Shown here piece by piece: positions 1 to 64,000 of a DNA stretch of 64,000 nt (positions are counted from its first letter, which is position 1; each line of letters begins with the position of its first letter). The position numbers were made by a program, and so were the translations under genes. The stretch lies in assembly GCA_013360215.1 (NCBI GenBank), contig JABWCP010000015.1, positions 1 through 64,000 on the forward strand, given 5' to 3'. This DNA is from a bacterium (GTDB lineage: Bacteria; CLD3; SB21). A model generated the notes under the pieces. It was not told where the DNA came from and did not search any database. It saw only the letters and a list, made by a program, of their open reading frames with translations.

Positions 1-2451
1 CAAACCGACAAACCCTAACATCAGCAGGCGAAACCACCACGTTTGCCAAAAAGGCGGTGTGATGACGATCATTACCGATGCACCGTCTTCATTCCACACG
101 CCGTCATGATTGGATGCTTTTACACGAAAGATATATGCACCCGGATCAAGATTGGTGTAACTCACATACCGGCGCGTGCCGCTGTACAACCATGTTTTGT
201 CAAATCCTTCCAGTCGGTAAGCATACTGATGTTTTTCCGGCGCATGATACATAAGGGCTGAAAATTCAAAAGCAAATGCATTGCCCGCGTACGGCAATAC
301 GATCTGCTGCGATTCCGTGACGGATTGTTTTAGCACGCCGTTAGGATCAACCGCGATCGGTTGATTGGCTATATGAAACTGCGTAAGCACAACGGATACC
401 GGCATCGTATTATCCGTAATGCGGTCAGGATGAAAAGCGTTGAACCCTTGTATTCCGCCAAAAAACATTTCACCGTTTTGATTTTTAAAAAATGCGCCGG
501 CATTAAATTCATTACTCTGTAGACCGTCTTTGGTATCGTAATTACGAAAAGCCGAAGTTTTCGGATCAAACTTGGACAGCCCGCCATTGGTACTCATCCA
601 TAAACAACCTTTTTCGTCACGAAGAATGCCATACACCACATCGTTGGCCAGACCGTCGCGTTCACGAAAATGTTGCGTAATACCTGTGCGCGGATCGAAC
701 CGATTCAAACCGCCGGCCGTTCCCAGCCAAAATATATGTTGCGTCGTATCCGGCAATATGCAAAGTACGATGCTATTGCTTAGGCTTTGCGGATTAGCCG
801 GATCATAATTATAAACCGTTACGGATTGCCCGTCCGCTGATATACAATTTAACCCGCCCCCCTGCGTTGCCACCCAGACTTTACCGTCCCGGTCCTGATA
901 GAGCCCGCGAATAATATTAAAACTCAAACCCGGTTTGGTTTGCGGGCTATACTGCTGCAAAACTTTTCCGGATTTTTCGATGCGAAATACACCGTTATTA
1001 TTAGTACCTACCCAGAATATATTTTTATCTCGGCGGTCTTCGATCACATAACGAATAAATTTGATATTCGGGTTGGTTGAAGGCTCAAACAACCCGCGAT
1101 CCGTATCCATCCGTTGCAAACCGGATTTATTGGTTCCTACCCAAAAAATACCTTCACTGTCTTTGAACAAAAAACGAACGGAATTATCACCGATCGTATG
1201 GCGAACTCCCGGCGTATTGACATAGGAACGAAAGGTCTGTGTTATGCGATCCCAGCGATTAAGCCCGCCGCCATTGGTACCGATCCAAAGTACTTTTCCC
1301 GAATCCGCCGGATCTTCAAAAATACAATACACACTATTGTGGCTTAGGCTATTGGTATGATCCGGATCATGTCGGTACGACGCAAAACGTATGCGTTGCG
1401 GATCGTATTTGCTAATTCCCCCGTCACGATGCCCAATCCAAATTACACCGGTATGATCTTCTGTCAAACGCAATATCAGGTTATTGCTTAGGCTGTGTGC
1501 ATCACCCGACTCGGTTTTGAACTGTAAAAACTTGTTTTGTTCTGGCGAAAAGAGAAATAATCCTCCGCCTTCGCTGCCGACCCAAATACGCCCTGCACGA
1601 TCACAGTATAACGTCTGCAAATCATCTTCGGTAAGGCCGTGTTTCGAGGCGTCTGCTTTTTTAAAATTATTCTGAAGACGCCAAACTTCATCATACATAT
1701 ATAGACCGCCACCGTATGTCGCAACGTAATACCAACCCCGTCGGTCTTTCACCACCGATCGCACACTGTTCTCCGACAAACGATAGTCACCGGCAGCTTC
1801 ACGATGATAACGTACGACGTGGCGCCGGGTAGGATCGCAAATATATAAACCCGAATTGGTCGAAAGAAAAAAACGGCTCCCGCTTTCAATTTGCAAATTT
1901 TGAACCGACGACATGTCATCGGCAGAACGCGGATTCCATCGTTCCTGTATCTTTCCGTTTTCATCCACACGCAGGAGTATGCCGCGATCCGTTGCACACC
2001 ATAGATGCCCCGTGCTGTCTTCAGCCATATTTTCAATACGATACCCCGCGATGGTCGCCGTATCGTCACTACGCTTGAATCGTAAAAATTTTTCATCGCG
2101 CGGATCGTAGCGATTTACGCCTTCCAAAGTCATCACCCAAATAAACCGACGACTATCTTCGTAGAGAGCGTTGATGTAATTATTGGATAGCGACGTGGAA
2201 TCAAACGGATCGTTTTTGAAAATGCGAAATTGATACCCATCGTAACGGTTGAGCCCGTCCTCCGTACCGAACCACATAAAACCGCGACGATCCTGCATCA
2301 TCCCAAAAATGGTGGTTTGCGATAAACCTTGTTCAACGGAAATCCGCTCTACATATAAGCGTTCTGTCTGCGCCGCTAAAAAAGCAACATTCATCCACAA
2401 CAGCATCGAGGATGCGAATTGAAACAGTTTTGCAATGCGGCCTGTATTCAT
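1..2451 (-). CDS. Two-component-regulator propeller protein, probable membrane sensor kinase (3' end missing)
   Basis: The reading frame is open from an ATG at 2451 down to the window edge (817 codons, no stop). It starts with a short hydrophobic leader (about residues 8-25, ending AAQ). Many repeats of about 50 residues follow, of the form F-x-W-x-G-T-x-G-L-N-R-Y-D, the hallmark of 'two-component regulator propeller' blades. Near the left edge there is a Y_Y_Y-type beta domain (residues about 720-800: YRLEGFD..W, YTNLDPGAYIFRVKASN, then PPFWQTWW) and the start of a transmembrane helix. In this family the helix is normally followed by a histidine kinase, sometimes a hybrid kinase, or a DNA-binding domain; that part lies outside the window, so the output type is unknown. 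The neighbour upstream ends only 36 bases before this start. The propeller region probably binds an extracytoplasmic ligand, often a glycan in Bacteroidota relatives. The architecture is secure, the ligand is unknown. Confidence 0.9.
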   Translation of the reverse strand, partial: MNTGRIAKLFQFASSMLLWMNVAFLAAQTERLYVERISVEQGLSQTTIFGMMQDRRGFMWFGTEDGLNRYDGYQFRIFKNDPFDSTSLSNNYINALYEDSRRFIWVMTLEGVNRYDPRDEKFLRFKRSDDTATIAGYRIENMAEDSTGHLWCATDRGILLRVDENGKIQERWNPRSADDMSSVQNLQIESGSRFFLSTNSGLYICDPTRRHVVRYHREAAGDYRLSENSVRSVVKDRRGWYYVATYGGGLYMYDEVWRLQNNFKKADASKHGLTEDDLQTLYCDRAGRIWVGSEGGGLFLFSPEQNKFLQFKTESGDAHSLSNNLILRLTEDHTGVIWIGHRDGGISKYDPQRIRFASYRHDPDHTNSLSHNSVYCIFEDPADSGKVLWIGTNGGGLNRWDRITQTFRSYVNTPGVRHTIGDNSVRFLFKDSEGIFWVGTNKSGLQRMDTDRGLFEPSTNPNIKFIRYVIEDRRDKNIFWVGTNNNGVFRIEKSGKVLQQYSPQTKPGLSFNIIRGLYQDRDGKVWVATQGGGLNCISADGQSVTVYNYDPANPQSLSNSIVLCILPDTTQHIFWLGTAGGLNRFDPRTGITQHFRERDGLANDVVYGILRDEKGCLWMSTNGGLSKFDPKTSAFRNYDTKDGLQSNEFNAGAFFKNQNGEMFFGGIQGFNAFHPDRITDNTMPVSVVLTQFHIANQPIAVDPNGVLKQSVTESQQIVLPYAGNAFAFEFSALMYHAPEKHQYAYRLEGFDKTWLYSGTRRYVSYTNLDPGAYIFRVKASNHDGVWNEDGASVMIVITPPFWQTWWFRLLMLGFVGL

Positions 2452-2487
2452 ATCCTGTTTACACTCATACCATGAGTCGGTTTTGAA

Positions 2488-3372
2488 CTAGTTCACACCG
2501 ATACGATCGGCAAGTTTTTCGATATGACGCGGCGTCGTACCACAACAACCGCCGATTATTTTTAATTTGTACTCCGATACCCACCCTTCCATACGCGAAG
2601 CAAAATCATCGGGTGTCATCGCAGGCTTTGATTGTTCCGGAAATATATTGGCATAAGCGCCGATCGGGATATCACCGGCCGTATCTTTCAATACATCCAG
2701 CGTATGTTCCATGATTTCTACGCGCATACAGTTGAGCATGAGTGCAGCGGGATTATATGTTTTAATACGCAGTATGGCTTTTTCCAAAGATTCACCGCTG
2801 AGCAGTTGCGTATCATTGCGTGCAATAAAGCTGACGGCAACGGGTAAGCCGGTCTGAACGGCATATTCCGTTGCAATGGCGGCTTCATTCATATTATTCA
2901 TCGTCTCGATCAAAATCAGATCCGGCCGCGCTGCATACAGATCATCAATACGCCGATGGTGGTCATCGCGTAAAACATCGTCCGCCGGTGCACGTTCCGG
3001 ATGATAACAATCCTCCACCGGTCCGATCGATCCGGCGATAAAAACCGTACGATCCCGTGCCACACTTTCGATCGCTTCGCGAACGGTGTCAACCGCTTTG
3101 CAGATAAGTCTTCTCGAATCATTATGGAGTTGCTCGGTCATGAGCGTTTGGCGATTTAGGCGAAACGTGTTTGCTGTGATGATCTGTGCACCGCGCTGTA
3201 TGTACTCCGCGTGAATAGTCCGCAAAACGGATGTGTACTCATTTTGAAGGAGTGCCACGGCGGACCACAACGGTAAAACACATGGAACGCCGCGACGTTC
3301 CAATTCAGAACCCGTTGCACCATCCAAGAGCAGTGGCTTCGCATCCCGAAGTCGATCAACCCAAGCGATCAT
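2488..3372 (-). CDS. Homocysteine S-methyltransferase family protein
   Basis: A 294-residue single-domain homocysteine-binding TIM-barrel enzyme that moves a methyl group from a donor (S-methylmethionine, betaine or a methyl-folate/corrinoid partner) to homocysteine, giving methionine in the cytoplasm. It has the N-terminal LLLDGATGSELERRG motif (14-28) and the three cysteines expected to bind zinc: C215 in LMLNCM and C276/C277 in GGCCGTTPRHI near the C terminus. At this length it lacks the folate, cobalamin and activation domains of full MetH, so it resembles MmuM/BHMT-like enzymes; the methyl donor cannot be told from sequence. It lies downstream of a strong terminator that follows valS, so it probably has its own promoter in 3373-3420. 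The propeller sensor gene follows after 36 bases. Confidence 0.88.
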   Translation of the reverse strand: MIAWVDRLRDAKPLLLDGATGSELERRGVPCVLPLWSAVALLQNEYTSVLRTIHAEYIQRGAQIITANTFRLNRQTLMTEQLHNDSRRLICKAVDTVREAIESVARDRTVFIAGSIGPVEDCYHPERAPADDVLRDDHHRRIDDLYAARPDLILIETMNNMNEAAIATEYAVQTGLPVAVSFIARNDTQLLSGESLEKAILRIKTYNPAALMLNCMRVEIMEHTLDVLKDTAGDIPIGAYANIFPEQSKPAMTPDDFASRMEGWVSEYKLKIIGGCCGTTPRHIEKLADRIGVN

Positions 3373-3382
3373 AAAATAAATG

Positions 3383-3405
3383 ACCGCCGGTTGTACACCG
3401 GCGGT
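3383..3405 (-). terminator. Rho-independent terminator after valS
   Basis: A perfect 9-bp GC-rich inverted repeat, ACCGCCGGT (3383-3391) and ACCGGCGGT (3397-3405), encloses a 5-base loop. Read on the minus strand, it lies 15 bases after the valS stop and is followed by a T-rich run (CATTTATTTTATG) up to the next start codon. This is the clearest intrinsic terminator seen in the window and separates valS from the methyltransferase gene. Confidence 0.85.
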
Positions 3406-3420
3406 AGTATTGGAAATGAT

Positions 3421-6117
3421 TTACAAATTTTGCAAAGCGGAAAGATTGGATCGAAGTTTTTCTACGGTCGCGCGAAAATTATCCAATTTAGCGCGCTCTT
3501 TTTCGAGAACCTGTGGCGGCGCTTTGGCCACAAAACCTTCATTGCCTAATTTTTGTTCGATACCACCGATCTGACCTGAAATGCGGTCAATCTCTTTTTG
3601 TAAACGTGTACGCTCCACTTCAAGATCAATCACACCCTCTAACGGTAAATAGACTTCCGTACCATTCACAACTGCACTCGCTGCGATGCGGGGTTTATCC
3701 GCTTCGACGGCCGCCGTGATTTTTTCTACCCGCGCAAGTCCCGCAAGTGCCGATGTATTAGCATTGTACAGCGCCGCATCCTGAGGTGTAACACAACGCA
3801 GAACGAGATCTGTTTTTTTGGATGGTGCGATATTCATCTCTGAACGAATATTACGGATCGTAGTAATCGTATCCCGCAATTGCTCCAGATCTTTTTCAGC
3901 TTCCACGCTGATGTAGGACGCTTCGCACTGCGGCCACGGTTGGATCATAATACTTTCACCGTCGGTGCGCGGCATCAGACGTTGCCATATTTCCTCGGTC
4001 ACAAAAGGCACGATCGGATGCATCAACCGCAATACACCGTCGAGAATATACAACGCCGTGGATAACGTTTTTTCTTTGATCTCCGGAGTGGCATTGTACA
4101 TACGATCTTTGATCAGCTCAAGATACCAATCGCAATAATCCGCCCAGAAAAAACGATAGACCGAATCCATCGCTTCGTGCAGTTTGTAATTTTCGAGTCC
4201 GGTAGTAATACCTTCAACGGCACGATGATATCGGCTCAGTATCCACCGATCGGCGAGTTCAGTGATCGCGTTCGAAAGCGGCAGTTGCGGTTTAGCGCTA
4301 GGTAGCTGCTCCTGATAGTTCGCCAAAAAACGAAACGCATTCCATACTTTATTGGAAAAATTGCGGCCGAGTTCAAATTGGCGTTCCGCGAGATTGATAT
4401 CCTGACCTTCGGCACTGAGATCAACGAGCGTAAATCGCAACGCATCGGCCGAATATTTATCAATCACGGCTATGGGATCAATGCCGTTACCGAGCGATTT
4501 GCTCATCTTGCGGCCGAGTTCGTCACGCACGATACCATTGAAATAAACCTGACGAAACGGAACTTTACCGGTAAACTCCAACCCGGCCATAATCATACGT
4601 GCAACCCAGAAAAAGATAATATCCGGACCGGTCACCAAAAGGCTCGTCGGATAAAATTTTTCCAGATCTTTTGTTTGATGCGGCCAACCCATAGATGAAA
4701 AAGGAACCAGCCACGAAGAAAACCATGTATCCAGTACATCTTCGTCCTGACGTAAATCGGAAACCGTTAGCTGCGCATTTTTTTTCTTTAGTATCGCCAA
4801 GGCTTCATCGGCATTACGTGCTACGGCGACACTTCCGTCCGGCGCGTAAAATGCCGGTATCCGGTGACCCCACCAAAGCTGACGAGAAATACACCAGTCG
4901 CGAATGGAGGTCATCCAATGCTCATACGTTTTAATCCACTTCTCCGGATGAAACCGTATATCACCTTTAAGAACGGCCTCCAGCGCAGGTTTAGCCAATT
5001 CGTCCATTTTCAGAAACCATTGTTCCGAAACCAACGGTTCGATGGGCACATTTCCGCGCTGCGAATAACCGACGCGATTTAAGTGATCCTGAATTTTTTC
5101 GACCAATCCTGCCGATTCTAAATCGGCAACCACAGCTTTGCGTGCGGCAAAACGCTCCATGCCGCGATATTTTTCAGGCACGTTTTGATTCATGGTCGCA
5201 TCGGCATGCATGATATTAAGAAACTGCAGCTGATGACGTTTTCCGAGTACAAAGTCATTCGGATCATGGGAAGGCGTTACTTTCATTGCGCCGGTACCGA
5301 ATTCTTTATCCACATAGTCGTCGGCGATGATCGGTATTTCACGTCCCACTAACGGAAGTATCACTTTTTTTCCGATCAGGTGTTTGTAACGCGCATCGTC
5401 CGGATTGACGACGACGGCCGTATCACCCAGCATCGTCTCGGGGCGTGTCGTGGCAATGACGATATGTTCGGCGCTGTCTTTTACAGGATAACGGAAATAA
5501 TACATCTTTCCGTTGATCTCCTTGTATTCCACTTCTTCATCGGAAATAGCCGATTGCGAATACGGACACCAATTGACGATATACTGACCCTTATAGATCC
5601 AGCCTTTATTGTAAAAATGTATGAATACTTCTTTGACGGCCTCTGATAGTTTTTCATCCATCGTAAACCATTCGCGCTCCCAATCGCAAGAACAACCCAT
5701 TTTTTGCAATTGTCCGACGATCCGCGCGCGGTACGTCTCTTTATGCTTCCACACTTCATTGACAAAGGCTTCGCGGCCTAATGTTTTTCTTGAAGTCCCT
5801 TCTTTCGCTAATTGTTTTTCGACGACGGTCTGCGTTGCTATGCCGGCATGGTCCGTGCCCGGGGTCCACAGCGTTTCAAATCCCTGCATCCGTTTGAAGC
5901 GTGTATAAATGTCTTGCACGGAATTGTTATAAGCATGCCCGATATGCAATGCACCCGTTACATTGGGCGGAGGGATGACAATAGTAAAAACCGGTTTAGC
6001 GCTATCGGCATGGGCTTTAAAAAAATCATGCTTCAGCCAATACGCATACCATTTGTCTTCAGAGGCTTTGGGATCGTAAGCTTTCGGGATTTCAGTCTTT
6101 TGTTGTGCTTCGCTCAT
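3421..6117 (-). CDS. valS: Valyl-tRNA synthetase
   Basis: Class I aminoacyl-tRNA synthetase that charges tRNA-Val in the cytoplasm. The 898-residue length is normal for bacterial ValS. The ATP-binding HIGH motif is at residues 58-61 (PPPNVTGALHIGH) and the KMSKS motif at 537-541. The editing domain contains TTRPETMLGDTAV (about 223-235), and the W-rich WWGHRIPAF segment is at 415-423. The C-terminal about 65 residues form the charged coiled-coil arm typical of ValS (DLEVERTRLQKEIDRI). Translation starts at the ATG at 6117. The gene ends with a strong terminator and is preceded by a 320-base non-coding stretch, so it is most likely a single-gene transcript. Nothing is missing from the catalytic core. 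Confidence 0.98.
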   Translation of the reverse strand: MSEAQQKTEIPKAYDPKASEDKWYAYWLKHDFFKAHADSAKPVFTIVIPPPNVTGALHIGHAYNNSVQDIYTRFKRMQGFETLWTPGTDHAGIATQTVVEKQLAKEGTSRKTLGREAFVNEVWKHKETYRARIVGQLQKMGCSCDWEREWFTMDEKLSEAVKEVFIHFYNKGWIYKGQYIVNWCPYSQSAISDEEVEYKEINGKMYYFRYPVKDSAEHIVIATTRPETMLGDTAVVVNPDDARYKHLIGKKVILPLVGREIPIIADDYVDKEFGTGAMKVTPSHDPNDFVLGKRHQLQFLNIMHADATMNQNVPEKYRGMERFAARKAVVADLESAGLVEKIQDHLNRVGYSQRGNVPIEPLVSEQWFLKMDELAKPALEAVLKGDIRFHPEKWIKTYEHWMTSIRDWCISRQLWWGHRIPAFYAPDGSVAVARNADEALAILKKKNAQLTVSDLRQDEDVLDTWFSSWLVPFSSMGWPHQTKDLEKFYPTSLLVTGPDIIFFWVARMIMAGLEFTGKVPFRQVYFNGIVRDELGRKMSKSLGNGIDPIAVIDKYSADALRFTLVDLSAEGQDINLAERQFELGRNFSNKVWNAFRFLANYQEQLPSAKPQLPLSNAITELADRWILSRYHRAVEGITTGLENYKLHEAMDSVYRFFWADYCDWYLELIKDRMYNATPEIKEKTLSTALYILDGVLRLMHPIVPFVTEEIWQRLMPRTDGESIMIQPWPQCEASYISVEAEKDLEQLRDTITTIRNIRSEMNIAPSKKTDLVLRCVTPQDAALYNANTSALAGLARVEKITAAVEADKPRIAASAVVNGTEVYLPLEGVIDLEVERTRLQKEIDRISGQIGGIEQKLGNEGFVAKAPPQVLEKERAKLDNFRATVEKLRSNLSALQNL

Positions 6118-6437
6118 AGTAAAACCGACGTGTACCTGATGAATAATGAATTATTTTTGTGGAGTGAATATAGAAGAACGGCATGACAAATAAAAGCGGG
6201 TTCTACAGCGTATTTCTGTTGGCTCCAGAATATTACCCGATCATCCCGGACACCGAGTAGGCACGTGAGAGATACACCAAGATGCCCATATTAGAATTTA
6301 TAGCTCGCCAAGACACCAAGTCGCACTAAAAAATTACTTAGTACTTTGCGACTTTGTGTGAATATTACGCAACCATATAGTAGTATCCCGAATATCAGGA
6401 CATCCAGTGGAAACGAAAGCGATACACGGATGGGTCA
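6118..6437. other. Intergenic region upstream of valS with a dyad repeat
   Basis: 320 bases between the 3-methyladenine glycosylase gene and valS. I find no coding frame with gene-like composition and no tRNA. The part next to valS is AT-rich and should hold the valS promoter and leader, but I cannot point to a convincing -35/-10 pair. The middle holds the inverted repeat described separately at 6313-6359. Confidence 0.7.
6313..6359. repeat. Inverted repeat, possible dispersed intergenic element
   Basis: Arms ACACCAAGTCGCA (6313-6325) and TGCGACTTTGTGT (6347-6359) pair over 13 positions with one mismatch. A second, nested pair ACTAA/TTAGT (6325-6329/6338-6342) overlaps the inner edge of the outer arms by one base. 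Elements reading 'aagtcgc...gcgacttt' are often found as dispersed intergenic repeats in FCB-group and other genomes, so this may be one copy of a genome-wide family rather than a terminator. Only one copy was noticed in this window. Confidence 0.55.
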
Positions 6438-7013
6438 TTATTTATTGTTTCTAGACGGCGAAACCCATGCATTGCCATCAATAAAATAACGCCATTTCTT
6501 CTCCATCCCTACGCGAATGCCGATACGCGGCGACGTTTTTATTTTTGCATGGTATCGGTCATCAGAAAGATACAGATCGTCGGTCGTCAGATCGGTTCCA
6601 TTATGGGATTTATCAATGCCCAACGCTAAACATAGTTTCCCTGGTCCGTTACTCAAAGCAAAGCCGCGAGCCATAACACGGTTAGCTTGCATGCGTTCTA
6701 CGCCATCAAGCGGTTCAACCGCCCGGATCAGGCATGCACCGGCTGTACCTTCTTTTTCGCATACGACATTGGCACAGTAATACATCCCGTAAATAAAATA
6801 CACATACAGATGGCCGGGCACGCCAAACATTATTTTATTTCTTGGCGTCAAACCGCGGTACGCATGCGACGCCGGGTCATCACCGGCACGATAAGCTTCT
6901 ACTTCGACAATACGCGCCGACATCGTCCCGTGATGCAAAATTTTTCCTAATAATTCGGGAGCCACTTCTAAGGTAGGCCGCGCATAAAACGAACGCGGAA
7001 GCGGTTTAGGCAT
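6438..7013 (-). CDS. 3-methyladenine DNA glycosylase (AAG/MPG family)
   Basis: A 191-residue base-excision-repair enzyme that removes alkylated purines such as 3-methyladenine from DNA. It has the family's core: ARPTLEVAPELLGKIL (11-26), the active-site IVEVEAYRAGDDPASHAYRG stretch (35-54) with the catalytic glutamate, GHLYVYFIYGMYYCANVV and GACLIRAVEPLDG. Length and motif order match bacterial 'putative 3-methyladenine DNA glycosylases'. Its ATG at 7013 overlaps the end of the preceding helical-repeat gene by 8 bases, so the two are co-transcribed and probably translationally coupled. No obvious damage to the fold is visible. Confidence 0.93.
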   Translation of the reverse strand: MPKPLPRSFYARPTLEVAPELLGKILHHGTMSARIVEVEAYRAGDDPASHAYRGLTPRNKIMFGVPGHLYVYFIYGMYYCANVVCEKEGTAGACLIRAVEPLDGVERMQANRVMARGFALSNGPGKLCLALGIDKSHNGTDLTTDDLYLSDDRYHAKIKTSPRIGIRVGMEKKWRYFIDGNAWVSPSRNNK

Positions 7014-8817
7014 GATGGGTTTGTTTGTCGTGTTTAAACCCTTGATGAATTTCCTCTAATAGAAAATCCACCTGTAACATAAATCGTTCCGATGCACAAC
7101 CGCGGCGCTTGCACTCACGGCAGGGGATTTTCAATTTACAATCCACTTCGTTTTTATGCAGGGTTTCAATCTCTCCGAACGCTTCATAGAGATCGCTTTC
7201 GTTTTCTTCCTGTTTACGTTTCGGTTCGTTTTCCGTCATCAATTTACCCCATTTGATACGAAGCATCTCTTCAAGGTCTTTGATACGGCCAAGAAACTGA
7301 CTGATCGTATTACGCCAGATCATCACAGCTTTATTGAGTACGGCTTCATCCACTTCGTCTTCAACACCGGATTCTTCTTCAAACTTGAAACTTTTCAGAT
7401 CAAGAATGTGTCGCACCATACCTTGAATCTCTTCAAATTCCGTAAAAAGCTCACGTTTGGTATCGCTGTAAAGCGCATTGATCGAACCTTCAAAATGCTC
7501 GATCGCTTGACGAATCACACCCTGCGCGACGGTTGCCGATCCGGATTCGAGATTTTTGGCTTCTTTGGCAAAAAGCTGAAGATAATTCAGCGAACCGCGC
7601 AACATAGTGACGGCTTCTTTTTGCGAATTGATACGACTGTAATTGAGAGACTGAAAGATCACGTCAAAATAAGCATTAACGCTGACTTCGATTTCCTTCA
7701 TTTTTTTATTTAATCGTTCAGCTTCTTTGAGACGAATCTCCGTGGTACGTTGACGCACTCTTTCATCGGTGCTCTTTTCAAGCATCGGCAACACTTGCGA
7801 TGAAATATGCCGCGGCGTCGAATCATCGGATACCAGATCAATAATGTCATCCGGCTGCAATATTTCCAACGCCTGCGCCCTCAGATCGGCATCTTTATCA
7901 AAATGAAGATAGGTAATCAGCGTAGCATTAAAAAGATCGGTCGGATCTTCCACGCACTTTTCCAACTCTCTTCGTTTGCGGTCTTGCAATACCTGTGTGA
8001 GTTGCCGACGTGCGGCATTGTGCTCATTCGTCTGATCCGCCCCCAGATCACCGCCCGCAGCCAGGTTACGAATTTCAAGATGAACCGCAGACTCCAGCAT
8101 GCGAAAAATCGAAATCGCCGTTATTTTGGGTATAGATTCCCGCATGGTGTGTATGAGCGAATCATCTTCGAGCGCATTGATCAACGTTTGCACATCCAAT
8201 GCAGAGACGACATTTTCTGCGGCCATTCGCACTTGCGCATCATCGTCAATGAGGTATGAAAACAATGTAATCAAATTAGCACGTTGTATCGGCTGCGTAT
8301 TGGCCGTATGTATCTCGCGAACTTTGACGATACGACGACTGCGCCGCTTCATGACCTTTTGTGCAAGCTTGAGGATTTTATCATCTTCGCGATCGATGTC
8401 GCGTTCCTTGATCAGATTGATAAAATCATACAATACCTTGGTGGGCAACTGAGGATTACCAAAAACCGCTTCGAGAACATCCAGGTCGCGTTCAAACAAC
8501 AAAAACACGATCAAATGTTGTACTTCGTTTTCACGGCCAAATTTGATGCGCTCCTGTTCACTAAAATCCAAGATGTGAACATATTTTCCTACGTCGCGGA
8601 AAAACGGATCGTTTTTCATCGCAATACGCGCATCGGGCGGTTGTTCATCTAAGTTTTTATAGGATTGAATATCAAACGGAAGCGACTGACGATAATAACG
8701 ATGCAGGATTTCTTTATAATGAACATGATCCGATTTCGAAAATTTATCGTCCGTTTCGATCAGACGCTCCGGATCGGTGATATCCGGTGTATTTGTTATT
8801 TTAGTGTTTTCAGACAT
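7006..8817 (-). CDS. Alpha-helical repeat protein with C-terminal cysteine cluster, function unknown
   Basis: 603 residues, very rich in charged helices, with no signal peptide or membrane segment, so probably cytoplasmic. Residues about 100-350 look like irregular HEAT/ARM-type helical pairs (for example LFSYLIDDDAQVRMAAENVVSAL and DADLRAQALEILQPDDIIDLV in pattern). Residues about 345-540 look like coiled coil. The last 45 residues carry four cysteines, C560, C566, C569 and C574 (C-x5-C-x2-C-x4-C), which could bind a metal or an iron-sulfur cluster. I recognise no named family. It overlaps the metallo-hydrolase gene upstream and the glycosylase gene downstream by 8 bases each, so the three are one translationally coupled unit. 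A scaffold or signalling role is only a guess. The gene itself is certain from its length and overlaps. Confidence 0.85.
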   Translation of the reverse strand: MSENTKITNTPDITDPERLIETDDKFSKSDHVHYKEILHRYYRQSLPFDIQSYKNLDEQPPDARIAMKNDPFFRDVGKYVHILDFSEQERIKFGRENEVQHLIVFLLFERDLDVLEAVFGNPQLPTKVLYDFINLIKERDIDREDDKILKLAQKVMKRRSRRIVKVREIHTANTQPIQRANLITLFSYLIDDDAQVRMAAENVVSALDVQTLINALEDDSLIHTMRESIPKITAISIFRMLESAVHLEIRNLAAGGDLGADQTNEHNAARRQLTQVLQDRKRRELEKCVEDPTDLFNATLITYLHFDKDADLRAQALEILQPDDIIDLVSDDSTPRHISSQVLPMLEKSTDERVRQRTTEIRLKEAERLNKKMKEIEVSVNAYFDVIFQSLNYSRINSQKEAVTMLRGSLNYLQLFAKEAKNLESGSATVAQGVIRQAIEHFEGSINALYSDTKRELFTEFEEIQGMVRHILDLKSFKFEEESGVEDEVDEAVLNKAVMIWRNTISQFLGRIKDLEEMLRIKWGKLMTENEPKRKQEENESDLYEAFGEIETLHKNEVDCKLKIPCRECKRRGCASERFMLQVDFLLEEIHQGFKHDKQTHHA

Positions 8818-9640
8818 GATGTGCTGTTTCGGTTACATTCGAATGGTTTAACTCCATCACGGCGCTGATCGTATGCTGATGCGCGACATGTACTTGGATT
8901 TGCTCTTTCATCGCAGTAGTTTGCAAATGTTCTGTCATGGACGCCATCGCAAGATCCGGCATATTATTATGTTCACTCAGATGCGCCAGCACAAGCCATT
9001 GCAGCCTTGGGAACATCGTATCGCGCATCAATTCGCCGGCCTGACGATTGGAAAGATGGCCTACACGCGATGCGATACGCTGCTTCAGCGGCCAGGGATA
9101 ACGTCCTTTCATCAGCATTCCCTCGTCGTGATTGGATTCCAAAATCAAGATATCCGAATCCTGAATGCGTGCTTTCACCAGTTCGGATGCATACCCCATA
9201 TCCGTAGCGACGGTCACTTGCCTGTTGCCGCATTGGAACGAATAACCTACCGGTTCCGTGGCATCGTGTGAAATGGAAAACGGCTGCACCTGAAGTCCGT
9301 CGGCTTCAAATGTATCGGAAAACACATGCACCCTCGTCTGCTCCGGAATGCGATGTCTCAGATGGCGAAACGTTCCCGCATTGCAATGCACCATACCGCT
9401 AAAACTTTTCAATATTTTTTTCAGACCTTTGATATGATCATCGTGTTCGTGCGTGATAAAAATGTGTTGCAGTTCGTTGATCGGCGTAGCGACCGCCGTA
9501 AGACGATCCATCGTTTCTTCACCGCTCAACCCGGCATCGATCAGAACTTTAGTTGCACCGTACTGCAAAAACGTACTATTGCCTTTGCTTCCGCTGCCAA
9601 GTACGCATACGCGCACCGCATTGTTCGCTTCTGTTAACAC
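8810..9640 (-). CDS. MBL-fold metallo-hydrolase, YycJ/WalJ type
   Basis: A 276-residue metallo-beta-lactamase-fold protein. It opens with VCVLGSGSKGNSTFLQYG (11-28), the signature of the YycJ/WalJ group, followed by VLIDAG and the metal-binding HxHxDH motif at 64-69 (THEHDDH). Later metal ligands are seen in FSISHDATEPVGY, TDMGYASE, ESNHDEGML and VLAHLSEHNN. YycJ-type proteins are 5'-to-3' exonucleases or cell-wall/replication-linked hydrolases in Firmicutes; the substrate here is not known. The start is GTG at 9640, supported by a GGAG Shine-Dalgarno a few bases upstream. The stop overlaps the next gene by 8 bases. Confidence 0.9.
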   Translation of the reverse strand: MLTEANNAVRVCVLGSGSKGNSTFLQYGATKVLIDAGLSGEETMDRLTAVATPINELQHIFITHEHDDHIKGLKKILKSFSGMVHCNAGTFRHLRHRIPEQTRVHVFSDTFEADGLQVQPFSISHDATEPVGYSFQCGNRQVTVATDMGYASELVKARIQDSDILILESNHDEGMLMKGRYPWPLKQRIASRVGHLSNRQAGELMRDTMFPRLQWLVLAHLSEHNNMPDLAMASMTEHLQTTAMKEQIQVHVAHQHTISAVMELNHSNVTETAHHV

Positions 9641-9716
9641 ACTATCTCCGTTTAGGGAAATTAAACTGAAACCGGGGCTGTAGTCAAGACATCAATTTTT
9701 TGAGAAGGTCTTCGGC

Positions 9717-10301
9717 TTATTTGTTCATCGAACGGCTTCCGGGCTTGATCGCCGGCAATGCGCCTTCCCGGCATAGGGGACATGTTTCGGGTTCATATTT
9801 GACTACATCCACAGAGACTAAGGAAAATTTAGGTACGCCAAACTCGGCGCGCCCGCCGCTGCGATCCACCAGATAACCGACGCCGACGACATTCGCATCC
9901 GCATCACGGCAAAGTTGAATCACCTCTTTGAGGGAACCGCCGGTCGTCACGACATCCTCGACAACCAACACGTTTTCATCGCGTTTGATTTCAAAACCGC
10001 GCCGAAAACGCATGGTGCCGTTTTCACGTTCGGAAAATATACAACGTGCATTCAGAGTGCGGGCTACCTCATGCGCTACGATGATCCCGCCTACTGCCGG
10101 TGCGGCCACGGCATGAATTTTTTTATCTTTATAATGCAATGCTATTTCACTGCACAACAGCTGTGCCCAGTTGGGATGCTGTAAAACGCGAGCGCATTGA
10201 AAATAATTAGGACTGTGTGCGCCCGAAGTCAGGATAAAATGACCTTCAAGTAAAGCGCCGCTTTGTTTGAAAATACCGAGTACTTCTTCCTGTTTCATCA
10301 T
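9717..10301 (-). CDS. pyrE: Orotate phosphoribosyltransferase
   Basis: Converts orotate and PRPP to orotidine 5'-monophosphate in de novo pyrimidine synthesis. The PRPP-binding signature VLVVEDVVTTGGS is at residues 111-123. The orotate-binding N terminus has LTSGAHSPNYFQCA and the flexible catalytic loop region has FSERENGTMRFRRGFEI. At 194 residues it is a normal PyrE. The C-terminal tail with CPLC (about residues 173-176) is seen in some bacterial PyrE lineages. Its start overlaps the stop of the GH2-fold gene by 4 bases (ATGA), indicating coupling. No other pyrimidine gene lies nearby. Confidence 0.95.
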   Translation of the reverse strand: MMKQEEVLGIFKQSGALLEGHFILTSGAHSPNYFQCARVLQHPNWAQLLCSEIALHYKDKKIHAVAAPAVGGIIVAHEVARTLNARCIFSERENGTMRFRRGFEIKRDENVLVVEDVVTTGGSLKEVIQLCRDADANVVGVGYLVDRSGGRAEFGVPKFSLVSVDVVKYEPETCPLCREGALPAIKPGSRSMNK

Positions 10302-12973
10302 TCGGTTGTATAGTTTTTAGATGAGCTGACTTGTTCGATATAATTCCACACATTAAAAAAATCATGCGATCCCGAATAATAAATTCCCAAAGCCGTGCAC
10401 AAAACGATCAGCGCTCCGCCTAAAATAAATCCCGTACGCCACCAACTCGCATTAAAAAGTATTTGCGCTGCGCGGAAAAAACGAATCCAATGCCAGAAGA
10501 AAAACAATACGGCCGCCGTAGCTCCCAGGCTCAAGACAAAATCGGTTTTCATGAGACGATGGAAGACCACCACAAAGGGAATAAGATACAGAAAATGCGA
10601 ACTGCTCCACGCCGCCGCGATAATACTTTGCTGGAAATTTACGTACGCCTGAAAAGGTTTTTGAAATATCATAAAGAGAAGCCCGATCACCGTGATGACC
10701 AAAGCGTAAATCATCGTCCACTCCAGCACAAAAAGTTCAGGACTCCATGCCAGGCCGTCTACCCAGGCTTTGAGGCCATTGCTGCGCAAGAACGTCGCAA
10801 GGTACTCATCAAACAAATGGTTCCGCCGCAATTCAAAGAAAACGATAGACAGCAATGCCGCGTACGCTAAGCTCGCAAGAAAGCCGACTAACAACGCCGG
10901 CCACAGTGTGATGACGCGGTTTTCGCGAATGTCACCAAAAAAGCTTACTACTTTGAACAACGAGCGGTGAACGCTGTTTTTAAATTTAGGACTTTGCCGG
11001 TAAAAACTGATAAACAAGACGACCAATATCAGTCCCGTGATCGGATACGTTTTGGGATATACGGGTTCGTAGGCACCGACGGCGATCGGCTCCAAAGCAT
11101 CATCCGAATACAAGGCGCGCAATGTTTCAAACGCATAGCGCTCCTGACGATCGTAGGTCACGACGCCGGACGTATAGATTGTTGAACTCGCATTCGGATT
11201 GGCATAAAGATACGGGCGCTGTACGGCAAAATCATTGAACGAACGCACCACGCCGCCGGCCAATTTCCACTCGCCGGTCTTTTTATAAAAATCAGCCAAC
11301 ACCTTAGCCTGAAACTTGGTGGACATCGGGTCGCTGTAGCCATTCTGATTATTGGAAAAAATCTGCGCACCGTACACCGCGATCAGTGCACGTGTGGGCC
11401 ACTTGGCCAGACTGCGCTGGACGAAAAGATTGGATACCAGAGGGTTATTGAGACGAATATCCAGCTGGACAATATCCACGTTGTCCATAAACGAATCATA
11501 ACCGCCAAAAGCCGAAACGGCGAAAACGGGACGACGATCTTTATTTTTTATTTCGCCGACAATTTGCTGGAAATAATAATTGGCTGCGCCATCCGACGGA
11601 TCGGGAGCAAATCCCACACCCCAGGCAAGGATACTCGGATTGAGATGCTCATATTCGACGATATGCCGATAGTATTTGCGAATATCTTCGACATAACTCG
11701 GCGAACGCATAATATCCGCCGTAAGTCGCCAGGATGGAATTTCATAAAACAAAAGCAAACCATAACGATTGCACAGTTCTACAAAATAAGGATGCGGCGG
11801 ATGATGACGAAAACTCACGGCATTAGCGCCAAGGCGTTTGATTTTGAGAATATCCTGCTCCATCATCGCCCAGCTCATGGTGGTGCCCGCGCCCGGATAA
11901 TCTTCATAATATTCGACGGCGCGTATCGTCACCGGTTGCGCATTGAGAAAAATATACTGGTCGTGCACATCGGCCTGGGCTATACCGAGTTGGTATTCGA
12001 CACGATCAATCACCGTCGTGCCCTGTACTAAATACATTACAACGCGATAACGACTCGGCGTGATCGGGTTCCAAAAGACCGGTTTTTCTATTGAAAAACG
12101 TAATTGACGATCAACAAAATTGAAAACCGAAACCGTATCTTCTTCGTTTTGCTCGCGAATTTTCGGAATGTCCCACACGTTGCGATATTTTTTAAACCGA
12201 TTTGTGTACACCGGTTCCGGATTATTTTCTTCAAACATTTCCAAAATATACCGCAGCGGCTGATTGGGGTTGATCAATCGTAATGTATCCACAAGGCGTA
12301 AACTGTATTCGTAATTACGCAAATGCCAATTGACCACAAAATCACATTTGCGCAAATCATTGGACAACGTATAACCTACGGTGTATTGATCAATAGCAAC
12401 TTTTGGAAGACCTACGAGAAAGAGTTCACGGGTTATACCGCTGTACAATTTGGGTTGCAACAAACTGGTTTCACGGGGATAGCTGGTAAACGGATCAACA
12501 CGCGAATCCACTGTAATTTCAATTTTGTTTTCCTGACCGATACGGATCAGATCTTCACGCAAGTCCGCTTCCAATCGCGTATAACTGTTATTGGCATTGG
12601 TGACAAATTCGCCATTGATGCGAATGTCGGCGCGGAAATTGATGCCTAAGCTGACAAAACGAAAGTGCTTATTACGAAAATCTTCGCCGGGAACGAACGT
12701 ACGCGTAAATGTAACTTTGCCGCTATAATCATAAGAACTGGGAACAATAACCTTTCGTGAAACCCCTTCCACGGACATGGTCCACTCACCCGCCAAGTCT
12801 AAGAAGGCGCGGGTTTCGGTAAGATTGACATACTCGCGTAAGGTCTGGGGATCATAGCCGTTTTTTTCGCCGAGGATACGAAAATCATTTTGCGCGTGAA
12901 CGAAAAGCGCGCAGCATAGAAGAGTGATGATACGAAAAATCATTCGCAGTACTGCTCCGGTCGCGGCCGTCAT
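10298..12973 (-). CDS. GH2-fold membrane protein, predicted catalytically inactive
   Basis: 891 residues: a hydrophobic leader (11-28, ending FVHAQ), a sugar-binding jelly-roll domain (about 48-190, with SGITREL at 178-184), an immunoglobulin-like domain, a TIM barrel typical of glycoside hydrolase family 2 (about 345-625), and about six membrane helices (643-658, 692-713, 748-770, 784-804, 811-833, 848-867). The alignment to beta-glucuronidase motifs is easy to see, but both catalytic residues are gone: the acid/base segment NPSILAWGVGFAPD has A456 where the family has Glu of the N-E pair, and the nucleophile segment ALIAVYGAQ has V533 where E of E-Y-G is expected. It may therefore be a glycan sensor, scaffold or binding protein anchored in the membrane. 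ATG at 12973 is the longest start; ATG at 12943 has a GGAG upstream and gives a cleaner signal peptide. It overlaps pyrE by 4 bases and follows arginase by 9. Confidence 0.88.
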   Translation of the reverse strand: MTAATGAVLRMIFRIITLLCCALFVHAQNDFRILGEKNGYDPQTLREYVNLTETRAFLDLAGEWTMSVEGVSRKVIVPSSYDYSGKVTFTRTFVPGEDFRNKHFRFVSLGINFRADIRINGEFVTNANNSYTRLEADLREDLIRIGQENKIEITVDSRVDPFTSYPRETSLLQPKLYSGITRELFLVGLPKVAIDQYTVGYTLSNDLRKCDFVVNWHLRNYEYSLRLVDTLRLINPNQPLRYILEMFEENNPEPVYTNRFKKYRNVWDIPKIREQNEEDTVSVFNFVDRQLRFSIEKPVFWNPITPSRYRVVMYLVQGTTVIDRVEYQLGIAQADVHDQYIFLNAQPVTIRAVEYYEDYPGAGTTMSWAMMEQDILKIKRLGANAVSFRHHPPHPYFVELCNRYGLLLFYEIPSWRLTADIMRSPSYVEDIRKYYRHIVEYEHLNPSILAWGVGFAPDPSDGAANYYFQQIVGEIKNKDRRPVFAVSAFGGYDSFMDNVDIVQLDIRLNNPLVSNLFVQRSLAKWPTRALIAVYGAQIFSNNQNGYSDPMSTKFQAKVLADFYKKTGEWKLAGGVVRSFNDFAVQRPYLYANPNASSTIYTSGVVTYDRQERYAFETLRALYSDDALEPIAVGAYEPVYPKTYPITGLILVVLFISFYRQSPKFKNSVHRSLFKVVSFFGDIRENRVITLWPALLVGFLASLAYAALLSIVFFELRRNHLFDEYLATFLRSNGLKAWVDGLAWSPELFVLEWTMIYALVITVIGLLFMIFQKPFQAYVNFQQSIIAAAWSSSHFLYLIPFVVVFHRLMKTDFVLSLGATAAVLFFFWHWIRFFRAAQILFNASWWRTGFILGGALIVLCTALGIYYSGSHDFFNVWNYIEQVSSSKNYTTE

Positions 12974-12982
12974 CGGCCGAAT

Positions 12983-13891
12983 TTACATAATTCGTTTACC
13001 GAAAAGTGAAGCCATCATTTCGACGCCGACATGTGCCGTCGTGTTTTTAATATCAAGTATCGGATTGGTTTCAACAATTTCCGCAGAAATTACTTTTTTA
13101 GAATCGCACAGCGATTCCATGGCGAGGTGGGTTTCACGGTACGTAAGTCCGCCGGGTACCGGCGTTCCGACACCGGGAGCAATACTCGGATCCATACTGT
13201 CCGCATCAAAGCTCACATGAATGCCCGCGGTATCTCGCGCGGCTATATCAATGGCTTGTCGTATAATCCTGGACATACCTTGTTCGTCAATGTCGCGCAT
13301 TGTAAAAACGGTGACCCCCATACGTCGGATATTATCAATTTCTCCGTCATCCAATGTACGAATGCCTACAAGTACGGTATTCTCAGGATTGACTTTGACA
13401 AATTCACCGCCGACACCGGTCAACTTGGGATGACCGTGTCCGAGTGATACGGCAAGCGGCATGCCGTGAATATTCCCTGAGGGCGAGGTATCGGGCGTGT
13501 TCATATCGCCGTGCGCATCGATCCAAATCACGCCGATTTTCTGATTGGTTTTTCTAAAATGACCGGATACGCCCGCCAGTGTGCCGATAGCGATCGAATG
13601 ATCGCCGCCGAGCACAAGCGGTATATGATTATCGGCGAGGCATTTTTCGACGTCATCGGCGAGCGCCGTTACGGCACGCGTTACTTCATTGAGGTACTTG
13701 AGTTTTTCGTCGCCGACCCTAATGACTTCGGGGTTTTTGGTAACGATATCCCCCTTGTCTTTAACGGTGTGGCCTAATTCCTGCAGTCGCTCCGTCAAAC
13801 CGGCCAACCGCAAAGCGGACGGGCCCATATCGGTTCCGCGGCGCCCTGCACCCAAATCCAATGGAACACCTATGAGACGAATGACGGACAT
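12983..13891 (-). CDS. rocF: Arginase family ureohydrolase
   Basis: A 302-residue enzyme that hydrolyses arginine to ornithine and urea. All six expected manganese ligands are in place: H98 (GGDHS), D125, H127 and D129 (WIDAHGDMN), and D229 and D231 (SFDADSMDP). The substrate loop PDTSPSGNIHGMPL (133-146) and the GVGTPVPGGLTYRE segment are those of true arginases rather than agmatinases. It starts at ATG 13891 with AGAGGT just upstream and is followed by the GH2-fold gene after 9 bases, so they are likely co-transcribed. It is unusual beside a polysaccharide locus but probably marks the return to housekeeping genes. Confidence 0.94.
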   Translation of the reverse strand: MSVIRLIGVPLDLGAGRRGTDMGPSALRLAGLTERLQELGHTVKDKGDIVTKNPEVIRVGDEKLKYLNEVTRAVTALADDVEKCLADNHIPLVLGGDHSIAIGTLAGVSGHFRKTNQKIGVIWIDAHGDMNTPDTSPSGNIHGMPLAVSLGHGHPKLTGVGGEFVKVNPENTVLVGIRTLDDGEIDNIRRMGVTVFTMRDIDEQGMSRIIRQAIDIAARDTAGIHVSFDADSMDPSIAPGVGTPVPGGLTYRETHLAMESLCDSKKVISAEIVETNPILDIKNTTAHVGVEMMASLFGKRIM

Positions 13892-13946
13892 ACATTACCT
13901 CTGAAAATTTGAATTTTAAAACCGCGCGAATATACCCGTCCCGTGC

Positions 13947-15635
13947 CTAATAATCAAGCGTATAACCGATGCGCAGATAGTTCTGCGTCGCATCAAAACC
14001 TTTACGGTTACCCAAGTTTTGAATCATAGACAACTCATACTGGAGATATAAGGCGTGATGTGACCATGTTTCAAATGAGGTGTTTAACAACGCCGAGTTT
14101 CTAATTTCTTTGATACCCATGAGAAACCGTTTTTTCTGTTTACCGGAATCATCGTCGGTAAAACCGTATTCGTATCCAAACCGCTGAATATCGCCTTCTC
14201 CGTGGCGAATTCGCCTGAAACCTACCTCCGCCCGAAGACGCCGAGAGGGTTGATAACTTATTGAAAAATTCCATCGGTCGGAATTGGGTTGAAGCTGGCT
14301 TCCCAAACCGGCATCAAAATGCGTATAATTCAGCAATCGCCATTTATGCGCATACACAAAAGGTTCAATGCGTGAATATTCGATGCGCACACCGGCATCT
14401 TGGATCCCTATTGGTTCCGCCCAATAACCGCCGCCCATAACCGCCCAGGTTTGCTTCCAATATGTAAAAGGATTACGTGCCGATGTAAAATCATCAAGGT
14501 ACACCGCACCGTACACTTTGGTTCGTCCGGGTAAAAAAGCAAGCACATCAAAACTCATTGTATTATTATCTTTGTCACCTAAATATTGTTCGGCGACATG
14601 GTAAGGAACAAGCGGGTTCAGATATGACAACTCTACGTCACGCCCTCCGTAGATCACACTTTCACTTCCGGCGAGAAAAAGCCAGGGTAGCGCTTTCCAC
14701 TCCAAGCGATGCGCAACGATATATTTCCGATCGCTTAGATCTTTTCGTCCATTGACTGTATCACGATCATCCCTTAACCAACCGTGAACGTAGGTGAACT
14801 TGAAACGGCTATAGCTCACATCCAGTTTGATGTTTTCAAAAGAAGGTGCATGTCCCGATAAAAGGAGATTATCATAATATCCCGGCCCCCATGCCATATT
14901 ATCTTTTCCGAATTGCAGGCGAAACCATTTTGGCTCGATAACGATATATGCATCGGAGTGTAACGCATAACGATTAGCACTGGCCGGATTATAGTTGAGC
15001 ACACCGCCACGATAACTGCTCCCAAAATCGGTAGATTGTTCATCCCCTTTAACCAATGTATTGGACGCATCGGCATAAAAAGCAATGCCGCCTTTTATCA
15101 ATCCTCGGACACGCCCACTACCTTTGGAAAGGCTTATCGTACCACCCAATGAATCATTTTGTTTGGAGAATCGTGTCAACTCGACGCTCTGGTCAATAAC
15201 TAGATCACCAACCAAATAGCTGAATCCGTCTTCGTGCATTTGATATTCAAAAATATGTTTCTCACGCACATCTGATGTTTGTATGTTCTGCGTAGAGGCT
15301 AGTTCTAAATAAAATTCGCCTTTGAGCTTTTCAAATAAACTGCGTTCGGCCGATGTCAAAACATTCGCATCTGTTTTGATTTTGTCCTGCACTTCATTTA
15401 TGATTTTAAGTACGGTTCCGCGGTCATACGGTTTGGTTCGAAGACGAATGGATGGCGATACAACACCCCGTGTCTCAAGATGCTCTATCAAATCGTATCC
15501 GAAGTGCCCCATCGGAAGGTTAACAGACGGCCCTGTATGTTGCGCCCACCCTGAGCAGGGCATTAAAAAAGCGGCTACGAGCACCGCCAAACCTGTCGGA
15601 ACTATGTACTTTTGACAATGAAACACCAACGTCAA
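13947..15635 (-). CDS. Wzi-like capsule assembly outer-membrane protein
   Basis: The product has a hydrophobic N-terminal leader ending in CSGWAQ, followed by a mature region that looks like an outer-membrane beta barrel: alternating aromatic-rich strands, GPGYYDNLLLSGHAPSFENI, and a final strand ending RIGYTLDY with a C-terminal aromatic residue. The pattern matches the Wzi/capsule-assembly family, which holds or organises exported polysaccharide at the cell surface. The frame is open up to 15710, but that would overlap the sugar transferase by 79 bases and give a long charged N terminus. A TTG at 15635 overlaps the preceding stop by 4 bases (TTGA) behind AAAGGA and gives a proper signal peptide, so I chose it; ATG at 15668 is the alternative. 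It is encoded directly after the initiating glycosyltransferase, which supports the role. Confidence 0.8.
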   Translation of the reverse strand: MTLVFHCQKYIVPTGLAVLVAAFLMPCSGWAQHTGPSVNLPMGHFGYDLIEHLETRGVVSPSIRLRTKPYDRGTVLKIINEVQDKIKTDANVLTSAERSLFEKLKGEFYLELASTQNIQTSDVREKHIFEYQMHEDGFSYLVGDLVIDQSVELTRFSKQNDSLGGTISLSKGSGRVRGLIKGGIAFYADASNTLVKGDEQSTDFGSSYRGGVLNYNPASANRYALHSDAYIVIEPKWFRLQFGKDNMAWGPGYYDNLLLSGHAPSFENIKLDVSYSRFKFTYVHGWLRDDRDTVNGRKDLSDRKYIVAHRLEWKALPWLFLAGSESVIYGGRDVELSYLNPLVPYHVAEQYLGDKDNNTMSFDVLAFLPGRTKVYGAVYLDDFTSARNPFTYWKQTWAVMGGGYWAEPIGIQDAGVRIEYSRIEPFVYAHKWRLLNYTHFDAGLGSQLQPNSDRWNFSISYQPSRRLRAEVGFRRIRHGEGDIQRFGYEYGFTDDDSGKQKKRFLMGIKEIRNSALLNTSFETWSHHALYLQYELSMIQNLGNRKGFDATQNYLRIGYTLDY

Positions 15636-17032
15636 TATCCTTTCGTATCGTATTTGATCATTTGCCATACGGTCAAAAATATGATTTGAATATCGAGCCA
15701 GAACGACCAATTTTCAATATACCAAATATCATGATTCACACGTTTTTGCATAAGTTCCGGATCACGGGTTTCACCGCGATAGCCATTGACTTGCGCCCAA
15801 CCGGTGATGCCGGGTTTTACAAGATGACGGAGCATATAATTTTCGATCACTTCTTTGGATTCCATGTTGAGCGGGGTAGGATGCGGGCGTGGCCCGACAA
15901 CGGACATCTGTCCCATGAGTACATTCCAAAATTGCGGCAGCTCATCCAAATTAGTTTTGCGTAAAAACTTCCCAAACCATGTTATCCGCGGATCATCTTT
16001 AGTCGCTTGTTGGTATTTCCCGCTGTCATCCACATCCCGGCTTTGAGAAATCATGGTTCTGAATTTATAACAGATAATTTTTTTGTTTTGCCGCCCCCAA
16101 CGTTCCTGTTTAAAAAACACAGGGCCGCGCGACGTGAGCTTGATCGCAATCGCTATAATCGGCACCAACCATGACAATACAAGTACCATAAAGGCCAACG
16201 CAAAAAACGCATCAAAACAACGTTTGATGATATACCAATGCGCTTCATCCATTTTGATTTTCCGAACGGAGATGAGCGGGAATCTTCCGAACATGCGCAC
16301 TTCAAATTTATCAGAAACAAATCGGAAATAATCCGGGATAATGCGTACACGGCGGGTATGATGGTCACAAATTTTGATGATCCAATCTATTTTTTCAGAC
16401 GCATATGTCGGCAGAGCAACAATAACATCATCTACGGGATGTTTTTGCAATACCGATTCCAGATCTTCGACTTTGCCAAGTAATTTTCCATTGAGCGATG
16501 TCTGCGGCTGATCGTCAAGAAAACCCGTAACGGCATAGCCGAAATGAGAATTGGATCGAATAAGCTCATTAAAAGCTGTACCGACTTCCCCGGCTCCTAT
16601 AATCAGCAGGTGCCTTAGATTACGTCCTTTACGGCGCAGAAAATTTAAAACCCTCCGAACCAAAAACCGCTCAATGGATAGGATAATAAGTAAATGGGCA
16701 GCGTAAAGAACGATAAATAGTCGCGGTAACGTATGATTTTTAGCAATAAACATCACTACGATAGCCACAAGTATTTGGATAAGTATGTTTTTTATGAGCC
16801 CAACGAGTTCGTAACTGAAATTACGCGAGCGGAACTCATCGTATAAACCGGTCATGCGTGCAAGGAAGTACCATGAAAAGGCTAAGGAAGTAAGCAGGAA
16901 GAGATCAAAATTGGTCGTAAGGCGCGCATCGCGAATCGAAAAAAAATAAATCGAACTCAACGCCGCCACGAGCACTGCTACCGTGTCTGCGGTAACCCGA
17001 AGAAAATATAACATCCGACGCTGCGTATGCAT
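15632..17032 (-). CDS. Initiating polyprenyl-phosphate glycosyl-1-phosphate transferase (WcaJ/WbaP-like)
   Basis: Moves a sugar-1-phosphate from a nucleotide sugar to undecaprenyl phosphate, the first committed step of surface polysaccharide synthesis. The 466 residues show four N-terminal membrane helices, a CoA-binding-like Rossmann domain ([16 protein letters not shown]), a re-entrant helix near residue 280, and the catalytic bacterial sugar transferase domain ([66 protein letters not shown]). All hallmark motifs are intact. The sugar cannot be read from sequence; WcaJ-like proteins use UDP-glucose and others use UDP-galactose. It begins at ATG 17032 and its stop overlaps the proposed Wzi start. 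Confidence 0.94.
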
Positions 17033-17134
17033 GAAACCAGTCAGTAAAAATTGAATCCAAATTCATATTAATGTAAACTTTTTACCTTCAAATTAAAACA
17101 GAATAATGATTGGAATGATACGAGACATCTTGTA

Positions 17135-20100
17135 TTACTTCAACAACAGTATCCGTCTCGATTTTATGTATCTTCGACCTGAAATTTTTCCAATGGCTTC
17201 CATACGTATAATATATATTCCTGACGCTTTCCCCTCAGCCTTCCAATCAATTTCAAAATACTTTGCCGGAAGCCTCCCTTTGTAAATCCTCTGCACTTTT
17301 TGCCCGAGTATATTATAGATATCCAGAATAACCTCGCTTTCTTCGGGAACTTGAAAACGAAGTATAGTGTTCGGGTTAAATGGATTAGGATAGTTCTGAA
17401 AGAGTTCAAAGCTTTTAGGTAATTCTTCAAAAGTTTGATTTGAAAAACGCTTAGTCGTGTGAAAATAAAAAGTATCAATAGAAGAAACCGTAAACATACC
17501 GTCGAACACCTTGACCGTCCAATAATATTTGGAATTTTCTTGAAATACAATCCCCGAAAAAGTTACGTTTGTATCTTTTATGCCATGAAAAACCGTGTCT
17601 AATCCCGGGCCGTAAATTCTAAAATGATATAATAATGTGTCCTGTGAATCCGGGTCGTTTGCTTTACTCCATGTAAATGTTCTCATTAGTGGTGTTTTGA
17701 ATAAAGTTAAAGTGTCTTGATGAGTAGGATTCTCAAGTGCAAACGCTGTTGGCGGTCGGAAAGCCCTTCCAACTGTTACCGCCCATTCCACTTCCGAAGA
17801 ACTGCCATTTCTATCATACGCTTCAGCAATTACCAAATGTTTGCCAATATCCGATTCACTTGGAACCCCAATAATAACACCGCTTACACTGTCTATAGTC
17901 ATCCAATCCGGACCATCAAACAACCTGTAACGAAGGATATCATTGAATAAAAAACTATCCTTATCAAACGCATATAACTGAAAGCGATATAGTGAATCAA
18001 CCTTTGCAACTGAATCGGTACTCGACAGAAAAATCGGTGCATGATTTACATGAACAATCTTAAGTTCAAATGATTGCTGTATCGTTACAAAACCATCTGT
18101 AGCTTCCAATAAAACTGTTGTGTCGCCAACCGAATAGCCATCGGGAATGCCTTGGAGAACACCACTAATACTATCCATCGTCAACCAGTGTGGACCTATA
18201 ACTAAACGATACTTGATCTTATCATTAAATAACAAACTATCTTGATCGTAGGCATATGCAGTATAATTATAAACCTCGTCTTCCAGTGCAATTGTGTCGG
18301 GATTACTAACAAAGACTGGCGGATGGTTCGTATGCAGTACATTGATAGAGAAAACTAAGCTATCTCTACCCCCTTTTTGATCGTAGGCTTCAACAACAAC
18401 ATGGTTTTCACCAGCATCATAGGCGTCTGGAATTCCTGTAAGATAACCGGTCACTGAATCTATTATCAGCCATGAAGGACCATTCAGCATGAAATAGCGC
18501 AATTCGTCTCCAAAGAACATGCTGTCAACATCATGCGCGTAAATCCGTATTACAAATTGAGAATCTTCTTTTGCCGTTTGAACTGGAATACTTCCAAAAA
18601 TGGGCGCATGATTAGTATGATGAACACGGATTGACTGCGTTTGCACATTTGTCGCACCTTGCAAATCGGTAACCAACATTGAAAACGATGTATCTCCTAC
18701 GTTATAAGCTGTTGGAGTCCCATAGACGATCATTGACGCAGGATCAAATGTCATCCAACTAGGTTTGAAAAGCAATTCCAGTATAGTTGTATCGCCATAA
18801 ACACTATCCGAATCAGCTACAGTTATTTTGCATTGATACAGTGAGTCTTCATAAAGATTGGAATCTGGTACAGCGCCAAAAAATGGAGTTCTATTTGACG
18901 GAAAAGTCGGATTTAATTTTATATGATAAACCGTATCAAGTTTTGAGCTTGTCACTCTGAATTCAATTGATGTGTCACGCCATAATTTGGCATAACCGGT
19001 TATCGCACTATCGGTAAAACTCATAGTTTTTGGAAATGAGATTGGACTAATTTTTACCGAATCTAGATATTCAAATTGTCTGTATCCCTGTTGAGAACCC
19101 CAACGATCAATCAAAGTAATAGGCCTCAACTGAATTTTTATTGAATCAGAGTAATCGAAACTGATTTCATTGTTAAATAGAACACCTACATTCTCTAAGC
19201 CGATAAGATCACTTGGTCCACTTTTATTTCCATTATCATCCACAGATATGACACGATAAAATGAAAAAGATAATTTTTTTAAATAATCGCTTATAGTAAA
19301 TCGGTTTGTATCCGTTGAATCAATAAGCGTTTGATCAGAAACCGAAAAACCTCTGATGTTACTGCCGTATATATAATACTTCGTTGGGAGGCTCCCGCTG
19401 GAGTTGATATCCCATAATATATTAATGCCGTTTGTTGAAGCTGCCAAGCGCAAATTCTTAACTACATCAGGTATTTGTACCTGAAATCTCCAAGCAGGAC
19501 TCCAATCACTATAAACTCCGTCTTTTGAACGTGTCGCCACTCTCCAATAATAAGTCGTATTGGGCGATAATAGGCCCTCATGAGGAACTTCAAACTGATT
19601 AGTGGTACCATGAACGTTATATTGACTTGTCATTTGGTTATAGTGTGAAGAGACAGGGAACCGAAACAATGAGTCTTCACTGACCTGAATATGAAAATCC
19701 GATATCTCAAATAAATTCATCCCGGAAGGCAGACCGAACTGAAACAGAAACTTTGATGAATTAGTAATCCCACCGTCTAAAGGAAAAATCGGTGAATCAA
19801 TTATTGGTGGCACCTCAATGGAATCAATAGAAAAAAAGGAGTGCTCATAAACTAAACCGTTAAAGGCTTTATTATCATCGTTACTTATCCGAACAGTATT
19901 AATACCCGCGTTCAATCTAGGCAAGGAGGCGGGGTTCAGTTGAAAAACTGAACTTAAAGATAAGCTATCAATTATTAGACCTTTATCCAAAACTGAATTC
20001 CATTCGAGGTGAATAAAATACTTATTTGTAATAGGGGTCCCAACAGGAGATATGAAGTTGTAAAGCCTGACAGAATCAGATATCAAACCAAACAAATTGG

Positions 20101-21433
20101 AATCTAAAGTATAAATCAAAATCGGCGATTGGAGCGTATCTTTCTGAAAATAAATCGAAAGGCCTGAGTTAGTATCAGATCGTAAAATGTTAAACTTCAC
20201 ATATCCGTCCAATAAAGAATATGGATTTGAATTTTCTATTGTAAAATAGGATATATTCGAATTTACAGTTGAATATATTTGGACATGATCGGAGGTTGAA
20301 TCAACCGATAGATTTGATTGACTTACAAAAGCTCGGGGCAAAGCGTGTTTTGTAAGCGGTTGATAAATCTGATAACCATAACTTATCGTTGGAGGTGGCG
20401 CAAAAACATCATTGTTGACATGATAATACTGATAAAGCCCTGTAAAATCATTCCATGTAAAAATAAATTTTTCACTTGGGCGAATTTTAAGTCCAAACGT
20501 ATCAATGACATTACGATTATATTCTCGCAGAAGCCCTTGACGCGAATAAACGGCAGAAAAACGATCATCCCAGTCAGTTTCCCCAAATAACACTAAACCG
20601 TTAGTTCGTTGACGCCTAGCAATATCTTGATCATTCCATATTTCTTCTATGGTTGCAAGAGCCTTATTGTCTCTTAGTGTATAAAATACGTTTAGATCGG
20701 GATCAAGTGGGATGATCCCTTTATCTGTGTGAATCAGTGTCACAGCATGTGAGGGAAGACGTGTATTAGGGTCGTGACCAATCCCACCGGAATTCGTACC
20801 CGAATACCCTAAATACTTAAGAATGGAAGAAAGTATCTGTGCCAACTGGTCACATTGGCCGGCACCATAAACATTGTAAGTCCTTAAGGGGTTTATTAAC
20901 CAACTTTGCTCATTAGTACTGGTAACCCAATGAAACATTTCGTTTGTAAGAAATCCCCACACGGCTTTCAATGAATCGTCGCGCGTGCCCAATCCGTGTA
21001 AATCTAGCCGTTTAAGCCAATCGCTAAATTGATAGACGAATCCCTTACCATTTATTTCGATCTGCGGATTTACAATTGTTTCCGACGATGTGTTTTCTAA
21101 TGAAAAACTATAGTTATTCTCAATACCTTGTATACCCGACCTCGTATTATAATAATTAAGCGGGTATCCTTGGTAAAAGAGAGGGTTATGATAAACAATA
21201 CTATGCGTCGAATAACGCCGAGTATTGGATGCATCTATTTTCCCGCCGGCGTCTATGACAACAGTCGTGTCGCTTCCTGTTATTGAATGACGAATTAAAT
21301 GAATCTGACTTTGCAGTAATCTGGTATCAAATAGAAAAGCAATGAACAAAGAAAGTTTTAATATTAATAATACTCTAGAACACCGCATATAGACGCCACA
21401 TAAGAATTTACTTATTTTAAGGTGATTCTTCAT
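17135..21433 (-). CDS. Large secreted protein: transglutaminase-like domain, fibronectin-like and CADG repeats, C-terminal sorting domain
   Basis: 1432 residues. A signal-type hydrophobic stretch (20-40, ending LLQSQ) leads into a domain with a transglutaminase-like Cys-His-Asp arrangement: C194 (YGAGQCDQ), H229 (PSHAVTLIH) and D244 (IPLDPDLNVF). Fibronectin/Ig-like regions follow (about 540-745). Then come four tandem cadherin-like (dystroglycan type) repeats of about 95 residues, at about 847-940, 941-1036, 1037-1130 and 1131-1224; each starts N-[RH]-[TAP]-P-x-F and contains GP-x-W-hydrophobic and GxP. Another fibronectin-like unit precedes the C-terminal sorting domain (1343-1432: FQNYPNPFNPNTILRF, YNILGQKV, SGIYIIRM), the signal for type IX-like export and surface attachment. 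It may cross-link or cleave surface material. It sits between glycosyltransferases and the initiating transferase, in the AT-rich block. The domain reading is firm, the substrate unknown. Confidence 0.9.
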   Translation of the reverse strand: MKNHLKISKFLCGVYMRCSRVLLILKLSLFIAFLFDTRLLQSQIHLIRHSITGSDTTVVIDAGGKIDASNTRRYSTHSIVYHNPLFYQGYPLNYYNTRSGIQGIENNYSFSLENTSSETIVNPQIEINGKGFVYQFSDWLKRLDLHGLGTRDDSLKAVWGFLTNEMFHWVTSTNEQSWLINPLRTYNVYGAGQCDQLAQILSSILKYLGYSGTNSGGIGHDPNTRLPSHAVTLIHTDKGIIPLDPDLNVFYTLRDNKALATIEEIWNDQDIARRQRTNGLVLFGETDWDDRFSAVYSRQGLLREYNRNVIDTFGLKIRPSEKFIFTWNDFTGLYQYYHVNNDVFAPPPTISYGYQIYQPLTKHALPRAFVSQSNLSVDSTSDHVQIYSTVNSNISYFTIENSNPYSLLDGYVKFNILRSDTNSGLSIYFQKDTLQSPILIYTLDSNLFGLISDSVRLYNFISPVGTPITNKYFIHLEWNSVLDKGLIIDSLSLSSVFQLNPASLPRLNAGINTVRISNDDNKAFNGLVYEHSFFSIDSIEVPPIIDSPIFPLDGGITNSSKFLFQFGLPSGMNLFEISDFHIQVSEDSLFRFPVSSHYNQMTSQYNVHGTTNQFEVPHEGLLSPNTTYYWRVATRSKDGVYSDWSPAWRFQVQIPDVVKNLRLAASTNGINILWDINSSGSLPTKYYIYGSNIRGFSVSDQTLIDSTDTNRFTISDYLKKLSFSFYRVISVDDNGNKSGPSDLIGLENVGVLFNNEISFDYSDSIKIQLRPITLIDRWGSQQGYRQFEYLDSVKISPISFPKTMSFTDSAITGYAKLWRDTSIEFRVTSSKLDTVYHIKLNPTFPSNRTPFFGAVPDSNLYEDSLYQCKITVADSDSVYGDTTILELLFKPSWMTFDPASMIVYGTPTAYNVGDTSFSMLVTDLQGATNVQTQSIRVHHTNHAPIFGSIPVQTAKEDSQFVIRIYAHDVDSMFFGDELRYFMLNGPSWLIIDSVTGYLTGIPDAYDAGENHVVVEAYDQKGGRDSLVFSINVLHTNHPPVFVSNPDTIALEDEVYNYTAYAYDQDSLLFNDKIKYRLVIGPHWLTMDSISGVLQGIPDGYSVGDTTVLLEATDGFVTIQQSFELKIVHVNHAPIFLSSTDSVAKVDSLYRFQLYAFDKDSFLFNDILRYRLFDGPDWMTIDSVSGVIIGVPSESDIGKHLVIAEAYDRNGSSSEVEWAVTVGRAFRPPTAFALENPTHQDTLTLFKTPLMRTFTWSKANDPDSQDTLLYHFRIYGPGLDTVFHGIKDTNVTFSGIVFQENSKYYWTVKVFDGMFTVSSIDTFYFHTTKRFSNQTFEELPKSFELFQNYPNPFNPNTILRFQVPEESEVILDIYNILGQKVQRIYKGRLPAKYFEIDWKAEGKASGIYIIRMEAIGKISGRRYIKSRRILLLK

Positions 21434-21537
21434 ATAGCTTTATTGCGACAACAAACCGGATGAATAACGGGCATAACAAATCACATATAGTTTTATATGT
21501 TAAGATAATAAAGAACCTCCGAGGAAGATACTGATAT

Positions 21538-22833
21538 TTATGCATCATTCTTCCGTTGCTCTATAATTTTTTGAAATAACGTATGTAGTTTTTGATAGTG
21601 AACCTCTGGTGAATAATGCTCCAAAGCCCATTTATATGAATTTTTACTCATGTAATCTTGAGTTTCAACATTTCCATAGAATTTCTTGATTACCTGAGCC
21701 AGGTCTTTTCCGTCACCTACAGAAAAAAGTAACCCATTATATCCATCAACAACAAGTTCTGGCATACTACCGATATTAGATGCTATTACCGGCAACCCAA
21801 GCGCTTGAGCCTCGATAAGACTATTGGGCATATTATCAAAACATATAGATGGAACAACAGCAACATCTGCAATGGCTACTTTATGAAAAAGCTCTCTTTT
21901 CTCCATATAAGGAATATATTGAATATTGAAAAGTTTGTTTTTTTTAATCATAGACAAAACTTTTTCTACATAATTCTTCTCTCCGCCCCCTATAAGCAAC
22001 AGATTGCATGTAAATTTTTCATTTTGGAGATAAATAATAGATTGTATTAGGGTTTCAATACCTTTTTCATAGGATATACGACCCCAATAGACGATTGTTC
22101 TTTTTGAAAGGTTTAATGAATCCCTTTTCTTTCCCAATTCAAACACATTAGGATCTACGAATGTAGGTAAATGCCTGAATGAATGGGAATTAAAACGACT
22201 ATTCATTTGAAACTTCGATATTGTATGTAGCGATGGACTCACAATGAAATCAATTTTATTTTGAAATTTTCTTATAAAATTAAATTGATATGCTACATAA
22301 TTGATAATACTCGCCACTCTTGAGTTCTTAACACATTTATATACTACACTATTCAATAAGTTCTCTTGACATAATTCACAAACAACGTTATTTCGGGTAA
22401 AACTACTCTCGGGGCAAATCAAAGCAAAATCAGAGAGGCGAACTACGACTGGAACATCCAAATCAAAACAAGCATCAATCACAGAGGGAGACATTTTTCT
22501 TAAAAAATGAAACACATAAGCCACATCAGGTTTGGCATCGTTAATTAGCTTTGAGAGTTTGTCGTAAACGTGGATACTAAAGAACTGACGCTCTAAAAGA
22601 GAAAAAACAGATTTGAAATTTCTTTCTATTTCATCATAGTAAAAATGAGGTTGATCGCCACCAGGCGGATCCGGAAAATACTTTTCATAAACTGTTGATT
22701 TGTTTTTCGCAAAACGAAGCGAAAACGGGATTACTTCATGGCCTTTTTTTTCTAATAACTCCTGAATGTTAAACAGATAACGTTCGGCTCCGCCTGCTTC
22801 GAAATATCTGTAATTTATCAAAAGAATTTTCAC
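21538..22833 (-). CDS. GT-B glycosyltransferase, family 4 type
   Basis: 431 residues with two Rossmann-like halves. The N terminus reads ILLINYRYFEAGGAERYLFN, a glycine loop typical of GT4 enzymes. The C-terminal nucleotide-sugar region has IVYWGRISYEKGIETLIQ, LLLIGGG and the E-x7-E-type segment PNSLIEAQALGLPVIAS. There is a four-cysteine patch in the middle (CPESSFTRNNVVCELCQ and a later C, about residues 138-172), seen in some GT4 members that may bind a metal. It adds one sugar to the lipid-linked repeat unit on the cytoplasmic face; donor and linkage are unknown. The start is GTG at 22833. Confidence 0.9.
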   Translation of the reverse strand: MKILLINYRYFEAGGAERYLFNIQELLEKKGHEVIPFSLRFAKNKSTVYEKYFPDPPGGDQPHFYYDEIERNFKSVFSLLERQFFSIHVYDKLSKLINDAKPDVAYVFHFLRKMSPSVIDACFDLDVPVVVRLSDFALICPESSFTRNNVVCELCQENLLNSVVYKCVKNSRVASIINYVAYQFNFIRKFQNKIDFIVSPSLHTISKFQMNSRFNSHSFRHLPTFVDPNVFELGKKRDSLNLSKRTIVYWGRISYEKGIETLIQSIIYLQNEKFTCNLLLIGGGEKNYVEKVLSMIKKNKLFNIQYIPYMEKRELFHKVAIADVAVVPSICFDNMPNSLIEAQALGLPVIASNIGSMPELVVDGYNGLLFSVGDGKDLAQVIKKFYGNVETQDYMSKNSYKWALEHYSPEVHYQKLHTLFQKIIEQRKNDA

Positions 22834-22874
22834 GATTATTGCACAATGATAGTATTATATTATATTATGATAAG

Positions 22875-22895
22875 TGAATAGTATACTACTATTCA
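22875..22895. repeat. Perfect dyad between two glycosyltransferase genes
   Basis: TGAATAGTA (22875-22883) and TACTATTCA (22887-22895) form a perfect 9-bp inverted repeat around a 3-base centre, in the 167-base gap between the genes at 21538 and 23001. It is AT-rich and not followed by a clear T-run on the minus strand, so it could be a weak attenuating hairpin or a protein-binding site. No consensus operator is recognised. Confidence 0.45.
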
Positions 22896-23000
22896 AACAT
22901 AAGAACAATATACACAAGTTGGAATACAGTATGAATTGAATGTAAATTGGCTCACGGAAGGAAAACAGCTGAATACTATATCAAAATTGTCAACACGAAC

Positions 23001-24095
23001 CTAATTATGATCCAACAATTCCACATATTTATCCGTTATTGTGTCCCAAGAATAATACTTTTTTACAATAAATTTTGTCCGTTCGCGTTCAATTTCAATT
23101 TTATCTTCAGCATTTATATAAAAACGAAGTTTTTCCGCCAATTGATTAACATTGCCGGTCTCAAAAGTTGCGCATGATCCTTTAAGCACTTCCTCGTTTT
23201 CTGGAAGATTGCTAACAAGTGCAAATCCGTTAATAGCCATAGCACTCAGTAACGAGGGGGATGTACCTTCAAGTAGTGAAGCAGAGACATAAAATAAAGC
23301 TTTATGCAACAAGGATTCGTATTCTTCCCCATAGATAAAACCTGTAAAAACAATTCGATTACCGCCTTTTGAATGCAATGATTGAACGTATTTTTTATCA
23401 GTCTCATTCCCACCAACGATTACTAGTTTCTTATCCGTTGTAACTTGTTCAAAAGCTTGTATAAGAAGATCAATGCCTTTTTCTTTTACAAAACGCCCGA
23501 TAAATATAATGTAGCCCCTCTCACACAAACCGTATTTACCAAGAAAACGAGAATCGTAGATAGAAAGTTGATTAGCTCCATAAGGAATATAAACAGGATT
23601 CCTTTTGAAGCGCTGTTGATAATCTAAAGCTAATTTTTCATTGTCAACGATGTAAAGTGAAGAAAAATAAACCGCAAAATACCGATTTACGCTTAGATAC
23701 TTTTTAGCAAAAAAAGGCCATTTCGCTCTTTCCCAATCGGCTCCATCAACAACCGCAATAACTGGCACTCCTCGCAACCTTAAGAACGGGATGAAAATAG
23801 AATTACCTATCCCATACAAAATGACGTAATCAACTTTCTCAAAAAAAATTTGAACCGTTGATAAAGCAGTGTGGGTAATAGTATCAAAAAATTTACTTTT
23901 GATTGAGGGTAGATGCTTTAGTCGAACACCATTAAACGATTGTTTCTTTACCCGATAATGGTTACGTCGACAGTGAACCACGACATCAAAACCTTTGTTC
24001 ACAAGGCGAATAGATGTCTCCTGAATTGATGTCTCAAACCCGCTGTACGAAGCCGGAATACCTCGAGACCCGATAATAACAATAGTTTTTCTCAT
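23001..24095 (-). CDS. Glycosyltransferase with DUF1972 N-terminal domain (rhamnosyltransferase-like)
   Basis: 364 residues from the ATG at 24095. The N terminus TIVIIGSRGIPASYSGFETSI is the signature of the DUF1972 glycosyltransferase group, many of which are annotated as rhamnosyltransferases. The C-terminal half is a GT4 domain (YIIFIGRFVKEKGIDLLIQA, LVIVGG, LLEGTSPSLLSAMAINGFALVS). The frame extends to 24158, but that start would overlap the RfbD-like gene by 55 bases; ATG 24095 removes the overlap and places the motif at the N terminus. Its position next to an RfbD-like reductase hints at transfer of a 6-deoxyhexose, which is inference. Confidence 0.88.
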   Translation of the reverse strand: MRKTIVIIGSRGIPASYSGFETSIQETSIRLVNKGFDVVVHCRRNHYRVKKQSFNGVRLKHLPSIKSKFFDTITHTALSTVQIFFEKVDYVILYGIGNSIFIPFLRLRGVPVIAVVDGADWERAKWPFFAKKYLSVNRYFAVYFSSLYIVDNEKLALDYQQRFKRNPVYIPYGANQLSIYDSRFLGKYGLCERGYIIFIGRFVKEKGIDLLIQAFEQVTTDKKLVIVGGNETDKKYVQSLHSKGGNRIVFTGFIYGEEYESLLHKALFYVSASLLEGTSPSLLSAMAINGFALVSNLPENEEVLKGSCATFETGNVNQLAEKLRFYINAEDKIEIERERTKFIVKKYYSWDTITDKYVELLDHN

Positions 24096-24103
24096 TGTTT
24101 CTT

Positions 24104-25000
24104 TTACAAAAAATTTTGATAGTAGTCTGCTATATATTCCTTTAAAGCTACCTGCCAATCACGCATTATGTTAAGTTTTTTTAGATTCAATTTTTTATCA
24201 ATCAATCTTTCACTGGGCGGACGTTCAGCAAAATATTCCGTTTTGAAATAGTCAGAACTAACAGAAGTGATCTTTACTTCTTTTTCTAAACCCAAAATCG
24301 TTAACAATTCAGTCGCAACCTCAAGTCGGCTAGTCAGTCCACCACATACCATGTTATACAGTCCCCAATATTCTTTTTCTAGAAGTAACTTAACATTTTT
24401 AGCAAAATCATGTGTATAAGTAGGAGTTCCATCCCTATCGTTAACAATAAACAACTCTTTTTTCCCATTTTTTAGCTGATTCATTATTTTCTGAATAAAT
24501 TTCTTATCTTTTTTTGGTCCGCCTCCCATCATCCAACCCGCTCTGCATATCAAATGTTGCCTTACATTTTCTTTTACGAACTGCTCGCCTGCATATTTGG
24601 AACGGGCATAGTGCCCTAAGGGATTAGGCAAATCCCAATCATCATAAAGTTCTTTTTTTCCATCAAATATTCCTGCTGTACTAATATATAGCAAGGGAAT
24701 GTTCAAACGATTTGCAATATATACCGCGTTTTCAACCGATATTGTATTTGTGATATATGTTTCATCCGGATGTTTTTCACAATATTCCAAATCGGTAAAT
24801 GCACCTAAGTGGAATAAGTAGTTGGATCTGAAAGATTCGACATCAGCTCCGTATGAATCAATATCACGAAAGTCGCAATACGTGATCCATGGTTCATTCA
24901 CATCAATATCAGAGCATCGCAGTTCATATTCTGATTTGAATTGTTTATAAAAAGCTTCTCCTAGCATTCCACCGCAGCCGGCAATATAAATTTTTTTCAT
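24104..25000 (-). CDS. rfbD: RfbD-like dTDP-4-dehydrorhamnose reductase family SDR
   Basis: 298 residues from ATG 25000, where KKIYIAGCGGMLGEAF gives a clean NAD(P)-binding start (the frame is open to 25033). It shows HLGAFTDLEYCEKHP, YISTAGIFDG, the catalytic YARSKYAGE (YxxxK) and GTPTYTHDFAKNV, all characteristic of RfbD, the last enzyme of dTDP-L-rhamnose synthesis. No rfbA, rfbB or rfbC homologue is present in the window, so either these are elsewhere in the genome or the enzyme reduces another 4-keto sugar. It lies 56 bases after the asparagine synthase gene and just before the DUF1972 glycosyltransferase. Confidence 0.82.
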   Translation of the reverse strand: MKKIYIAGCGGMLGEAFYKQFKSEYELRCSDIDVNEPWITYCDFRDIDSYGADVESFRSNYLFHLGAFTDLEYCEKHPDETYITNTISVENAVYIANRLNIPLLYISTAGIFDGKKELYDDWDLPNPLGHYARSKYAGEQFVKENVRQHLICRAGWMMGGGPKKDKKFIQKIMNQLKNGKKELFIVNDRDGTPTYTHDFAKNVKLLLEKEYWGLYNMVCGGLTSRLEVATELLTILGLEKEVKITSVSSDYFKTEYFAERPPSERLIDKKLNLKKLNIMRDWQVALKEYIADYYQNFL

Positions 25001-25056
25001 AAGAAGAATAAATTGAATTAAATGTTTAGGCAACCAACTGGATTTTACTTATACGC

Positions 25057-26916
25057 TTATTCTGAAGTACTTGATAACATTGCAAGAAGCCATACTTTTG
25101 TTGAAATATTTGTCTGATCAAGAGAATGAATCAATGGACCAATTTCATTTTGGAATATTAGATGTGACTGATCTAACACTGAAATTTTGTCATATAATGC
25201 TCTCATTGAAAGCCCCCAAAATCGTTCGCTATCAGGAACACTGAACCCTCGTTTTTTCTGATTTAGAAGCTGTTTTGGAAGTAATTGACCGGTCGTTTTC
25301 CTAAGAATTTCTTTCCTACGAAATCCATTTAATTTGATAGAAGATTTCACAGTAGATGTGAGTTCGATTAGGCGGTGATCAAGGAATGGTAACCTCGTTT
25401 CTAAAGAATGTGCCATAGATGCTCGATCTACTTTGGTCAACATATCGTCACTTAATGCCACTTTAATGAGCCAATAATTTAATTGATTAAATGAGCTGAG
25501 GTGCATTACAGGTCGCAGGGTATCTTCGATATATTCCCTTGCAGGTCTAACGGTTTTATCTCCATTGAATATAATATTTCGTTCATGTTGCGTAAATCCA
25601 ATTTGTTTTGAAATGAGGCGATCAACAAACCCCATCCTCGCACTTGCAATTATCTTTTTATAACGTTTAATGTTCTTGTTTAGTTTTTCTGGAAAAACGA
25701 CTTGAGAAGAAAAATTAAAGAGAAATTCAAAGCTATGCTGAAAATAGTGTGGGAAACTTTGATAAATATTACTAAATTTCTCACCTTGATGAATGGTATA
25801 GCCATTTAGCACTTCATCACCACCATCTCCGGTCAGAACCATGGTAACTTTAGAACGTGCCATTTTACTGACAGCGTATGTTGGGATCGCAGAGGTGTCT
25901 CCAAAAGGTTCGTCATAACAAAAAGCCAATTTCTTTATTAGAATTTCAACATCATCCGGTTCTACAACATATTCATTGTGACTCGTTCTAAATTTATCTG
26001 CAACCAATCGAGCAAGATATCGTTCATCAAATCTACTATCGTTATACCCTATTGTACATGTAGTAATAGGAACTGTCGAGTTTTGGCTCATTACGGCAAC
26101 AACAGAACTCGAATCCATCCCGCCACTCAAGAAAGCTCCAAACGGGACATCGCTTCGCATTCTGATTTTGACAGAATCATTGAATATATCATCAAATTCC
26201 TTCAAAATTGCTATCTCGTCATCTCGAGCATCTTTATCATCAAGTAAAGTTAAATCCCAATACGGATTGATGGTAATTTTTCCTGATTCATACAGAAGAT
26301 AGTGGGCTGCCGGGAGCTTATATATGCCTTGAAAAAAAGTTTGGGGTGCTGGTATATAAGTAAAACAAAGGTAAGCATCCAAAACTTCACGATTAATTCT
26401 TTTTTTAAGCCCGTAAGCCAAAACAGCTTTTATTTCGGATCCAAATATAAAACTTTCATCTGCCAAGGTATAAAAGAATGGTTTTTCTCCTACCCTGTCA
26501 CGAGCACAAAATAATCGTTGTTTGTATCCATCCCAAAGGGCAAAGGACCACATCCCATTAAAATGTTGAAGGCAGTCTATGCCCCATTGCTGATAGGCGC
26601 AGAGCGCAACCTCCGTATCGGATGTTGTTTTAAATGTGTGCCCTAATTTCTTTAATTCATCTTTTAACTCTAAATAATTATAAATTTCACCATTGAAAAT
26701 CAGGCATAATCTCCTATCAGCGCTAAAAACCGGCTGCCCTCCTGTTTTCAAATCAATAATTGATAAACGACGGTGGCCAAGAGCTATATTCTTATTTACA
26801 AAAAAACCCTCACCGTCTGGACCTCTGTGAAAAAGTGTATCAGACATTCGTTTCAGTTTTTTTTGGCACGCCTCACGATTAATATCGTGGTGAATATAGC
26901 CTGTAATTCCGCACAT
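25057..26916 (-). CDS. asnB: Asparagine synthase (glutamine-hydrolysing) family amidotransferase
   Basis: 619 residues, normal AsnB length. The N-terminal glutaminase has the nucleophile Cys2 (MCGITGYIHH), HRGPDGEG and FNGEIYN. The synthetase domain has the ATP-binding SGGMDSSSV (264-272) and the DEPFGDTSAIPTY and TGDGGDEVLNGY motifs. All catalytic features are intact. In surface-polysaccharide loci such homologues are thought to amidate uronic-acid sugars rather than make free asparagine, and this locus makes uronic acids. It is one of two copies in the window; this one belongs to the AT-rich block and follows a GT4 gene by 2 bases, so it is part of that operon. Confidence 0.92.
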   Translation of the reverse strand: MCGITGYIHHDINREACQKKLKRMSDTLFHRGPDGEGFFVNKNIALGHRRLSIIDLKTGGQPVFSADRRLCLIFNGEIYNYLELKDELKKLGHTFKTTSDTEVALCAYQQWGIDCLQHFNGMWSFALWDGYKQRLFCARDRVGEKPFFYTLADESFIFGSEIKAVLAYGLKKRINREVLDAYLCFTYIPAPQTFFQGIYKLPAAHYLLYESGKITINPYWDLTLLDDKDARDDEIAILKEFDDIFNDSVKIRMRSDVPFGAFLSGGMDSSSVVAVMSQNSTVPITTCTIGYNDSRFDERYLARLVADKFRTSHNEYVVEPDDVEILIKKLAFCYDEPFGDTSAIPTYAVSKMARSKVTMVLTGDGGDEVLNGYTIHQGEKFSNIYQSFPHYFQHSFEFLFNFSSQVVFPEKLNKNIKRYKKIIASARMGFVDRLISKQIGFTQHERNIIFNGDKTVRPAREYIEDTLRPVMHLSSFNQLNYWLIKVALSDDMLTKVDRASMAHSLETRLPFLDHRLIELTSTVKSSIKLNGFRRKEILRKTTGQLLPKQLLNQKKRGFSVPDSERFWGLSMRALYDKISVLDQSHLIFQNEIGPLIHSLDQTNISTKVWLLAMLSSTSE

Positions 26917-26918
26917 AT

Positions 26919-28139
26919 TTATTGTTCTTTAATACAAGTATGAATAAACCGATCCATAGCTTCACAGTGATTCGTGTAATCGAAAAACTTGATGCAGGAC
27001 TCTTTGCTTTTTTTTGCTATTAGTAACGCCTTATCATAATTTTCAGCAATAAACAACATCTTTTTCCCAATAGACTCACTATCCTCGGATTCTGCAAATA
27101 CTATATCTATTTCCGCCTGAAAATAAAGGTCAATATCGCCAACACGAGTAGCAATAATAGGCTTGCCGGTCAAACAATATTCTCCGAGCTTCCATGGAAA
27201 TCCATATTTTGCGAAATCAGATTTAGTTCTGCATACCAGTAACATTGATGAAGAGTCTTGAAGCACAGCAAGTTCTTTTCGAGACACAAACCCTCTATAT
27301 TCGATGGCAGCGGAACAATCTTGCTTTTCTATAAGCGATTGAATACTAGCAAATTGATCTGCATGTACAGGTTTACCTGTAAGTATTAACCTTGAGGATG
27401 AATATATCTTGTTAAACAAACAAAATCCTTTTAGGATATATTGAACCCCGTCTTTTTCACCAAAAGTACCACTATATAATACTCGTATTTCTGAAGGATT
27501 TACTCTATCAGATAATGTTTGGTCAGGTTTCGAAGAATCCACAAGTATCGGCAAAAGTAGAATCGGAATATGAGGATTGCGTTCCGAATAATATTTCTGC
27601 AGCAAAGTTGATATTACGATTATTCCTTCCGACACCTTTGGTGTTAAATTTTCTGTCAACCAACTACCTGCTTTCCTAAGAACATTTTTTCTCTCGTCTT
27701 TGTAATACAAAGTCATTCGTTCACACGCTTCTAAAATCAGCGTCACCCCTCTAATTTTACATGCCAGTATAACCAAAAGGTACTCTAAAGTGTCCGGGCT
27801 ATACAAAATGACATAGTTAAGTTTTTTTTGGCGCGACCGATAAACAATCAACCCTGCCGCTTTTATTATAAAAGCAATTGTTTGAAAAAACTGAAATGCT
27901 GCAAATTTTGTCCTCATATAATCACTTAATAAAACTAAATAAGGCACAATTTTTTTTTCTTTCAAATGCTCATGACTTACAATCTGTTTCTTTTTAATCG
28001 CACTGTGCGGAACAACCAAATAAGCTATATGGCCACTTGCACGTAGCATCTTGACAATCATAGCTGCACGCTCACTGGCAGCATCACCTTCAGGGTATTT
28101 TACGGTTGCAAATACAAAACCGTATTTTGGTTGACTCAT
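26919..28139 (-). CDS. GT-B glycosyltransferase, family 4 type
   Basis: 406 residues. The N terminus (YGFVFATVKYPEGDAASERA) resembles the acceptor-side loop of GT4 enzymes. The C-terminal half has IRVLYSGTFGEKDGVQYILKGF, LILTGKP and WKLGEYCLTGKPIIATRVGD in place of the usual E-x7-E loop. One short hydrophobic stretch (about residues 78-100) may contact the membrane. It lies 2 bases after the acyltransferase gene and 2 bases before the asparagine synthase, within a tightly packed operon. It extends the repeat unit; sugar and linkage cannot be deduced. Confidence 0.87.
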   Translation of the reverse strand: MSQPKYGFVFATVKYPEGDAASERAAMIVKMLRASGHIAYLVVPHSAIKKKQIVSHEHLKEKKIVPYLVLLSDYMRTKFAAFQFFQTIAFIIKAAGLIVYRSRQKKLNYVILYSPDTLEYLLVILACKIRGVTLILEACERMTLYYKDERKNVLRKAGSWLTENLTPKVSEGIIVISTLLQKYYSERNPHIPILLLPILVDSSKPDQTLSDRVNPSEIRVLYSGTFGEKDGVQYILKGFCLFNKIYSSSRLILTGKPVHADQFASIQSLIEKQDCSAAIEYRGFVSRKELAVLQDSSSMLLVCRTKSDFAKYGFPWKLGEYCLTGKPIIATRVGDIDLYFQAEIDIVFAESEDSESIGKKMLFIAENYDKALLIAKKSKESCIKFFDYTNHCEAMDRFIHTCIKEQ

Positions 28140-28141
28140 AT

Positions 28142-28771
28142 TTATTCTTTAAGTTTGCTGATAAACCGTGCAGGGTTTCCGGCCCATATCTCCTCAGGAG
28201 GAATATCCTTTGAAACAATTGAACCGGCGCCTACAATGCTCTTAGAACCAATCGAAACTCCTTTTAAAATAATACTGTTAGCGCCGATAAAAACACCATC
28301 GGCTATTCGAATTGGCTTGGACGACACGCCGGCAGAAGTTCCATATTCTAATTCAATCTTTCTCTGATCAAAACGCAGTGAATGAAAGTCCGTGTCCCAT
28401 ATAAAGCAATTCCCACCGATCATAACATGATCACCAATTTCAATATACTGCGATGCATAAATAGAAATTCCTGAAAATCCACAAAAATCGCCAATTTTCA
28501 AAAATGCGTTTTTGCCCGCTATAATGGAGCACTCCTTGATTATTCCCATATAATTGTAGTGGGTAGAATTTACTAATGTCAATTGCTTACCTATTTCCAT
28601 TTTTCCACTGAGACTACAATAAAAAAACGGAATACCACCTCGAGACCTAAAACCATCTCCAACTTTAATCATGGGAAATCGAAGCCGGAGCCAAAATCTA
28701 GAAATAATAGAATAATACCAACAAATTAAGTTCCCCAAAACGATTTTTGCTTCACCTAGACTTAACTTCAT
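28142..28771 (-). CDS. Left-handed beta-helix (hexapeptide) O- or N-acyltransferase
   Basis: 209 residues from ATG 28771, which has AAAGGA about 6 bases upstream; a TTG at 28795 would lengthen it by 8 residues. The protein carries imperfect hexapeptide repeats, for example VMIGGNCFIWDTDFHSL and the closing run IGANSIILKGVSIGSKSIVGAGSIVSKDIPPEEIWAGNPA in pattern (about residues 157-205), the mark of trimeric LbH acyltransferases such as WbbJ/maltose acetyltransferase relatives. It probably O-acetylates a sugar of the repeat unit. It overlaps the upstream GT4 gene by 20 bases and precedes the next by 2. Confidence 0.88.
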   Translation of the reverse strand: MKLSLGEAKIVLGNLICWYYSIISRFWLRLRFPMIKVGDGFRSRGGIPFFYCSLSGKMEIGKQLTLVNSTHYNYMGIIKECSIIAGKNAFLKIGDFCGFSGISIYASQYIEIGDHVMIGGNCFIWDTDFHSLRFDQRKIELEYGTSAGVSSKPIRIADGVFIGANSIILKGVSIGSKSIVGAGSIVSKDIPPEEIWAGNPARFISKLKE

Positions 28772-29969
28772 CGTTTTCCTTTTTATAAGATTCAATGATC
28801 TTTTTATAGATGTCTACGGTTCGGCGCGCGACCTCAGTTGGGTGATTCCTTGTTAGCGTGTTTTTTCTTGCATTTTCTGACAGTTTCAAACGCAAATCAT
28901 CATTTGCAAGCAGAAGGATTGCCTTTTTGGCTAAGTCATTCTCATCTCTCGCATTACATAGCAATCCTGTAACACCATCTTGGATAATAGACGGTATACC
29001 GCCGACGTTGCTAGCAATGACGGGTAAACCTGAAACCATCGCTTCAACCACACTGTTGGGGCTGTTATCTATGTAAGAGGGATGCAATAAAATACAAGAT
29101 TTATCATGTAGCTTTTTTATTTCATCCGCATTTTGAAAACCCAGCCAATCTATACGTTCATCAACTTGTAATTCTTTAGTTAGTTGTTTTAACTCTGACA
29201 ATGTCTTCCTGTCACCTGATCCTACTATTCGAAGCCGAACATCAGGAAACCTGCTGATTATTATTGGTAAAGCTCGCATCAATTCGAATATTCCTTTTCG
29301 TCTCTCAATCGCGCCGACAAAAAGTAAATCTTTTGTTTTATGGTCACGGTTAGCTGAAAAATATACGGGATTCATCGCCTCTGGTAAGTCAAAAACAATA
29401 GCGTTGGAGTTTATAGAGTAAATAAACTCATTTGCCCATTTCGTACGGCTCCCAAAATTCTTTGATCTACTAATAAAGTTTTTCTCTAGATAGCTATGGA
29501 GCTTAAAGAATAATGACGGCGTTTGACGAGTCATCAAGCTTATGATCCCCTGAATACTGATAAGACTTGGGAATCCCGCTTCAAATGCACTATAGCCGTA
29601 ACCATATTCTGTACCATGAACATGGATGATATCCGGGTTTATGGACTTGATAATCGAATTGATCTTTTTCCGAAGAGGGTAATATCGCGTTAAAACATCC
29701 AACGGCAAAAACCTAGGAAATCCTCTATTGGAAAACGGAAATCCATATCGGATAATATGATAACAAACCCCATCTTCTAAACACTCCTGATCATCAAGTG
29801 CGTATGGGCTTGATGTAATTATATGTATTTCTATATCGCCCCTAGATTTCATTTCATGAAGCAAATTAGTGATCCATGATGCGGCATGTGAAATGCTAGT
29901 TCTAGAAAGTTTTAGTTTCGCATTAATTTTGCCAATTGGAAACGGACACACCCAAACGATTCGTATCAT
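28752..29969 (-). CDS. GT-B glycosyltransferase, family 4 type
   Basis: 405 residues. GT4 features are DIIHVHGTEYGYGYSAF near residue 113, LLFVGAIERRKGIFELMRALP, LRIVGSGDRK and the SPNSVVEAMVSGLPVIASNVGG donor-binding loop. The ATG at 29969 overlaps the Wzy stop by 4 bases (ATGA), and its end overlaps the acyltransferase gene by 20. It works in the cytoplasm on the lipid-linked unit; sugar and linkage are unknown. Confidence 0.91.
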   Translation of the reverse strand: MIRIVWVCPFPIGKINAKLKLSRTSISHAASWITNLLHEMKSRGDIEIHIITSSPYALDDQECLEDGVCYHIIRYGFPFSNRGFPRFLPLDVLTRYYPLRKKINSIIKSINPDIIHVHGTEYGYGYSAFEAGFPSLISIQGIISLMTRQTPSLFFKLHSYLEKNFISRSKNFGSRTKWANEFIYSINSNAIVFDLPEAMNPVYFSANRDHKTKDLLFVGAIERRKGIFELMRALPIIISRFPDVRLRIVGSGDRKTLSELKQLTKELQVDERIDWLGFQNADEIKKLHDKSCILLHPSYIDNSPNSVVEAMVSGLPVIASNVGGIPSIIQDGVTGLLCNARDENDLAKKAILLLANDDLRLKLSENARKNTLTRNHPTEVARRTVDIYKKIIESYKKENDEVKSR

Positions 29970-31507
29970 TTAATATTTTTCTCCTTAAAAGATAAGCGAT
30001 CCTCTATTGGATAGGAATTTACCAACGCTGCAATTATTAAGGATACGACTATGTTTTCTTTAATCTCAAAAAGACTAATTGTAAAAGAATATATCGAACA
30101 AAAAAACAGAACCATCATCGTGAAATTGAGAGTGACATTTTGTTTCTTAATTTTACAGTTAATATTTCTGTTTTGAAGATTTAAAAAGACACTTCCGTAA
30201 AACAACATATAGCTAAACCAACCCGCAATCCCTACTTCCCCAACCAATATTACAAAACTGTTTTCAACCCAGTCACCGCTCCCTAAAAAACCAACTAAAA
30301 CATTGGTAGAGTTGTAATCATTCCAAAGAGGCGTTGAGTATTTTTGAGCTGCTAACGATAAAAACATTCCGGGACCAGAACCAAATAAAAAACTTCCATT
30401 GTTTACCATCATATTATACAAATTCAAAAAGGAAAATACCTTTGGGATTTCCAAAATTGGCTTGTCCAAGATTTCCTGAATTTTTAGTGCAATATAATCA
30501 AATCCATAAAGCAAGTCAGGATTCATGACTACAACGATAATGGGAATTGAAATAATAGAAGCGACAATAAGAACTGTTTTGAGAATTAATCTTCTAGATC
30601 CTCCCGCTCCAGTACCTATCAAAAACAAGAAATACGCAAATAGAACTAACAATAAGAGAATTGTAAAGAACCCTACCGACGCCAATAATACTCCAAAAAA
30701 CGCTATACCAGCTTTCATCAAATGTTTTTTTTTACGCAAAAAAAAATATTTTGATACATAATAAAAAATTGATAATGCCAATAAAAACGTCGAGGTTTGG
30801 ACGTAAGGAAAAGAAAAAGTTCCAAATGCGTAATCTCCAAAACTCACTTCCCCCACAAGTAAGCTCGGAAAGTTTTGTATAGTAGTAATAAGTAACTGCA
30901 ACTCTAAACACATGAACAATATATATCCAAACAACAATTCTTTTTCGCGTATCAACATGCTCGAACCAATAATATAAAAATAAGCAACCAAAGGAAAGAG
31001 ATGATAATAGAGAAATAGCAAACCCGCACCAATAATGCTTCCATTGATTATTATTGATAAAATGAAAGTTAAAATAAACAATCCAACGGCAATCAGTTCC
31101 TTTTTGTACAATTTCCACGATTTATTAAAAATAGTCACAAAGACATTGACCAACATTGCCACAAAAATGAGCTTGGGGACGTTATTGATAAACATATTGT
31201 CTGGAGTCGTGAACCTAAGAAAACTCAGAGAGAGATCACCGGAAGTTAGCATGGAAGAAACACCTTCAATGTATTCACTGGGATACATTAAAAACATTTG
31301 CAAAGAGAGTAAAATGCTGATTGAAAGCAAAATGAAATAAAACGGTTTTCTAACTGACAAGATCAATAAAGAAACAGAAAATACCGCTAAAGACAATACA
31401 TTGTCCAAGAACACTAGCACTAATTGAATCAACAAAATGCTCAAAAAAAGCAGTAAATATTTGATGTACTGCCTCGAGTCTACGTGGATATCAATTAGTG
31501 ACACCAT
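29966..31507 (-). CDS. Wzy-like O-antigen/capsule polymerase
   Basis: 513 residues, mostly hydrophobic, with about 11-12 predicted membrane helices and a larger periplasmic loop (about residues 345-420) between late helices, the layout of O-antigen polymerases and O-antigen ligases. The loop contains FLFGSGPGMF, a common feature of Wzy proteins near the functional loop. Sequence conservation in this family is low, so the assignment rests on topology and location among glycosyltransferases. It would join repeat units at the periplasmic face, with length set by the Wzz-like protein encoded upstream. It is the only polymerase candidate in the window. Confidence 0.8.
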   Translation of the reverse strand: MVSLIDIHVDSRQYIKYLLLFLSILLIQLVLVFLDNVLSLAVFSVSLLILSVRKPFYFILLSISILLSLQMFLMYPSEYIEGVSSMLTSGDLSLSFLRFTTPDNMFINNVPKLIFVAMLVNVFVTIFNKSWKLYKKELIAVGLFILTFILSIIINGSIIGAGLLFLYYHLFPLVAYFYIIGSSMLIREKELLFGYILFMCLELQLLITTIQNFPSLLVGEVSFGDYAFGTFSFPYVQTSTFLLALSIFYYVSKYFFLRKKKHLMKAGIAFFGVLLASVGFFTILLLLVLFAYFLFLIGTGAGGSRRLILKTVLIVASIISIPIIVVVMNPDLLYGFDYIALKIQEILDKPILEIPKVFSFLNLYNMMVNNGSFLFGSGPGMFLSLAAQKYSTPLWNDYNSTNVLVGFLGSGDWVENSFVILVGEVGIAGWFSYMLFYGSVFLNLQNRNINCKIKKQNVTLNFTMMVLFFCSIYSFTISLFEIKENIVVSLIIAALVNSYPIEDRLSFKEKNIK

Positions 31508-31509
31508 CT

Positions 31510-32784
31510 CTACAATTGCTTTCCGGTTAAAAGACGATGGTATAAACCAACATAATCATCCGCAACAACAGAAAAGGAACAATGCTTTGAGACAGTTTCT
31601 CTTGCGTTCTGACCGCATTGCTTTGCAAAAAAAATATCTTCCTTAAATCTTATGAGGGCCTGTGACAACTCAATTACATTTTCTTTTTCAATAAGTATTC
31701 CATTCAAATTATTTTGAATAAGATCGGAATTTCCGGAAATATTGGTTGCAATACAAGGTAAACCTATAGCCATAGCTTCAAGAAGAGCATTGGACATTCC
31801 TTCAGATCTAGAAGGAAGAATAAAAACGTCCGATTTCATTAATAATTCAGAAACGTTATTACTGCGCCCTAAAAAAGCAACTGAGTTTTGAATATTCAGT
31901 TCTTGAGCTTGTTTTTTTAAAACCGTTGCATCCCCCCCTCCTACAATTAGAAGTTTGGCCGGATTGATCTGCTGTATACACAGCGCCCATCCGTTCAAAA
32001 GTACATCAATTCCCTTCCAAGGTTGTTGTGACAAATTTCCTACGAAAATGACAGTAAATTCCAAATTTCCGTGATCCCTCCAACAATTGTCAGGAATCGC
32101 GACTCCGTTTGGAATTGATTTGATCCTTACTTGTGGAATATGGGATTCAATTAATTCCTTTTTTATTTCAGAGGAAATCGCAATAAAACAATCAGCTTTT
32201 TTAGTAATAGATTTAAGTAGAGCAGGCTGACCATTGTAACTTCTATATAAGCCCGATCCTGCTTCTTTGACAATTACCTTTCTATTGGTAAAGCGTGCTG
32301 CACACACACCTAATGCGGCGATCCAGTGAGCCTCGTGTACGTGTATAATGTCAATCTTCTTTCTTATTCCAAGATAAATAATTACTCCAAACGCCTGAAT
32401 TGAAAATATGACCGCAGGAATAAACTCAAGAAAAATCTTTGCAAACAAATCTGTGATCGGTTTTTCTTTGGTTTCCGATGTCTTTGCGAATGCGTCAATA
32501 GTTTCAAATTTAGGGCGATTTCCTTTGATGAAGGGCCTAAGTTTTTGCCAAAGATTGTATACTGTCTCATAGCCAGACTTCAATCCGTAAACATTAATAC
32601 CATTCAAACTTTCTTTTGATTCCGTCATTGGATGATACGACGTAACTACAAATATGTTATGGTGGCGTTGCGCCAATTGTTCACTTAACCGAAGGCATTG
32701 AAGTTCAGCCCCTCCCAAAACAGGAGGAAAATGCCATATGAGCATACAGATTGAAGGATTTGATTTAGGTTGAGGTGCTGACAT
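31510..32784 (-). CDS. GT-B glycosyltransferase, family 4 type
   Basis: 424 residues. The N terminus ICMLIWHFPPVLGGAELQCLRL is a textbook GT4 acceptor loop. The second half shows VIFVGNLSQQPWKGIDVLLNGW, LLIVGGG and the donor loop SRSEGMSNALLEAMAIGLPCIATN. A hydrophobic stretch at about residues 120-140 may attach it to the membrane. It ends 2 bases before the Wzy gene, so the two share a transcript. Donor sugar is unknown. Confidence 0.91.
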   Translation of the reverse strand: MSAPQPKSNPSICMLIWHFPPVLGGAELQCLRLSEQLAQRHHNIFVVTSYHPMTESKESLNGINVYGLKSGYETVYNLWQKLRPFIKGNRPKFETIDAFAKTSETKEKPITDLFAKIFLEFIPAVIFSIQAFGVIIYLGIRKKIDIIHVHEAHWIAALGVCAARFTNRKVIVKEAGSGLYRSYNGQPALLKSITKKADCFIAISSEIKKELIESHIPQVRIKSIPNGVAIPDNCWRDHGNLEFTVIFVGNLSQQPWKGIDVLLNGWALCIQQINPAKLLIVGGGDATVLKKQAQELNIQNSVAFLGRSNNVSELLMKSDVFILPSRSEGMSNALLEAMAIGLPCIATNISGNSDLIQNNLNGILIEKENVIELSQALIRFKEDIFFAKQCGQNARETVSKHCSFSVVADDYVGLYHRLLTGKQL

Positions 32785-32891
32785 CTTCTTTATGGAAAAA
32801 AGTTCAATAATTATTTAAACCAGTAATAACTTAGTTCTATTCGATCTTTTTCATTAGCAGGATTCGGTTGTACTTTACCTCTTTTGAAATA

Positions 32892-33989
32892 TTATATTCG
32901 CCCGCCTAATATTTTATTTACAAATAACGCCACCACACCCGCTAATCCTTTGGATGCGTAAGTTTCTTTTAATTTCTTTGTTTTGGGATAGAAGAAATGA
33001 AAATATTTAGTTATCCATAATTTTATTGTTTTTTCTATTACAAAACTCCTTCCCAATACTACACTTTTATCGCTTGGAATCAAAAGCGAGTTTATACCAT
33101 CTTTAAAATCACTTTTATTTTTTCTATTATCTAGTAAATAGTTCCAAAGTTCGATATGTTTTCTTGTATAATCTAACCAATTCCATGAAGCCACAGAGTT
33201 TACGAGTTTTTTTTGGCCTTTTTCTATATTCAGAAATATATTTTCCAATTCTTCATACTCCGTAAACGGATGAATTATTGCGTTTGACGCATCTAAATGA
33301 TAGCCTTGGGTGGTAACGATAGTTTTTACACCTGCAGCCACTGCATCAATAAAGCCCATTTGACCCTCGTCCATACCCATATATAGGTAGTAATCCAAGC
33401 TTGGAATAAGCTCAATGTATTGCGAATAATTAAAATGATCAAAATAGTCCACTTCAAACCCTTCTTTTCGAAGAGAGTTAACCTGGCGCTCCCAACCATC
33501 TCCCATTATTTTAAATTTAAAATAATCAGCATCTATCGTTTTGGACAATTTATCTAAGAAATATTCTCTTTTTCGCCCATCTACTTGCACACGACAAGAC
33601 AGCCCTATCACTATTTTCCTTTTCCTCATTACGCCATCATGTGCAGGATTTACATAACAAAGCTTTTTCTTATCAATGCCCATTCTTGATAGGTAACTCA
33701 TGGTCTCATTAGACATACAAATGCCCGCCGATGCAATAGTCATTTGTTTTTTTAAAAGATTCAGCTTATCTATTGTGTCAATATGAGTAATCATCAAAGT
33801 ATCAATCCCGCGACTTTGACCATCATACCCTAAATAAATTATATGATGATTGATGTCCGCTGAGGTGTCGGGAAACTTAGAGATGTCCGATTCAACTTTT
33901 AATTCCTTAAGGCATTCTTGCATTCGTAGAGCAAATTTCCCCAGTATCCAAGCGTCAACATCTTCATAACAAACTATCCTGACTTTCAC
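32892..33989 (-). CDS. Atypical GT-B-fold glycosyltransferase-like protein
   Basis: 365 residues from a GTG at 33989 with GGGAG 7 bases upstream. The order of features is that of a GT-B enzyme: IYLGYDG and MITHIDT in the first half, VIGLSCRVQVDGRKREYFLDKL and FKIMGDGWE in the second, then YYLYMGMDEGQMGFIDAVAAGVKTIVT where GT4 enzymes have their donor loop. The usual E-x7-E is not conserved, so this is a divergent member. The C-terminal 80 residues contain a membrane-associated basic amphipathic stretch. A glycosyltransferase role is likely from fold and place but not proven. Confidence 0.72.
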   Translation of the reverse strand: MKVRIVCYEDVDAWILGKFALRMQECLKELKVESDISKFPDTSADINHHIIYLGYDGQSRGIDTLMITHIDTIDKLNLLKKQMTIASAGICMSNETMSYLSRMGIDKKKLCYVNPAHDGVMRKRKIVIGLSCRVQVDGRKREYFLDKLSKTIDADYFKFKIMGDGWERQVNSLRKEGFEVDYFDHFNYSQYIELIPSLDYYLYMGMDEGQMGFIDAVAAGVKTIVTTQGYHLDASNAIIHPFTEYEELENIFLNIEKGQKKLVNSVASWNWLDYTRKHIELWNYLLDNRKNKSDFKDGINSLLIPSDKSVVLGRSFVIEKTIKLWITKYFHFFYPKTKKLKETYASKGLAGVVALFVNKILGGRI

Positions 33990-34086
33990 AAAACGCTCCC
34001 GGTCTTAGATTATACATTACCGTTATTCATATTATATAAACTACAACCTACTTTGTTTCATATTCATCACAACCTACAGTAATTTG

Positions 34087-34101
34087 TTCTCACAATGAGA
34101 A
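34087..34101. repeat. Small perfect dyad in intergenic region
   Basis: TTCTCA (34087-34092) and TGAGAA (34096-34101) flank CAA in the 206-base gap between the methyltransferase and the atypical glycosyltransferase. A 9-base direct repeat ACAACCTAC (34043-34051 and 34069-34077) lies beside it. These may be a regulatory site, but chance is also plausible in AT-rich DNA. Confidence 0.3.
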
Positions 34102-34195
34102 TATAACACATCGAACAATAACCATACCGACAATAATATTGAATCCGCTAAACATAAACAGTTTATGCTTTTCAAAGTTTAATCTATTCAAAATT

Positions 34196-34921
34196 TCAAT
34201 GGAAAATCCCAACAATAATACTATTAGCACAGGGATAAGGATCCGCGTATTTAGCGCCTATGACATCTGAATATAAAACCTGCTTCCATTCATTATCTTC
34301 CGATATTCTTTTCATAAAATATTCTTCAGAAAAACCTAACTTATTTCTTCCAATCAGTGAATCCAAATAACTATTAAAACCTAAAGGCATAGTTGCTACT
34401 ATCGTTCCCATTGGGCTTAGCATTTGTTTCATATTGTCAATTGCCCGTAGCAGTTGTTTTGGATCGTTGTGGTTGGATGTGATGTCACCATATCGGGAAT
34501 ATTCGTCCCATCCAACATGTTCTAAAGTTGAAATCGTTACGATCAAATCATATTTTTCACTAGGTTTGAATTCTGTTATATCGTAATTTAAGACAAAATC
34601 CCCTTTTTCATATTTATCAACAATTGTATGTTCAAATTGTAGGTAGTGATTCAAAACATTTCCAACCTCTAATATCTTCTTGTTTTGATAATGCTTCACA
34701 TACTCCATGACTATTGGAATTTCAACCGACCTTTCGTTTCTAAATGTTTCATTGTGCATGGAGTAATAATAAAATAAGCTTGTTTCATTAAAATTAAATT
34801 TACTGTTTCTAAACATCTTGTAAAATATGAGATCAAACAAGTTTGGGTTCCGCCCAACAAGGTATAACGCTTTTCTAACTATTCGACGTAACAACGCAAA
34901 AAAAACGTTACTTGTTTTCAC
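34196..34921 (-). CDS. Class I SAM-dependent methyltransferase-like protein
   Basis: 241 residues from GTG 34921 (AAGGGG lies 7 bases upstream; a TTG at 34924 is in the same frame). A basic N terminus (VRKALYLVGRNP) precedes a Rossmann methyltransferase core: NKKILEVGNVLNHYL (motif I, with GNVLN in place of the usual G-x-G-x-G), DFVLNYDITEF, YDLIVTISTLEHVGWDEY and MKQMLSPMGTIVATMPLG. The altered motif I could weaken SAM binding. It begins 14 bases inside the end of the MurJ-family flippase gene and may modify a sugar of the polymer. Exact role unknown. Confidence 0.75.
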   Translation of the reverse strand: MKTSNVFFALLRRIVRKALYLVGRNPNLFDLIFYKMFRNSKFNFNETSLFYYYSMHNETFRNERSVEIPIVMEYVKHYQNKKILEVGNVLNHYLQFEHTIVDKYEKGDFVLNYDITEFKPSEKYDLIVTISTLEHVGWDEYSRYGDITSNHNDPKQLLRAIDNMKQMLSPMGTIVATMPLGFNSYLDSLIGRNKLGFSEEYFMKRISEDNEWKQVLYSDVIGAKYADPYPCANSIIVGIFH

Positions 34922-36455
34922 CAAATGCCCCTTTCAATTTATCCTGGATATACATTATTCCAGATACTTTCGCATTCACTATTTCCTCTACCGGAAGCCA
35001 ATATACCATGATCAATATATACAAAAGCAGCCCACAACTAATTGAAATGGAGGTCCTGAAAAATTCAACAATATCCATCAAAATATAGTTTTGCAACGAG
35101 AACATAATTATCCCAGAAAATGCCGCAGCAGCAATGACTTTTAAAACATCCACAATCAGCTTTCTTCCGTCCAATCCTTTAAAAATCTTATCTAACAATA
35201 TCAGAGCAATAACAATGGTGTAAAATGTTGATAAAGATGATGCTAGCGAAAGACCAAGATAAGAGACCTTTGAACTTAAGTAATACCCAAGTAACAAATA
35301 AATTGCTATTTCCGAAACAGCTACCACAGAAAATATTTTAGTGTTATTGGATAGATAAAATCCCTTCGCTGCTATGTTTCCGCAGCTAAGACAAATAAAC
35401 GCTATCATTAAGGTTGACAATATATTACTGACGGCGCTAGTCGCGGCATCATCAAAGGCACCCCTTTCAAAAAGAAGCCGCACAATCGAATCACCAAGAA
35501 ATAAAAATAAAAAAGCTATTGGAAGTGCAATCAAAAGTACAATTCGAATCCCTTTTGAAAAATATCTTCGTACTGCTTCAAGGTCATTACGCTCCCACGC
35601 TTCTGACATTAGAGGAAATATTGTTGTTGCAATGCCACTTGATGTAATATTTGCCAAATAATTCATTATTTGATTCGCATATCCCAAATAAGAAATACTA
35701 CCAGGTTCAAGTGTAGAGGCGATTAGTCTTTCCAATACACTTGTCGATCGATACAACAAACCTGCGATAATCAAAGGAGCGGCAGTTTTGAATAATTTTA
35801 ATTGTTCTTTATCGAACAAAAAACTTAATCTATAAAATTTACCTTGGAAAACAATCGGAATAAGAATGATGAAACTAAAAATGGAAGCAGCAAGGCTTCC
35901 ATAAGCTAAACTTTCAATACCAATTTCACTATTCCATAGGATGACAAACAAAGGGCTTATGACTGTACCTAAAATGGGCGCGACTGAAGGCAAGAGAAAT
36001 CTCTTATGTGCATAATATATCATTGTAAGTAGATTCGATAGAACTGAAAATAAAATTGTTGGTAGGAGAATTCTAAGTAGTTTTGATGTAAGATGAAGTT
36101 GATCACCCTTGAAACCCGGAGTCAACAGAGTAACTAATTGCTCGGAAAACACAATCCCAAAAATAACTAAAATACAAATAAAGAGCCCATATATATTAAG
36201 TACCCTACTTACGAAAAATGCAATTTCATCAGGTGTCTTTTGAATTTGATGCCCAATATATGATGACATAAATATAACACCGAGGGAGTTAGCGAAAAGC
36301 GCTATCAAGTACGTTGGAATAACAATAGCAGCAAAATATGCGTCCCGTTGAGGTGTTGTGCCAAAGTAAAAAGCAACCACTAGTTGAGTCAGAAAACCCG
36401 CAATTATTCCTAAAAAAGAAAAAAAGGTTACTTGTATTGTTGATTTTAAAAGCAA
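34908..36455 (-). CDS. MurJ/MVF-family lipid-linked oligosaccharide flippase
   Basis: 515 residues with about 14 hydrophobic helices. The N terminus (LLLKSTIQVTFFSFLGIIAGF, then the FYFGTTPQRDAYFAA pattern) matches the MurJ/MviN family of MOP-superfamily flippases, rather than the PST branch to which most Wzx proteins belong. Here it lies among glycosyltransferase and methyltransferase genes, so it probably flips the polysaccharide repeat unit and not lipid II. The start appears to be TTG at 36455; there is an in-frame stop just above it and no ATG before residue 60. A second flippase of the PST type is encoded at 47147. Confidence 0.87.
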   Translation of the reverse strand: MLLKSTIQVTFFSFLGIIAGFLTQLVVAFYFGTTPQRDAYFAAIVIPTYLIALFANSLGVIFMSSYIGHQIQKTPDEIAFFVSRVLNIYGLFICILVIFGIVFSEQLVTLLTPGFKGDQLHLTSKLLRILLPTILFSVLSNLLTMIYYAHKRFLLPSVAPILGTVISPLFVILWNSEIGIESLAYGSLAASIFSFIILIPIVFQGKFYRLSFLFDKEQLKLFKTAAPLIIAGLLYRSTSVLERLIASTLEPGSISYLGYANQIMNYLANITSSGIATTIFPLMSEAWERNDLEAVRRYFSKGIRIVLLIALPIAFLFLFLGDSIVRLLFERGAFDDAATSAVSNILSTLMIAFICLSCGNIAAKGFYLSNNTKIFSVVAVSEIAIYLLLGYYLSSKVSYLGLSLASSLSTFYTIVIALILLDKIFKGLDGRKLIVDVLKVIAAAAFSGIIMFSLQNYILMDIVEFFRTSISISCGLLLYILIMVYWLPVEEIVNAKVSGIMYIQDKLKGAFGENK

Positions 36456-36707
36456 AGAATTAGACGTTTAAAATTGCAGTATGGTAGCGGGTATTATACT
36501 AAGAACTGATATGGGTGATTCACGTAAACTTTCCGCTTAGTTCTTAACATCATTGGAACTTATGTTGAGTCCTTTGGTCGTTTGATACCCCAACTTGCAA
36601 CTCAATACAAAACGACCTTTGTGCATCTAAAGACTTGCTTAAAAATAAAATTATCACCTAATGAACTACCATGAAGAAAATATACGACTTGAACTAAGAT
36701 TAGTTTA

Positions 36708-37478
36708 TTACTTCATTTGGCAGATAAAAAGGGCACTCCACGTATCAAATCCGAGTGTTTTTTTTGTAATCCATTCTTCGTGAGCAAGAATTTTGAATCC
36801 ATTATTTGAAAGCATAAATTCAATTTCAGGTAAAAATAGATACCGCATGGTATGCGTTTCATTGAGTACATTAATTACACCCGTTTTCTTTTCTGTTACA
36901 AACACTGTATAATTAACATCTACTAAATTCCTGTCGCTAATATGCGAAGGTTCTGCGATCCGAATAACTTTGATCAAATCATCTTCGAGTCTTTTTACTC
37001 GTACCGTTGGGCGATCGGTTAACACAGCAGGACCATACCAACAATCAAAAATAAAAATTCCATTCGGATTAAGATGATACTTTACTGTTGACAAAGTATC
37101 CATAAAATCGTTATTGCTTGTTTGATAACTCATTACATGGAACAATGACAAAGCCACATCAAATGTCTTATCTAAACGGATTGATCGAATATCACCTTTG
37201 TAAAATCTCAGCAACGATGACAACTTTGGTGAGGCGGCAGCTTTTTCTATTGCTTTGGATAGCATCTCTTGTGAAACATCAATACCGTCAATTGAGTAAC
37301 CGTATTCGCTCAAAAAAAAGTCATGCGCACCTGTACCACAACCAAGATTCAATATAGTCTGAGTTTGGGGAGCAAAACGTTGAATCAAATCTCTCAAATA
37401 GTGGACTTCATTACCATAGTCCTTATCTTTATAAAGGAGATCATAATAGCGCGAATAATCTCCAAAAACGTTACTCAT
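36708..37478 (-). CDS. Class I SAM-dependent methyltransferase
   Basis: 256 residues with a complete class I core: SRYYDLLYKDKDYGNEV at the N terminus, TILNLGCGTGAHDFFL (motif I), IDGIDVSQEMLSKA (acidic residue binding the ribose), FDVALSLFHVMSYQ and LNPNGIFIFDCWYGP. The C-terminal portion is a beta-rich cap as in sugar N- or O-methyltransferases. The gene starts 7 bases after the perosamine-synthase-like aminotransferase, so it may N-methylate the amino sugar made by that enzyme; this is inference. After it there are 252 bases without a gene. Confidence 0.88.
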   Translation of the reverse strand: MSNVFGDYSRYYDLLYKDKDYGNEVHYLRDLIQRFAPQTQTILNLGCGTGAHDFFLSEYGYSIDGIDVSQEMLSKAIEKAAASPKLSSLLRFYKGDIRSIRLDKTFDVALSLFHVMSYQTSNNDFMDTLSTVKYHLNPNGIFIFDCWYGPAVLTDRPTVRVKRLEDDLIKVIRIAEPSHISDRNLVDVNYTVFVTEKKTGVINVLNETHTMRYLFLPEIEFMLSNNGFKILAHEEWITKKTLGFDTWSALFICQMK

Positions 37479-37485
37479 AATGCCT

Positions 37486-38595
37486 TTACTTAAATAGTTC
37501 TTTAAGCGCTTCTGCGACTGAGTGTATTTGCTCTTCAGTTATTGCAAGCCCGCTTGGCACATAAAATCCTCTTTCACCAAGTCTCTCTGCAACCGGGTAC
37601 TGCTCTCCAAGGAAAAGACCTATATCATTAAAAACAGGCTGCCGATGCATGGGATAAAAAAAAGGACGAGTACCTACACCCGCACTTGCAAGTTTTTTCA
37701 TTGCCTCAAATGCGTCGTATGGTATTTCGTCGCTCATTACAATTCCATAAACCCAATAAATATTGGACGCATAATCGCATCCCTTGATAGGCAATTGAAT
37801 ACAATCTATCTCAGAAAGTAACTCGTTGTATATTGCACCGATTCTTCTTTTCTTAATAAGAAAATCATCTAATCTTTCAAGTTGCGCAACCCCAATAGCT
37901 GCTTGTAAGTTTGTCATTCTAAAATTCCATCCCAAATCTTTGTGAATAAAGCGACGGGGTGGAATAAAACTAAGATTACGCAGTTCTCGGCTTTTCGCTG
38001 CTAATTTTTCATCATTTGTCAGCACCATACCACCTTCACCTGTAGTGATATGCTTATTCGGATAAAAACTGAATATTGAAATGTCACCAAAACTGCCACA
38101 CGGTTTTCCTTTATATTTTTGTCCAATAAGCTCAGCAGCATCTTCGATAATCATCAGGTTATATTTCTCGGCTAATACCAAAATTGGATCCATATCTACA
38201 GGAATGCCATAGATATGTACAACCATGATTGCCTTCGTTCTACTGGTGATTCTAGATTCAATATTTTCAACTGACATATTCCACGTCTTTGGATCTGAAT
38301 CAACAACAACAGGAGTCGCACCTGCACGTACAATTGCAGCTGCACACGAAATAATTGTAAACGTAGGAAGAATTACTTCGTCGCCTTTGCCGATACCAAG
38401 CACCGCAACTGCAACTTCCAACGCAACGGAGCCGTTCGCAACAGCAATCCCGTATTTTCGGTCAACTCTTTTCGCAAAATCCTCTTCAAATTTTTTCACA
38501 AAGGGACCATCCGATGATATCCATCCCGTATCAATACATTCAGCTAAGTATTTCTTCTCATTACCATCCAACAATGGTTCATTTACCGGAATCAT
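37486..38595 (-). CDS. DegT/DnrJ/EryC1/StrS sugar aminotransferase, GDP-perosamine synthase-like
   Basis: 369 residues. A PLP-dependent aminotransferase with the internal aldimine lysine K181 (SFYPNKHITTGEGGM), the cofactor-binding EDAAE (151-155) and NGSVALEVAV at 54-63. The N terminus MIPVNEPLLDGNEKKYL and the C-terminal RPFFYPMHRQP segment strongly recall Vibrio cholerae RfbE/Per, which transfers an amino group to C4 of GDP-4-keto-6-deoxymannose. The substrate of that reaction is made by gmd, encoded three genes upstream, which supports a GDP-perosamine product. It overlaps the cupin gene by 4 bases and precedes a methyltransferase gene by 7. Confidence 0.88.
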   Translation of the reverse strand: MIPVNEPLLDGNEKKYLAECIDTGWISSDGPFVKKFEEDFAKRVDRKYGIAVANGSVALEVAVAVLGIGKGDEVILPTFTIISCAAAIVRAGATPVVVDSDPKTWNMSVENIESRITSRTKAIMVVHIYGIPVDMDPILVLAEKYNLMIIEDAAELIGQKYKGKPCGSFGDISIFSFYPNKHITTGEGGMVLTNDEKLAAKSRELRNLSFIPPRRFIHKDLGWNFRMTNLQAAIGVAQLERLDDFLIKKRRIGAIYNELLSEIDCIQLPIKGCDYASNIYWVYGIVMSDEIPYDAFEAMKKLASAGVGTRPFFYPMHRQPVFNDIGLFLGEQYPVAERLGERGFYVPSGLAITEEQIHSVAEALKELFK

Positions 38596-39014
38596 GGTTT
38601 TGTACCCTCAAAATGTGTCTTATCATTGGTTACACCACCATAAGGACCTTGTTTTATTTCGAGCATTTCACAATCTGACAACATTTCGAACCCATGCCCA
38701 CCAGAAATCAGAAAAATCACATCATCTTTATCTAAAACAACACTATTAACCCAATCGAATTCTGAATCATAAATATCTACTCTGACCGATCCTTTTCTAA
38801 TAACCAATACCTCTTGTGTTAATATAACTTGACGAATCAACTTATTGTGATAATGAGGTTTAATCTTACCCTCTTTAGAATACTTAATGATTCCAATCTG
38901 CTGAGAATACTCTGGACTTGAAAAAAATTCCGTTTTTTCCACTTGATGACTTCTTCTAATCACTAAAGCAAGGCAGTTATTATTTTTATCATTTATTTTT
39001 TGCAGGGATTCCAT
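38592..39014 (-). CDS. Cupin-fold protein, sugar-isomerase/WxcM-like
   Basis: 140 residues. A single beta-barrel with a cupin-type metal site: KIKPHYHN (histidines at about 55 and 57), then VLVIRKGSVRVDIYD and a late GGHGFEML. Small cupins of this kind act in sugar loci as 3,4-ketoisomerases or as unknown accessory proteins. It overlaps the aminotransferase downstream by 4 bases, so the two probably act on one sugar. Without dTDP-sugar genes nearby a FdtA-type reaction is not supported, and the true substrate is open. Confidence 0.75.
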   Translation of the reverse strand: MESLQKINDKNNNCLALVIRRSHQVEKTEFFSSPEYSQQIGIIKYSKEGKIKPHYHNKLIRQVILTQEVLVIRKGSVRVDIYDSEFDWVNSVVLDKDDVIFLISGGHGFEMLSDCEMLEIKQGPYGGVTNDKTHFEGTKP

Positions 39015-39024
39015 ATTTGATATT

Positions 39025-39972
39025 CTATTTCACTTTTGAGTTGTAAGAATTAGTAAACCATTCAATTGTTTGTTTTAACCCAGCTTCAAAATTAACAGCC
39101 GGTTTGAAACCTAATTCTTTTTCAGCAGAAGAAATATCAGCAAATGAGTGTTTTATATCTCCAGCACGTTCGGGGTGATACAAAGGTGCTATATCCTTTC
39201 CCAAGATTTCATTAATGGCTTTTACTAATTGATTAAGTGTAGTTTGTTCATGGCACGCACAATTCACAGCAATCCCCGAAGGGCAATCAATAGTGGCCGC
39301 AAGTATATTAGCTTGTACAACATTTGCAACAAAAGTAAAATCTCTACTTTGATTGCCATCTCCATATATTAAAGGTTGTTTATCATTCACTATGGCAGCT
39401 ATGAAAATTGGAATCACAGCTGAATACTGTGAATCCGGATCTTGCTTGGGGCCAAATACATTGAAATAACGTAAGCAAACTGTTTCTAAACCATAAAGTT
39501 GCGAGAATACCTTACAATAGTACTCCCCCCCTAATTTCGATACTGCATACGGCGATAAAGGATTAACTTGTAAGCCTTCGTGTTTCGGTAACTCAGGATT
39601 ATCCCCATAAACAGAAGAAGACGATGCAAAAACAACTCTTTTCACTTTTGCTTCTTTTGCAGCATCAAGAATATTCAAGGTTCCTGCAACATTCACTTCA
39701 TTTGTCGTTATAGGATCTCTAATCGACCTCGGAACAGATGGCAAGGCTGCTTGATGCAAAACAACATCTATTTCACTAACAGCCTCACGTACGATATGGT
39801 AACTACGAATATCTCCTTCTATCAGTTCGATTTGTTCTAAAAAAGGCAATAAGTTACTCCTTTTGCCTGTAGAAAAATTATCAAGCACGCGCACAGAGTC
39901 ACCACGTTTTACCAATCCCTCTACAATATTGGAACCTATAAACCCGGCTCCTCCGGTAACTAAATACTTCAT
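39025..39972 (-). CDS. UDP-glucose/UDP-N-acetylglucosamine 4-epimerase-like extended SDR
   Basis: 315 residues. NAD-binding GGAGFIGSNIVEGL (7-20), VLHQAALPSVPRSIRDP, FASSSSVYGDNPELP, catalytic YAVSKLGGE (YxxxK) and LRYFNVFGPKQDPDSQYSAVIP. The SVPRSIRDP and NVFGPRQDP-type motifs are those of WbpP/GalE-like 4-epimerases that accept UDP-N-acetylated hexoses. It may provide UDP-GalNAc or UDP-galactose for the polymer. It lies 10 bases before the cupin gene and 89 bases after fcl. Related decarboxylases and epimerases share most motifs, so the exact substrate is inferred. Confidence 0.86.
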   Translation of the reverse strand: MKYLVTGGAGFIGSNIVEGLVKRGDSVRVLDNFSTGKRSNLLPFLEQIELIEGDIRSYHIVREAVSEIDVVLHQAALPSVPRSIRDPITTNEVNVAGTLNILDAAKEAKVKRVVFASSSSVYGDNPELPKHEGLQVNPLSPYAVSKLGGEYYCKVFSQLYGLETVCLRYFNVFGPKQDPDSQYSAVIPIFIAAIVNDKQPLIYGDGNQSRDFTFVANVVQANILAATIDCPSGIAVNCACHEQTTLNQLVKAINEILGKDIAPLYHPERAGDIKHSFADISSAEKELGFKPAVNFEAGLKQTIEWFTNSYNSKVK

Positions 39973-40061
39973 AAATTCTTTTCTTAAAGTGTCATCAGCT
40001 CAAGAGCTATATCACAACCTGTTTTACAACTAAATTAATTACAATGAGTAAAACAAATATT

Positions 40062-41003
40062 TCAAACACCCAGTTTTTTTTGAAAATTCCTAAACCAGTC
40101 TATTGTTTTCCGGATACCTTCTTGTAAATCAACTTTGTGTTTCCAGCCCAACGAATGGATCTTTGAAACATCGAGAAGTTTTTGTGTTGTCCCGTCCGGT
40201 TTAGTGAGATCAAAATCCAACTTTCCAGTAAATCCAACTTCTTTTTTTATCATTTCTGCCAATTCAAGAATCGTAATATCTTCGCCAGTTCCAATATTTA
40301 GGATTTCATTGTCCTCATAATTCTCCATCAGATATACGCAGGCATCCGCTAAATCATCAACGTACAAAAATTCACGCCGAGGTTTACCTGATCCCCAAAG
40401 GGTTACAGTGTTTGTTTTATTTGACTGACCTTCAACAAATTTTCTGATCAATGCCGGCATTACATGTGAATTTTGCAGATCAAAATTATCGTTTGGACCA
40501 TATAGATTGGTCGGCATCACAGATATATATTTGGTGCCATATTGTCTATTATAAGATTTGATCAACTCAATTCCGGCAATCTTTGCAATGGCATACGGCT
40601 GGTTAGTTTGCTCCAACGACCCCGTAAGCAGATACTCTTCTTTTATCGGTCGTGCAGCATGTTTCGGATAGATACAAGAACTCCCTAGGAAACAAAGCTT
40701 TTTAACATTGGTAGTATATGAAGAGTGAATGATGTTGTTTTGAATAACTAAATTTTGATAGATAAATTCAGCGGGATAGGAATTATTGGCCTGTATACCA
40801 CCAACTTTAGCAGCAGCAACGAATACATATTCAGGCTTTTCTGCTTCAAAAAAAGCTCTAACATTTTGTTGATGCCCAAGATCAAGTTCTGCGCGCGTGC
40901 GAAACAATAAGTTCATAAACCCTTGCCTACCCAATGTGCGAAGAATAGCTGAACCTACCAAACCTTCGTGCCCCGCTATATATATCTTTGAATCTTTTTG
41001 CAA
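40062..41003 (-). CDS. fcl: GDP-L-fucose synthase
   Basis: 313 residues. Bifunctional epimerase-reductase that turns GDP-4-keto-6-deoxy-D-mannose into GDP-L-fucose. It has the NADP loop [10 protein letters not shown] (11-20), [14 protein letters not shown] (61-74), [10 protein letters not shown] (105-114), catalytic Y137/K141 (YAIAK), [24 protein letters not shown] and [17 protein letters not shown]. This is a complete Fcl/WcaG. The start is a TTG at 41003 directly after the gmd stop, with GGGGAC upstream; no in-frame ATG gives the full NADP-binding loop. It acts with gmd encoded upstream. Confidence 0.95.
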
Positions 41004-41004
41004 T

Positions 41005-42054
41005 TTAAAGTCCCCGTTTTTTCACAAGTTCATAATCTGACTTGACCATTAATCGTGCAAGATCATGAAATTTTGTTCCGGCCTCCCAATTCAGTTTTTG
41101 TTTAGCCTTTATTGGATTTCCAACTAAAATATCAACTTCGGTTGGTCGAAAATATTTCACATCCACTTCTACTATATTTTTATCATTCCAATAAGCTTTT
41201 TCATTGATACCTTGACCATCCCAAATCAAATTCATTCCAAGTTCATTAAAGGCAACATCAACAAACTCCCTCACTTTGTGGGTCTCGCCAGTCGCCAAAA
41301 CAAACTCCTCTGCAACATCTCGTTGAAGCATACGCCACATCCCCTCAACATATTCCGGAGCATAGCCCCAATCTCGTTGCGCATCTAAATTCCCTAAAAC
41401 AAGTTTATCCTGTAAACCAAGCTTAATTCTTGCTGCAGCCATAGTAATCTTACGGGAAACAAAAGTCTCTCCGCGCCGTGGCGATTCGTGATTAAACAAA
41501 ATACCGTTGCATGCAAAAATGTTGTATGCTTCACGATAATTAATAACTATCCAATAGCCATAAATTTTAGAGACACCATATGGACTTCTGGGATAAAACG
41601 GAGTATTTTCATCTTGAGGAATTTCAATTACTTTCCCATAAAGTTCGCTTGTGGATGCTTGATAGAACTTAGTCTCGATTCCAGTTTCACGAATAGCATC
41701 AAGAAAACGTAGTGTTCCAATGGCATCTACCTCGGAAGTATATTCCGGAACCTCGAATGAGACTTTTACGTGGCTCTGAGCTGCAAGATTATATATCTCA
41801 TTTGGTTGAATTTTTTCCAAAAGCCTGTTGATGTTACTGGTATCTGTAACGTCGCCGTAGTGGAGAAAGAATCGTTTTCCAATAAGGTTTGAATCATTAT
41901 ATAGATGATCAATCCTTCCGGTGTTGAATGAACTGCTGCGACGAATAACACCATGAACATTATACCCTTTTTTCAAAAGGAGTTCAGCTAAATATGAGCC
42001 GTCTTGCCCGGTAACACCTGTAATTAACGCTGTTTTTACTTTGCTATGCTTCAC
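41005..42054 (-). CDS. gmd: GDP-mannose 4,6-dehydratase
   Basis: 349 residues, normal Gmd length. Converts GDP-D-mannose to GDP-4-keto-6-deoxy-D-mannose, the branch point to fucose, perosamine and rhamnose. The N-terminal [70 protein letters not shown] (YxxxK), [16 protein letters not shown] and [18 protein letters not shown] are all diagnostic. The start is GTG 42054 with GAGAG upstream. It precedes fcl with no spacing. GDP-mannose must come from ManB/ManC genes elsewhere, as none are in the window. Confidence 0.97.
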
Positions 42055-42117
42055 AAAAACTCTCTTTAATCTTTTCAGGTTAATCCCATTTCGAAGTCAT
42101 CTACCTTTATACATAAA

Positions 42118-43401
42118 CTATTTAAACTTTCTTTGTGTAAATAACCCAAGAATCAATTGAAACTGCTTATTGTCGATCAGAGATTTCCACATGTATTCTT
42201 TGAAATAAAGTAAAAACAAGACTACAACTCCCGCTATCAATCCCGACACTAATGTAATTATTTTTTTTCTTGGTTTAAATGAATAATCCGCAGGCATTGC
42301 TTTGTCTAGCACCAATAGGGTTGGAGTATCTTTAGCCTCCTGAATTTTAGCTTGCTCAAACTGCGGAATCAAAAATTCCAATATTTTTCCATTAATTTGA
42401 ACATCACGATACAATCTTAGATATCTCAATGCCAGATCGGGTGTTTCTTTAAATGGGATAAATATCCCCAAATCAACTCCCCCCCGATCTAATTGTTTTT
42501 GCGTCTTTCGCAACTCTTCCATCTGTGACTCTAAAATCATCAAATTTGGGTGATTTTTCCCTAAAGTTTTTTTCTTGATATTATAATCAATTTCAGTCGA
42601 TACCATCTCAGCTTGAAGCTTAGCAGCTGCTTCTATTCCGGCTTTGGTTTGTTCCGGAATCGAAATCACTCCAAATTTTTTTTGAAAAAAATTCAACGAA
42701 TCTTCTGAAATTTGCAGATCCTTCTTAGCTTGTTGGTATCGATTTTCGATAAATTGCCTAGTAAATCTTGCTTGTTCCGTTGCCAGTTCCCGATTTATCT
42801 CATCCAATTTTAAAACAATATAATTTGCAATATCGGCCGTTTTTTGAGGGTCGTTGAAATAACGAAAAGTGATATTTATTGTGCCTAGTTTTTTATCCGC
42901 TTCGGCATTTATATCTTTTTCTAAAACCTTAAGCATGTCATCCATTTTTTCAATCTTATACGCATTCAGCAGATCATACTTACCAATTAAATCTTCGCGT
43001 AACCTCCTACTGTTTAGAATTGCCATATATCGAGAAACATTTGTCACTCCGCCGCCTAATATGCTTACTCCAATGCCGCTAAGGCTACCTCCGCTTGATG
43101 ATAGGGCGTCTAATGCAGAACCTGTTTTCTCCGGTAAAAGAACGACGGCGGTTGATTCGTACCATTTATCTGACAACAAACTCAATCCAGCTGTTATTAC
43201 CATTACAGTAAACACAGTAGTTATGATTAGGGTCTTCCATTTAACAAAAACGTAGAGTATCCATACTATTTGAAACACAGGCTTTGTATCACCATTATCG
43301 GCTTCCCTTTCAAAACCACCAATTATGCTATCTTTCTCATTAGTCATATTACGAAAAGATTCTAAAATAATATTATTTGTATAGCGTGTATTATCACTCA
43401 A
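42118..43401 (-). CDS. Wzz-like polysaccharide chain-length determinant
   Basis: 427 residues with two membrane helices (about 56-76 and 381-400) flanking a long coiled periplasmic region, and the proline-rich PADYSFKPRKK segment just before the second helix. This is the PCP-type Wzz layout. It lacks a cytoplasmic BY-tyrosine-kinase domain, and none is encoded nearby. It sets polymer length with Wzy. The ORF starts at a TTG (43401); ATG 43347 is an alternative, and neither has a clear ribosome binding site. It is the first gene after the 734-base gap, so it heads the AT-rich operon. Confidence 0.88.
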   Translation of the reverse strand: MSDNTRYTNNIILESFRNMTNEKDSIIGGFEREADNGDTKPVFQIVWILYVFVKWKTLIITTVFTVMVITAGLSLLSDKWYESTAVVLLPEKTGSALDALSSSGGSLSGIGVSILGGGVTNVSRYMAILNSRRLREDLIGKYDLLNAYKIEKMDDMLKVLEKDINAEADKKLGTINITFRYFNDPQKTADIANYIVLKLDEINRELATEQARFTRQFIENRYQQAKKDLQISEDSLNFFQKKFGVISIPEQTKAGIEAAAKLQAEMVSTEIDYNIKKKTLGKNHPNLMILESQMEELRKTQKQLDRGGVDLGIFIPFKETPDLALRYLRLYRDVQINGKILEFLIPQFEQAKIQEAKDTPTLLVLDKAMPADYSFKPRKKIITLVSGLIAGVVVLFLLYFKEYMWKSLIDNKQFQLILGLFTQRKFK

Positions 43402-44135
43402 ATAGTTTTTGACGTAATAAACATCGTATTACATCTTGCCAAAAGTGTGGCAAGTTTACAAAAATTCTATCTCACAAACAATGTTTTTCAAGTTTGCTAA
43501 AAATTAAAAATCATCTAATATTTAGAGATATTCGACGTCGTTTTATGGCTTCTTGAACAGACCATTTTCTATATCTTTTATGATCATATTTCTCAGTAAT
43601 TCTAAACTTACCTTTACGATATTAATTGCGAATTTAAGCTACAATATTTTCGACTGAGTTCTCGTGCTAGAGTAAAAACAAACAGAGATAACAGAAATTT
43701 CTGAATATCTTAGCGATTTGAAAGTCACTTACGCTTTTAAAAATAGAATTTCAGTCGATTGCTTTTGGCTACGGTTAGTCATTTGTTATAGTATGGGCGT
43801 TAAAATTTTCAACACGTTTTGATTCATTTAGTATATAAGTAGAATAATCGTCCTTTAGCATTTATGCGTTTTCATATATTATAGTAATTTGATTTTAACT
43901 GTAGGATACACCGTTGCATTTCAACGATCCAGATTGATACGCAAGATACAACGTCTCTTAATCTTAAAAATCACAGTAATACCTTCATGCAAATCTATTT
44001 GGTTAGTAGAATTGAAATTTTGCCGTTTCACGAATGATAGAGATGACAGTGTAAGCACCTATAACAAGTAGATTTACTTTGAATAGCTTAATCGTTTAAG
44101 ATAGCAATTAAAATCACGACTATTTCAACTAGATT
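43402..44135. other. 734-base AT-rich stretch without genes
   Basis: No open frame here has gene-like features; the longest short frame (43889-44071, plus strand) encodes 60 residues with no recognisable motif. No tRNA or IS end is seen. It lies exactly where base composition changes from the moderate-GC block on the right to the AT-rich block on the left, and upstream of Wzz, so it may hold the promoter of the AT-rich operon and the remains of a recombination junction. A short dyad at 43435-43454 is listed separately. Confidence 0.65.
43435..43454. promoter_or_regulatory. Dyad upstream of wzz, possible operator or leader hairpin
   Basis: CTTGCCA (43435-43441) and TGGCAAG (43448-43454) form a perfect 7-bp inverted repeat with a 6-base spacer, 34 bases upstream of the proposed wzz start. 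It is GC-richer than its surroundings, which makes chance less likely. It could be an operator for a local regulator or a hairpin in the leader of the operon. No T-run follows. Confidence 0.4.
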
Positions 44136-46001
44136 TCACAGTAAATTTCTCACCCACTTTCCAAACACAATCCCCCGCCAATATCGCCCGTCGTAAGCCT
44201 TTTTACCGGCAATCATGGCATCAAAATCATCCCTTAGCGAAGATCGTATTACCCCCCCCGAACGCTCAATCGAAGAACTCAGTTGCTTGCGAAATGCATC
44301 CGGGTGTGTACGAACCCAATGCTCTTCCGGCGTTACAAAACCCATCTTGTCACGACGTTGAATGATACCGTCCGGCACGTAACCTCTCATACTGTCACGC
44401 AATACACGTTTGGTCGTTGCATCCGAAATTTTATGATCGGATGGCAACGATAAGGTAAATTCCACCAACCGATAATCCAAAAAGGGAACCCGCGCTTCGA
44501 TAGAATGCGCCATCGAATTACGATCCTCCCAATGCAATAGCATCGGTAAATTGGTACGTGTCAATTGAACGCGAAGCGCTGTATTTACATCCGGTTTAAA
44601 TTCTCCATATTGTTGCCGCCAATGTATTGAACGTGCTCCGAGTTTTTCCATGTCAAACCAATCATTGGACGATTGGCTATCCGACGGCATGAACGGCATC
44701 CATGCGTTAGGTATAAGCGCTCCTATCAATCGCCGTAAGACAGCACCGCGGTTGACATGACCTTCGCGGATAGTTTTTTGTATTTCACGAACTAACCGAA
44801 TCCAGCGCCCGCGTACCATGAGCTCCGCTAAACGCGTCCCATAAAACGGATAGTAACCGGCCAACTGCTCATCCGAACCCTGACCGTCCAGCATCACCGT
44901 TACACCGCCGGATTTGGCCAATCGAAAAACATGCCATTGCGCGTAGATACTCGCTGAACCAAACGGTTCGTCCTGATGCCAGAGCAAGGTATCCAACGTA
45001 TCAAACAGCGTTTCAAAATCCGGATAAACATGATGCGCTTCGACACGAATGGCACGAATCACTTCTTCCGCATAACGGCTTTCATCGTAAGCCTTCTCCC
45101 GCGCATACGCTGAAAAAGTTTTTTGTAATACTGTCGTACTCTGCGTGGATAGCATGTCATGCAACAAACAAACAATCGAGGACGAATCCAATCCGCCGGA
45201 GAGACACGAGCCTACCGGCACATCGGAGCGCAACCGCAAACGTACCGCATCCGTAAAAATATTTAAAAACTGTTTTGTCGCATCCTCATACGTACCGTCA
45301 AACTGTGTATCCGGAAACGAATACCAACGACGTTTTTCCAATCGTACGTTTTGCCCCTCGTACGTGATCTCCGCGCACTCTCCTCCGCGAAGCTGCAAAA
45401 CCCCGTCGTACATGGTTTCATCTGTATGATCAGAAATCGCATAACCCAAAAAATCGGCTACGCGTTGTCCATTCATCGAATATCGCCACCCCGGCAAAAC
45501 GGAGAACTGCTTGATTTCGCTGGCGAATGCAAATCCTCCATCCGTTGTTTGATAATAATACAGGGGCTTAACACCAAAACGATCCCGCGCAGCAAAAGTA
45601 CGTTTGGTCAGCGTATCATAAAGAACAAACGCCCACATACCATTGAAACGATGAAGGCATTCCGTTCCCCAATAATCGTACGCCGCAAGGACCACTTCCG
45701 TATCCGTTTTGGATGCAAACACATATCCTACCGCCTCCAGCTCACGACGCAATTCGATGTAATTATATACTTCCCCGTTATACGTGATCCAATAACGTTC
45801 ATTTTTATAACTCATCGGCTCACGGCCTGCGTTGCTGAGATCTATGATAGCAAGACGACGTTGGCCGAGCCACACACGATTCCCATCAAAACCATTATGC
45901 CCGTCACCGTCCGGTCCGCGATATGAAACAATATCGGTCATACGCTGAATCAGCGCACCGTCCGTCGGCTTCGTATTGATAAGCGCCGCTATTCCGCACA
46001 T
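44136..46001 (-). CDS. asnB: Asparagine synthase (glutamine-hydrolysing) family amidotransferase
   Basis: 621 residues. The glutaminase half has Cys2 (MCGIAALINT), YRGPDGDG and YNGEVYNYIELRREL. The synthetase half has the ATP loop SGGLDSSSI (268-276), DEPFGSASIYAQW and DGQGSDEQLAGYYPF. It is diverged from the other copy at 25057, so this is not a recent duplication. It ends the moderate-GC operon and starts 24 bases after the GT2 gene. It probably amidates a uronic acid in the polymer, since UDP-glucuronate and a diacetamido-uronate pathway are encoded in the same operon; synthesis of free asparagine cannot be excluded. Confidence 0.92.
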   Translation of the reverse strand: MCGIAALINTKPTDGALIQRMTDIVSYRGPDGDGHNGFDGNRVWLGQRRLAIIDLSNAGREPMSYKNERYWITYNGEVYNYIELRRELEAVGYVFASKTDTEVVLAAYDYWGTECLHRFNGMWAFVLYDTLTKRTFAARDRFGVKPLYYYQTTDGGFAFASEIKQFSVLPGWRYSMNGQRVADFLGYAISDHTDETMYDGVLQLRGGECAEITYEGQNVRLEKRRWYSFPDTQFDGTYEDATKQFLNIFTDAVRLRLRSDVPVGSCLSGGLDSSSIVCLLHDMLSTQSTTVLQKTFSAYAREKAYDESRYAEEVIRAIRVEAHHVYPDFETLFDTLDTLLWHQDEPFGSASIYAQWHVFRLAKSGGVTVMLDGQGSDEQLAGYYPFYGTRLAELMVRGRWIRLVREIQKTIREGHVNRGAVLRRLIGALIPNAWMPFMPSDSQSSNDWFDMEKLGARSIHWRQQYGEFKPDVNTALRVQLTRTNLPMLLHWEDRNSMAHSIEARVPFLDYRLVEFTLSLPSDHKISDATTKRVLRDSMRGYVPDGIIQRRDKMGFVTPEEHWVRTHPDAFRKQLSSSIERSGGVIRSSLRDDFDAMIAGKKAYDGRYWRGIVFGKWVRNLL

Positions 46002-46025
46002 CGCTGAAAATACTCCGTTTTGTGA

Positions 46026-47147
46026 TTAACTTGCTTCTGGCTGGACGTCACGATCATAACTTCGCGGCACTCCTTTTTCGTTTTCCGCGGCATGCGCGCG
46101 TTCGTGAATTGCTTTTTTCGCCAATATATCACGTTTGACGTGCGACCACTGCCGGGGTTTGAGCATCACAAATACAACACTGTACAATACTCGTTTAACC
46201 GAAGCCGGCAACTCGATCAAGACAAAAAACATCACTAATGCCAATCCGTTACACATAGAGATTGTTCGCAAATGACGCCGCGCATTTTCACGCAAAAGAC
46301 GGATCTGGCGGGGACTGTCAAAAAACGCAGTATATAGCATGATATTTTTTAAATAAAAAAAAAGCCGCCGGGTCCAAAATAAATGTCGGCAAACAGCACG
46401 AAAAAATGACGTCCCTAATTCAGGCTTTAAAATCAATGCGACGTGCTGCAATGAACGAATCCCTGTTTCCCACAGATACCACCCGGAATATAACGTATTC
46501 TCGGTATGGTTGGGCGAATACGAACTGATCAACGGCAACGAAAGAAACGGTTTGGATAAATTACCGCTTTTCATGGCTAAAAAAGCAATATGCGTTTGCG
46601 GCCAATACGACTGTGCGATCAATGCATCATCACCCGGTTTTAACCCCTGCCGAGCATGTTCGGTGCGAATCGCAAAAACACCGGCATTACCCATATAATA
46701 AAAATAGTGCTCGGCGGCCGATTCCAACGTCATAAGGCTTTCGTGCCCTATGAGTTTCCATTGATCAAACATCACTACAGAAAAATCTTCCCGCGTTGTC
46801 AGATGATGCATGATTTCAGGAAGCATATCTTCAGCCAGAATATCGTCATCACCAAATGCCATCCAAAACTGTCCACGGCTTTGATGAAACGTTTGTATCA
46901 TATTTCGGATGGCACCGATATTTTCCGAATTGCGTACATAACGAATCGCTACATTTGTTTGTGCGCTCATCGCCTTTACGACAACACCGGTATCATCCGT
47001 AGAACAATTATCCGAAACGATAATTTCGACGGACTGGGTAAAATCAAATTTTTCGGCTTGATGTATAATACTCTCAAGCAGTGCTTTCAGAAATCCGGAG
47101 CGATTCCATGTCGGTACACCGATAGAGAGAATTATATTATTTTTCAT
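46026..47147 (-). CDS. GT-A glycosyltransferase, family 2
   Basis: 373 residues from ATG 47147, which shares its A with the stop of the flippase gene (TAATG); the frame is open to 47180. GT2 features are ILSIGVPTWNRSGFLKALLESI at the N terminus, VEIIVSDNCSTDDTG and the metal-binding D-x-D segment WMAFGDDDIL. The C-terminal third contains two hydrophobic stretches near residues 265-320 that may anchor it to the membrane. It is the only GT2 in the window. Donor and acceptor unknown. Confidence 0.9.
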   Translation of the reverse strand: MKNNIILSIGVPTWNRSGFLKALLESIIHQAEKFDFTQSVEIIVSDNCSTDDTGVVVKAMSAQTNVAIRYVRNSENIGAIRNMIQTFHQSRGQFWMAFGDDDILAEDMLPEIMHHLTTREDFSVVMFDQWKLIGHESLMTLESAAEHYFYYMGNAGVFAIRTEHARQGLKPGDDALIAQSYWPQTHIAFLAMKSGNLSKPFLSLPLISSYSPNHTENTLYSGWYLWETGIRSLQHVALILKPELGTSFFRAVCRHLFWTRRLFFYLKNIMLYTAFFDSPRQIRLLRENARRHLRTISMCNGLALVMFFVLIELPASVKRVLYSVVFVMLKPRQWSHVKRDILAKKAIHERAHAAENEKGVPRSYDRDVQPEAS

Positions 47148-48457
47148 TATGCACGTATCCTTACCGAACGAACAACCCAAATCAAAAAAACAATCAACAT
47201 CATCGCTTCACCGATGCTGTATAAGATTACGGCGGTATAAGCCGAGCCGGAGGTCACACCGATACCGATCATGGCCGCACGTATCGCAAAACTTAGAAGT
47301 GAAATAACAAAATGCGTACGCTGCTTGCGAATCACCGACGAAATCATGCTTACGGGTGACGCGACAAGGTTTACTGCAATCGCTATCACAAGGTACCGGG
47401 CGTATTCGCCGGCATCCCTCCACGCGGCACCAAAAATCCATTCGAATAACCAAGGACCGGCGGTCACAATGATAATCAAAAACGGGAGCGAAAAAAAGGA
47501 CAGAAACTTAATGTTATTGATCACAAACGAACGCAAAAGTGCCGCATCCTCACTTAGTTTGGCTGACATTTCATAAAAAACTTGTGCCACACCTTGTCCA
47601 ATCACCGTACTGGGCAAACGAAGCACATTGGTTGCCAACGCAAAACAGGCCGCATCATGAGGACTGAACGATGCCGTGAATATCAATAAAGGTAATGACG
47701 CCGTCAGTTGATCAAGAAACGTCATCAGCAAACCATACGTCGGAAACTGTTTGAATCGTTTTAGCAAATTTCGAATTTCCATCCGATCAATAGCAAGATG
47801 ACGTATAGGCTTTCCTTCGTGCCGCAATCCAAAAAAAATCGTGATGTATAATGTGATGGCCGCCGATATATGCCCCAATACCAAACCCGTGATCGTCGAA
47901 CCTTGCCACGAATACATTGACAGCATGACAATAAACGCCAACAGCGGCGGCAAAGCTCGCGAGAAACTCAATACCTTATACGCTGCATGACGATTGGCCC
48001 AGCTCGCGAGAAGGATATTACCCGCGCCTAAAACAATCCACACCGGCAACCAAAAATATAACGGCCCGCCTTTGGGAAAAAACCCCAAATCCAACGCCAA
48101 ACCAAAAAACACCAGCGCACTGATAGCGATCACTATCGCGAAACCCAAAATCAGTTGCCCACAAAATTGAATGATCTTTGCAGCCTGTTCATCGGAGTCC
48201 GCCAAGACGATTGCCGAGTCCATACGGAGCATGATCGTGGAAGACGCAATCATCACCATAGCATTGAGTGTTGCGGCGATCCCGTAATCCGCTGAATCAT
48301 AAAGCCGTGTTACGATTGGCAATAAAAGAACAGCGATTGCCTGGCCGATGATCGTTCCAATAGACAATCGGGACACATTTTTGAGGTAACCACTTTGTTT
48401 AATGCGCTCCGTCAATTGGCGCAGCGTCATAGGAATGGATGATGGAGGAGCGGACAT
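47147..48457 (-). CDS. Wzx-type polysaccharide flippase (PST family)
   Basis: 436 residues from ATG 48457; the longer frame to 48607 would overlap the transketolase gene and adds a hydrophilic, basic stretch. About 12-14 membrane helices. The pattern SRLSIGTIIGQAIAVLLLPIVTRLY near the N terminus followed by YGIAATLNAMVMIASS is the classic start of PST/MOP oligosaccharide flippases. It moves the completed lipid-linked unit across the inner membrane. A MurJ-family flippase in the other block suggests either two polymers or replacement in progress. Confidence 0.9.
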   Translation of the reverse strand: MSAPPSSIPMTLRQLTERIKQSGYLKNVSRLSIGTIIGQAIAVLLLPIVTRLYDSADYGIAATLNAMVMIASSTIMLRMDSAIVLADSDEQAAKIIQFCGQLILGFAIVIAISALVFFGLALDLGFFPKGGPLYFWLPVWIVLGAGNILLASWANRHAAYKVLSFSRALPPLLAFIVMLSMYSWQGSTITGLVLGHISAAITLYITIFFGLRHEGKPIRHLAIDRMEIRNLLKRFKQFPTYGLLMTFLDQLTASLPLLIFTASFSPHDAACFALATNVLRLPSTVIGQGVAQVFYEMSAKLSEDAALLRSFVINNIKFLSFFSLPFLIIIVTAGPWLFEWIFGAAWRDAGEYARYLVIAIAVNLVASPVSMISSVIRKQRTHFVISLLSFAIRAAMIGIGVTSGSAYTAVILYSIGEAMMLIVFLIWVVRSVRIRA

Positions 48458-48467
48458 GATAATTGCG

Positions 48468-49370
48468 TTATATGTATTCCGACAATACGAGTCCGCAGGA
48501 TTGTCGGAGATAATCTTGCGATCCGGCGATTTGTATAAACTGATCGGGAATTGCAATGCGATGTACAAACGGTATCGGCATGGACTTTTTCTTTTCACGG
48601 CAATCATGCAAAGCTTCGAGTACGGCCGAACCTAAACCGGCACTACGCTGATGTTCTTCGAGCGTTATGATTCGTTCGTACGAGTGTGCCAACAGCTCAA
48701 TAGTCGTGTTGTCAATGGGTTTGATATACGGCACACTATACAAACCCCAAAGCAAATTATTATGACGAATAAAATCCGACGCGTAACGAAGCATGGCACC
48801 TGTTGTTAACACGACTGTATTTTTTCCGTGGCAAACAGGAATCATTTTACCGGCTGCGAATACGATATTTCCGGGATGTACAGCCGGTTCGCCGGCTTTT
48901 CCAAGTCGAATATACATCGGTGCATCGGTTTGAACGGCATGGGTCGTGATGAGGCGGGCTTCCTGAGGATCACCCGGCGCCGTAACAATCATGCCCGGAA
49001 GCGTACGTAAAATTCCTAAATCTTCCGTTCCATGATGTGAAGCCCCAAGCGCACCGTATGCAAATCCGCCACCGACCGATACGATTTTTACGCCAAGCGC
49101 ATGGTAACAAATATCGTAGCGTATCTGCTCCAAGCATCGCAACGTGGGAAAATTACCAATCGAATAAATGAACGGAATATATCCTTCTTTGGCCAAACCT
49201 GCGGCAATACCGGCCATATTTTGTTCGGCCACACCGATATTGAGAAACCGATCAGGAAACGACTCGGCAAACGGCTCAACCACCGAATAGCCAAGATCAC
49301 CTACCAGCAAAAAGACGCGCTCATCACGTTTTGCTTCGCTCATCAGTTGCTGAATAAAGGCCGTACGCAT
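48468..49370 (-). CDS. Transketolase, C-terminal half (pyrimidine-binding and C domains)
   Basis: 300 residues. Carries the Pyr domain with catalytic glutamate E49 (NIGVAEQNMAG), VGDLGYSVVEPF at the start, GGGFAYGALGASHHGTEDLGILRTLPGM, and a C-terminal transketolase domain (VVLTTGAMLRYA, ITLEEHQRSAGLGSAVLE). Together with the next gene upstream it makes a complete thiamine-diphosphate enzyme split in two. Such pairs are common in archaea and in sugar or secondary-metabolite loci, where they may transfer a two-carbon ketol to a sugar. Its start overlaps the stop of the N-terminal half by one base. Confidence 0.92.
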   Translation of the reverse strand: MRTAFIQQLMSEAKRDERVFLLVGDLGYSVVEPFAESFPDRFLNIGVAEQNMAGIAAGLAKEGYIPFIYSIGNFPTLRCLEQIRYDICYHALGVKIVSVGGGFAYGALGASHHGTEDLGILRTLPGMIVTAPGDPQEARLITTHAVQTDAPMYIRLGKAGEPAVHPGNIVFAAGKMIPVCHGKNTVVLTTGAMLRYASDFIRHNNLLWGLYSVPYIKPIDNTTIELLAHSYERIITLEEHQRSAGLGSAVLEALHDCREKKKSMPIPFVHRIAIPDQFIQIAGSQDYLRQSCGLVLSEYI

Positions 49371-50176
49371 TACGAATGCTCCAGTTGTTCCAGCGCATTA
49401 CGGAATTGTTCAGCGTCAGGTGTACGATAGTGCCAAAGCAATTTTTCTTCCATAAAATCAACACCCTTGCCTTTGACTGTCTCAGCAATAATGATATGCG
49501 GCTTATCATCTGTTTTTTTCGTTATCGCCGCCGATAACGCAGCATGATCATGACCATCCGTTACGGTCACATACCATCCAAAGGATTTGAACTTTTCCGA
49601 CAAAGGCCCCAAGTCAAGTACTTCATTCACATGACCAAGGCTTTGTATTTTATTATGATCTACGATCACCACCATGTTATTCAGATGATGGTGCGGTGCA
49701 AACAGCAACGCTTCCCAATTGGATCCTTCATCCAACTCTCCGTCGCTAAGGAGCGCAAAAATACGCCACGCTTGCCCGCGTCGTTTGGCAGCCAACGCCA
49801 GCCCGCAGCCAAACGATAACGCGTGTCCCAAACTCCCCGTGGACAATTCTACGCCCGGGATGTGGTGATTGGCATGCGAAGTAAAAAAACTTCCATTTTG
49901 CGCAAAGGAAGTAAGTTGTGACATGTCAAAAAAACCGCGCAACGCAAGCGCTGCATATAAAGCAGAGCACGCGTGCCCTTTACTGAGAAGAAAACGATCC
50001 CGGTCAGGCCACCGCGGGTTTTTGGGATTGACATTCATCACGCCGCCGTATAAAACAGCTAAAATATCCGCCATAGAAAAAGCGCCGCCAAGGTGCGACG
50101 AATTCGAAGCATGAACCATTTTTAACGCTTCAATCCGAATCGCTTTGCTGAATGCTTTTACTTCATCCGTGGTCAC
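49370..50176 (-). CDS. Transketolase, N-terminal half (thiamine-pyrophosphate-binding domain)
   Basis: 268 residues from GTG 50176, which overlaps the FkbM stop by 4 bases (GTGA); a TTG at 50188 is the longer option. The cofactor motif SDGELDEGSNWEA with a downstream N about 30 residues later (DHNKIQ) is the canonical TPP-magnesium site, with S in place of the first G. SSHLGGAFSMADILAVLYGG and SKGHACSALYAALAL are typical of transketolase. The enzyme may build a branched or elongated sugar, because it is embedded between CDP-dideoxysugar genes and the flippase rather than with central-metabolism genes. Confidence 0.92.
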   Translation of the reverse strand: MTTDEVKAFSKAIRIEALKMVHASNSSHLGGAFSMADILAVLYGGVMNVNPKNPRWPDRDRFLLSKGHACSALYAALALRGFFDMSQLTSFAQNGSFFTSHANHHIPGVELSTGSLGHALSFGCGLALAAKRRGQAWRIFALLSDGELDEGSNWEALLFAPHHHLNNMVVIVDHNKIQSLGHVNEVLDLGPLSEKFKSFGWYVTVTDGHDHAALSAAITKKTDDKPHIIIAETVKGKGVDFMEEKLLWHYRTPDAEQFRNALEQLEHS

Positions 50177-51099
50177 GATTTCACCCAAGTCTTGATTTTA
50201 TTGGCGTGCCGTTCACGATGCAGAAAAATAAAATTGGTTTCAACGGTCGTTTCGTCTACGACGGTTACCGGTGCGAGATAATCATTTTGAATTAAAAAAC
50301 AATAGTATCCCATTTCCTTAAAAAAAGTAATGATGTCATTAGGATGATAATTGTACTTAGCCGCCCACTTACGCAACATTTCCGTACATACGATCGGCTT
50401 ATGGGTTTGCAGCGTGTTTTTCCCTCCGCGATAGACCATCAATTCCGCGCCTTCCACATCGCATTTGATAAAGTCCGGCTTCGCACCATACTGTTCACAA
50501 AAATTATCCATCGTTTCCAGCGCGCATTCCGTTTCGTGCGCATTAGCGGCTTCGGTTATATTAACCGCCGATGCACTAGTCGAAAGTTCCGGGTCGACAA
50601 AAAACGTAAGTTTTCCTGTGCGATCGGATAAGCCGAGATTATGCGGCTTAATACGCATGGCTGCATTTAACTGAATATTATTTTCCAGCTCCCGATACGT
50701 TCCGGGTACCGGCTCAAACGCCCAAACATGTAAATCGGAAACGACCTTAGAAAAATTTAGTGAATACCAGCCAATATTAGCGCCAATGTCAAAAACCGAC
50801 ATACCCGGTTCCAACAAACGACACATCATTGAAAAATACTCTGGTTCATACTGCGCAAAATTAAGAATTTCAAACGGCGCACTGCGTTTGTCGGCTTTTG
50901 GGGTTAACCAACGAAGTCCGTGCGGACGCGTAGTCCATACTATACCATGCGACGTGATCGTGATATTTTCGATATCCGTGTGCCGGAGTAAATCCGTGTA
51001 TTCGAAAAGCTGATTATGTTTCTCATACATTGCTTGTATGTATTCCGATTTTTTAATCGCACCGGAACGGTATTGATTTTGAATGTCTGTAATTTTCAT
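50173..51099 (-). CDS. FkbM-family SAM-dependent methyltransferase
   Basis: 308 residues. An FkbM-type O-methyltransferase with MSVFDIGANIGWYSLNFSK (motif I), VWAFEPVPGTYRELENNI, GLSDRTGKLTF, PDFIKCDVEGAELMVYRGG and a C-terminal segment ending FLHRERHAN. The N-terminal about 70 residues are a family-variable extension. It probably O-methylates a sugar hydroxyl, perhaps on the dideoxy sugar made by the adjacent genes. The ATG at 51099 overlaps the SDR stop. Confidence 0.9.
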   Translation of the reverse strand: MKITDIQNQYRSGAIKKSEYIQAMYEKHNQLFEYTDLLRHTDIENITITSHGIVWTTRPHGLRWLTPKADKRSAPFEILNFAQYEPEYFSMMCRLLEPGMSVFDIGANIGWYSLNFSKVVSDLHVWAFEPVPGTYRELENNIQLNAAMRIKPHNLGLSDRTGKLTFFVDPELSTSASAVNITEAANAHETECALETMDNFCEQYGAKPDFIKCDVEGAELMVYRGGKNTLQTHKPIVCTEMLRKWAAKYNYHPNDIITFFKEMGYYCFLIQNDYLAPVTVVDETTVETNFIFLHRERHANKIKTWVKS

Positions 51100-52139
51100 G
51101 TATAGGACTTAATCGTTCGTGTAAAACCCTCTTCGACAGTTGTCGTCGGTTGCCAACCTAAGCTCTTTATTTTGGTAATATCCGGAACACTGCGTTGTAC
51201 GGCGCTGGGAATATAGCCATTTTGCGGCGGGATATCCAAAATCACTGATAATTTTTTTTCCGGAAACAGTGTTACTAATTTTTCCGCCAATCCTCGAATA
51301 CTGATTTCACATTCAGGGTTACCTACATTATAAGCTTCGGTCGTTTTTCCGTGGAGCATCACCGTAAAAAAACCGATAACCGCATCGCGAAGATAACAAA
51401 AGGAGCGCGTTGCAGCACCGCTACTGCGAAGTACAATATTATTTCCATTAACAATATCTGCAACCAAATCCGCAAAAATACGCCCGTCATCCAGCGCCAT
51501 GCCGGGCCCATAGGTGTGAAACGGTCGAACGATCACCGTGGGAAGACCATACTGGTGAGACCATGCAACGCACATTGTTTCGCCAAGCCTTTTGCTTTCC
51601 GCATAACATGAACGCAGGGCCATGCTATCCAAACAACCAAGCTGCATCTCATTGGTCGGTATTTGGCGCGCTTCCAGTTGACCATATACTTCGCTGCTGC
51701 TAAAGTACAAAAATCGTTCGCTTTGGGATTGACGCGCTACCTCAAGCATGTTTTGCGTGCCGGTCGTATTGGCCGTCAAAGTACCCACCGGATCTATACC
51801 ATAATATTTTGGCGAGGCTTGGCTTGCGGCATGTACTACAAAATGAACCGGCGTATCAGAGCGAAATACCAACCGTGTTACATCGGCTACGTGTAACTTA
51901 AAATCGTTACGTCCGGCATGATGTGCAAACCTCTGACGTGCACGTTCTTCAGACCGTACAATCCCGATCACATGAATGTTCATACCCAAATGATCATTGA
52001 GCCCTAATAACGTTTCTACCATGTACGCCGGTAGAAAACCATTGGCCCCACTGATAAGAACCGTTTTTCCACGGAGTACATCCCAAGGCAGCGGCGCAGA
52101 AATAATATGCGCGATGTCTTCGCGTATTATTGAATGCAT
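51096..52139 (-). CDS. NAD-dependent epimerase/dehydratase (extended SDR) in the CDP-sugar operon
   Basis: 347 residues from ATG 52139 (ATGA overlap with rfbH); the frame is open to 52232. After a 25-residue leader it has TVLISGANGFLPAYMVETLL, FVVHAASQASPKYYGIDP, FSSSEVYGQLE, CYAESKRLGE (YxxxK) and RPFHTYGPGMALDDGRIF. The fold is that of UDP-glucuronate decarboxylase-like or dehydratase-like SDRs. The place directly after rfbH suggests it reduces CDP-4-keto-3,6-dideoxyglucose, as RfbJ or the paratose synthase do, or acts on its branched derivative. The exact reaction is inferred from context only. Confidence 0.85.
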   Translation of the reverse strand: MHSIIREDIAHIISAPLPWDVLRGKTVLISGANGFLPAYMVETLLGLNDHLGMNIHVIGIVRSEERARQRFAHHAGRNDFKLHVADVTRLVFRSDTPVHFVVHAASQASPKYYGIDPVGTLTANTTGTQNMLEVARQSQSERFLYFSSSEVYGQLEARQIPTNEMQLGCLDSMALRSCYAESKRLGETMCVAWSHQYGLPTVIVRPFHTYGPGMALDDGRIFADLVADIVNGNNIVLRSSGAATRSFCYLRDAVIGFFTVMLHGKTTEAYNVGNPECEISIRGLAEKLVTLFPEKKLSVILDIPPQNGYIPSAVQRSVPDITKIKSLGWQPTTTVEEGFTRTIKSYT

Positions 52140-53494
52140 CACGAAGCCGTATCTTGTCGGAGAAATGAACGGATAGCGTCGATCATATAATCTAACATCG
52201 GCGTCGTTAAACCAGGATACACCCCCAACCAAAACCCGTTATTCATGATATGATCCGTATTGGTCAATTCACCTACAACGCGGTAAGAACCCGGCTGTTC
52301 TCGGAAAGCATCAAAAAAAGGTTGGCGTATAAGATTGCCGCCAAACAACATGCGTGTTTGAATTTTTTTGTTTTCAAGATAGCGGATCAACTCGGGACGA
52401 GAAATACCGCTTTCGCTGCGAAGACTGATGAGAAAACCAAACCAACTCGGATTGGCATTGGGTGTGGCTTCAGGTAAAATAAAAATATCCGAGAACTCCG
52501 CTAAACCGTTTTTCAGATAATTCCAATTTGCACGTCGTCTAGCGGCAAAATCCTCAAGTCTGTCTAATTGCACGCAACCTATTGCGGCTTGAATATCCGT
52601 AGCTTTAAGATTGTAACCTAGATGACGGTACGTGTATTTATGATCATAACCACACGGCAACGTTCCGAGTTCCCAATCAAACCGTTTACCACACGTATTA
52701 TCTTTTCCGGAATCGCACCAGCAGTCACGACCCCAATCACGAAACGATTCAATACTGCGCTTGAGAATACTTTTATGGGTGTACACGGCACCGCCTTCGC
52801 CCATCGTAATATGGTGCGGCGGATAAAAGCTACTTGTCGCGACATCACCGAATGTTCCTGTCCACCGGCCCCGATATTCCGAACCCAGCGCATCGCAATT
52901 ATCTTCTACGAGCCAGAGATTATATTTTTTACAAAACGTCGTCACGGCATCCAGATCAAAAGGATTGCCGAGCGTATGAGCGATCATGACTGCTTTCGTT
53001 TTTGGGCTGTACGCCGCTTCCAATGCCCGCGTATCGATATTCGCTGTTTCGGTATGCACATCCAGAAAAACAGGTACGGCGCCAAACTGCAACATCGGAG
53101 CAACCGTCGTCGGAAAACCGGCCGCTACGGTTATAACTTCGTCGCCTTTACGAATCCGACGATCTTCCAGTAACGGAGAAGTCAGACTCATAAACGCCAA
53201 AAGGTTGGCCGACGAACCGGAGTTACACAACATGGCGTGCTTCACGCCGAGTTTTTTGGCAAGCTTGCTTTCAAACTCCTTTGAAAAATGTCCGGATGTA
53301 AGCCAAAACTCAAGACTTGCATCTACGGCATGTTGCATTTCTTTTTCATCAAACACACGTCCCGCGTACGATATAGCGGATTGACCGGGCACAAATTCCT
53401 TTTTTTGACCGTGCGTCAAACGGTAATACTCGGCCGTCTTTTCTAAAATTTCGAGCCGAAGCTTTTCCGCCGCGGCTTTTACGTTTTGATCCAT
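52139..53494 (-). CDS. rfbH: CDP-4-keto-6-deoxy-D-glucose 3-dehydrase (E1)
   Basis: 451 residues. A PMP-dependent, iron-sulfur-containing dehydrase of the aminotransferase superfamily that removes the C3 hydroxyl to start 3,6-dideoxyhexose synthesis. The usual lysine is replaced by H227 ([16 protein letters not shown]), the defining change of E1, and the 2Fe-2S cysteines C200, C258, C260 and C268 are all in place ([19 protein letters not shown]). These positions match those of the Yersinia E1 enzyme with a constant offset of 7. It needs an E3 reductase partner (ferredoxin-NAD reductase, DdhD) not seen in the window. Starts at ATG 53494; 56 bases separate it from rfbG. Confidence 0.96.
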
Positions 53495-53550
53495 GTCGTT
53501 TATTTTATTCTCGTTTTCGGAGTCGCGCTCAAAGTTAAAAAATCAAATCT

Positions 53551-54642
53551 TCAGATCGCGTGGAATGACAAGCTTAGATATTCATCAAGTTGTTTTTTAC
53601 GTGCATCCCAAAGCGAACCAGTGGATGCATCGTCGTGATAGCCTTGGGCTGTCAATGCGATAGTTTGTTCCAGTGATAAAGCCGGTTTCCACGACAATTG
53701 TGAAACCGCCTTGGAAATATCTAAACGCAACATGTAGGCTTCGTGTTCATTTTGTTTTACCGCAGCGGTTTCAAATCGTCCGAAACCCGTTTTGGAAATC
53801 AGCGCGAGGATAAGTTCCTGTACCGAGCACGCATGATGCATTGCCGGTCCAAAATTCCATCCGCCGGAGTATGTTTTACCGTGGAGCAATAATTTCTCCC
53901 CCAACGTAAGATAGCCGCGCAACGGCTCAAGAACGAATTGCCACGGACGAACTGCGTTGGGGTTTCGCAGTATCAGTGTTTGATTTTTTTGCGCCGCCCT
54001 GAAAAAATCAGGAACGATGCGATTCTCGGCCCAATCCCCTCCGCCGATTACGTTGCCGGCACGCGCACTAGCGACGGTGCACGTTCCTTCGTTCGAAAAA
54101 AAAGATCGCGTATATGAAGCCGTGATCAGTTCCGATGCACCTTTGGAAGCGCTATAAGGGTCGACACCTCCCATGGGGTCGTTTTCACGATAACCCCACA
54201 CCCACTCGTTGTTTTGATAACACTTATCGCTGGTTACATTGATTGCTGCACGAACGGATGGTGTTGCGCGCACCGCTTCAAAAAAACGAACCGTGCCCAC
54301 CACGTTGGTTTCAAATGTCTCTGCAGGATCGCGATAACTGTCCAGTACCAACGCTTGGGCGGCAAGATGAAATGCGATATCGGGTCGAACTTCTTTAACA
54401 TAATCCACCAATGCGTGCGGATCGCGAATATCACCATCGCGGTGATGTATTTTATTTTGTAAATCACATCGTACGAAATTATCGTTATTGGTTTTCGGAG
54501 CGAGAGCAAACCCGTAAACCTCGGCGCCAAGGGTATGCAACCAAATACTGAGCCAAGATCCTTTGAAACCGGTATCGCCTGTAACCAAAACGCGTTTACC
54601 GCGATAGATGTCGGAAAAATTGTTTTTCACCAGGTCACCCAT
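53551..54642 (-). CDS. rfbG: CDP-glucose 4,6-dehydratase
   Basis: 363 residues. Converts CDP-glucose to CDP-4-keto-6-deoxyglucose. NAD loop VLVTGDTGFKGSWLSIWL (18-35), LAAQALVLDSYRDPAETFETNVVGT, NVTSDKCYQN, DPYSASKGASEL (YxxxK) and ARAGNVIGGGDWAENRIVPD are the diagnostic motifs of RfbG. ATG 54642 overlaps the rfbF gene by 16 bases; a GTG at 54630 would give a 4-base overlap, but the ATG keeps the usual N terminus. Confidence 0.97.
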   Translation of the reverse strand: MGDLVKNNFSDIYRGKRVLVTGDTGFKGSWLSIWLHTLGAEVYGFALAPKTNNDNFVRCDLQNKIHHRDGDIRDPHALVDYVKEVRPDIAFHLAAQALVLDSYRDPAETFETNVVGTVRFFEAVRATPSVRAAINVTSDKCYQNNEWVWGYRENDPMGGVDPYSASKGASELITASYTRSFFSNEGTCTVASARAGNVIGGGDWAENRIVPDFFRAAQKNQTLILRNPNAVRPWQFVLEPLRGYLTLGEKLLLHGKTYSGGWNFGPAMHHACSVQELILALISKTGFGRFETAAVKQNEHEAYMLRLDISKAVSQLSWKPALSLEQTIALTAQGYHDDASTGSLWDARKKQLDEYLSLSFHAI

Positions 54643-55400
54643 GGTGCGCGTTTTTCACGTAAAAGTTCGTCGAGCATATTCTTATCACGCAATGTATCCA
54701 TCGGCTGCCAAAACCTGTCATGTTTGAATGCAACAAGCGATTGGGAGCGGGCTAAGGTTTCTAACGGTTCACGTTCCAATACTGTTTGATCGTCTTTGAG
54801 TAATTGCAAAACACTGTTTTCAAAAATAAAAAAACCGGCATTCACCCAAGCTCCGTCGCCTTTGGGTTTTTCCTGAAAACTCTGCACCATTCCGGATGCA
54901 TCCATAGCCATGGCGCCAAATCTCCCGCTCGGCTGTATCGCCGTCACTGTCGCCGGTTTGCCATGCGCCATATGGAATGACAGAAGTTTACGGATATCCA
55001 CATCGGCCACTCCGTCGCCGTAAGTCAGAAAAAAACGCTCGCCATCAAGATAGGAAGCAACGCGTCGGATGCGTCCGCCGGTCATGGTATCCAGCCCGGT
55101 ATCCACCAACGTCACACGCCACGGTTCTGCCGTATGTGTGTGAATGACAGGCGCATTGTGCGCACGAAAATCAAACGTGACATCCGATTCGTGTAAAAAA
55201 TAATTGGCAAAATATTCTTTGATCACATAGCCCTTATAGCCAAGACATATCACAAAATCATTGTACCCGTAACTGGAGTAGATTTTCATGATGTGCCATA
55301 AAATCGGTTTACCTCCGATTTCAATCATCGGTTTCGGTTTTAAGTGCGACTCTTCACTGATGCGCGTACCGTAACCGCCGGCTAAAATGACAACTTTCAT
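54627..55400 (-). CDS. rfbF: Glucose-1-phosphate cytidylyltransferase
   Basis: 257 residues. Makes CDP-glucose from CTP and glucose-1-phosphate. The nucleotidyltransferase start VVILAGGYGTRISEESHLKPKPMIEIGG is intact. FLTYGDGVADVDIRKLL and GRFGAMAMD follow, and the C-terminal HDRFWQPMDTLRDKN segment is typical of RfbF. First enzyme of the CDP-3,6-dideoxyhexose branch and immediately upstream of rfbG and rfbH, so the full A-B-C sequence of steps is present. Confidence 0.97.
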   Translation of the reverse strand: MKVVILAGGYGTRISEESHLKPKPMIEIGGKPILWHIMKIYSSYGYNDFVICLGYKGYVIKEYFANYFLHESDVTFDFRAHNAPVIHTHTAEPWRVTLVDTGLDTMTGGRIRRVASYLDGERFFLTYGDGVADVDIRKLLSFHMAHGKPATVTAIQPSGRFGAMAMDASGMVQSFQEKPKGDGAWVNAGFFIFENSVLQLLKDDQTVLEREPLETLARSQSLVAFKHDRFWQPMDTLRDKNMLDELLREKRAPWVTW

Positions 55401-55401
55401 A

Positions 55402-56568
55402 TCAAGCTTTCACGAATTCAGTTATGGCGTTGACTACTTCCGAAATCTGGTCTTTCGTAAGCTCAGGATAAATCGGCACGGCAAGCGATTGTTCCGCTTG
55501 GGCATTGGCATTGGGAAAATCGGTATCTTTTTCACCGAGATAACCAAAACATTCCTGACGATGAAACGGCACCGGGTAATACACTTCGTTGCCGATTTGT
55601 TTATCGGTTAGATATTTGCGCAATGCATCACGTTTTTCTACTCGTATTACATATTGATTATAGATATGGTGGTTTTTCGCTCCGGACGTGCGGTATACGG
55701 CTTTGGGAAGCAGTACTTTATTTTTGCTGTCGTAAGTTATCTTACCTTCTGCTTCAGCCACTCCGGCTGCAATAAAAAGTTGGGTATACAGATCGGCATT
55801 TTCACGACGCCGTTGGCTCCAGTTGTCTAGATGCGGAAGTTTTACGTTAAGCACAGCGGCCTGAATCGCATCAAGGCGAAAATTACCGCCGATCATCTTG
55901 TGATAATATTTTGGTTTACCGCCATGCACACGCAGGACGCGCAGCTTTTCACCGAGGGCATCATCATTGGTCGTCACAAGGCCTCCGTCTCCAAAGCATC
56001 CGAGGTTCTTACTAGGGAAAAAAGAAAAGCAACCAATGTCGCCAAAATTTCCGACTTTTTTTCCATCGCTGTATTGTACGCCGATCGCCTGCGCACCGTC
56101 TTCGATGACTTTGAGATTATGTTTTTTTGCAACCGCCATGATCGCTCCCATGTCGGAGCTTTGTCCGAAAAGGTGCACCGGCATGATAACGCGTGTTTTG
56201 GCAGTGATCTTTTTTTCAATGTCAGATGCACGGATATTAAAAGTCAGCGGATCCGAATCAACAAAAACCGGTTTTGCATGCAGTCGGGCAACCACGCCGG
56301 CAGTGGCAAAAAAAGAATACGTCGGCACGATTACTTCATCGCCGGGCTGAATATCGAGCGCCATCAGCGCTACCAATAACGCATCCGTCCCGGAAGAAAC
56401 TGCAATCGCATGTTTGCATTCCAGATAAGTACACAAAGATTTCTCTAATTTTTCAACTTCCGGGCCCATAATAAAATGCTGCGATTCGGCAACGCGCAAC
56501 ATGGCTTCATCAATCTCCGATTTATGAGCACGATATTGTGCTTTGAGGTCTAAAAGAGGTACAGCCAT
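55402..56568 (-). CDS. wbpE: DegT-family aminotransferase, WbpE-like
   Basis: 388 residues. PLP lysine K187 (SFFPSKNLGCFGDGGL), EDGAQA (156-161) and SSGTDALLVALMAL (58-71). The NLGCFGDGG motif is characteristic of the group that makes UDP-2-acetamido-3-amino-glucuronate from the 3-keto sugar. Its neighbours are a WbpD-type acetyltransferase (start overlapping this gene's flank by one base) and a WbpB-type oxidoreductase, which supports that role. The insert at about 285-295 (YDSKNKVLLPKAVY) is a small lineage-specific variation. Confidence 0.9.
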   Translation of the reverse strand: MAVPLLDLKAQYRAHKSEIDEAMLRVAESQHFIMGPEVEKLEKSLCTYLECKHAIAVSSGTDALLVALMALDIQPGDEVIVPTYSFFATAGVVARLHAKPVFVDSDPLTFNIRASDIEKKITAKTRVIMPVHLFGQSSDMGAIMAVAKKHNLKVIEDGAQAIGVQYSDGKKVGNFGDIGCFSFFPSKNLGCFGDGGLVTTNDDALGEKLRVLRVHGGKPKYYHKMIGGNFRLDAIQAAVLNVKLPHLDNWSQRRRENADLYTQLFIAAGVAEAEGKITYDSKNKVLLPKAVYRTSGAKNHHIYNQYVIRVEKRDALRKYLTDKQIGNEVYYPVPFHRQECFGYLGEKDTDFPNANAQAEQSLAVPIYPELTKDQISEVVNAITEFVKA

Positions 56569-57155
56569 TATTCTAATTCCTTTACCAAACCGTTTTCAAA
56601 TTTATATTTTTTCTTGGATTTTTCGCAATACGCGAAACTCTGCGCATCAAAATTTAACTTCTTACCGGCCTCGCTGACCCAACCGACGATACGCGCCGGA
56701 TTACCGACGACCAGCGCAAAATCGGGAACGTCTTTGGTAACCACCGCACCGGCACCGACAAGGGCACTACGTCCGACGGTATGACCGCATACGATGGTTG
56801 AGTTTGCGCCTAACGAAGCACCTTCTTTTACTAAGGTTTTGATGTAAAACTCTGCACCGACTTGCGGATACTTGCAGCGCGGATCAAGAATATTCGTAAA
56901 AACCATCGAAGGTCCGCAGAACACATAATCTTCAAGCTCCACCCCTTCGTAGATGGACACATTATTTTGTACTTTGCAAAAATTACCTACTTTTACATGA
57001 TTGGCTACATTTACGTTTTGACCAAAAACACATTTTTTTCCGATACGAGCGCCGGTTTGGATATGCGAAAAATGCCAAACTTTAGTACCTTCGCCGATTT
57101 CGACGTTGTCATCCACGACGGCCAAGGGATGAACAAAATAATTTTTTTCAGACAT
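56568..57155 (-). CDS. wbpD: UDP-2-acetamido-3-amino-glucuronate N-acetyltransferase, WbpD-like
   Basis: 195 residues from ATG 57155; the upstream extension in frame to 57275 lies inside the oxidoreductase gene and is not homologous. Left-handed beta-helix hexapeptide protein: IGEGTKVWHFSHIQTGARIG, VYEG-like turns, GPSMVFTNILDPR, GANSTIVCGHTVG and GAGAVVTKDVPDFALVVGNPA. This sequence pattern, with NILDPR, is that of WbpD, which acetylates the 3-amino group. The start overlaps the upstream gene by 8 bases and its stop touches the aminotransferase start. Confidence 0.9.
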   Translation of the reverse strand: MSEKNYFVHPLAVVDDNVEIGEGTKVWHFSHIQTGARIGKKCVFGQNVNVANHVKVGNFCKVQNNVSIYEGVELEDYVFCGPSMVFTNILDPRCKYPQVGAEFYIKTLVKEGASLGANSTIVCGHTVGRSALVGAGAVVTKDVPDFALVVGNPARIVGWVSEAGKKLNFDAQSFAYCEKSKKKYKFENGLVKELE

Positions 57156-58131
57156 GTTGCGTGATCCTTTCTTGTGCTTTTTCCAATATCCGAAGCACTT
57201 CCAGCGCATGTTCGCCGTCCGTACGCGGTGTTTTGCCGTGCAGGAGGCAATCATAAAAATGACGATGTTCTTCACTTAATGGTTGTGCGGCATCAAACGG
57301 AATCACCTCAAAGTCTACCTCAAATTTCTCGATTTTTCCGTTACTTTGCTGAAAGCCTTTTTTATAAAATTTTAACTTATCTGTTTTGAGCGAATCTTCA
57401 AACACGATCATTCCCTTATCACCGATGACAACCAGTCTTTGTTCTTTAAAAGGGTGAAGCCAACTCACAAAAACATGCACATGAATGTTACCGGGATAGG
57501 TGAGGTACGTGATGGTCGAATCTTCGACGTTTTTTTGTACGAACGCCGCGCCTTTGGCCTCAATCGTTTCCGGATTTTTTCCTATCAAATATTGAACTAT
57601 CGAAATATCATGCGGTGCAAAACTCCAAAGACTATTTTCTTCGCTGCGAATAGCGCCGAGATTGAGCCGATTACTGTAAATATACTGAAGTTTGCCGATA
57701 TACCCTTCATCCATCATCTGTTTCAACTTCAAAACCGCCGGATGATACAAAAGCACATGCCCTACCATGATTTTTACATCATATTTTTGAGCTAAACTCA
57801 AAAGTTCAACAGTATGTTCAGAAATTAGCGTGATTGGTTTTTCGATCAGTACATGTTTGCCGTTTTCGATACATCGTTTAGCAAGATCAAAATGGGTTTC
57901 GGCCGGCGTTGCAATCACTACGGCATTGATATTCGAATGCGCGATGAGCGAATGAATATCTGATGTAAATGGAATTTTCGGTGAAACTGTATGTACTCTT
58001 TGGATGGCGTCGGGTTTGGCATCCGCCGTTAATAAAAGATTACTTCCTAATAACCCATGGGCGGTACGCACATGATTGAGTCCCCAATTTCCACAACCGA
58101 TAATACCTAATTTTACTTTTGAATAATCCAT
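57148..58131 (-). CDS. wbpB: Gfo/Idh/MocA-type oxidoreductase, WbpB-like
   Basis: 327 residues. NAD-binding KLGIIGCGNWGLNHVRTAHGL (7-27), VIATPAETHFDLAKRCIENGKHVLIEKP with the EKP motif, and a C-terminal beta-sheet domain containing WSFAPHDISIVQYLIG with the conserved catalytic-type histidine. In the WbpA-B-E-D-I pathway WbpB oxidises C3 of UDP-N-acetylglucosaminuronate. All other members of that pathway lie in the same operon. It begins 3 bases after the Wza-like gene. Confidence 0.9.
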   Translation of the reverse strand: MDYSKVKLGIIGCGNWGLNHVRTAHGLLGSNLLLTADAKPDAIQRVHTVSPKIPFTSDIHSLIAHSNINAVVIATPAETHFDLAKRCIENGKHVLIEKPITLISEHTVELLSLAQKYDVKIMVGHVLLYHPAVLKLKQMMDEGYIGKLQYIYSNRLNLGAIRSEENSLWSFAPHDISIVQYLIGKNPETIEAKGAAFVQKNVEDSTITYLTYPGNIHVHVFVSWLHPFKEQRLVVIGDKGMIVFEDSLKTDKLKFYKKGFQQSNGKIEKFEVDFEVIPFDAAQPLSEEHRHFYDCLLHGKTPRTDGEHALEVLRILEKAQERITQHV

Positions 58132-58134
58132 AAT

Positions 58135-59775
58135 TTATTTTACAGTAAAATATATAAGTATAATGGTTGATGTGATGGCCGCCAGTTGACCCGTTATAGT
58201 CAGCGCATCTTTAAATATCTGCCAACCATCTACCGGTTCTTTTTCCGGAACAAAAATCACATCGCCGTCTTCGATCAGTACATCATCATCGGCATCCAGC
58301 CATTTCTGTGACGCTGTTTTGATGATTTTAATATCACCTTTTTTTGCTCTATCCGTAAATCCGCCGCACTTGTCAATATAATATCGGTAATCTTTGCCGT
58401 GATCAAAATCTACAATACCTGATAACAACGCACCACCAACAACGGTCACGGTTCGCCGGATAGATGATACATCAATATAATCACCGCGCTTTAAAATAAC
58501 ATCATACTCCGGATTCACTTTTTCGTCGGCAAATAGTTTTTTAAAATCTGTTTGTACGACGGGTTTTTGTTGACGTGTTTTGGCTTTGAAGTAAGACTTT
58601 TCAATGTCGTTCATCTCGGACACCGGTGTCAATTTCAGACGTTCATATTCTTGATCGATATCCTCTTTTGCGGGACTGCGATAAATGGAAATGCGATCCA
58701 ATGATACATACGGCGTAAAACCACCAGCCCTTTTAATCACATCCGAAACGGTCGTTTTATCTTCGATAATGGCATAGGATCCAGGATACATCACTTCACC
58801 TTGGATAGCTACATCAGCCCGATCATGATACTGCGCGTGTTTTCGGAAATAAATACGATCATCCGGTTTGAGACGCAGATTGATCGTGGTATCCTCTGGA
58901 TTTTGATACACTTCACGCAAATCGCGCGTAATGCGTATTACCTCTCGGCCTGTATCCTTGGCCATACGGTACATGATGAAAATGGATGAGTCAATCCCCT
59001 GCACTAAACCACCGGCCAATCGAATAGCATCGATGATATTCTCATTCGCCACGTATTCCATCGTACCATGACTTGCTACAGCACCCAAAATCTGATAACT
59101 TGCATATTGAGCAGGTACAAATATACGGTCACCGTCGTTAAGTAATGGATCCGAATCCAAATCTAAATTTCGGCCGCGTTTTATAAAATCAACACTCTGC
59201 GATGTACCGTCCTTACGATACAGAATAATATTTCTTTGCGATGCCTTTCCGTTTAAACCGCCCGCTTTCGCAATGGCTGTCGATACCCGTTCTGTTCCTG
59301 AGACCACTACCGAACTCGGATTATTACACATACCCCCTACGGGCACGCGAAAAGAGCGAAGTGAAACCAGGTTGATCGTCACCTCGGCATTGGTATACAC
59401 AGTTCTGATACTTTTTCCTACACGCTCTTGTACTTCGGCCAAATTGAGGTTTTTAACATCTATCGCTTTTACGGTAGGAACAATCAAAAAACCTTCGGGC
59501 GATACAACGGTTCTGAAGTTTTGATTGACCTGCCCCCAAATCGAAACTAAAAACTGATCCCCGGGACCAACATAGTATTGTTTTGGATCTACAACCGTCT
59601 CAAGAATATTATTGGATTTTTCAGGGAATAAAACATCGTCCGGGTCACCGGAAGAGTTATCCTTTTCTAATTCCTCTTTGATTTTAGATCGATCCTGTTG
59701 CGCCAATACTGTGGTATCCGTCATCGCCGAAAGAATCAGAGCTGAAATCATTGTTAAGAATAAATGCTTTTTCAT
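58135..59775 (-). CDS. Wza-like polysaccharide export protein with SLBB domains
   Basis: 546 residues from ATG 59775, which overlaps the 2-epimerase stop by 4 bases (ATGA); the frame is open to 59826. Signal peptide LFLTMISALILSAMTDTTVLAQ without an obvious lipobox cysteine. Then a poly-export domain (YYVGPGDQFLVSIWGQVNQN, GFLIVPTVKAIDVKNLNLAEVQ) and several SLBB beta-grasp domains (for example VPVGGMCNNPSSV, VSTAIAKAGGLNGKA, VAIQGEVMYPGSYAI, ISVRRAGGFT-type repeats). A C-terminal helix (ITGQLAAITSTIILIYFTVK) may cross the outer membrane. It is the probable export channel for the polymer. A repeated SLBB layout of this size is common in the FCB group. Confidence 0.9.
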   Translation of the reverse strand: MKKHLFLTMISALILSAMTDTTVLAQQDRSKIKEELEKDNSSGDPDDVLFPEKSNNILETVVDPKQYYVGPGDQFLVSIWGQVNQNFRTVVSPEGFLIVPTVKAIDVKNLNLAEVQERVGKSIRTVYTNAEVTINLVSLRSFRVPVGGMCNNPSSVVVSGTERVSTAIAKAGGLNGKASQRNIILYRKDGTSQSVDFIKRGRNLDLDSDPLLNDGDRIFVPAQYASYQILGAVASHGTMEYVANENIIDAIRLAGGLVQGIDSSIFIMYRMAKDTGREVIRITRDLREVYQNPEDTTINLRLKPDDRIYFRKHAQYHDRADVAIQGEVMYPGSYAIIEDKTTVSDVIKRAGGFTPYVSLDRISIYRSPAKEDIDQEYERLKLTPVSEMNDIEKSYFKAKTRQQKPVVQTDFKKLFADEKVNPEYDVILKRGDYIDVSSIRRTVTVVGGALLSGIVDFDHGKDYRYYIDKCGGFTDRAKKGDIKIIKTASQKWLDADDDVLIEDGDVIFVPEKEPVDGWQIFKDALTITGQLAAITSTIILIYFTVK

Positions 59776-60863
59776 ACAAGATCCTTCAGTTTTTCGGCAA
59801 TACGCTCCGCCGCCATACCATCCCATAGAGCCGGAATATTTCCTTTTTTGTAGCTACGGTTCAATACGGCTTCCATACACGATTTCAACGCATCCCGATC
59901 TTGTCCTACCAACGTATTAGTACCGACATCCAAAGTAACCGGCCTTTCGGTATTGGCGCGCATGGTAAGACATGGTACACCCAAAAACGTTGTTTCTTCT
60001 TGCACACCGCCGGAATCGGTAACGGCGGCAACAGAGGAACGCATCAATGCAATAAAATCAAAATACCCGAGCGGCTCAATCAATCGAATTCGTTCGTTCA
60101 ACTTGACTTTATGATCCATCCCATATTGCGTAAGTTTGGTTTTGGTCCTTGGATGAACGGGGAAAACAACCGGCATATAACCCGCTATAAACTCCAATAG
60201 ACCAAGCATAGACCGTAAATTTTCCTCGGAATCCACGTTCGCCGGACGATGCAGTGTGACAAGGACAAATTCTTTTTCCTTTAGATTCATGCGCTGGAGA
60301 ATATCCGACGCCTCAATCTTGGGTAATGCAAATGTAAGCGAATCAATCATCACATTGCCGGCGAAGAAAATCTGATTTTCTTGTTTACCCTCATTCTTGA
60401 GATTTTGATTAGCCGATGACTCGGTAGTGAACAGATAATCCGAAATGGCATCGGTTACCAAACGATTGATTTCCTCCGGCATCGTACGATCAAAACTTCG
60501 TAATCCGGCTTCAACATGAATAACAGGCACATGAAGTTTGGAAGCTGTTACAGCACACGCCATCGTCGAATTCACATCTCCCACCACCAACACATAATCG
60601 GGTTTTTCGTTTACCAAAATGGAATCAAACTTCAGCATCAGATCCGCAGTCTGTTGCGCATGCGATCCACCACCAACTCCCATATGAATATCCGGATCGG
60701 GCATTTGCAATTCTTTAAAAAAAATATCCGACATGATCGCATCATAATGCTGACCCGTATGAATAAGCTTTGATGTGATCTGCGGATAATTCTTAATCGC
60801 TCTTAAAATGGGAGCAATTTTCATAAAATTAGGACGCGCACCGGCGATACAGAGCAGTTTCAT
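59772..60863 (-). CDS. Non-hydrolysing UDP-N-acetylhexosamine 2-epimerase (WecB/WbpI family)
   Basis: 363 residues. N terminus LCIAGARPNFMKIAPILRAI, HTGQHYDAIMSDIFF, VVGDVNSTMACA, HVEAGLRSFDRTMPEEINR, LVTLHRPANVD, DSGGVQEETTFLGVPCLTMRANTERP; all are the strongly conserved motifs of the non-hydrolysing 2-epimerases. With the WbpA, WbpB, WbpD and WbpE homologues encoded next to it, it could perform the last step to UDP-ManNAc(3NAc)A (WbpI), or convert UDP-GlcNAc to UDP-ManNAc (WecB). Sequence motifs do not separate the two. Confidence 0.93.
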   Translation of the reverse strand: MKLLCIAGARPNFMKIAPILRAIKNYPQITSKLIHTGQHYDAIMSDIFFKELQMPDPDIHMGVGGGSHAQQTADLMLKFDSILVNEKPDYVLVVGDVNSTMACAVTASKLHVPVIHVEAGLRSFDRTMPEEINRLVTDAISDYLFTTESSANQNLKNEGKQENQIFFAGNVMIDSLTFALPKIEASDILQRMNLKEKEFVLVTLHRPANVDSEENLRSMLGLLEFIAGYMPVVFPVHPRTKTKLTQYGMDHKVKLNERIRLIEPLGYFDFIALMRSSVAAVTDSGGVQEETTFLGVPCLTMRANTERPVTLDVGTNTLVGQDRDALKSCMEAVLNRSYKKGNIPALWDGMAAERIAEKLKDLV

Positions 60864-60870
60864 CGTTGAT

Positions 60871-62193
60871 TTATACCTTACCGGAGCCGAGTACAGCTAT
60901 TTTATCGCGCCCATGCGTCACGGATTTGGTTGCATTACGGGAATCCACAACACTGGCGGCGTGGGAGACTATTTCATTATAATCATAGCGCGAGTGATCC
61001 GTTCCGACAAACACAACATCAACGGACTTCAAAAGCTCCGTGCTGATCACGTGTGATTTATAAACTTTACCCAAAAGTTCAACTTCAGGAACATACGGAT
61101 CATTGTACATCACATCGCTAAACCCTTTCTGAATCATGATTTCCATCACTTTCAGCGATGGTGAATGCCGTGTATCATCCACATCCTTTTTGAAGGCCGC
61201 ACCGAGAACCAATACTTTAGCTTTTTTAAGCGCAACACCGCGATTGGCCAAAGCTTCTACGATCATCGAATAGGCATAATAGGGCATATTCTCATTGACC
61301 TCCGCAGCCAATTCGATAAAGTTGGTATGAAAATCGTAGCCGCGTGCTTTCCATGACAAATAATAGGGATCAATAAGAATGCAATGTCCTCCGATACCAG
61401 GGCCCGGGTAAAACGGCATATAACCAAAAGGTTTTGTACCGGCCGCATTTATTACTTCCCACATGTCCACACCGCCCATGCGATCGCAGAGTTGTGCCAA
61501 CTCATTAACAAGGGCAATATTTACACTGCGAAAAATATTTTCGAGCAGTTTGCACATTTCGGCAACCCGAGGATTGGATACGGGTACTACTTTTTCTATG
61601 ATCTGAGCATTGATGAGACAAGCCAGTTCGGTACACTTCGAAGTCACACCCCCGACCACGACCGGGGTATTGGCTGTTGTATATTTTTTATTGCCGGGAT
61701 CAATGCGTTCCGGCGAAAATGCGAGATAATAATCGGCACCGACTTTCAGACCTTTTTTATCAAGAATCGGCATCGTTACTTTTTCCGTGGTCTCCGGAAA
61801 CGTAGTGCTTTTAAGAATAACAAGCTGCTCTTTACGAAGCCCGCTTGCAATTCCTTCGCTGGCACTGACGATATACGAAACATCGGGCTCTTTATTATCC
61901 GTGAAGGGCGTCGGTACACATATATAGATGATGTCCATTTCGCCGATACGCTGATAGGTAGTATCGGCTTTTAACTTACCCGATTGATAGCATTTTTGGA
62001 AACGATCATTGGGTATATCTTCGATATAGTTATGGCCATCATTGATACTTTTTACTTTTTTAGAATCAAGATCAATACCCAAGGTGTCGTAACCGGAGGC
62101 AGCGAATTCAACAGCCAAAGGCAATCCCACATAACCTAATCCGATGATACCCACTTTGGCCGATTTATTTTTTATTTTACTCTCTAGATTCAC
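60871..62193 (-). CDS. wbpA: UDP-N-acetylglucosamine 6-dehydrogenase, WbpA-like
   Basis: 440 residues from GTG 62193 with GGAG 8 bases upstream. NAD loop KVGIIGLGYVGLPLAVEF, STTFPETTEKVTMPIL, SPERIDPGN (160-168), catalytic cysteine C271 (GPGIGGHCILIDP). The family almost always has P after I in HCIPIDP; here codon 273 reads Leu. Converts UDP-GlcNAc to the uronic acid. Two dehydrogenase genes lie together here; this one has the longer WbpA/WecC form and the neighbours of the diacetamido-uronate pathway. Confidence 0.93.
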   Translation of the reverse strand: MNLESKIKNKSAKVGIIGLGYVGLPLAVEFAASGYDTLGIDLDSKKVKSINDGHNYIEDIPNDRFQKCYQSGKLKADTTYQRIGEMDIIYICVPTPFTDNKEPDVSYIVSASEGIASGLRKEQLVILKSTTFPETTEKVTMPILDKKGLKVGADYYLAFSPERIDPGNKKYTTANTPVVVGGVTSKCTELACLINAQIIEKVVPVSNPRVAEMCKLLENIFRSVNIALVNELAQLCDRMGGVDMWEVINAAGTKPFGYMPFYPGPGIGGHCILIDPYYLSWKARGYDFHTNFIELAAEVNENMPYYAYSMIVEALANRGVALKKAKVLVLGAAFKKDVDDTRHSPSLKVMEIMIQKGFSDVMYNDPYVPEVELLGKVYKSHVISTELLKSVDVVFVGTDHSRYDYNEIVSHAASVVDSRNATKSVTHGRDKIAVLGSGKV

Positions 62194-62223
62194 GTGGAGA
62201 CTCCAATTTATTTTATTCTTATT

Positions 62224-63537
62224 CTATTTTACAATTCGCCCTACCGCATTATACTCAAATCCGAGTGCTTTTATTTCTTTTGGATCGAATATGTTTCTGC
62301 AATCAACAATCTTAGCCGATTTTAGCAGTGTTTTCGCTTTGACCAAATCCAACTCGCGAAACTCATTCCACTCCGTCACGATCACCATACAGTCAGCACC
62401 TTGCACGGCTTCAAAAGCATCTTTAGCATAATACATCGTCGGGAAAAATTTCTGCGCTTGTTCCATAGCTACGGGATCATAAGCTTTCACAACGCCGCCT
62501 TCTTTGGTGATTTCTTCCATGATCACAAGCGATGTGGCTTCACGGATGTCGTCGGTATTAGGTTTGAACGCAATACCCAGCACCGCGATGGTTTTACCTT
62601 TAAAATTACCGCCGACCATTTTTCTGATTTTTTCAACCATGAGCATTTTTTGGTAATCATTCGCCTGAATGGCGGCATTGACAACAAGGTTTTGAACCCC
62701 AACCTCTTCGGCTGTTTTGGCTAACGCCATGGTATCTTTAGGAAAACAAGAACCGCCGAAACCGCCACCGGCATGGAGAAATTTCGGACTGATACGGCCA
62801 TCCAATCCCATCGCTTTGGCAACAACCTTTACATCAGCACCGATCTTTTCGCAAATATTGGCGATTTCATTAATAAACGAAATTTTTACGGCCAGAAATG
62901 CATTCGATGCATATTTGATCATTTCGGATGATTCGACATTGGTCACGACCATCGGCGTCTCATTGATATAAAGCGCCCGATACACTGTTTTCATCACCTC
63001 TGTCGCACGATCGCTGTTGCTCCCTATGACCACACGATCCGGTCTTAAGAAATCACTGACCGCAGAACCTTCGCGTAAAAATTCGGGATTGGATACCACG
63101 TCAAATTCGGCACCTTTGGGGGCATGCTCGGAAAGAATCTTCCTGACTTTTTCACCCGTACCCGCAGGAACCGTACTCTTGGTGACTACAACTTTATAGC
63201 CGTTTAAGTTTTTTGCAATAGTTTCGGCGACTTTGAAAACAATACTCAAATCGGCGTCCCCCTTAGGTCCGGGTGGCGTACCTACCGCGATAAAAATGAC
63301 TTCGGACTCTTTGATAGACTGCGCCACGTCATTGGAAAAAAACAAACGTTTTTTCTCAACATTGCGATCCACCACTTCCTTAAGGCCCGGCTCATAAATC
63401 GGTATAACACCTTGATTGAGTTTATCAATTTTTTCTTTATCAATATCGGCGCATATGACGTTGTTGCCAAAATCGGCTAAACACGCACCGGATACCAGGC
63501 CAACATAACCGGTTCCTACCACGCATATCTTTTTCAC
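62224..63537 (-). CDS. ugd: UDP-glucose 6-dehydrogenase
   Basis: 437 residues. Oxidises UDP-glucose to UDP-glucuronate. KICVVGTGYVGLVSGACLADFG, FIAVGTPPGPKGDADL, TKSTVPAGTG, SNPEFLREGSAVSDF, GRISPKFLHAGGGFGGSCFPKD with catalytic C264, and a C-terminal UDP-binding domain (GIAFKPNTDDIREATS). A complete and typical Ugd. The start appears to be GTG at 63537, 15 bases after the ribonuclease III gene, so the polysaccharide operon seems to be transcribed with or directly after rnc. Confidence 0.95.
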   Translation of the reverse strand: MKKICVVGTGYVGLVSGACLADFGNNVICADIDKEKIDKLNQGVIPIYEPGLKEVVDRNVEKKRLFFSNDVAQSIKESEVIFIAVGTPPGPKGDADLSIVFKVAETIAKNLNGYKVVVTKSTVPAGTGEKVRKILSEHAPKGAEFDVVSNPEFLREGSAVSDFLRPDRVVIGSNSDRATEVMKTVYRALYINETPMVVTNVESSEMIKYASNAFLAVKISFINEIANICEKIGADVKVVAKAMGLDGRISPKFLHAGGGFGGSCFPKDTMALAKTAEEVGVQNLVVNAAIQANDYQKMLMVEKIRKMVGGNFKGKTIAVLGIAFKPNTDDIREATSLVIMEEITKEGGVVKAYDPVAMEQAQKFFPTMYYAKDAFEAVQGADCMVIVTEWNEFRELDLVKAKTLLKSAKIVDCRNIFDPKEIKALGFEYNAVGRIVK

Positions 63538-63552
63538 AGTAATACCTCTAGA

Positions 63553-64000
63553 TTATTGGATTCCGTTATTTTTTATTCTTTGCAAAGCCTCTTTAGCGGC
63601 TTGCTGTTCTGCTTCTTTTTTGGATAACCCTCTGCCGCATCCTAGTATGGTATCTTTAACGGCTACTTGGATGGTAAACTCTTTTTGATGTTCGGGCCCT
63701 GTTTCGCTGACGACGATATACTGCGGAATACCGAGATCTTTGCCTTGGGTATATTCCAGTAAATCGCCCTTAAAATTGGAATTCATTTCGCTCTGCAAAA
63801 TACGCTCGGTATCGCAAAGCAGCGTATCCAAAACAAATTTACGCGCCGTATGATACCCGTGGTCCAGATAAACCGCTGCGATGAGCGCTTCAAAAACATC
63901 CGATAATATAGATGAACGCGAACGACCACCCGAGCGCTCTTCACCATCGCTCATCACTATAAACTGACCCAGTCCCAAGGCTTCGGCTTTATGCGCTAAC
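63553..64000 (-). CDS. rnc: Ribonuclease III, N-terminal part outside the window
   Basis: The frame is open to the right edge; 148 codons including the stop are visible. The end of the catalytic domain is present (LAHKAEALGLGQFI, SDGEERSGGR, SDVFEALIAAVYLDHGY with the acidic residues of the active site), followed by the double-stranded RNA-binding domain (NFKGDLLEYTQGKDLGIPQY, KEFTIQVAVK, GLSKKEAEQQAAKEALQRI). Cuts double-stranded RNA in rRNA and mRNA processing. The first about 90 residues, including the ERLEFLGD signature, are beyond the window. Confidence 0.95.
   Translation of the reverse strand, partial: LAHKAEALGLGQFIVMSDGEERSGGRSRSSILSDVFEALIAAVYLDHGYHTARKFVLDTLLCDTERILQSEMNSNFKGDLLEYTQGKDLGIPQYIVVSETGPEHQKEFTIQVAVKDTILGCGRGLSKKEAEQQAAKEALQRIKNNGIQ

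Follow-up and report, generated by a model that had tools for sequence, protein, structure and literature searches.

A glycoside hydrolase family 2 fold without its catalytic glutamates, fused to a Yip1-like membrane domain and conserved across bacterial phyla

Why would a bacterium retain, at its membrane, a complete glycosidase fold from which both catalytic residues have disappeared? When a dead enzyme is kept under strong selection, there is usually a function that has gone unnoticed, and the window analysed here, the whole stretch of 64,000 nucleotides, carries a candidate for such a case. Its gene (10298–12973, minus strand) encodes a protein of 891 amino acids in an unbroken frame and is present as a single copy in its genome. 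The initial annotation had described the product, hereafter the pseudo-GH2 protein, as a membrane-anchored member of the glycoside hydrolase family 2 (GH2) fold, and our domain analysis agreed, recovering GH2 Pfam domains followed by hydrophobic segments beyond the barrel.

The Pfam scan resolved the order sugar-binding, immunoglobulin-like and TIM-barrel domain, all on the minus strand. An N-terminal hydrophobic segment (aa 1–27, ending LFVHA-Q; 12893–12973) is a probable signal peptide by hydropathy, with a presumed cleavage site. It is followed by a jelly-roll sugar-binding domain at about aa 57–190 (12404–12805; approximate boundary; Glyco_hydro_2_N2, PF22666, 1.6e-6; PF02837, 2.1e-4), an immunoglobulin-like domain at about aa 191–331 (11981–12403; approximate start; Glyco_hydro_2, PF00703, 3.1e-5, at aa 278–331) and the TIM barrel at aa 336–622 (11108–11968; Glyco_hydro_2_C, PF02836, 1.6e-15). 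PF22666, PF00703 and PF02836 all exceeded the Pfam cut-offs, placing the protein in the GH2 fold, and its PDB matches were GH2 enzymes. Six hydrophobic segments lie C-terminal to the barrel by hydropathy. AlphaFold models, built without an alignment, were of low confidence both for the full-length protein (pLDDT 36) and for its C-terminal domain (pLDDT 57).

In GH2 enzymes, the acid/base glutamate follows the asparagine of W-S-x-x-N-E, and the nucleophile glutamate lies in E-Y/F-G at the end of strand 7. Neither motif is present in the window protein, which has F455-A456 at the first site and V533-Y-G at the second. When phmmer aligned the window segment NPSILAWGVGFA to LacZ HPSVIIWSLGNE, A456 fell on the acid/base glutamate. 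By alignment, the two lost positions correspond to codons GCT (11606–11608) and GTG (11375–11377), both on the minus strand; the open frame and codon coordinates given in the initial annotation were reproduced exactly.

This loss extends well beyond one genome. None of 79 homologues, from at least five phyla, carries glutamate at both catalytic positions, whereas 14 canonical GH2 proteins, drawn from other genomes in the same searches and treated identically in a joint alignment, have it at 93% (column 456) and 100% (column 533). The inactive set shows no preferred residue at either column, the commonest being glycine (27% and 22%, respectively). Six members have glutamate at 456 (L082, L109, L120, L121, L192 and L200); we do not count these as residual activity, because glutamine takes its place in relatives of L109 and L120 and all six lack the nucleophile glutamate. 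Glutamate at 533 occurs in a single member (1/79), whose row is unsurely aligned. The earlier proposal of a pseudo-hydrolase is supported, and orthologues with both glutamates, which would have marked the A456/V533 change as local, were not found among the 79. As judged from these motifs, the window protein is predicted to be a catalytically dead relative of the GH2 enzymes, which hydrolyse beta-glycosides.

To define how widely this protein occurs, we combined a search of 60 relatives with one that used a C-terminal-domain profile (A2). Of the six other genomes of the window's own family, five gave an orthologue in the former search (50–52% identical; one split over two contigs); the two genomes of the class's sister family have one as well (24–25% identity), as do genomes of other phyla, and no true orthologue in this search had both glutamates. 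With the profile, 8/9 genomes of the window's own phylum were positive, the one without a match being only 85% complete. Two small phyla gave 1/1 and 5/5 and two larger ones 51/82 and 28/39, while a broad sample yielded 23 of 386 genomes, eight of them in further families; absences are soft, as the quick first pass of the genome searches may miss copies. Matches came one per genome, the double matches in G117 and G137 being adjoining pieces of one contig, and essentially all complete copies keep the full-length architecture (open frames of 813–981 aa). The combination of GH2 with C-terminal helices, which the initial annotation had proposed to look for in FCB genomes, is found across several phyla. 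A separate search of a contig collection for related loci returned only one ordinary GH2 protein. Type IX secretion (T9SS) sorting domains and GWxTD proteins would fit the FCB group.

Phylogenetic analysis placed the inactive proteins together. In a maximum-likelihood tree of 51 barrels, all 37 inactive ones fell on one side of a single branch (support 99/99); within this clade the deep order is unresolved and several branches are long. Because the inactive barrels form one clade and none of the 79 homologues keeps both glutamates, the pattern is most simply explained by a single loss of catalysis that preceded either the divergence of these phyla or the spread of the gene between them.

Selection has nevertheless not relaxed on the dead barrel. 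Across four close pairs, its dN/dS was 0.012–0.029, the lowest of the three domains, compared with 0.020–0.070 for the N-terminal domains of the same pairs and 0.051–0.057 for the Yip1 domain in three of them. Such strong purifying selection argues that the dead barrel is still useful. What is preserved is the fold: W301, P306, Y309, N384, G405, D500, G573, D581 and G603 are conserved equally in the inactive and canonical sets. The columns of the former pocket (equivalents of LacZ H357, H391, N460, E461, E537 and W568) lie at the 39th–65th percentile of entropy in the inactive set, against the 3rd–17th percentile in the canonical set. Column by column, the alignment thus indicates a constrained fold around an unconstrained old pocket. 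A dead fold kept across phyla must therefore have gained a non-catalytic job, presumably in the cell envelope.

The membrane part offers a clue to what that job might be. The C-terminal membrane domain, including its leading helix, spans aa 636–891 (10301–11068, minus strand), and 7/10 of the C-terminal domains scanned matched the Pfam Yip1 family (PF04893; best 1.4e-5). The window domain itself scored 18.7 bits (E = 0.0017), below the 28.6 cut-off, which one member, the G090 protein L067, exceeded both in a direct scan (30.5 bits) and in the genome search (34.2 bits). Profile-profile comparison by hhalign of 70 C-termini with stand-alone Yip1 proteins gave a probability of 92.5 (P = 5e-7) over 189 collinear columns, while six control families, polytopic ones included, reached at most 0.2% probability. 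A PDB search with the C-terminal profile found no relative. Taken together, the Pfam matches, the profile-profile comparison and the member above the Pfam cut-off identify the six-helix C-terminus, at the level of sequence, as a Yip1-like domain. The initial annotation had placed about six membrane helices outside GH2; they are not an unrelated appendage. Conserved residues in this domain include R686, W743-x-P745, W789, P799 and R831.

Hydropathy and the charge balance of the flanking loops place the first membrane helix after the barrel at about aa 642–662 (10988–11050, minus strand). Loop charges in the window protein are +6/−2 (TM1-2), +4/−5 (TM2-3), +2/0 (TM5-6) and +1/−3 (tail). From these we infer a barrel outside the cytoplasm, in the periplasm, with TM1 leading inward ahead of five Yip1 helices; predicted helices and charge balance agree with a five-helix Yip1 module whose N-terminus would lie in the cytoplasm.

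As to gene neighbourhood, the initial annotation had noted a tight operon with arginase and pyrE near a polysaccharide locus. In the window, the arginase gene (12983–13891, minus strand; TIGR01229, 6.8e-93), upstream in the same operon, ends 9 bases before the pseudo-GH2 gene, whose stop is overlapped by 4 bases by pyrE (9717–10301, minus strand; TIGR01367, 1.7e-64). Within the window's own family, the order WcaJ, Wzi, arginase, pseudo-GH2, pyrE, metallo-hydrolase, 603-aa protein, methylpurine glycosylase and valS is fixed where contigs reach, apart from an additional gene that separates WcaJ from Wzi in one genome. The operon therefore stands for this family but not for other phyla, where the pseudo-GH2 gene has smc and GWxTD, guaB or rpiB as neighbours. 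A functional link to arginase or pyrE was rejected, since both are neighbours in this family only. The 603-aa protein (7006–8817, minus strand) has no Pfam family above cut-off, is about 56% identical across the family, is cysteine-rich near its C-terminus (CKLKIPCRECKRRGC) and always lies in the same cluster. Elsewhere in the window, a 1432-aa secreted protein (17138–21433, minus strand) contains repeated units and a C-terminal sorting domain resembling the type IX secretion kind (NYPNPFNPNT...).

A recurrent neighbour in several phyla is a gene for an exported GWxTD-domain protein (PF20094), which comes behind the pseudo-GH2 gene, either immediately or with smc in between. The next gene in G007 and G008 is GWxTD, followed by an ABC ATPase; in G009, G468, G204 and many genomes of the G053 phylum it is smc and then GWxTD. 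In the G015 phylum, guaB comes next in all sampled loci but one, where rpiB intervenes, and in the G059 group rpiB comes next, with a MacB/LolC-type pair about 6 kb off. Co-occurrence of GWxTD with pseudo-GH2 is uninformative, because GWxTD is present in 82/82 genomes of the G053 phylum, carriers of pseudo-GH2 and non-carriers alike; therefore only gene position supports a link. GWxTD genes are also multicopy (1 to 15 matches per genome in that phylum, five in the window's own genome, at other places than the pseudo-GH2 locus). Examples include L038:7133-8638, L040:15139-16536 and L203:4202-5608, among others, and L201:5628-7037 in the window's own genome. The GWxTD name was not mentioned in the literature searched.

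The reading we favour, tentatively and at somewhat less than an even chance, is that the protein serves in the inner membrane as an accessory or scaffold to a complex for envelope transport or assembly. Three precedents favour it: the Yip1-family protein YknW, a modulator of how the MacAB-like transporter YknXYZ is assembled (PMC4338810, PMC4887032); the Yip1–MacAB cluster of the window's own genome; and the 4F2hc/rBAT (SLC3) proteins, whose glucosidase-like ectodomains have been called fake or orphan glucosidases and which have ancillary roles in partner stability and trafficking (PMC8537225). An exported GH2-fold ectodomain, having lost catalysis once, long ago, is fused to a polytopic Yip1-like domain seated in the inner membrane. 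Like YknW with YknXYZ, the Yip1 module would bind a membrane partner or tune it, and the dead barrel could provide a rigid periplasmic docking surface, as 4F2hc/rBAT ectodomains do for amino-acid transporters. The best candidate partner would be the GWxTD-domain exported protein. Counting against the scaffold model, most neighbours of pseudo-GH2 genes are housekeeping genes; no ABC transporter gene adjoins the window copy, and an ABC ATPase gene lies close to pseudo-GH2 only in G007/G008, after GWxTD. A bolder version, which we regard as rather doubtful, is that a GH2 enzyme was converted once into the periplasmic ectodomain of a Yip1-type organiser acting with GWxTD, the whole being an unrecognised envelope assembly or export module of the FCB type.

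Among the alternatives, the one that survives best is a membrane-held, lectin-like sensor or presenter, in which the barrel would bind an envelope sugar near the old cleft and pass a signal or the chain to Yip1. Retention of the GH2 N-terminal sugar-binding domain fits this idea, as does the one family-specific feature that is conspicuous on the pocket side, an aromatic residue (Y/W/F) at position 355 (codon 11909–11911), at the end of barrel strand 1, which is present in 68/79 inactive members, where canonical GH2 most commonly has arginine, and which could stack on a sugar. Wzi and WcaJ genes also lie upstream in every long-enough contig of the family. Yet conservation in the columns of the former −1 subsite does not exceed the barrel average, and in other phyla the gene is not flanked by polysaccharide genes. 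The glycan-sensing or presenting role put forward in the initial annotation is weakened by this lack of pocket conservation; we consider it possible, on the less likely side, and do not favour it over an accessory or scaffold role.

The remaining explanations fare worse. That the Yip1 membrane part alone matters, with the barrel a passive relic or spacer, would suit the conspicuous invariant residues of the C-terminal domain, but dN/dS is lower in the barrel than in the other domains and essentially every complete copy retains the full-length architecture, making this improbable. Slimmer still is the chance that the protein remains an enzyme through displaced acidic residues such as D505, where beta-strand 6 ends. 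An acidic residue (D or E) occupies position 505 in 42/79 members versus 2/14 canonical proteins, and E411, D500 and D581 are kept; these kept acids, however, are shared with canonical GH2, all other pocket residues are free, and, with 505 acidic in only 53%, no acidic column is at once universal in the family and specific to it. A relocated catalytic acid was rejected for want of a universal candidate column. A local pseudogene or sequencing artefact, for which nothing speaks beyond the absent glutamates, was rejected with near certainty given the open frame, the orthologues in 8/9 genomes of the phylum and strong purifying selection.

These results bear on genome interpretation as well as on function. 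In some phyla almost all genomes carry a single pseudo-GH2 copy, and it would be annotated as a glycosidase, an error both for function prediction and for carbohydrate-enzyme counts. Through the fusion, an exported ectodomain is also connected with bacterial Yip1, a domain that is poorly understood, and gene order adds the unexplained GWxTD proteins; three orphan families (pseudo-GH2, Yip1 and GWxTD) thereby come under a common, testable hypothesis.

Of the known systems, GH2 enzymes (LacZ, beta-glucuronidase and beta-galacturonidase) share with the protein three domains, their order and conserved fold residues, but the family has lost the −1 subsite, both glutamates included, forms a separate clade and carries an additional Yip1-like domain. 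NCBIfam GH2 models matched it far below their cut-offs. A second GH2 protein with several C-terminal hydrophobic segments (L044:6092-8623, from G048) resembles it in layout but retains both catalytic motifs (NE and EYG), falls among the canonical GH2 proteins in the tree and has no Pfam Yip1 match at its C-terminus; it suggests that fusion of GH2 to membrane segments arose more than once.

On the membrane side, about 190 C-terminal columns are collinear with stand-alone members of the Yip1 family (PF04893). YknW of Bacillus is the one studied bacterial case of this family that we found in the literature searched. The stand-alone bacterial Yip1 proteins compared are small, whereas in pseudo-GH2 a large exported GH2 fold precedes the domain. 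The only stand-alone Yip1 gene of the window's own genome (L202:9542-10285) heads a cluster (G000:C9, L202:3364-10285) encoding a TolC-type protein, an HlyD/MacA adaptor, an ABC ATPase and two MacB permeases, apparently a Gram-negative counterpart of YknWXYZ. An operon of the YknW type (membrane fusion protein, ABC ATPase and FtsX/MacB permease) thus surrounds the stand-alone Yip1 gene but does not lie beside the pseudo-GH2 gene of the window. The resemblance to 4F2hc/rBAT lies in a membrane-held, enzyme-like ectodomain, which in those proteins works with a polytopic partner; they belong to the alpha-amylase family, have a single membrane helix and a separate partner subunit, and are vertebrate proteins, so that the likeness is analogy and not homology.

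As the initial annotation had supposed, we found no described family with the GH2–Yip1 architecture in Pfam, NCBIfam, the PDB or the literature searched, where no paper combined a Yip1 domain with glycoside hydrolase family 2; a description elsewhere is possible. Its parts are of known kinds, and their fusion into a conserved, inactivated GH2–Yip1 protein shared across phyla apparently constitutes a family not described before.
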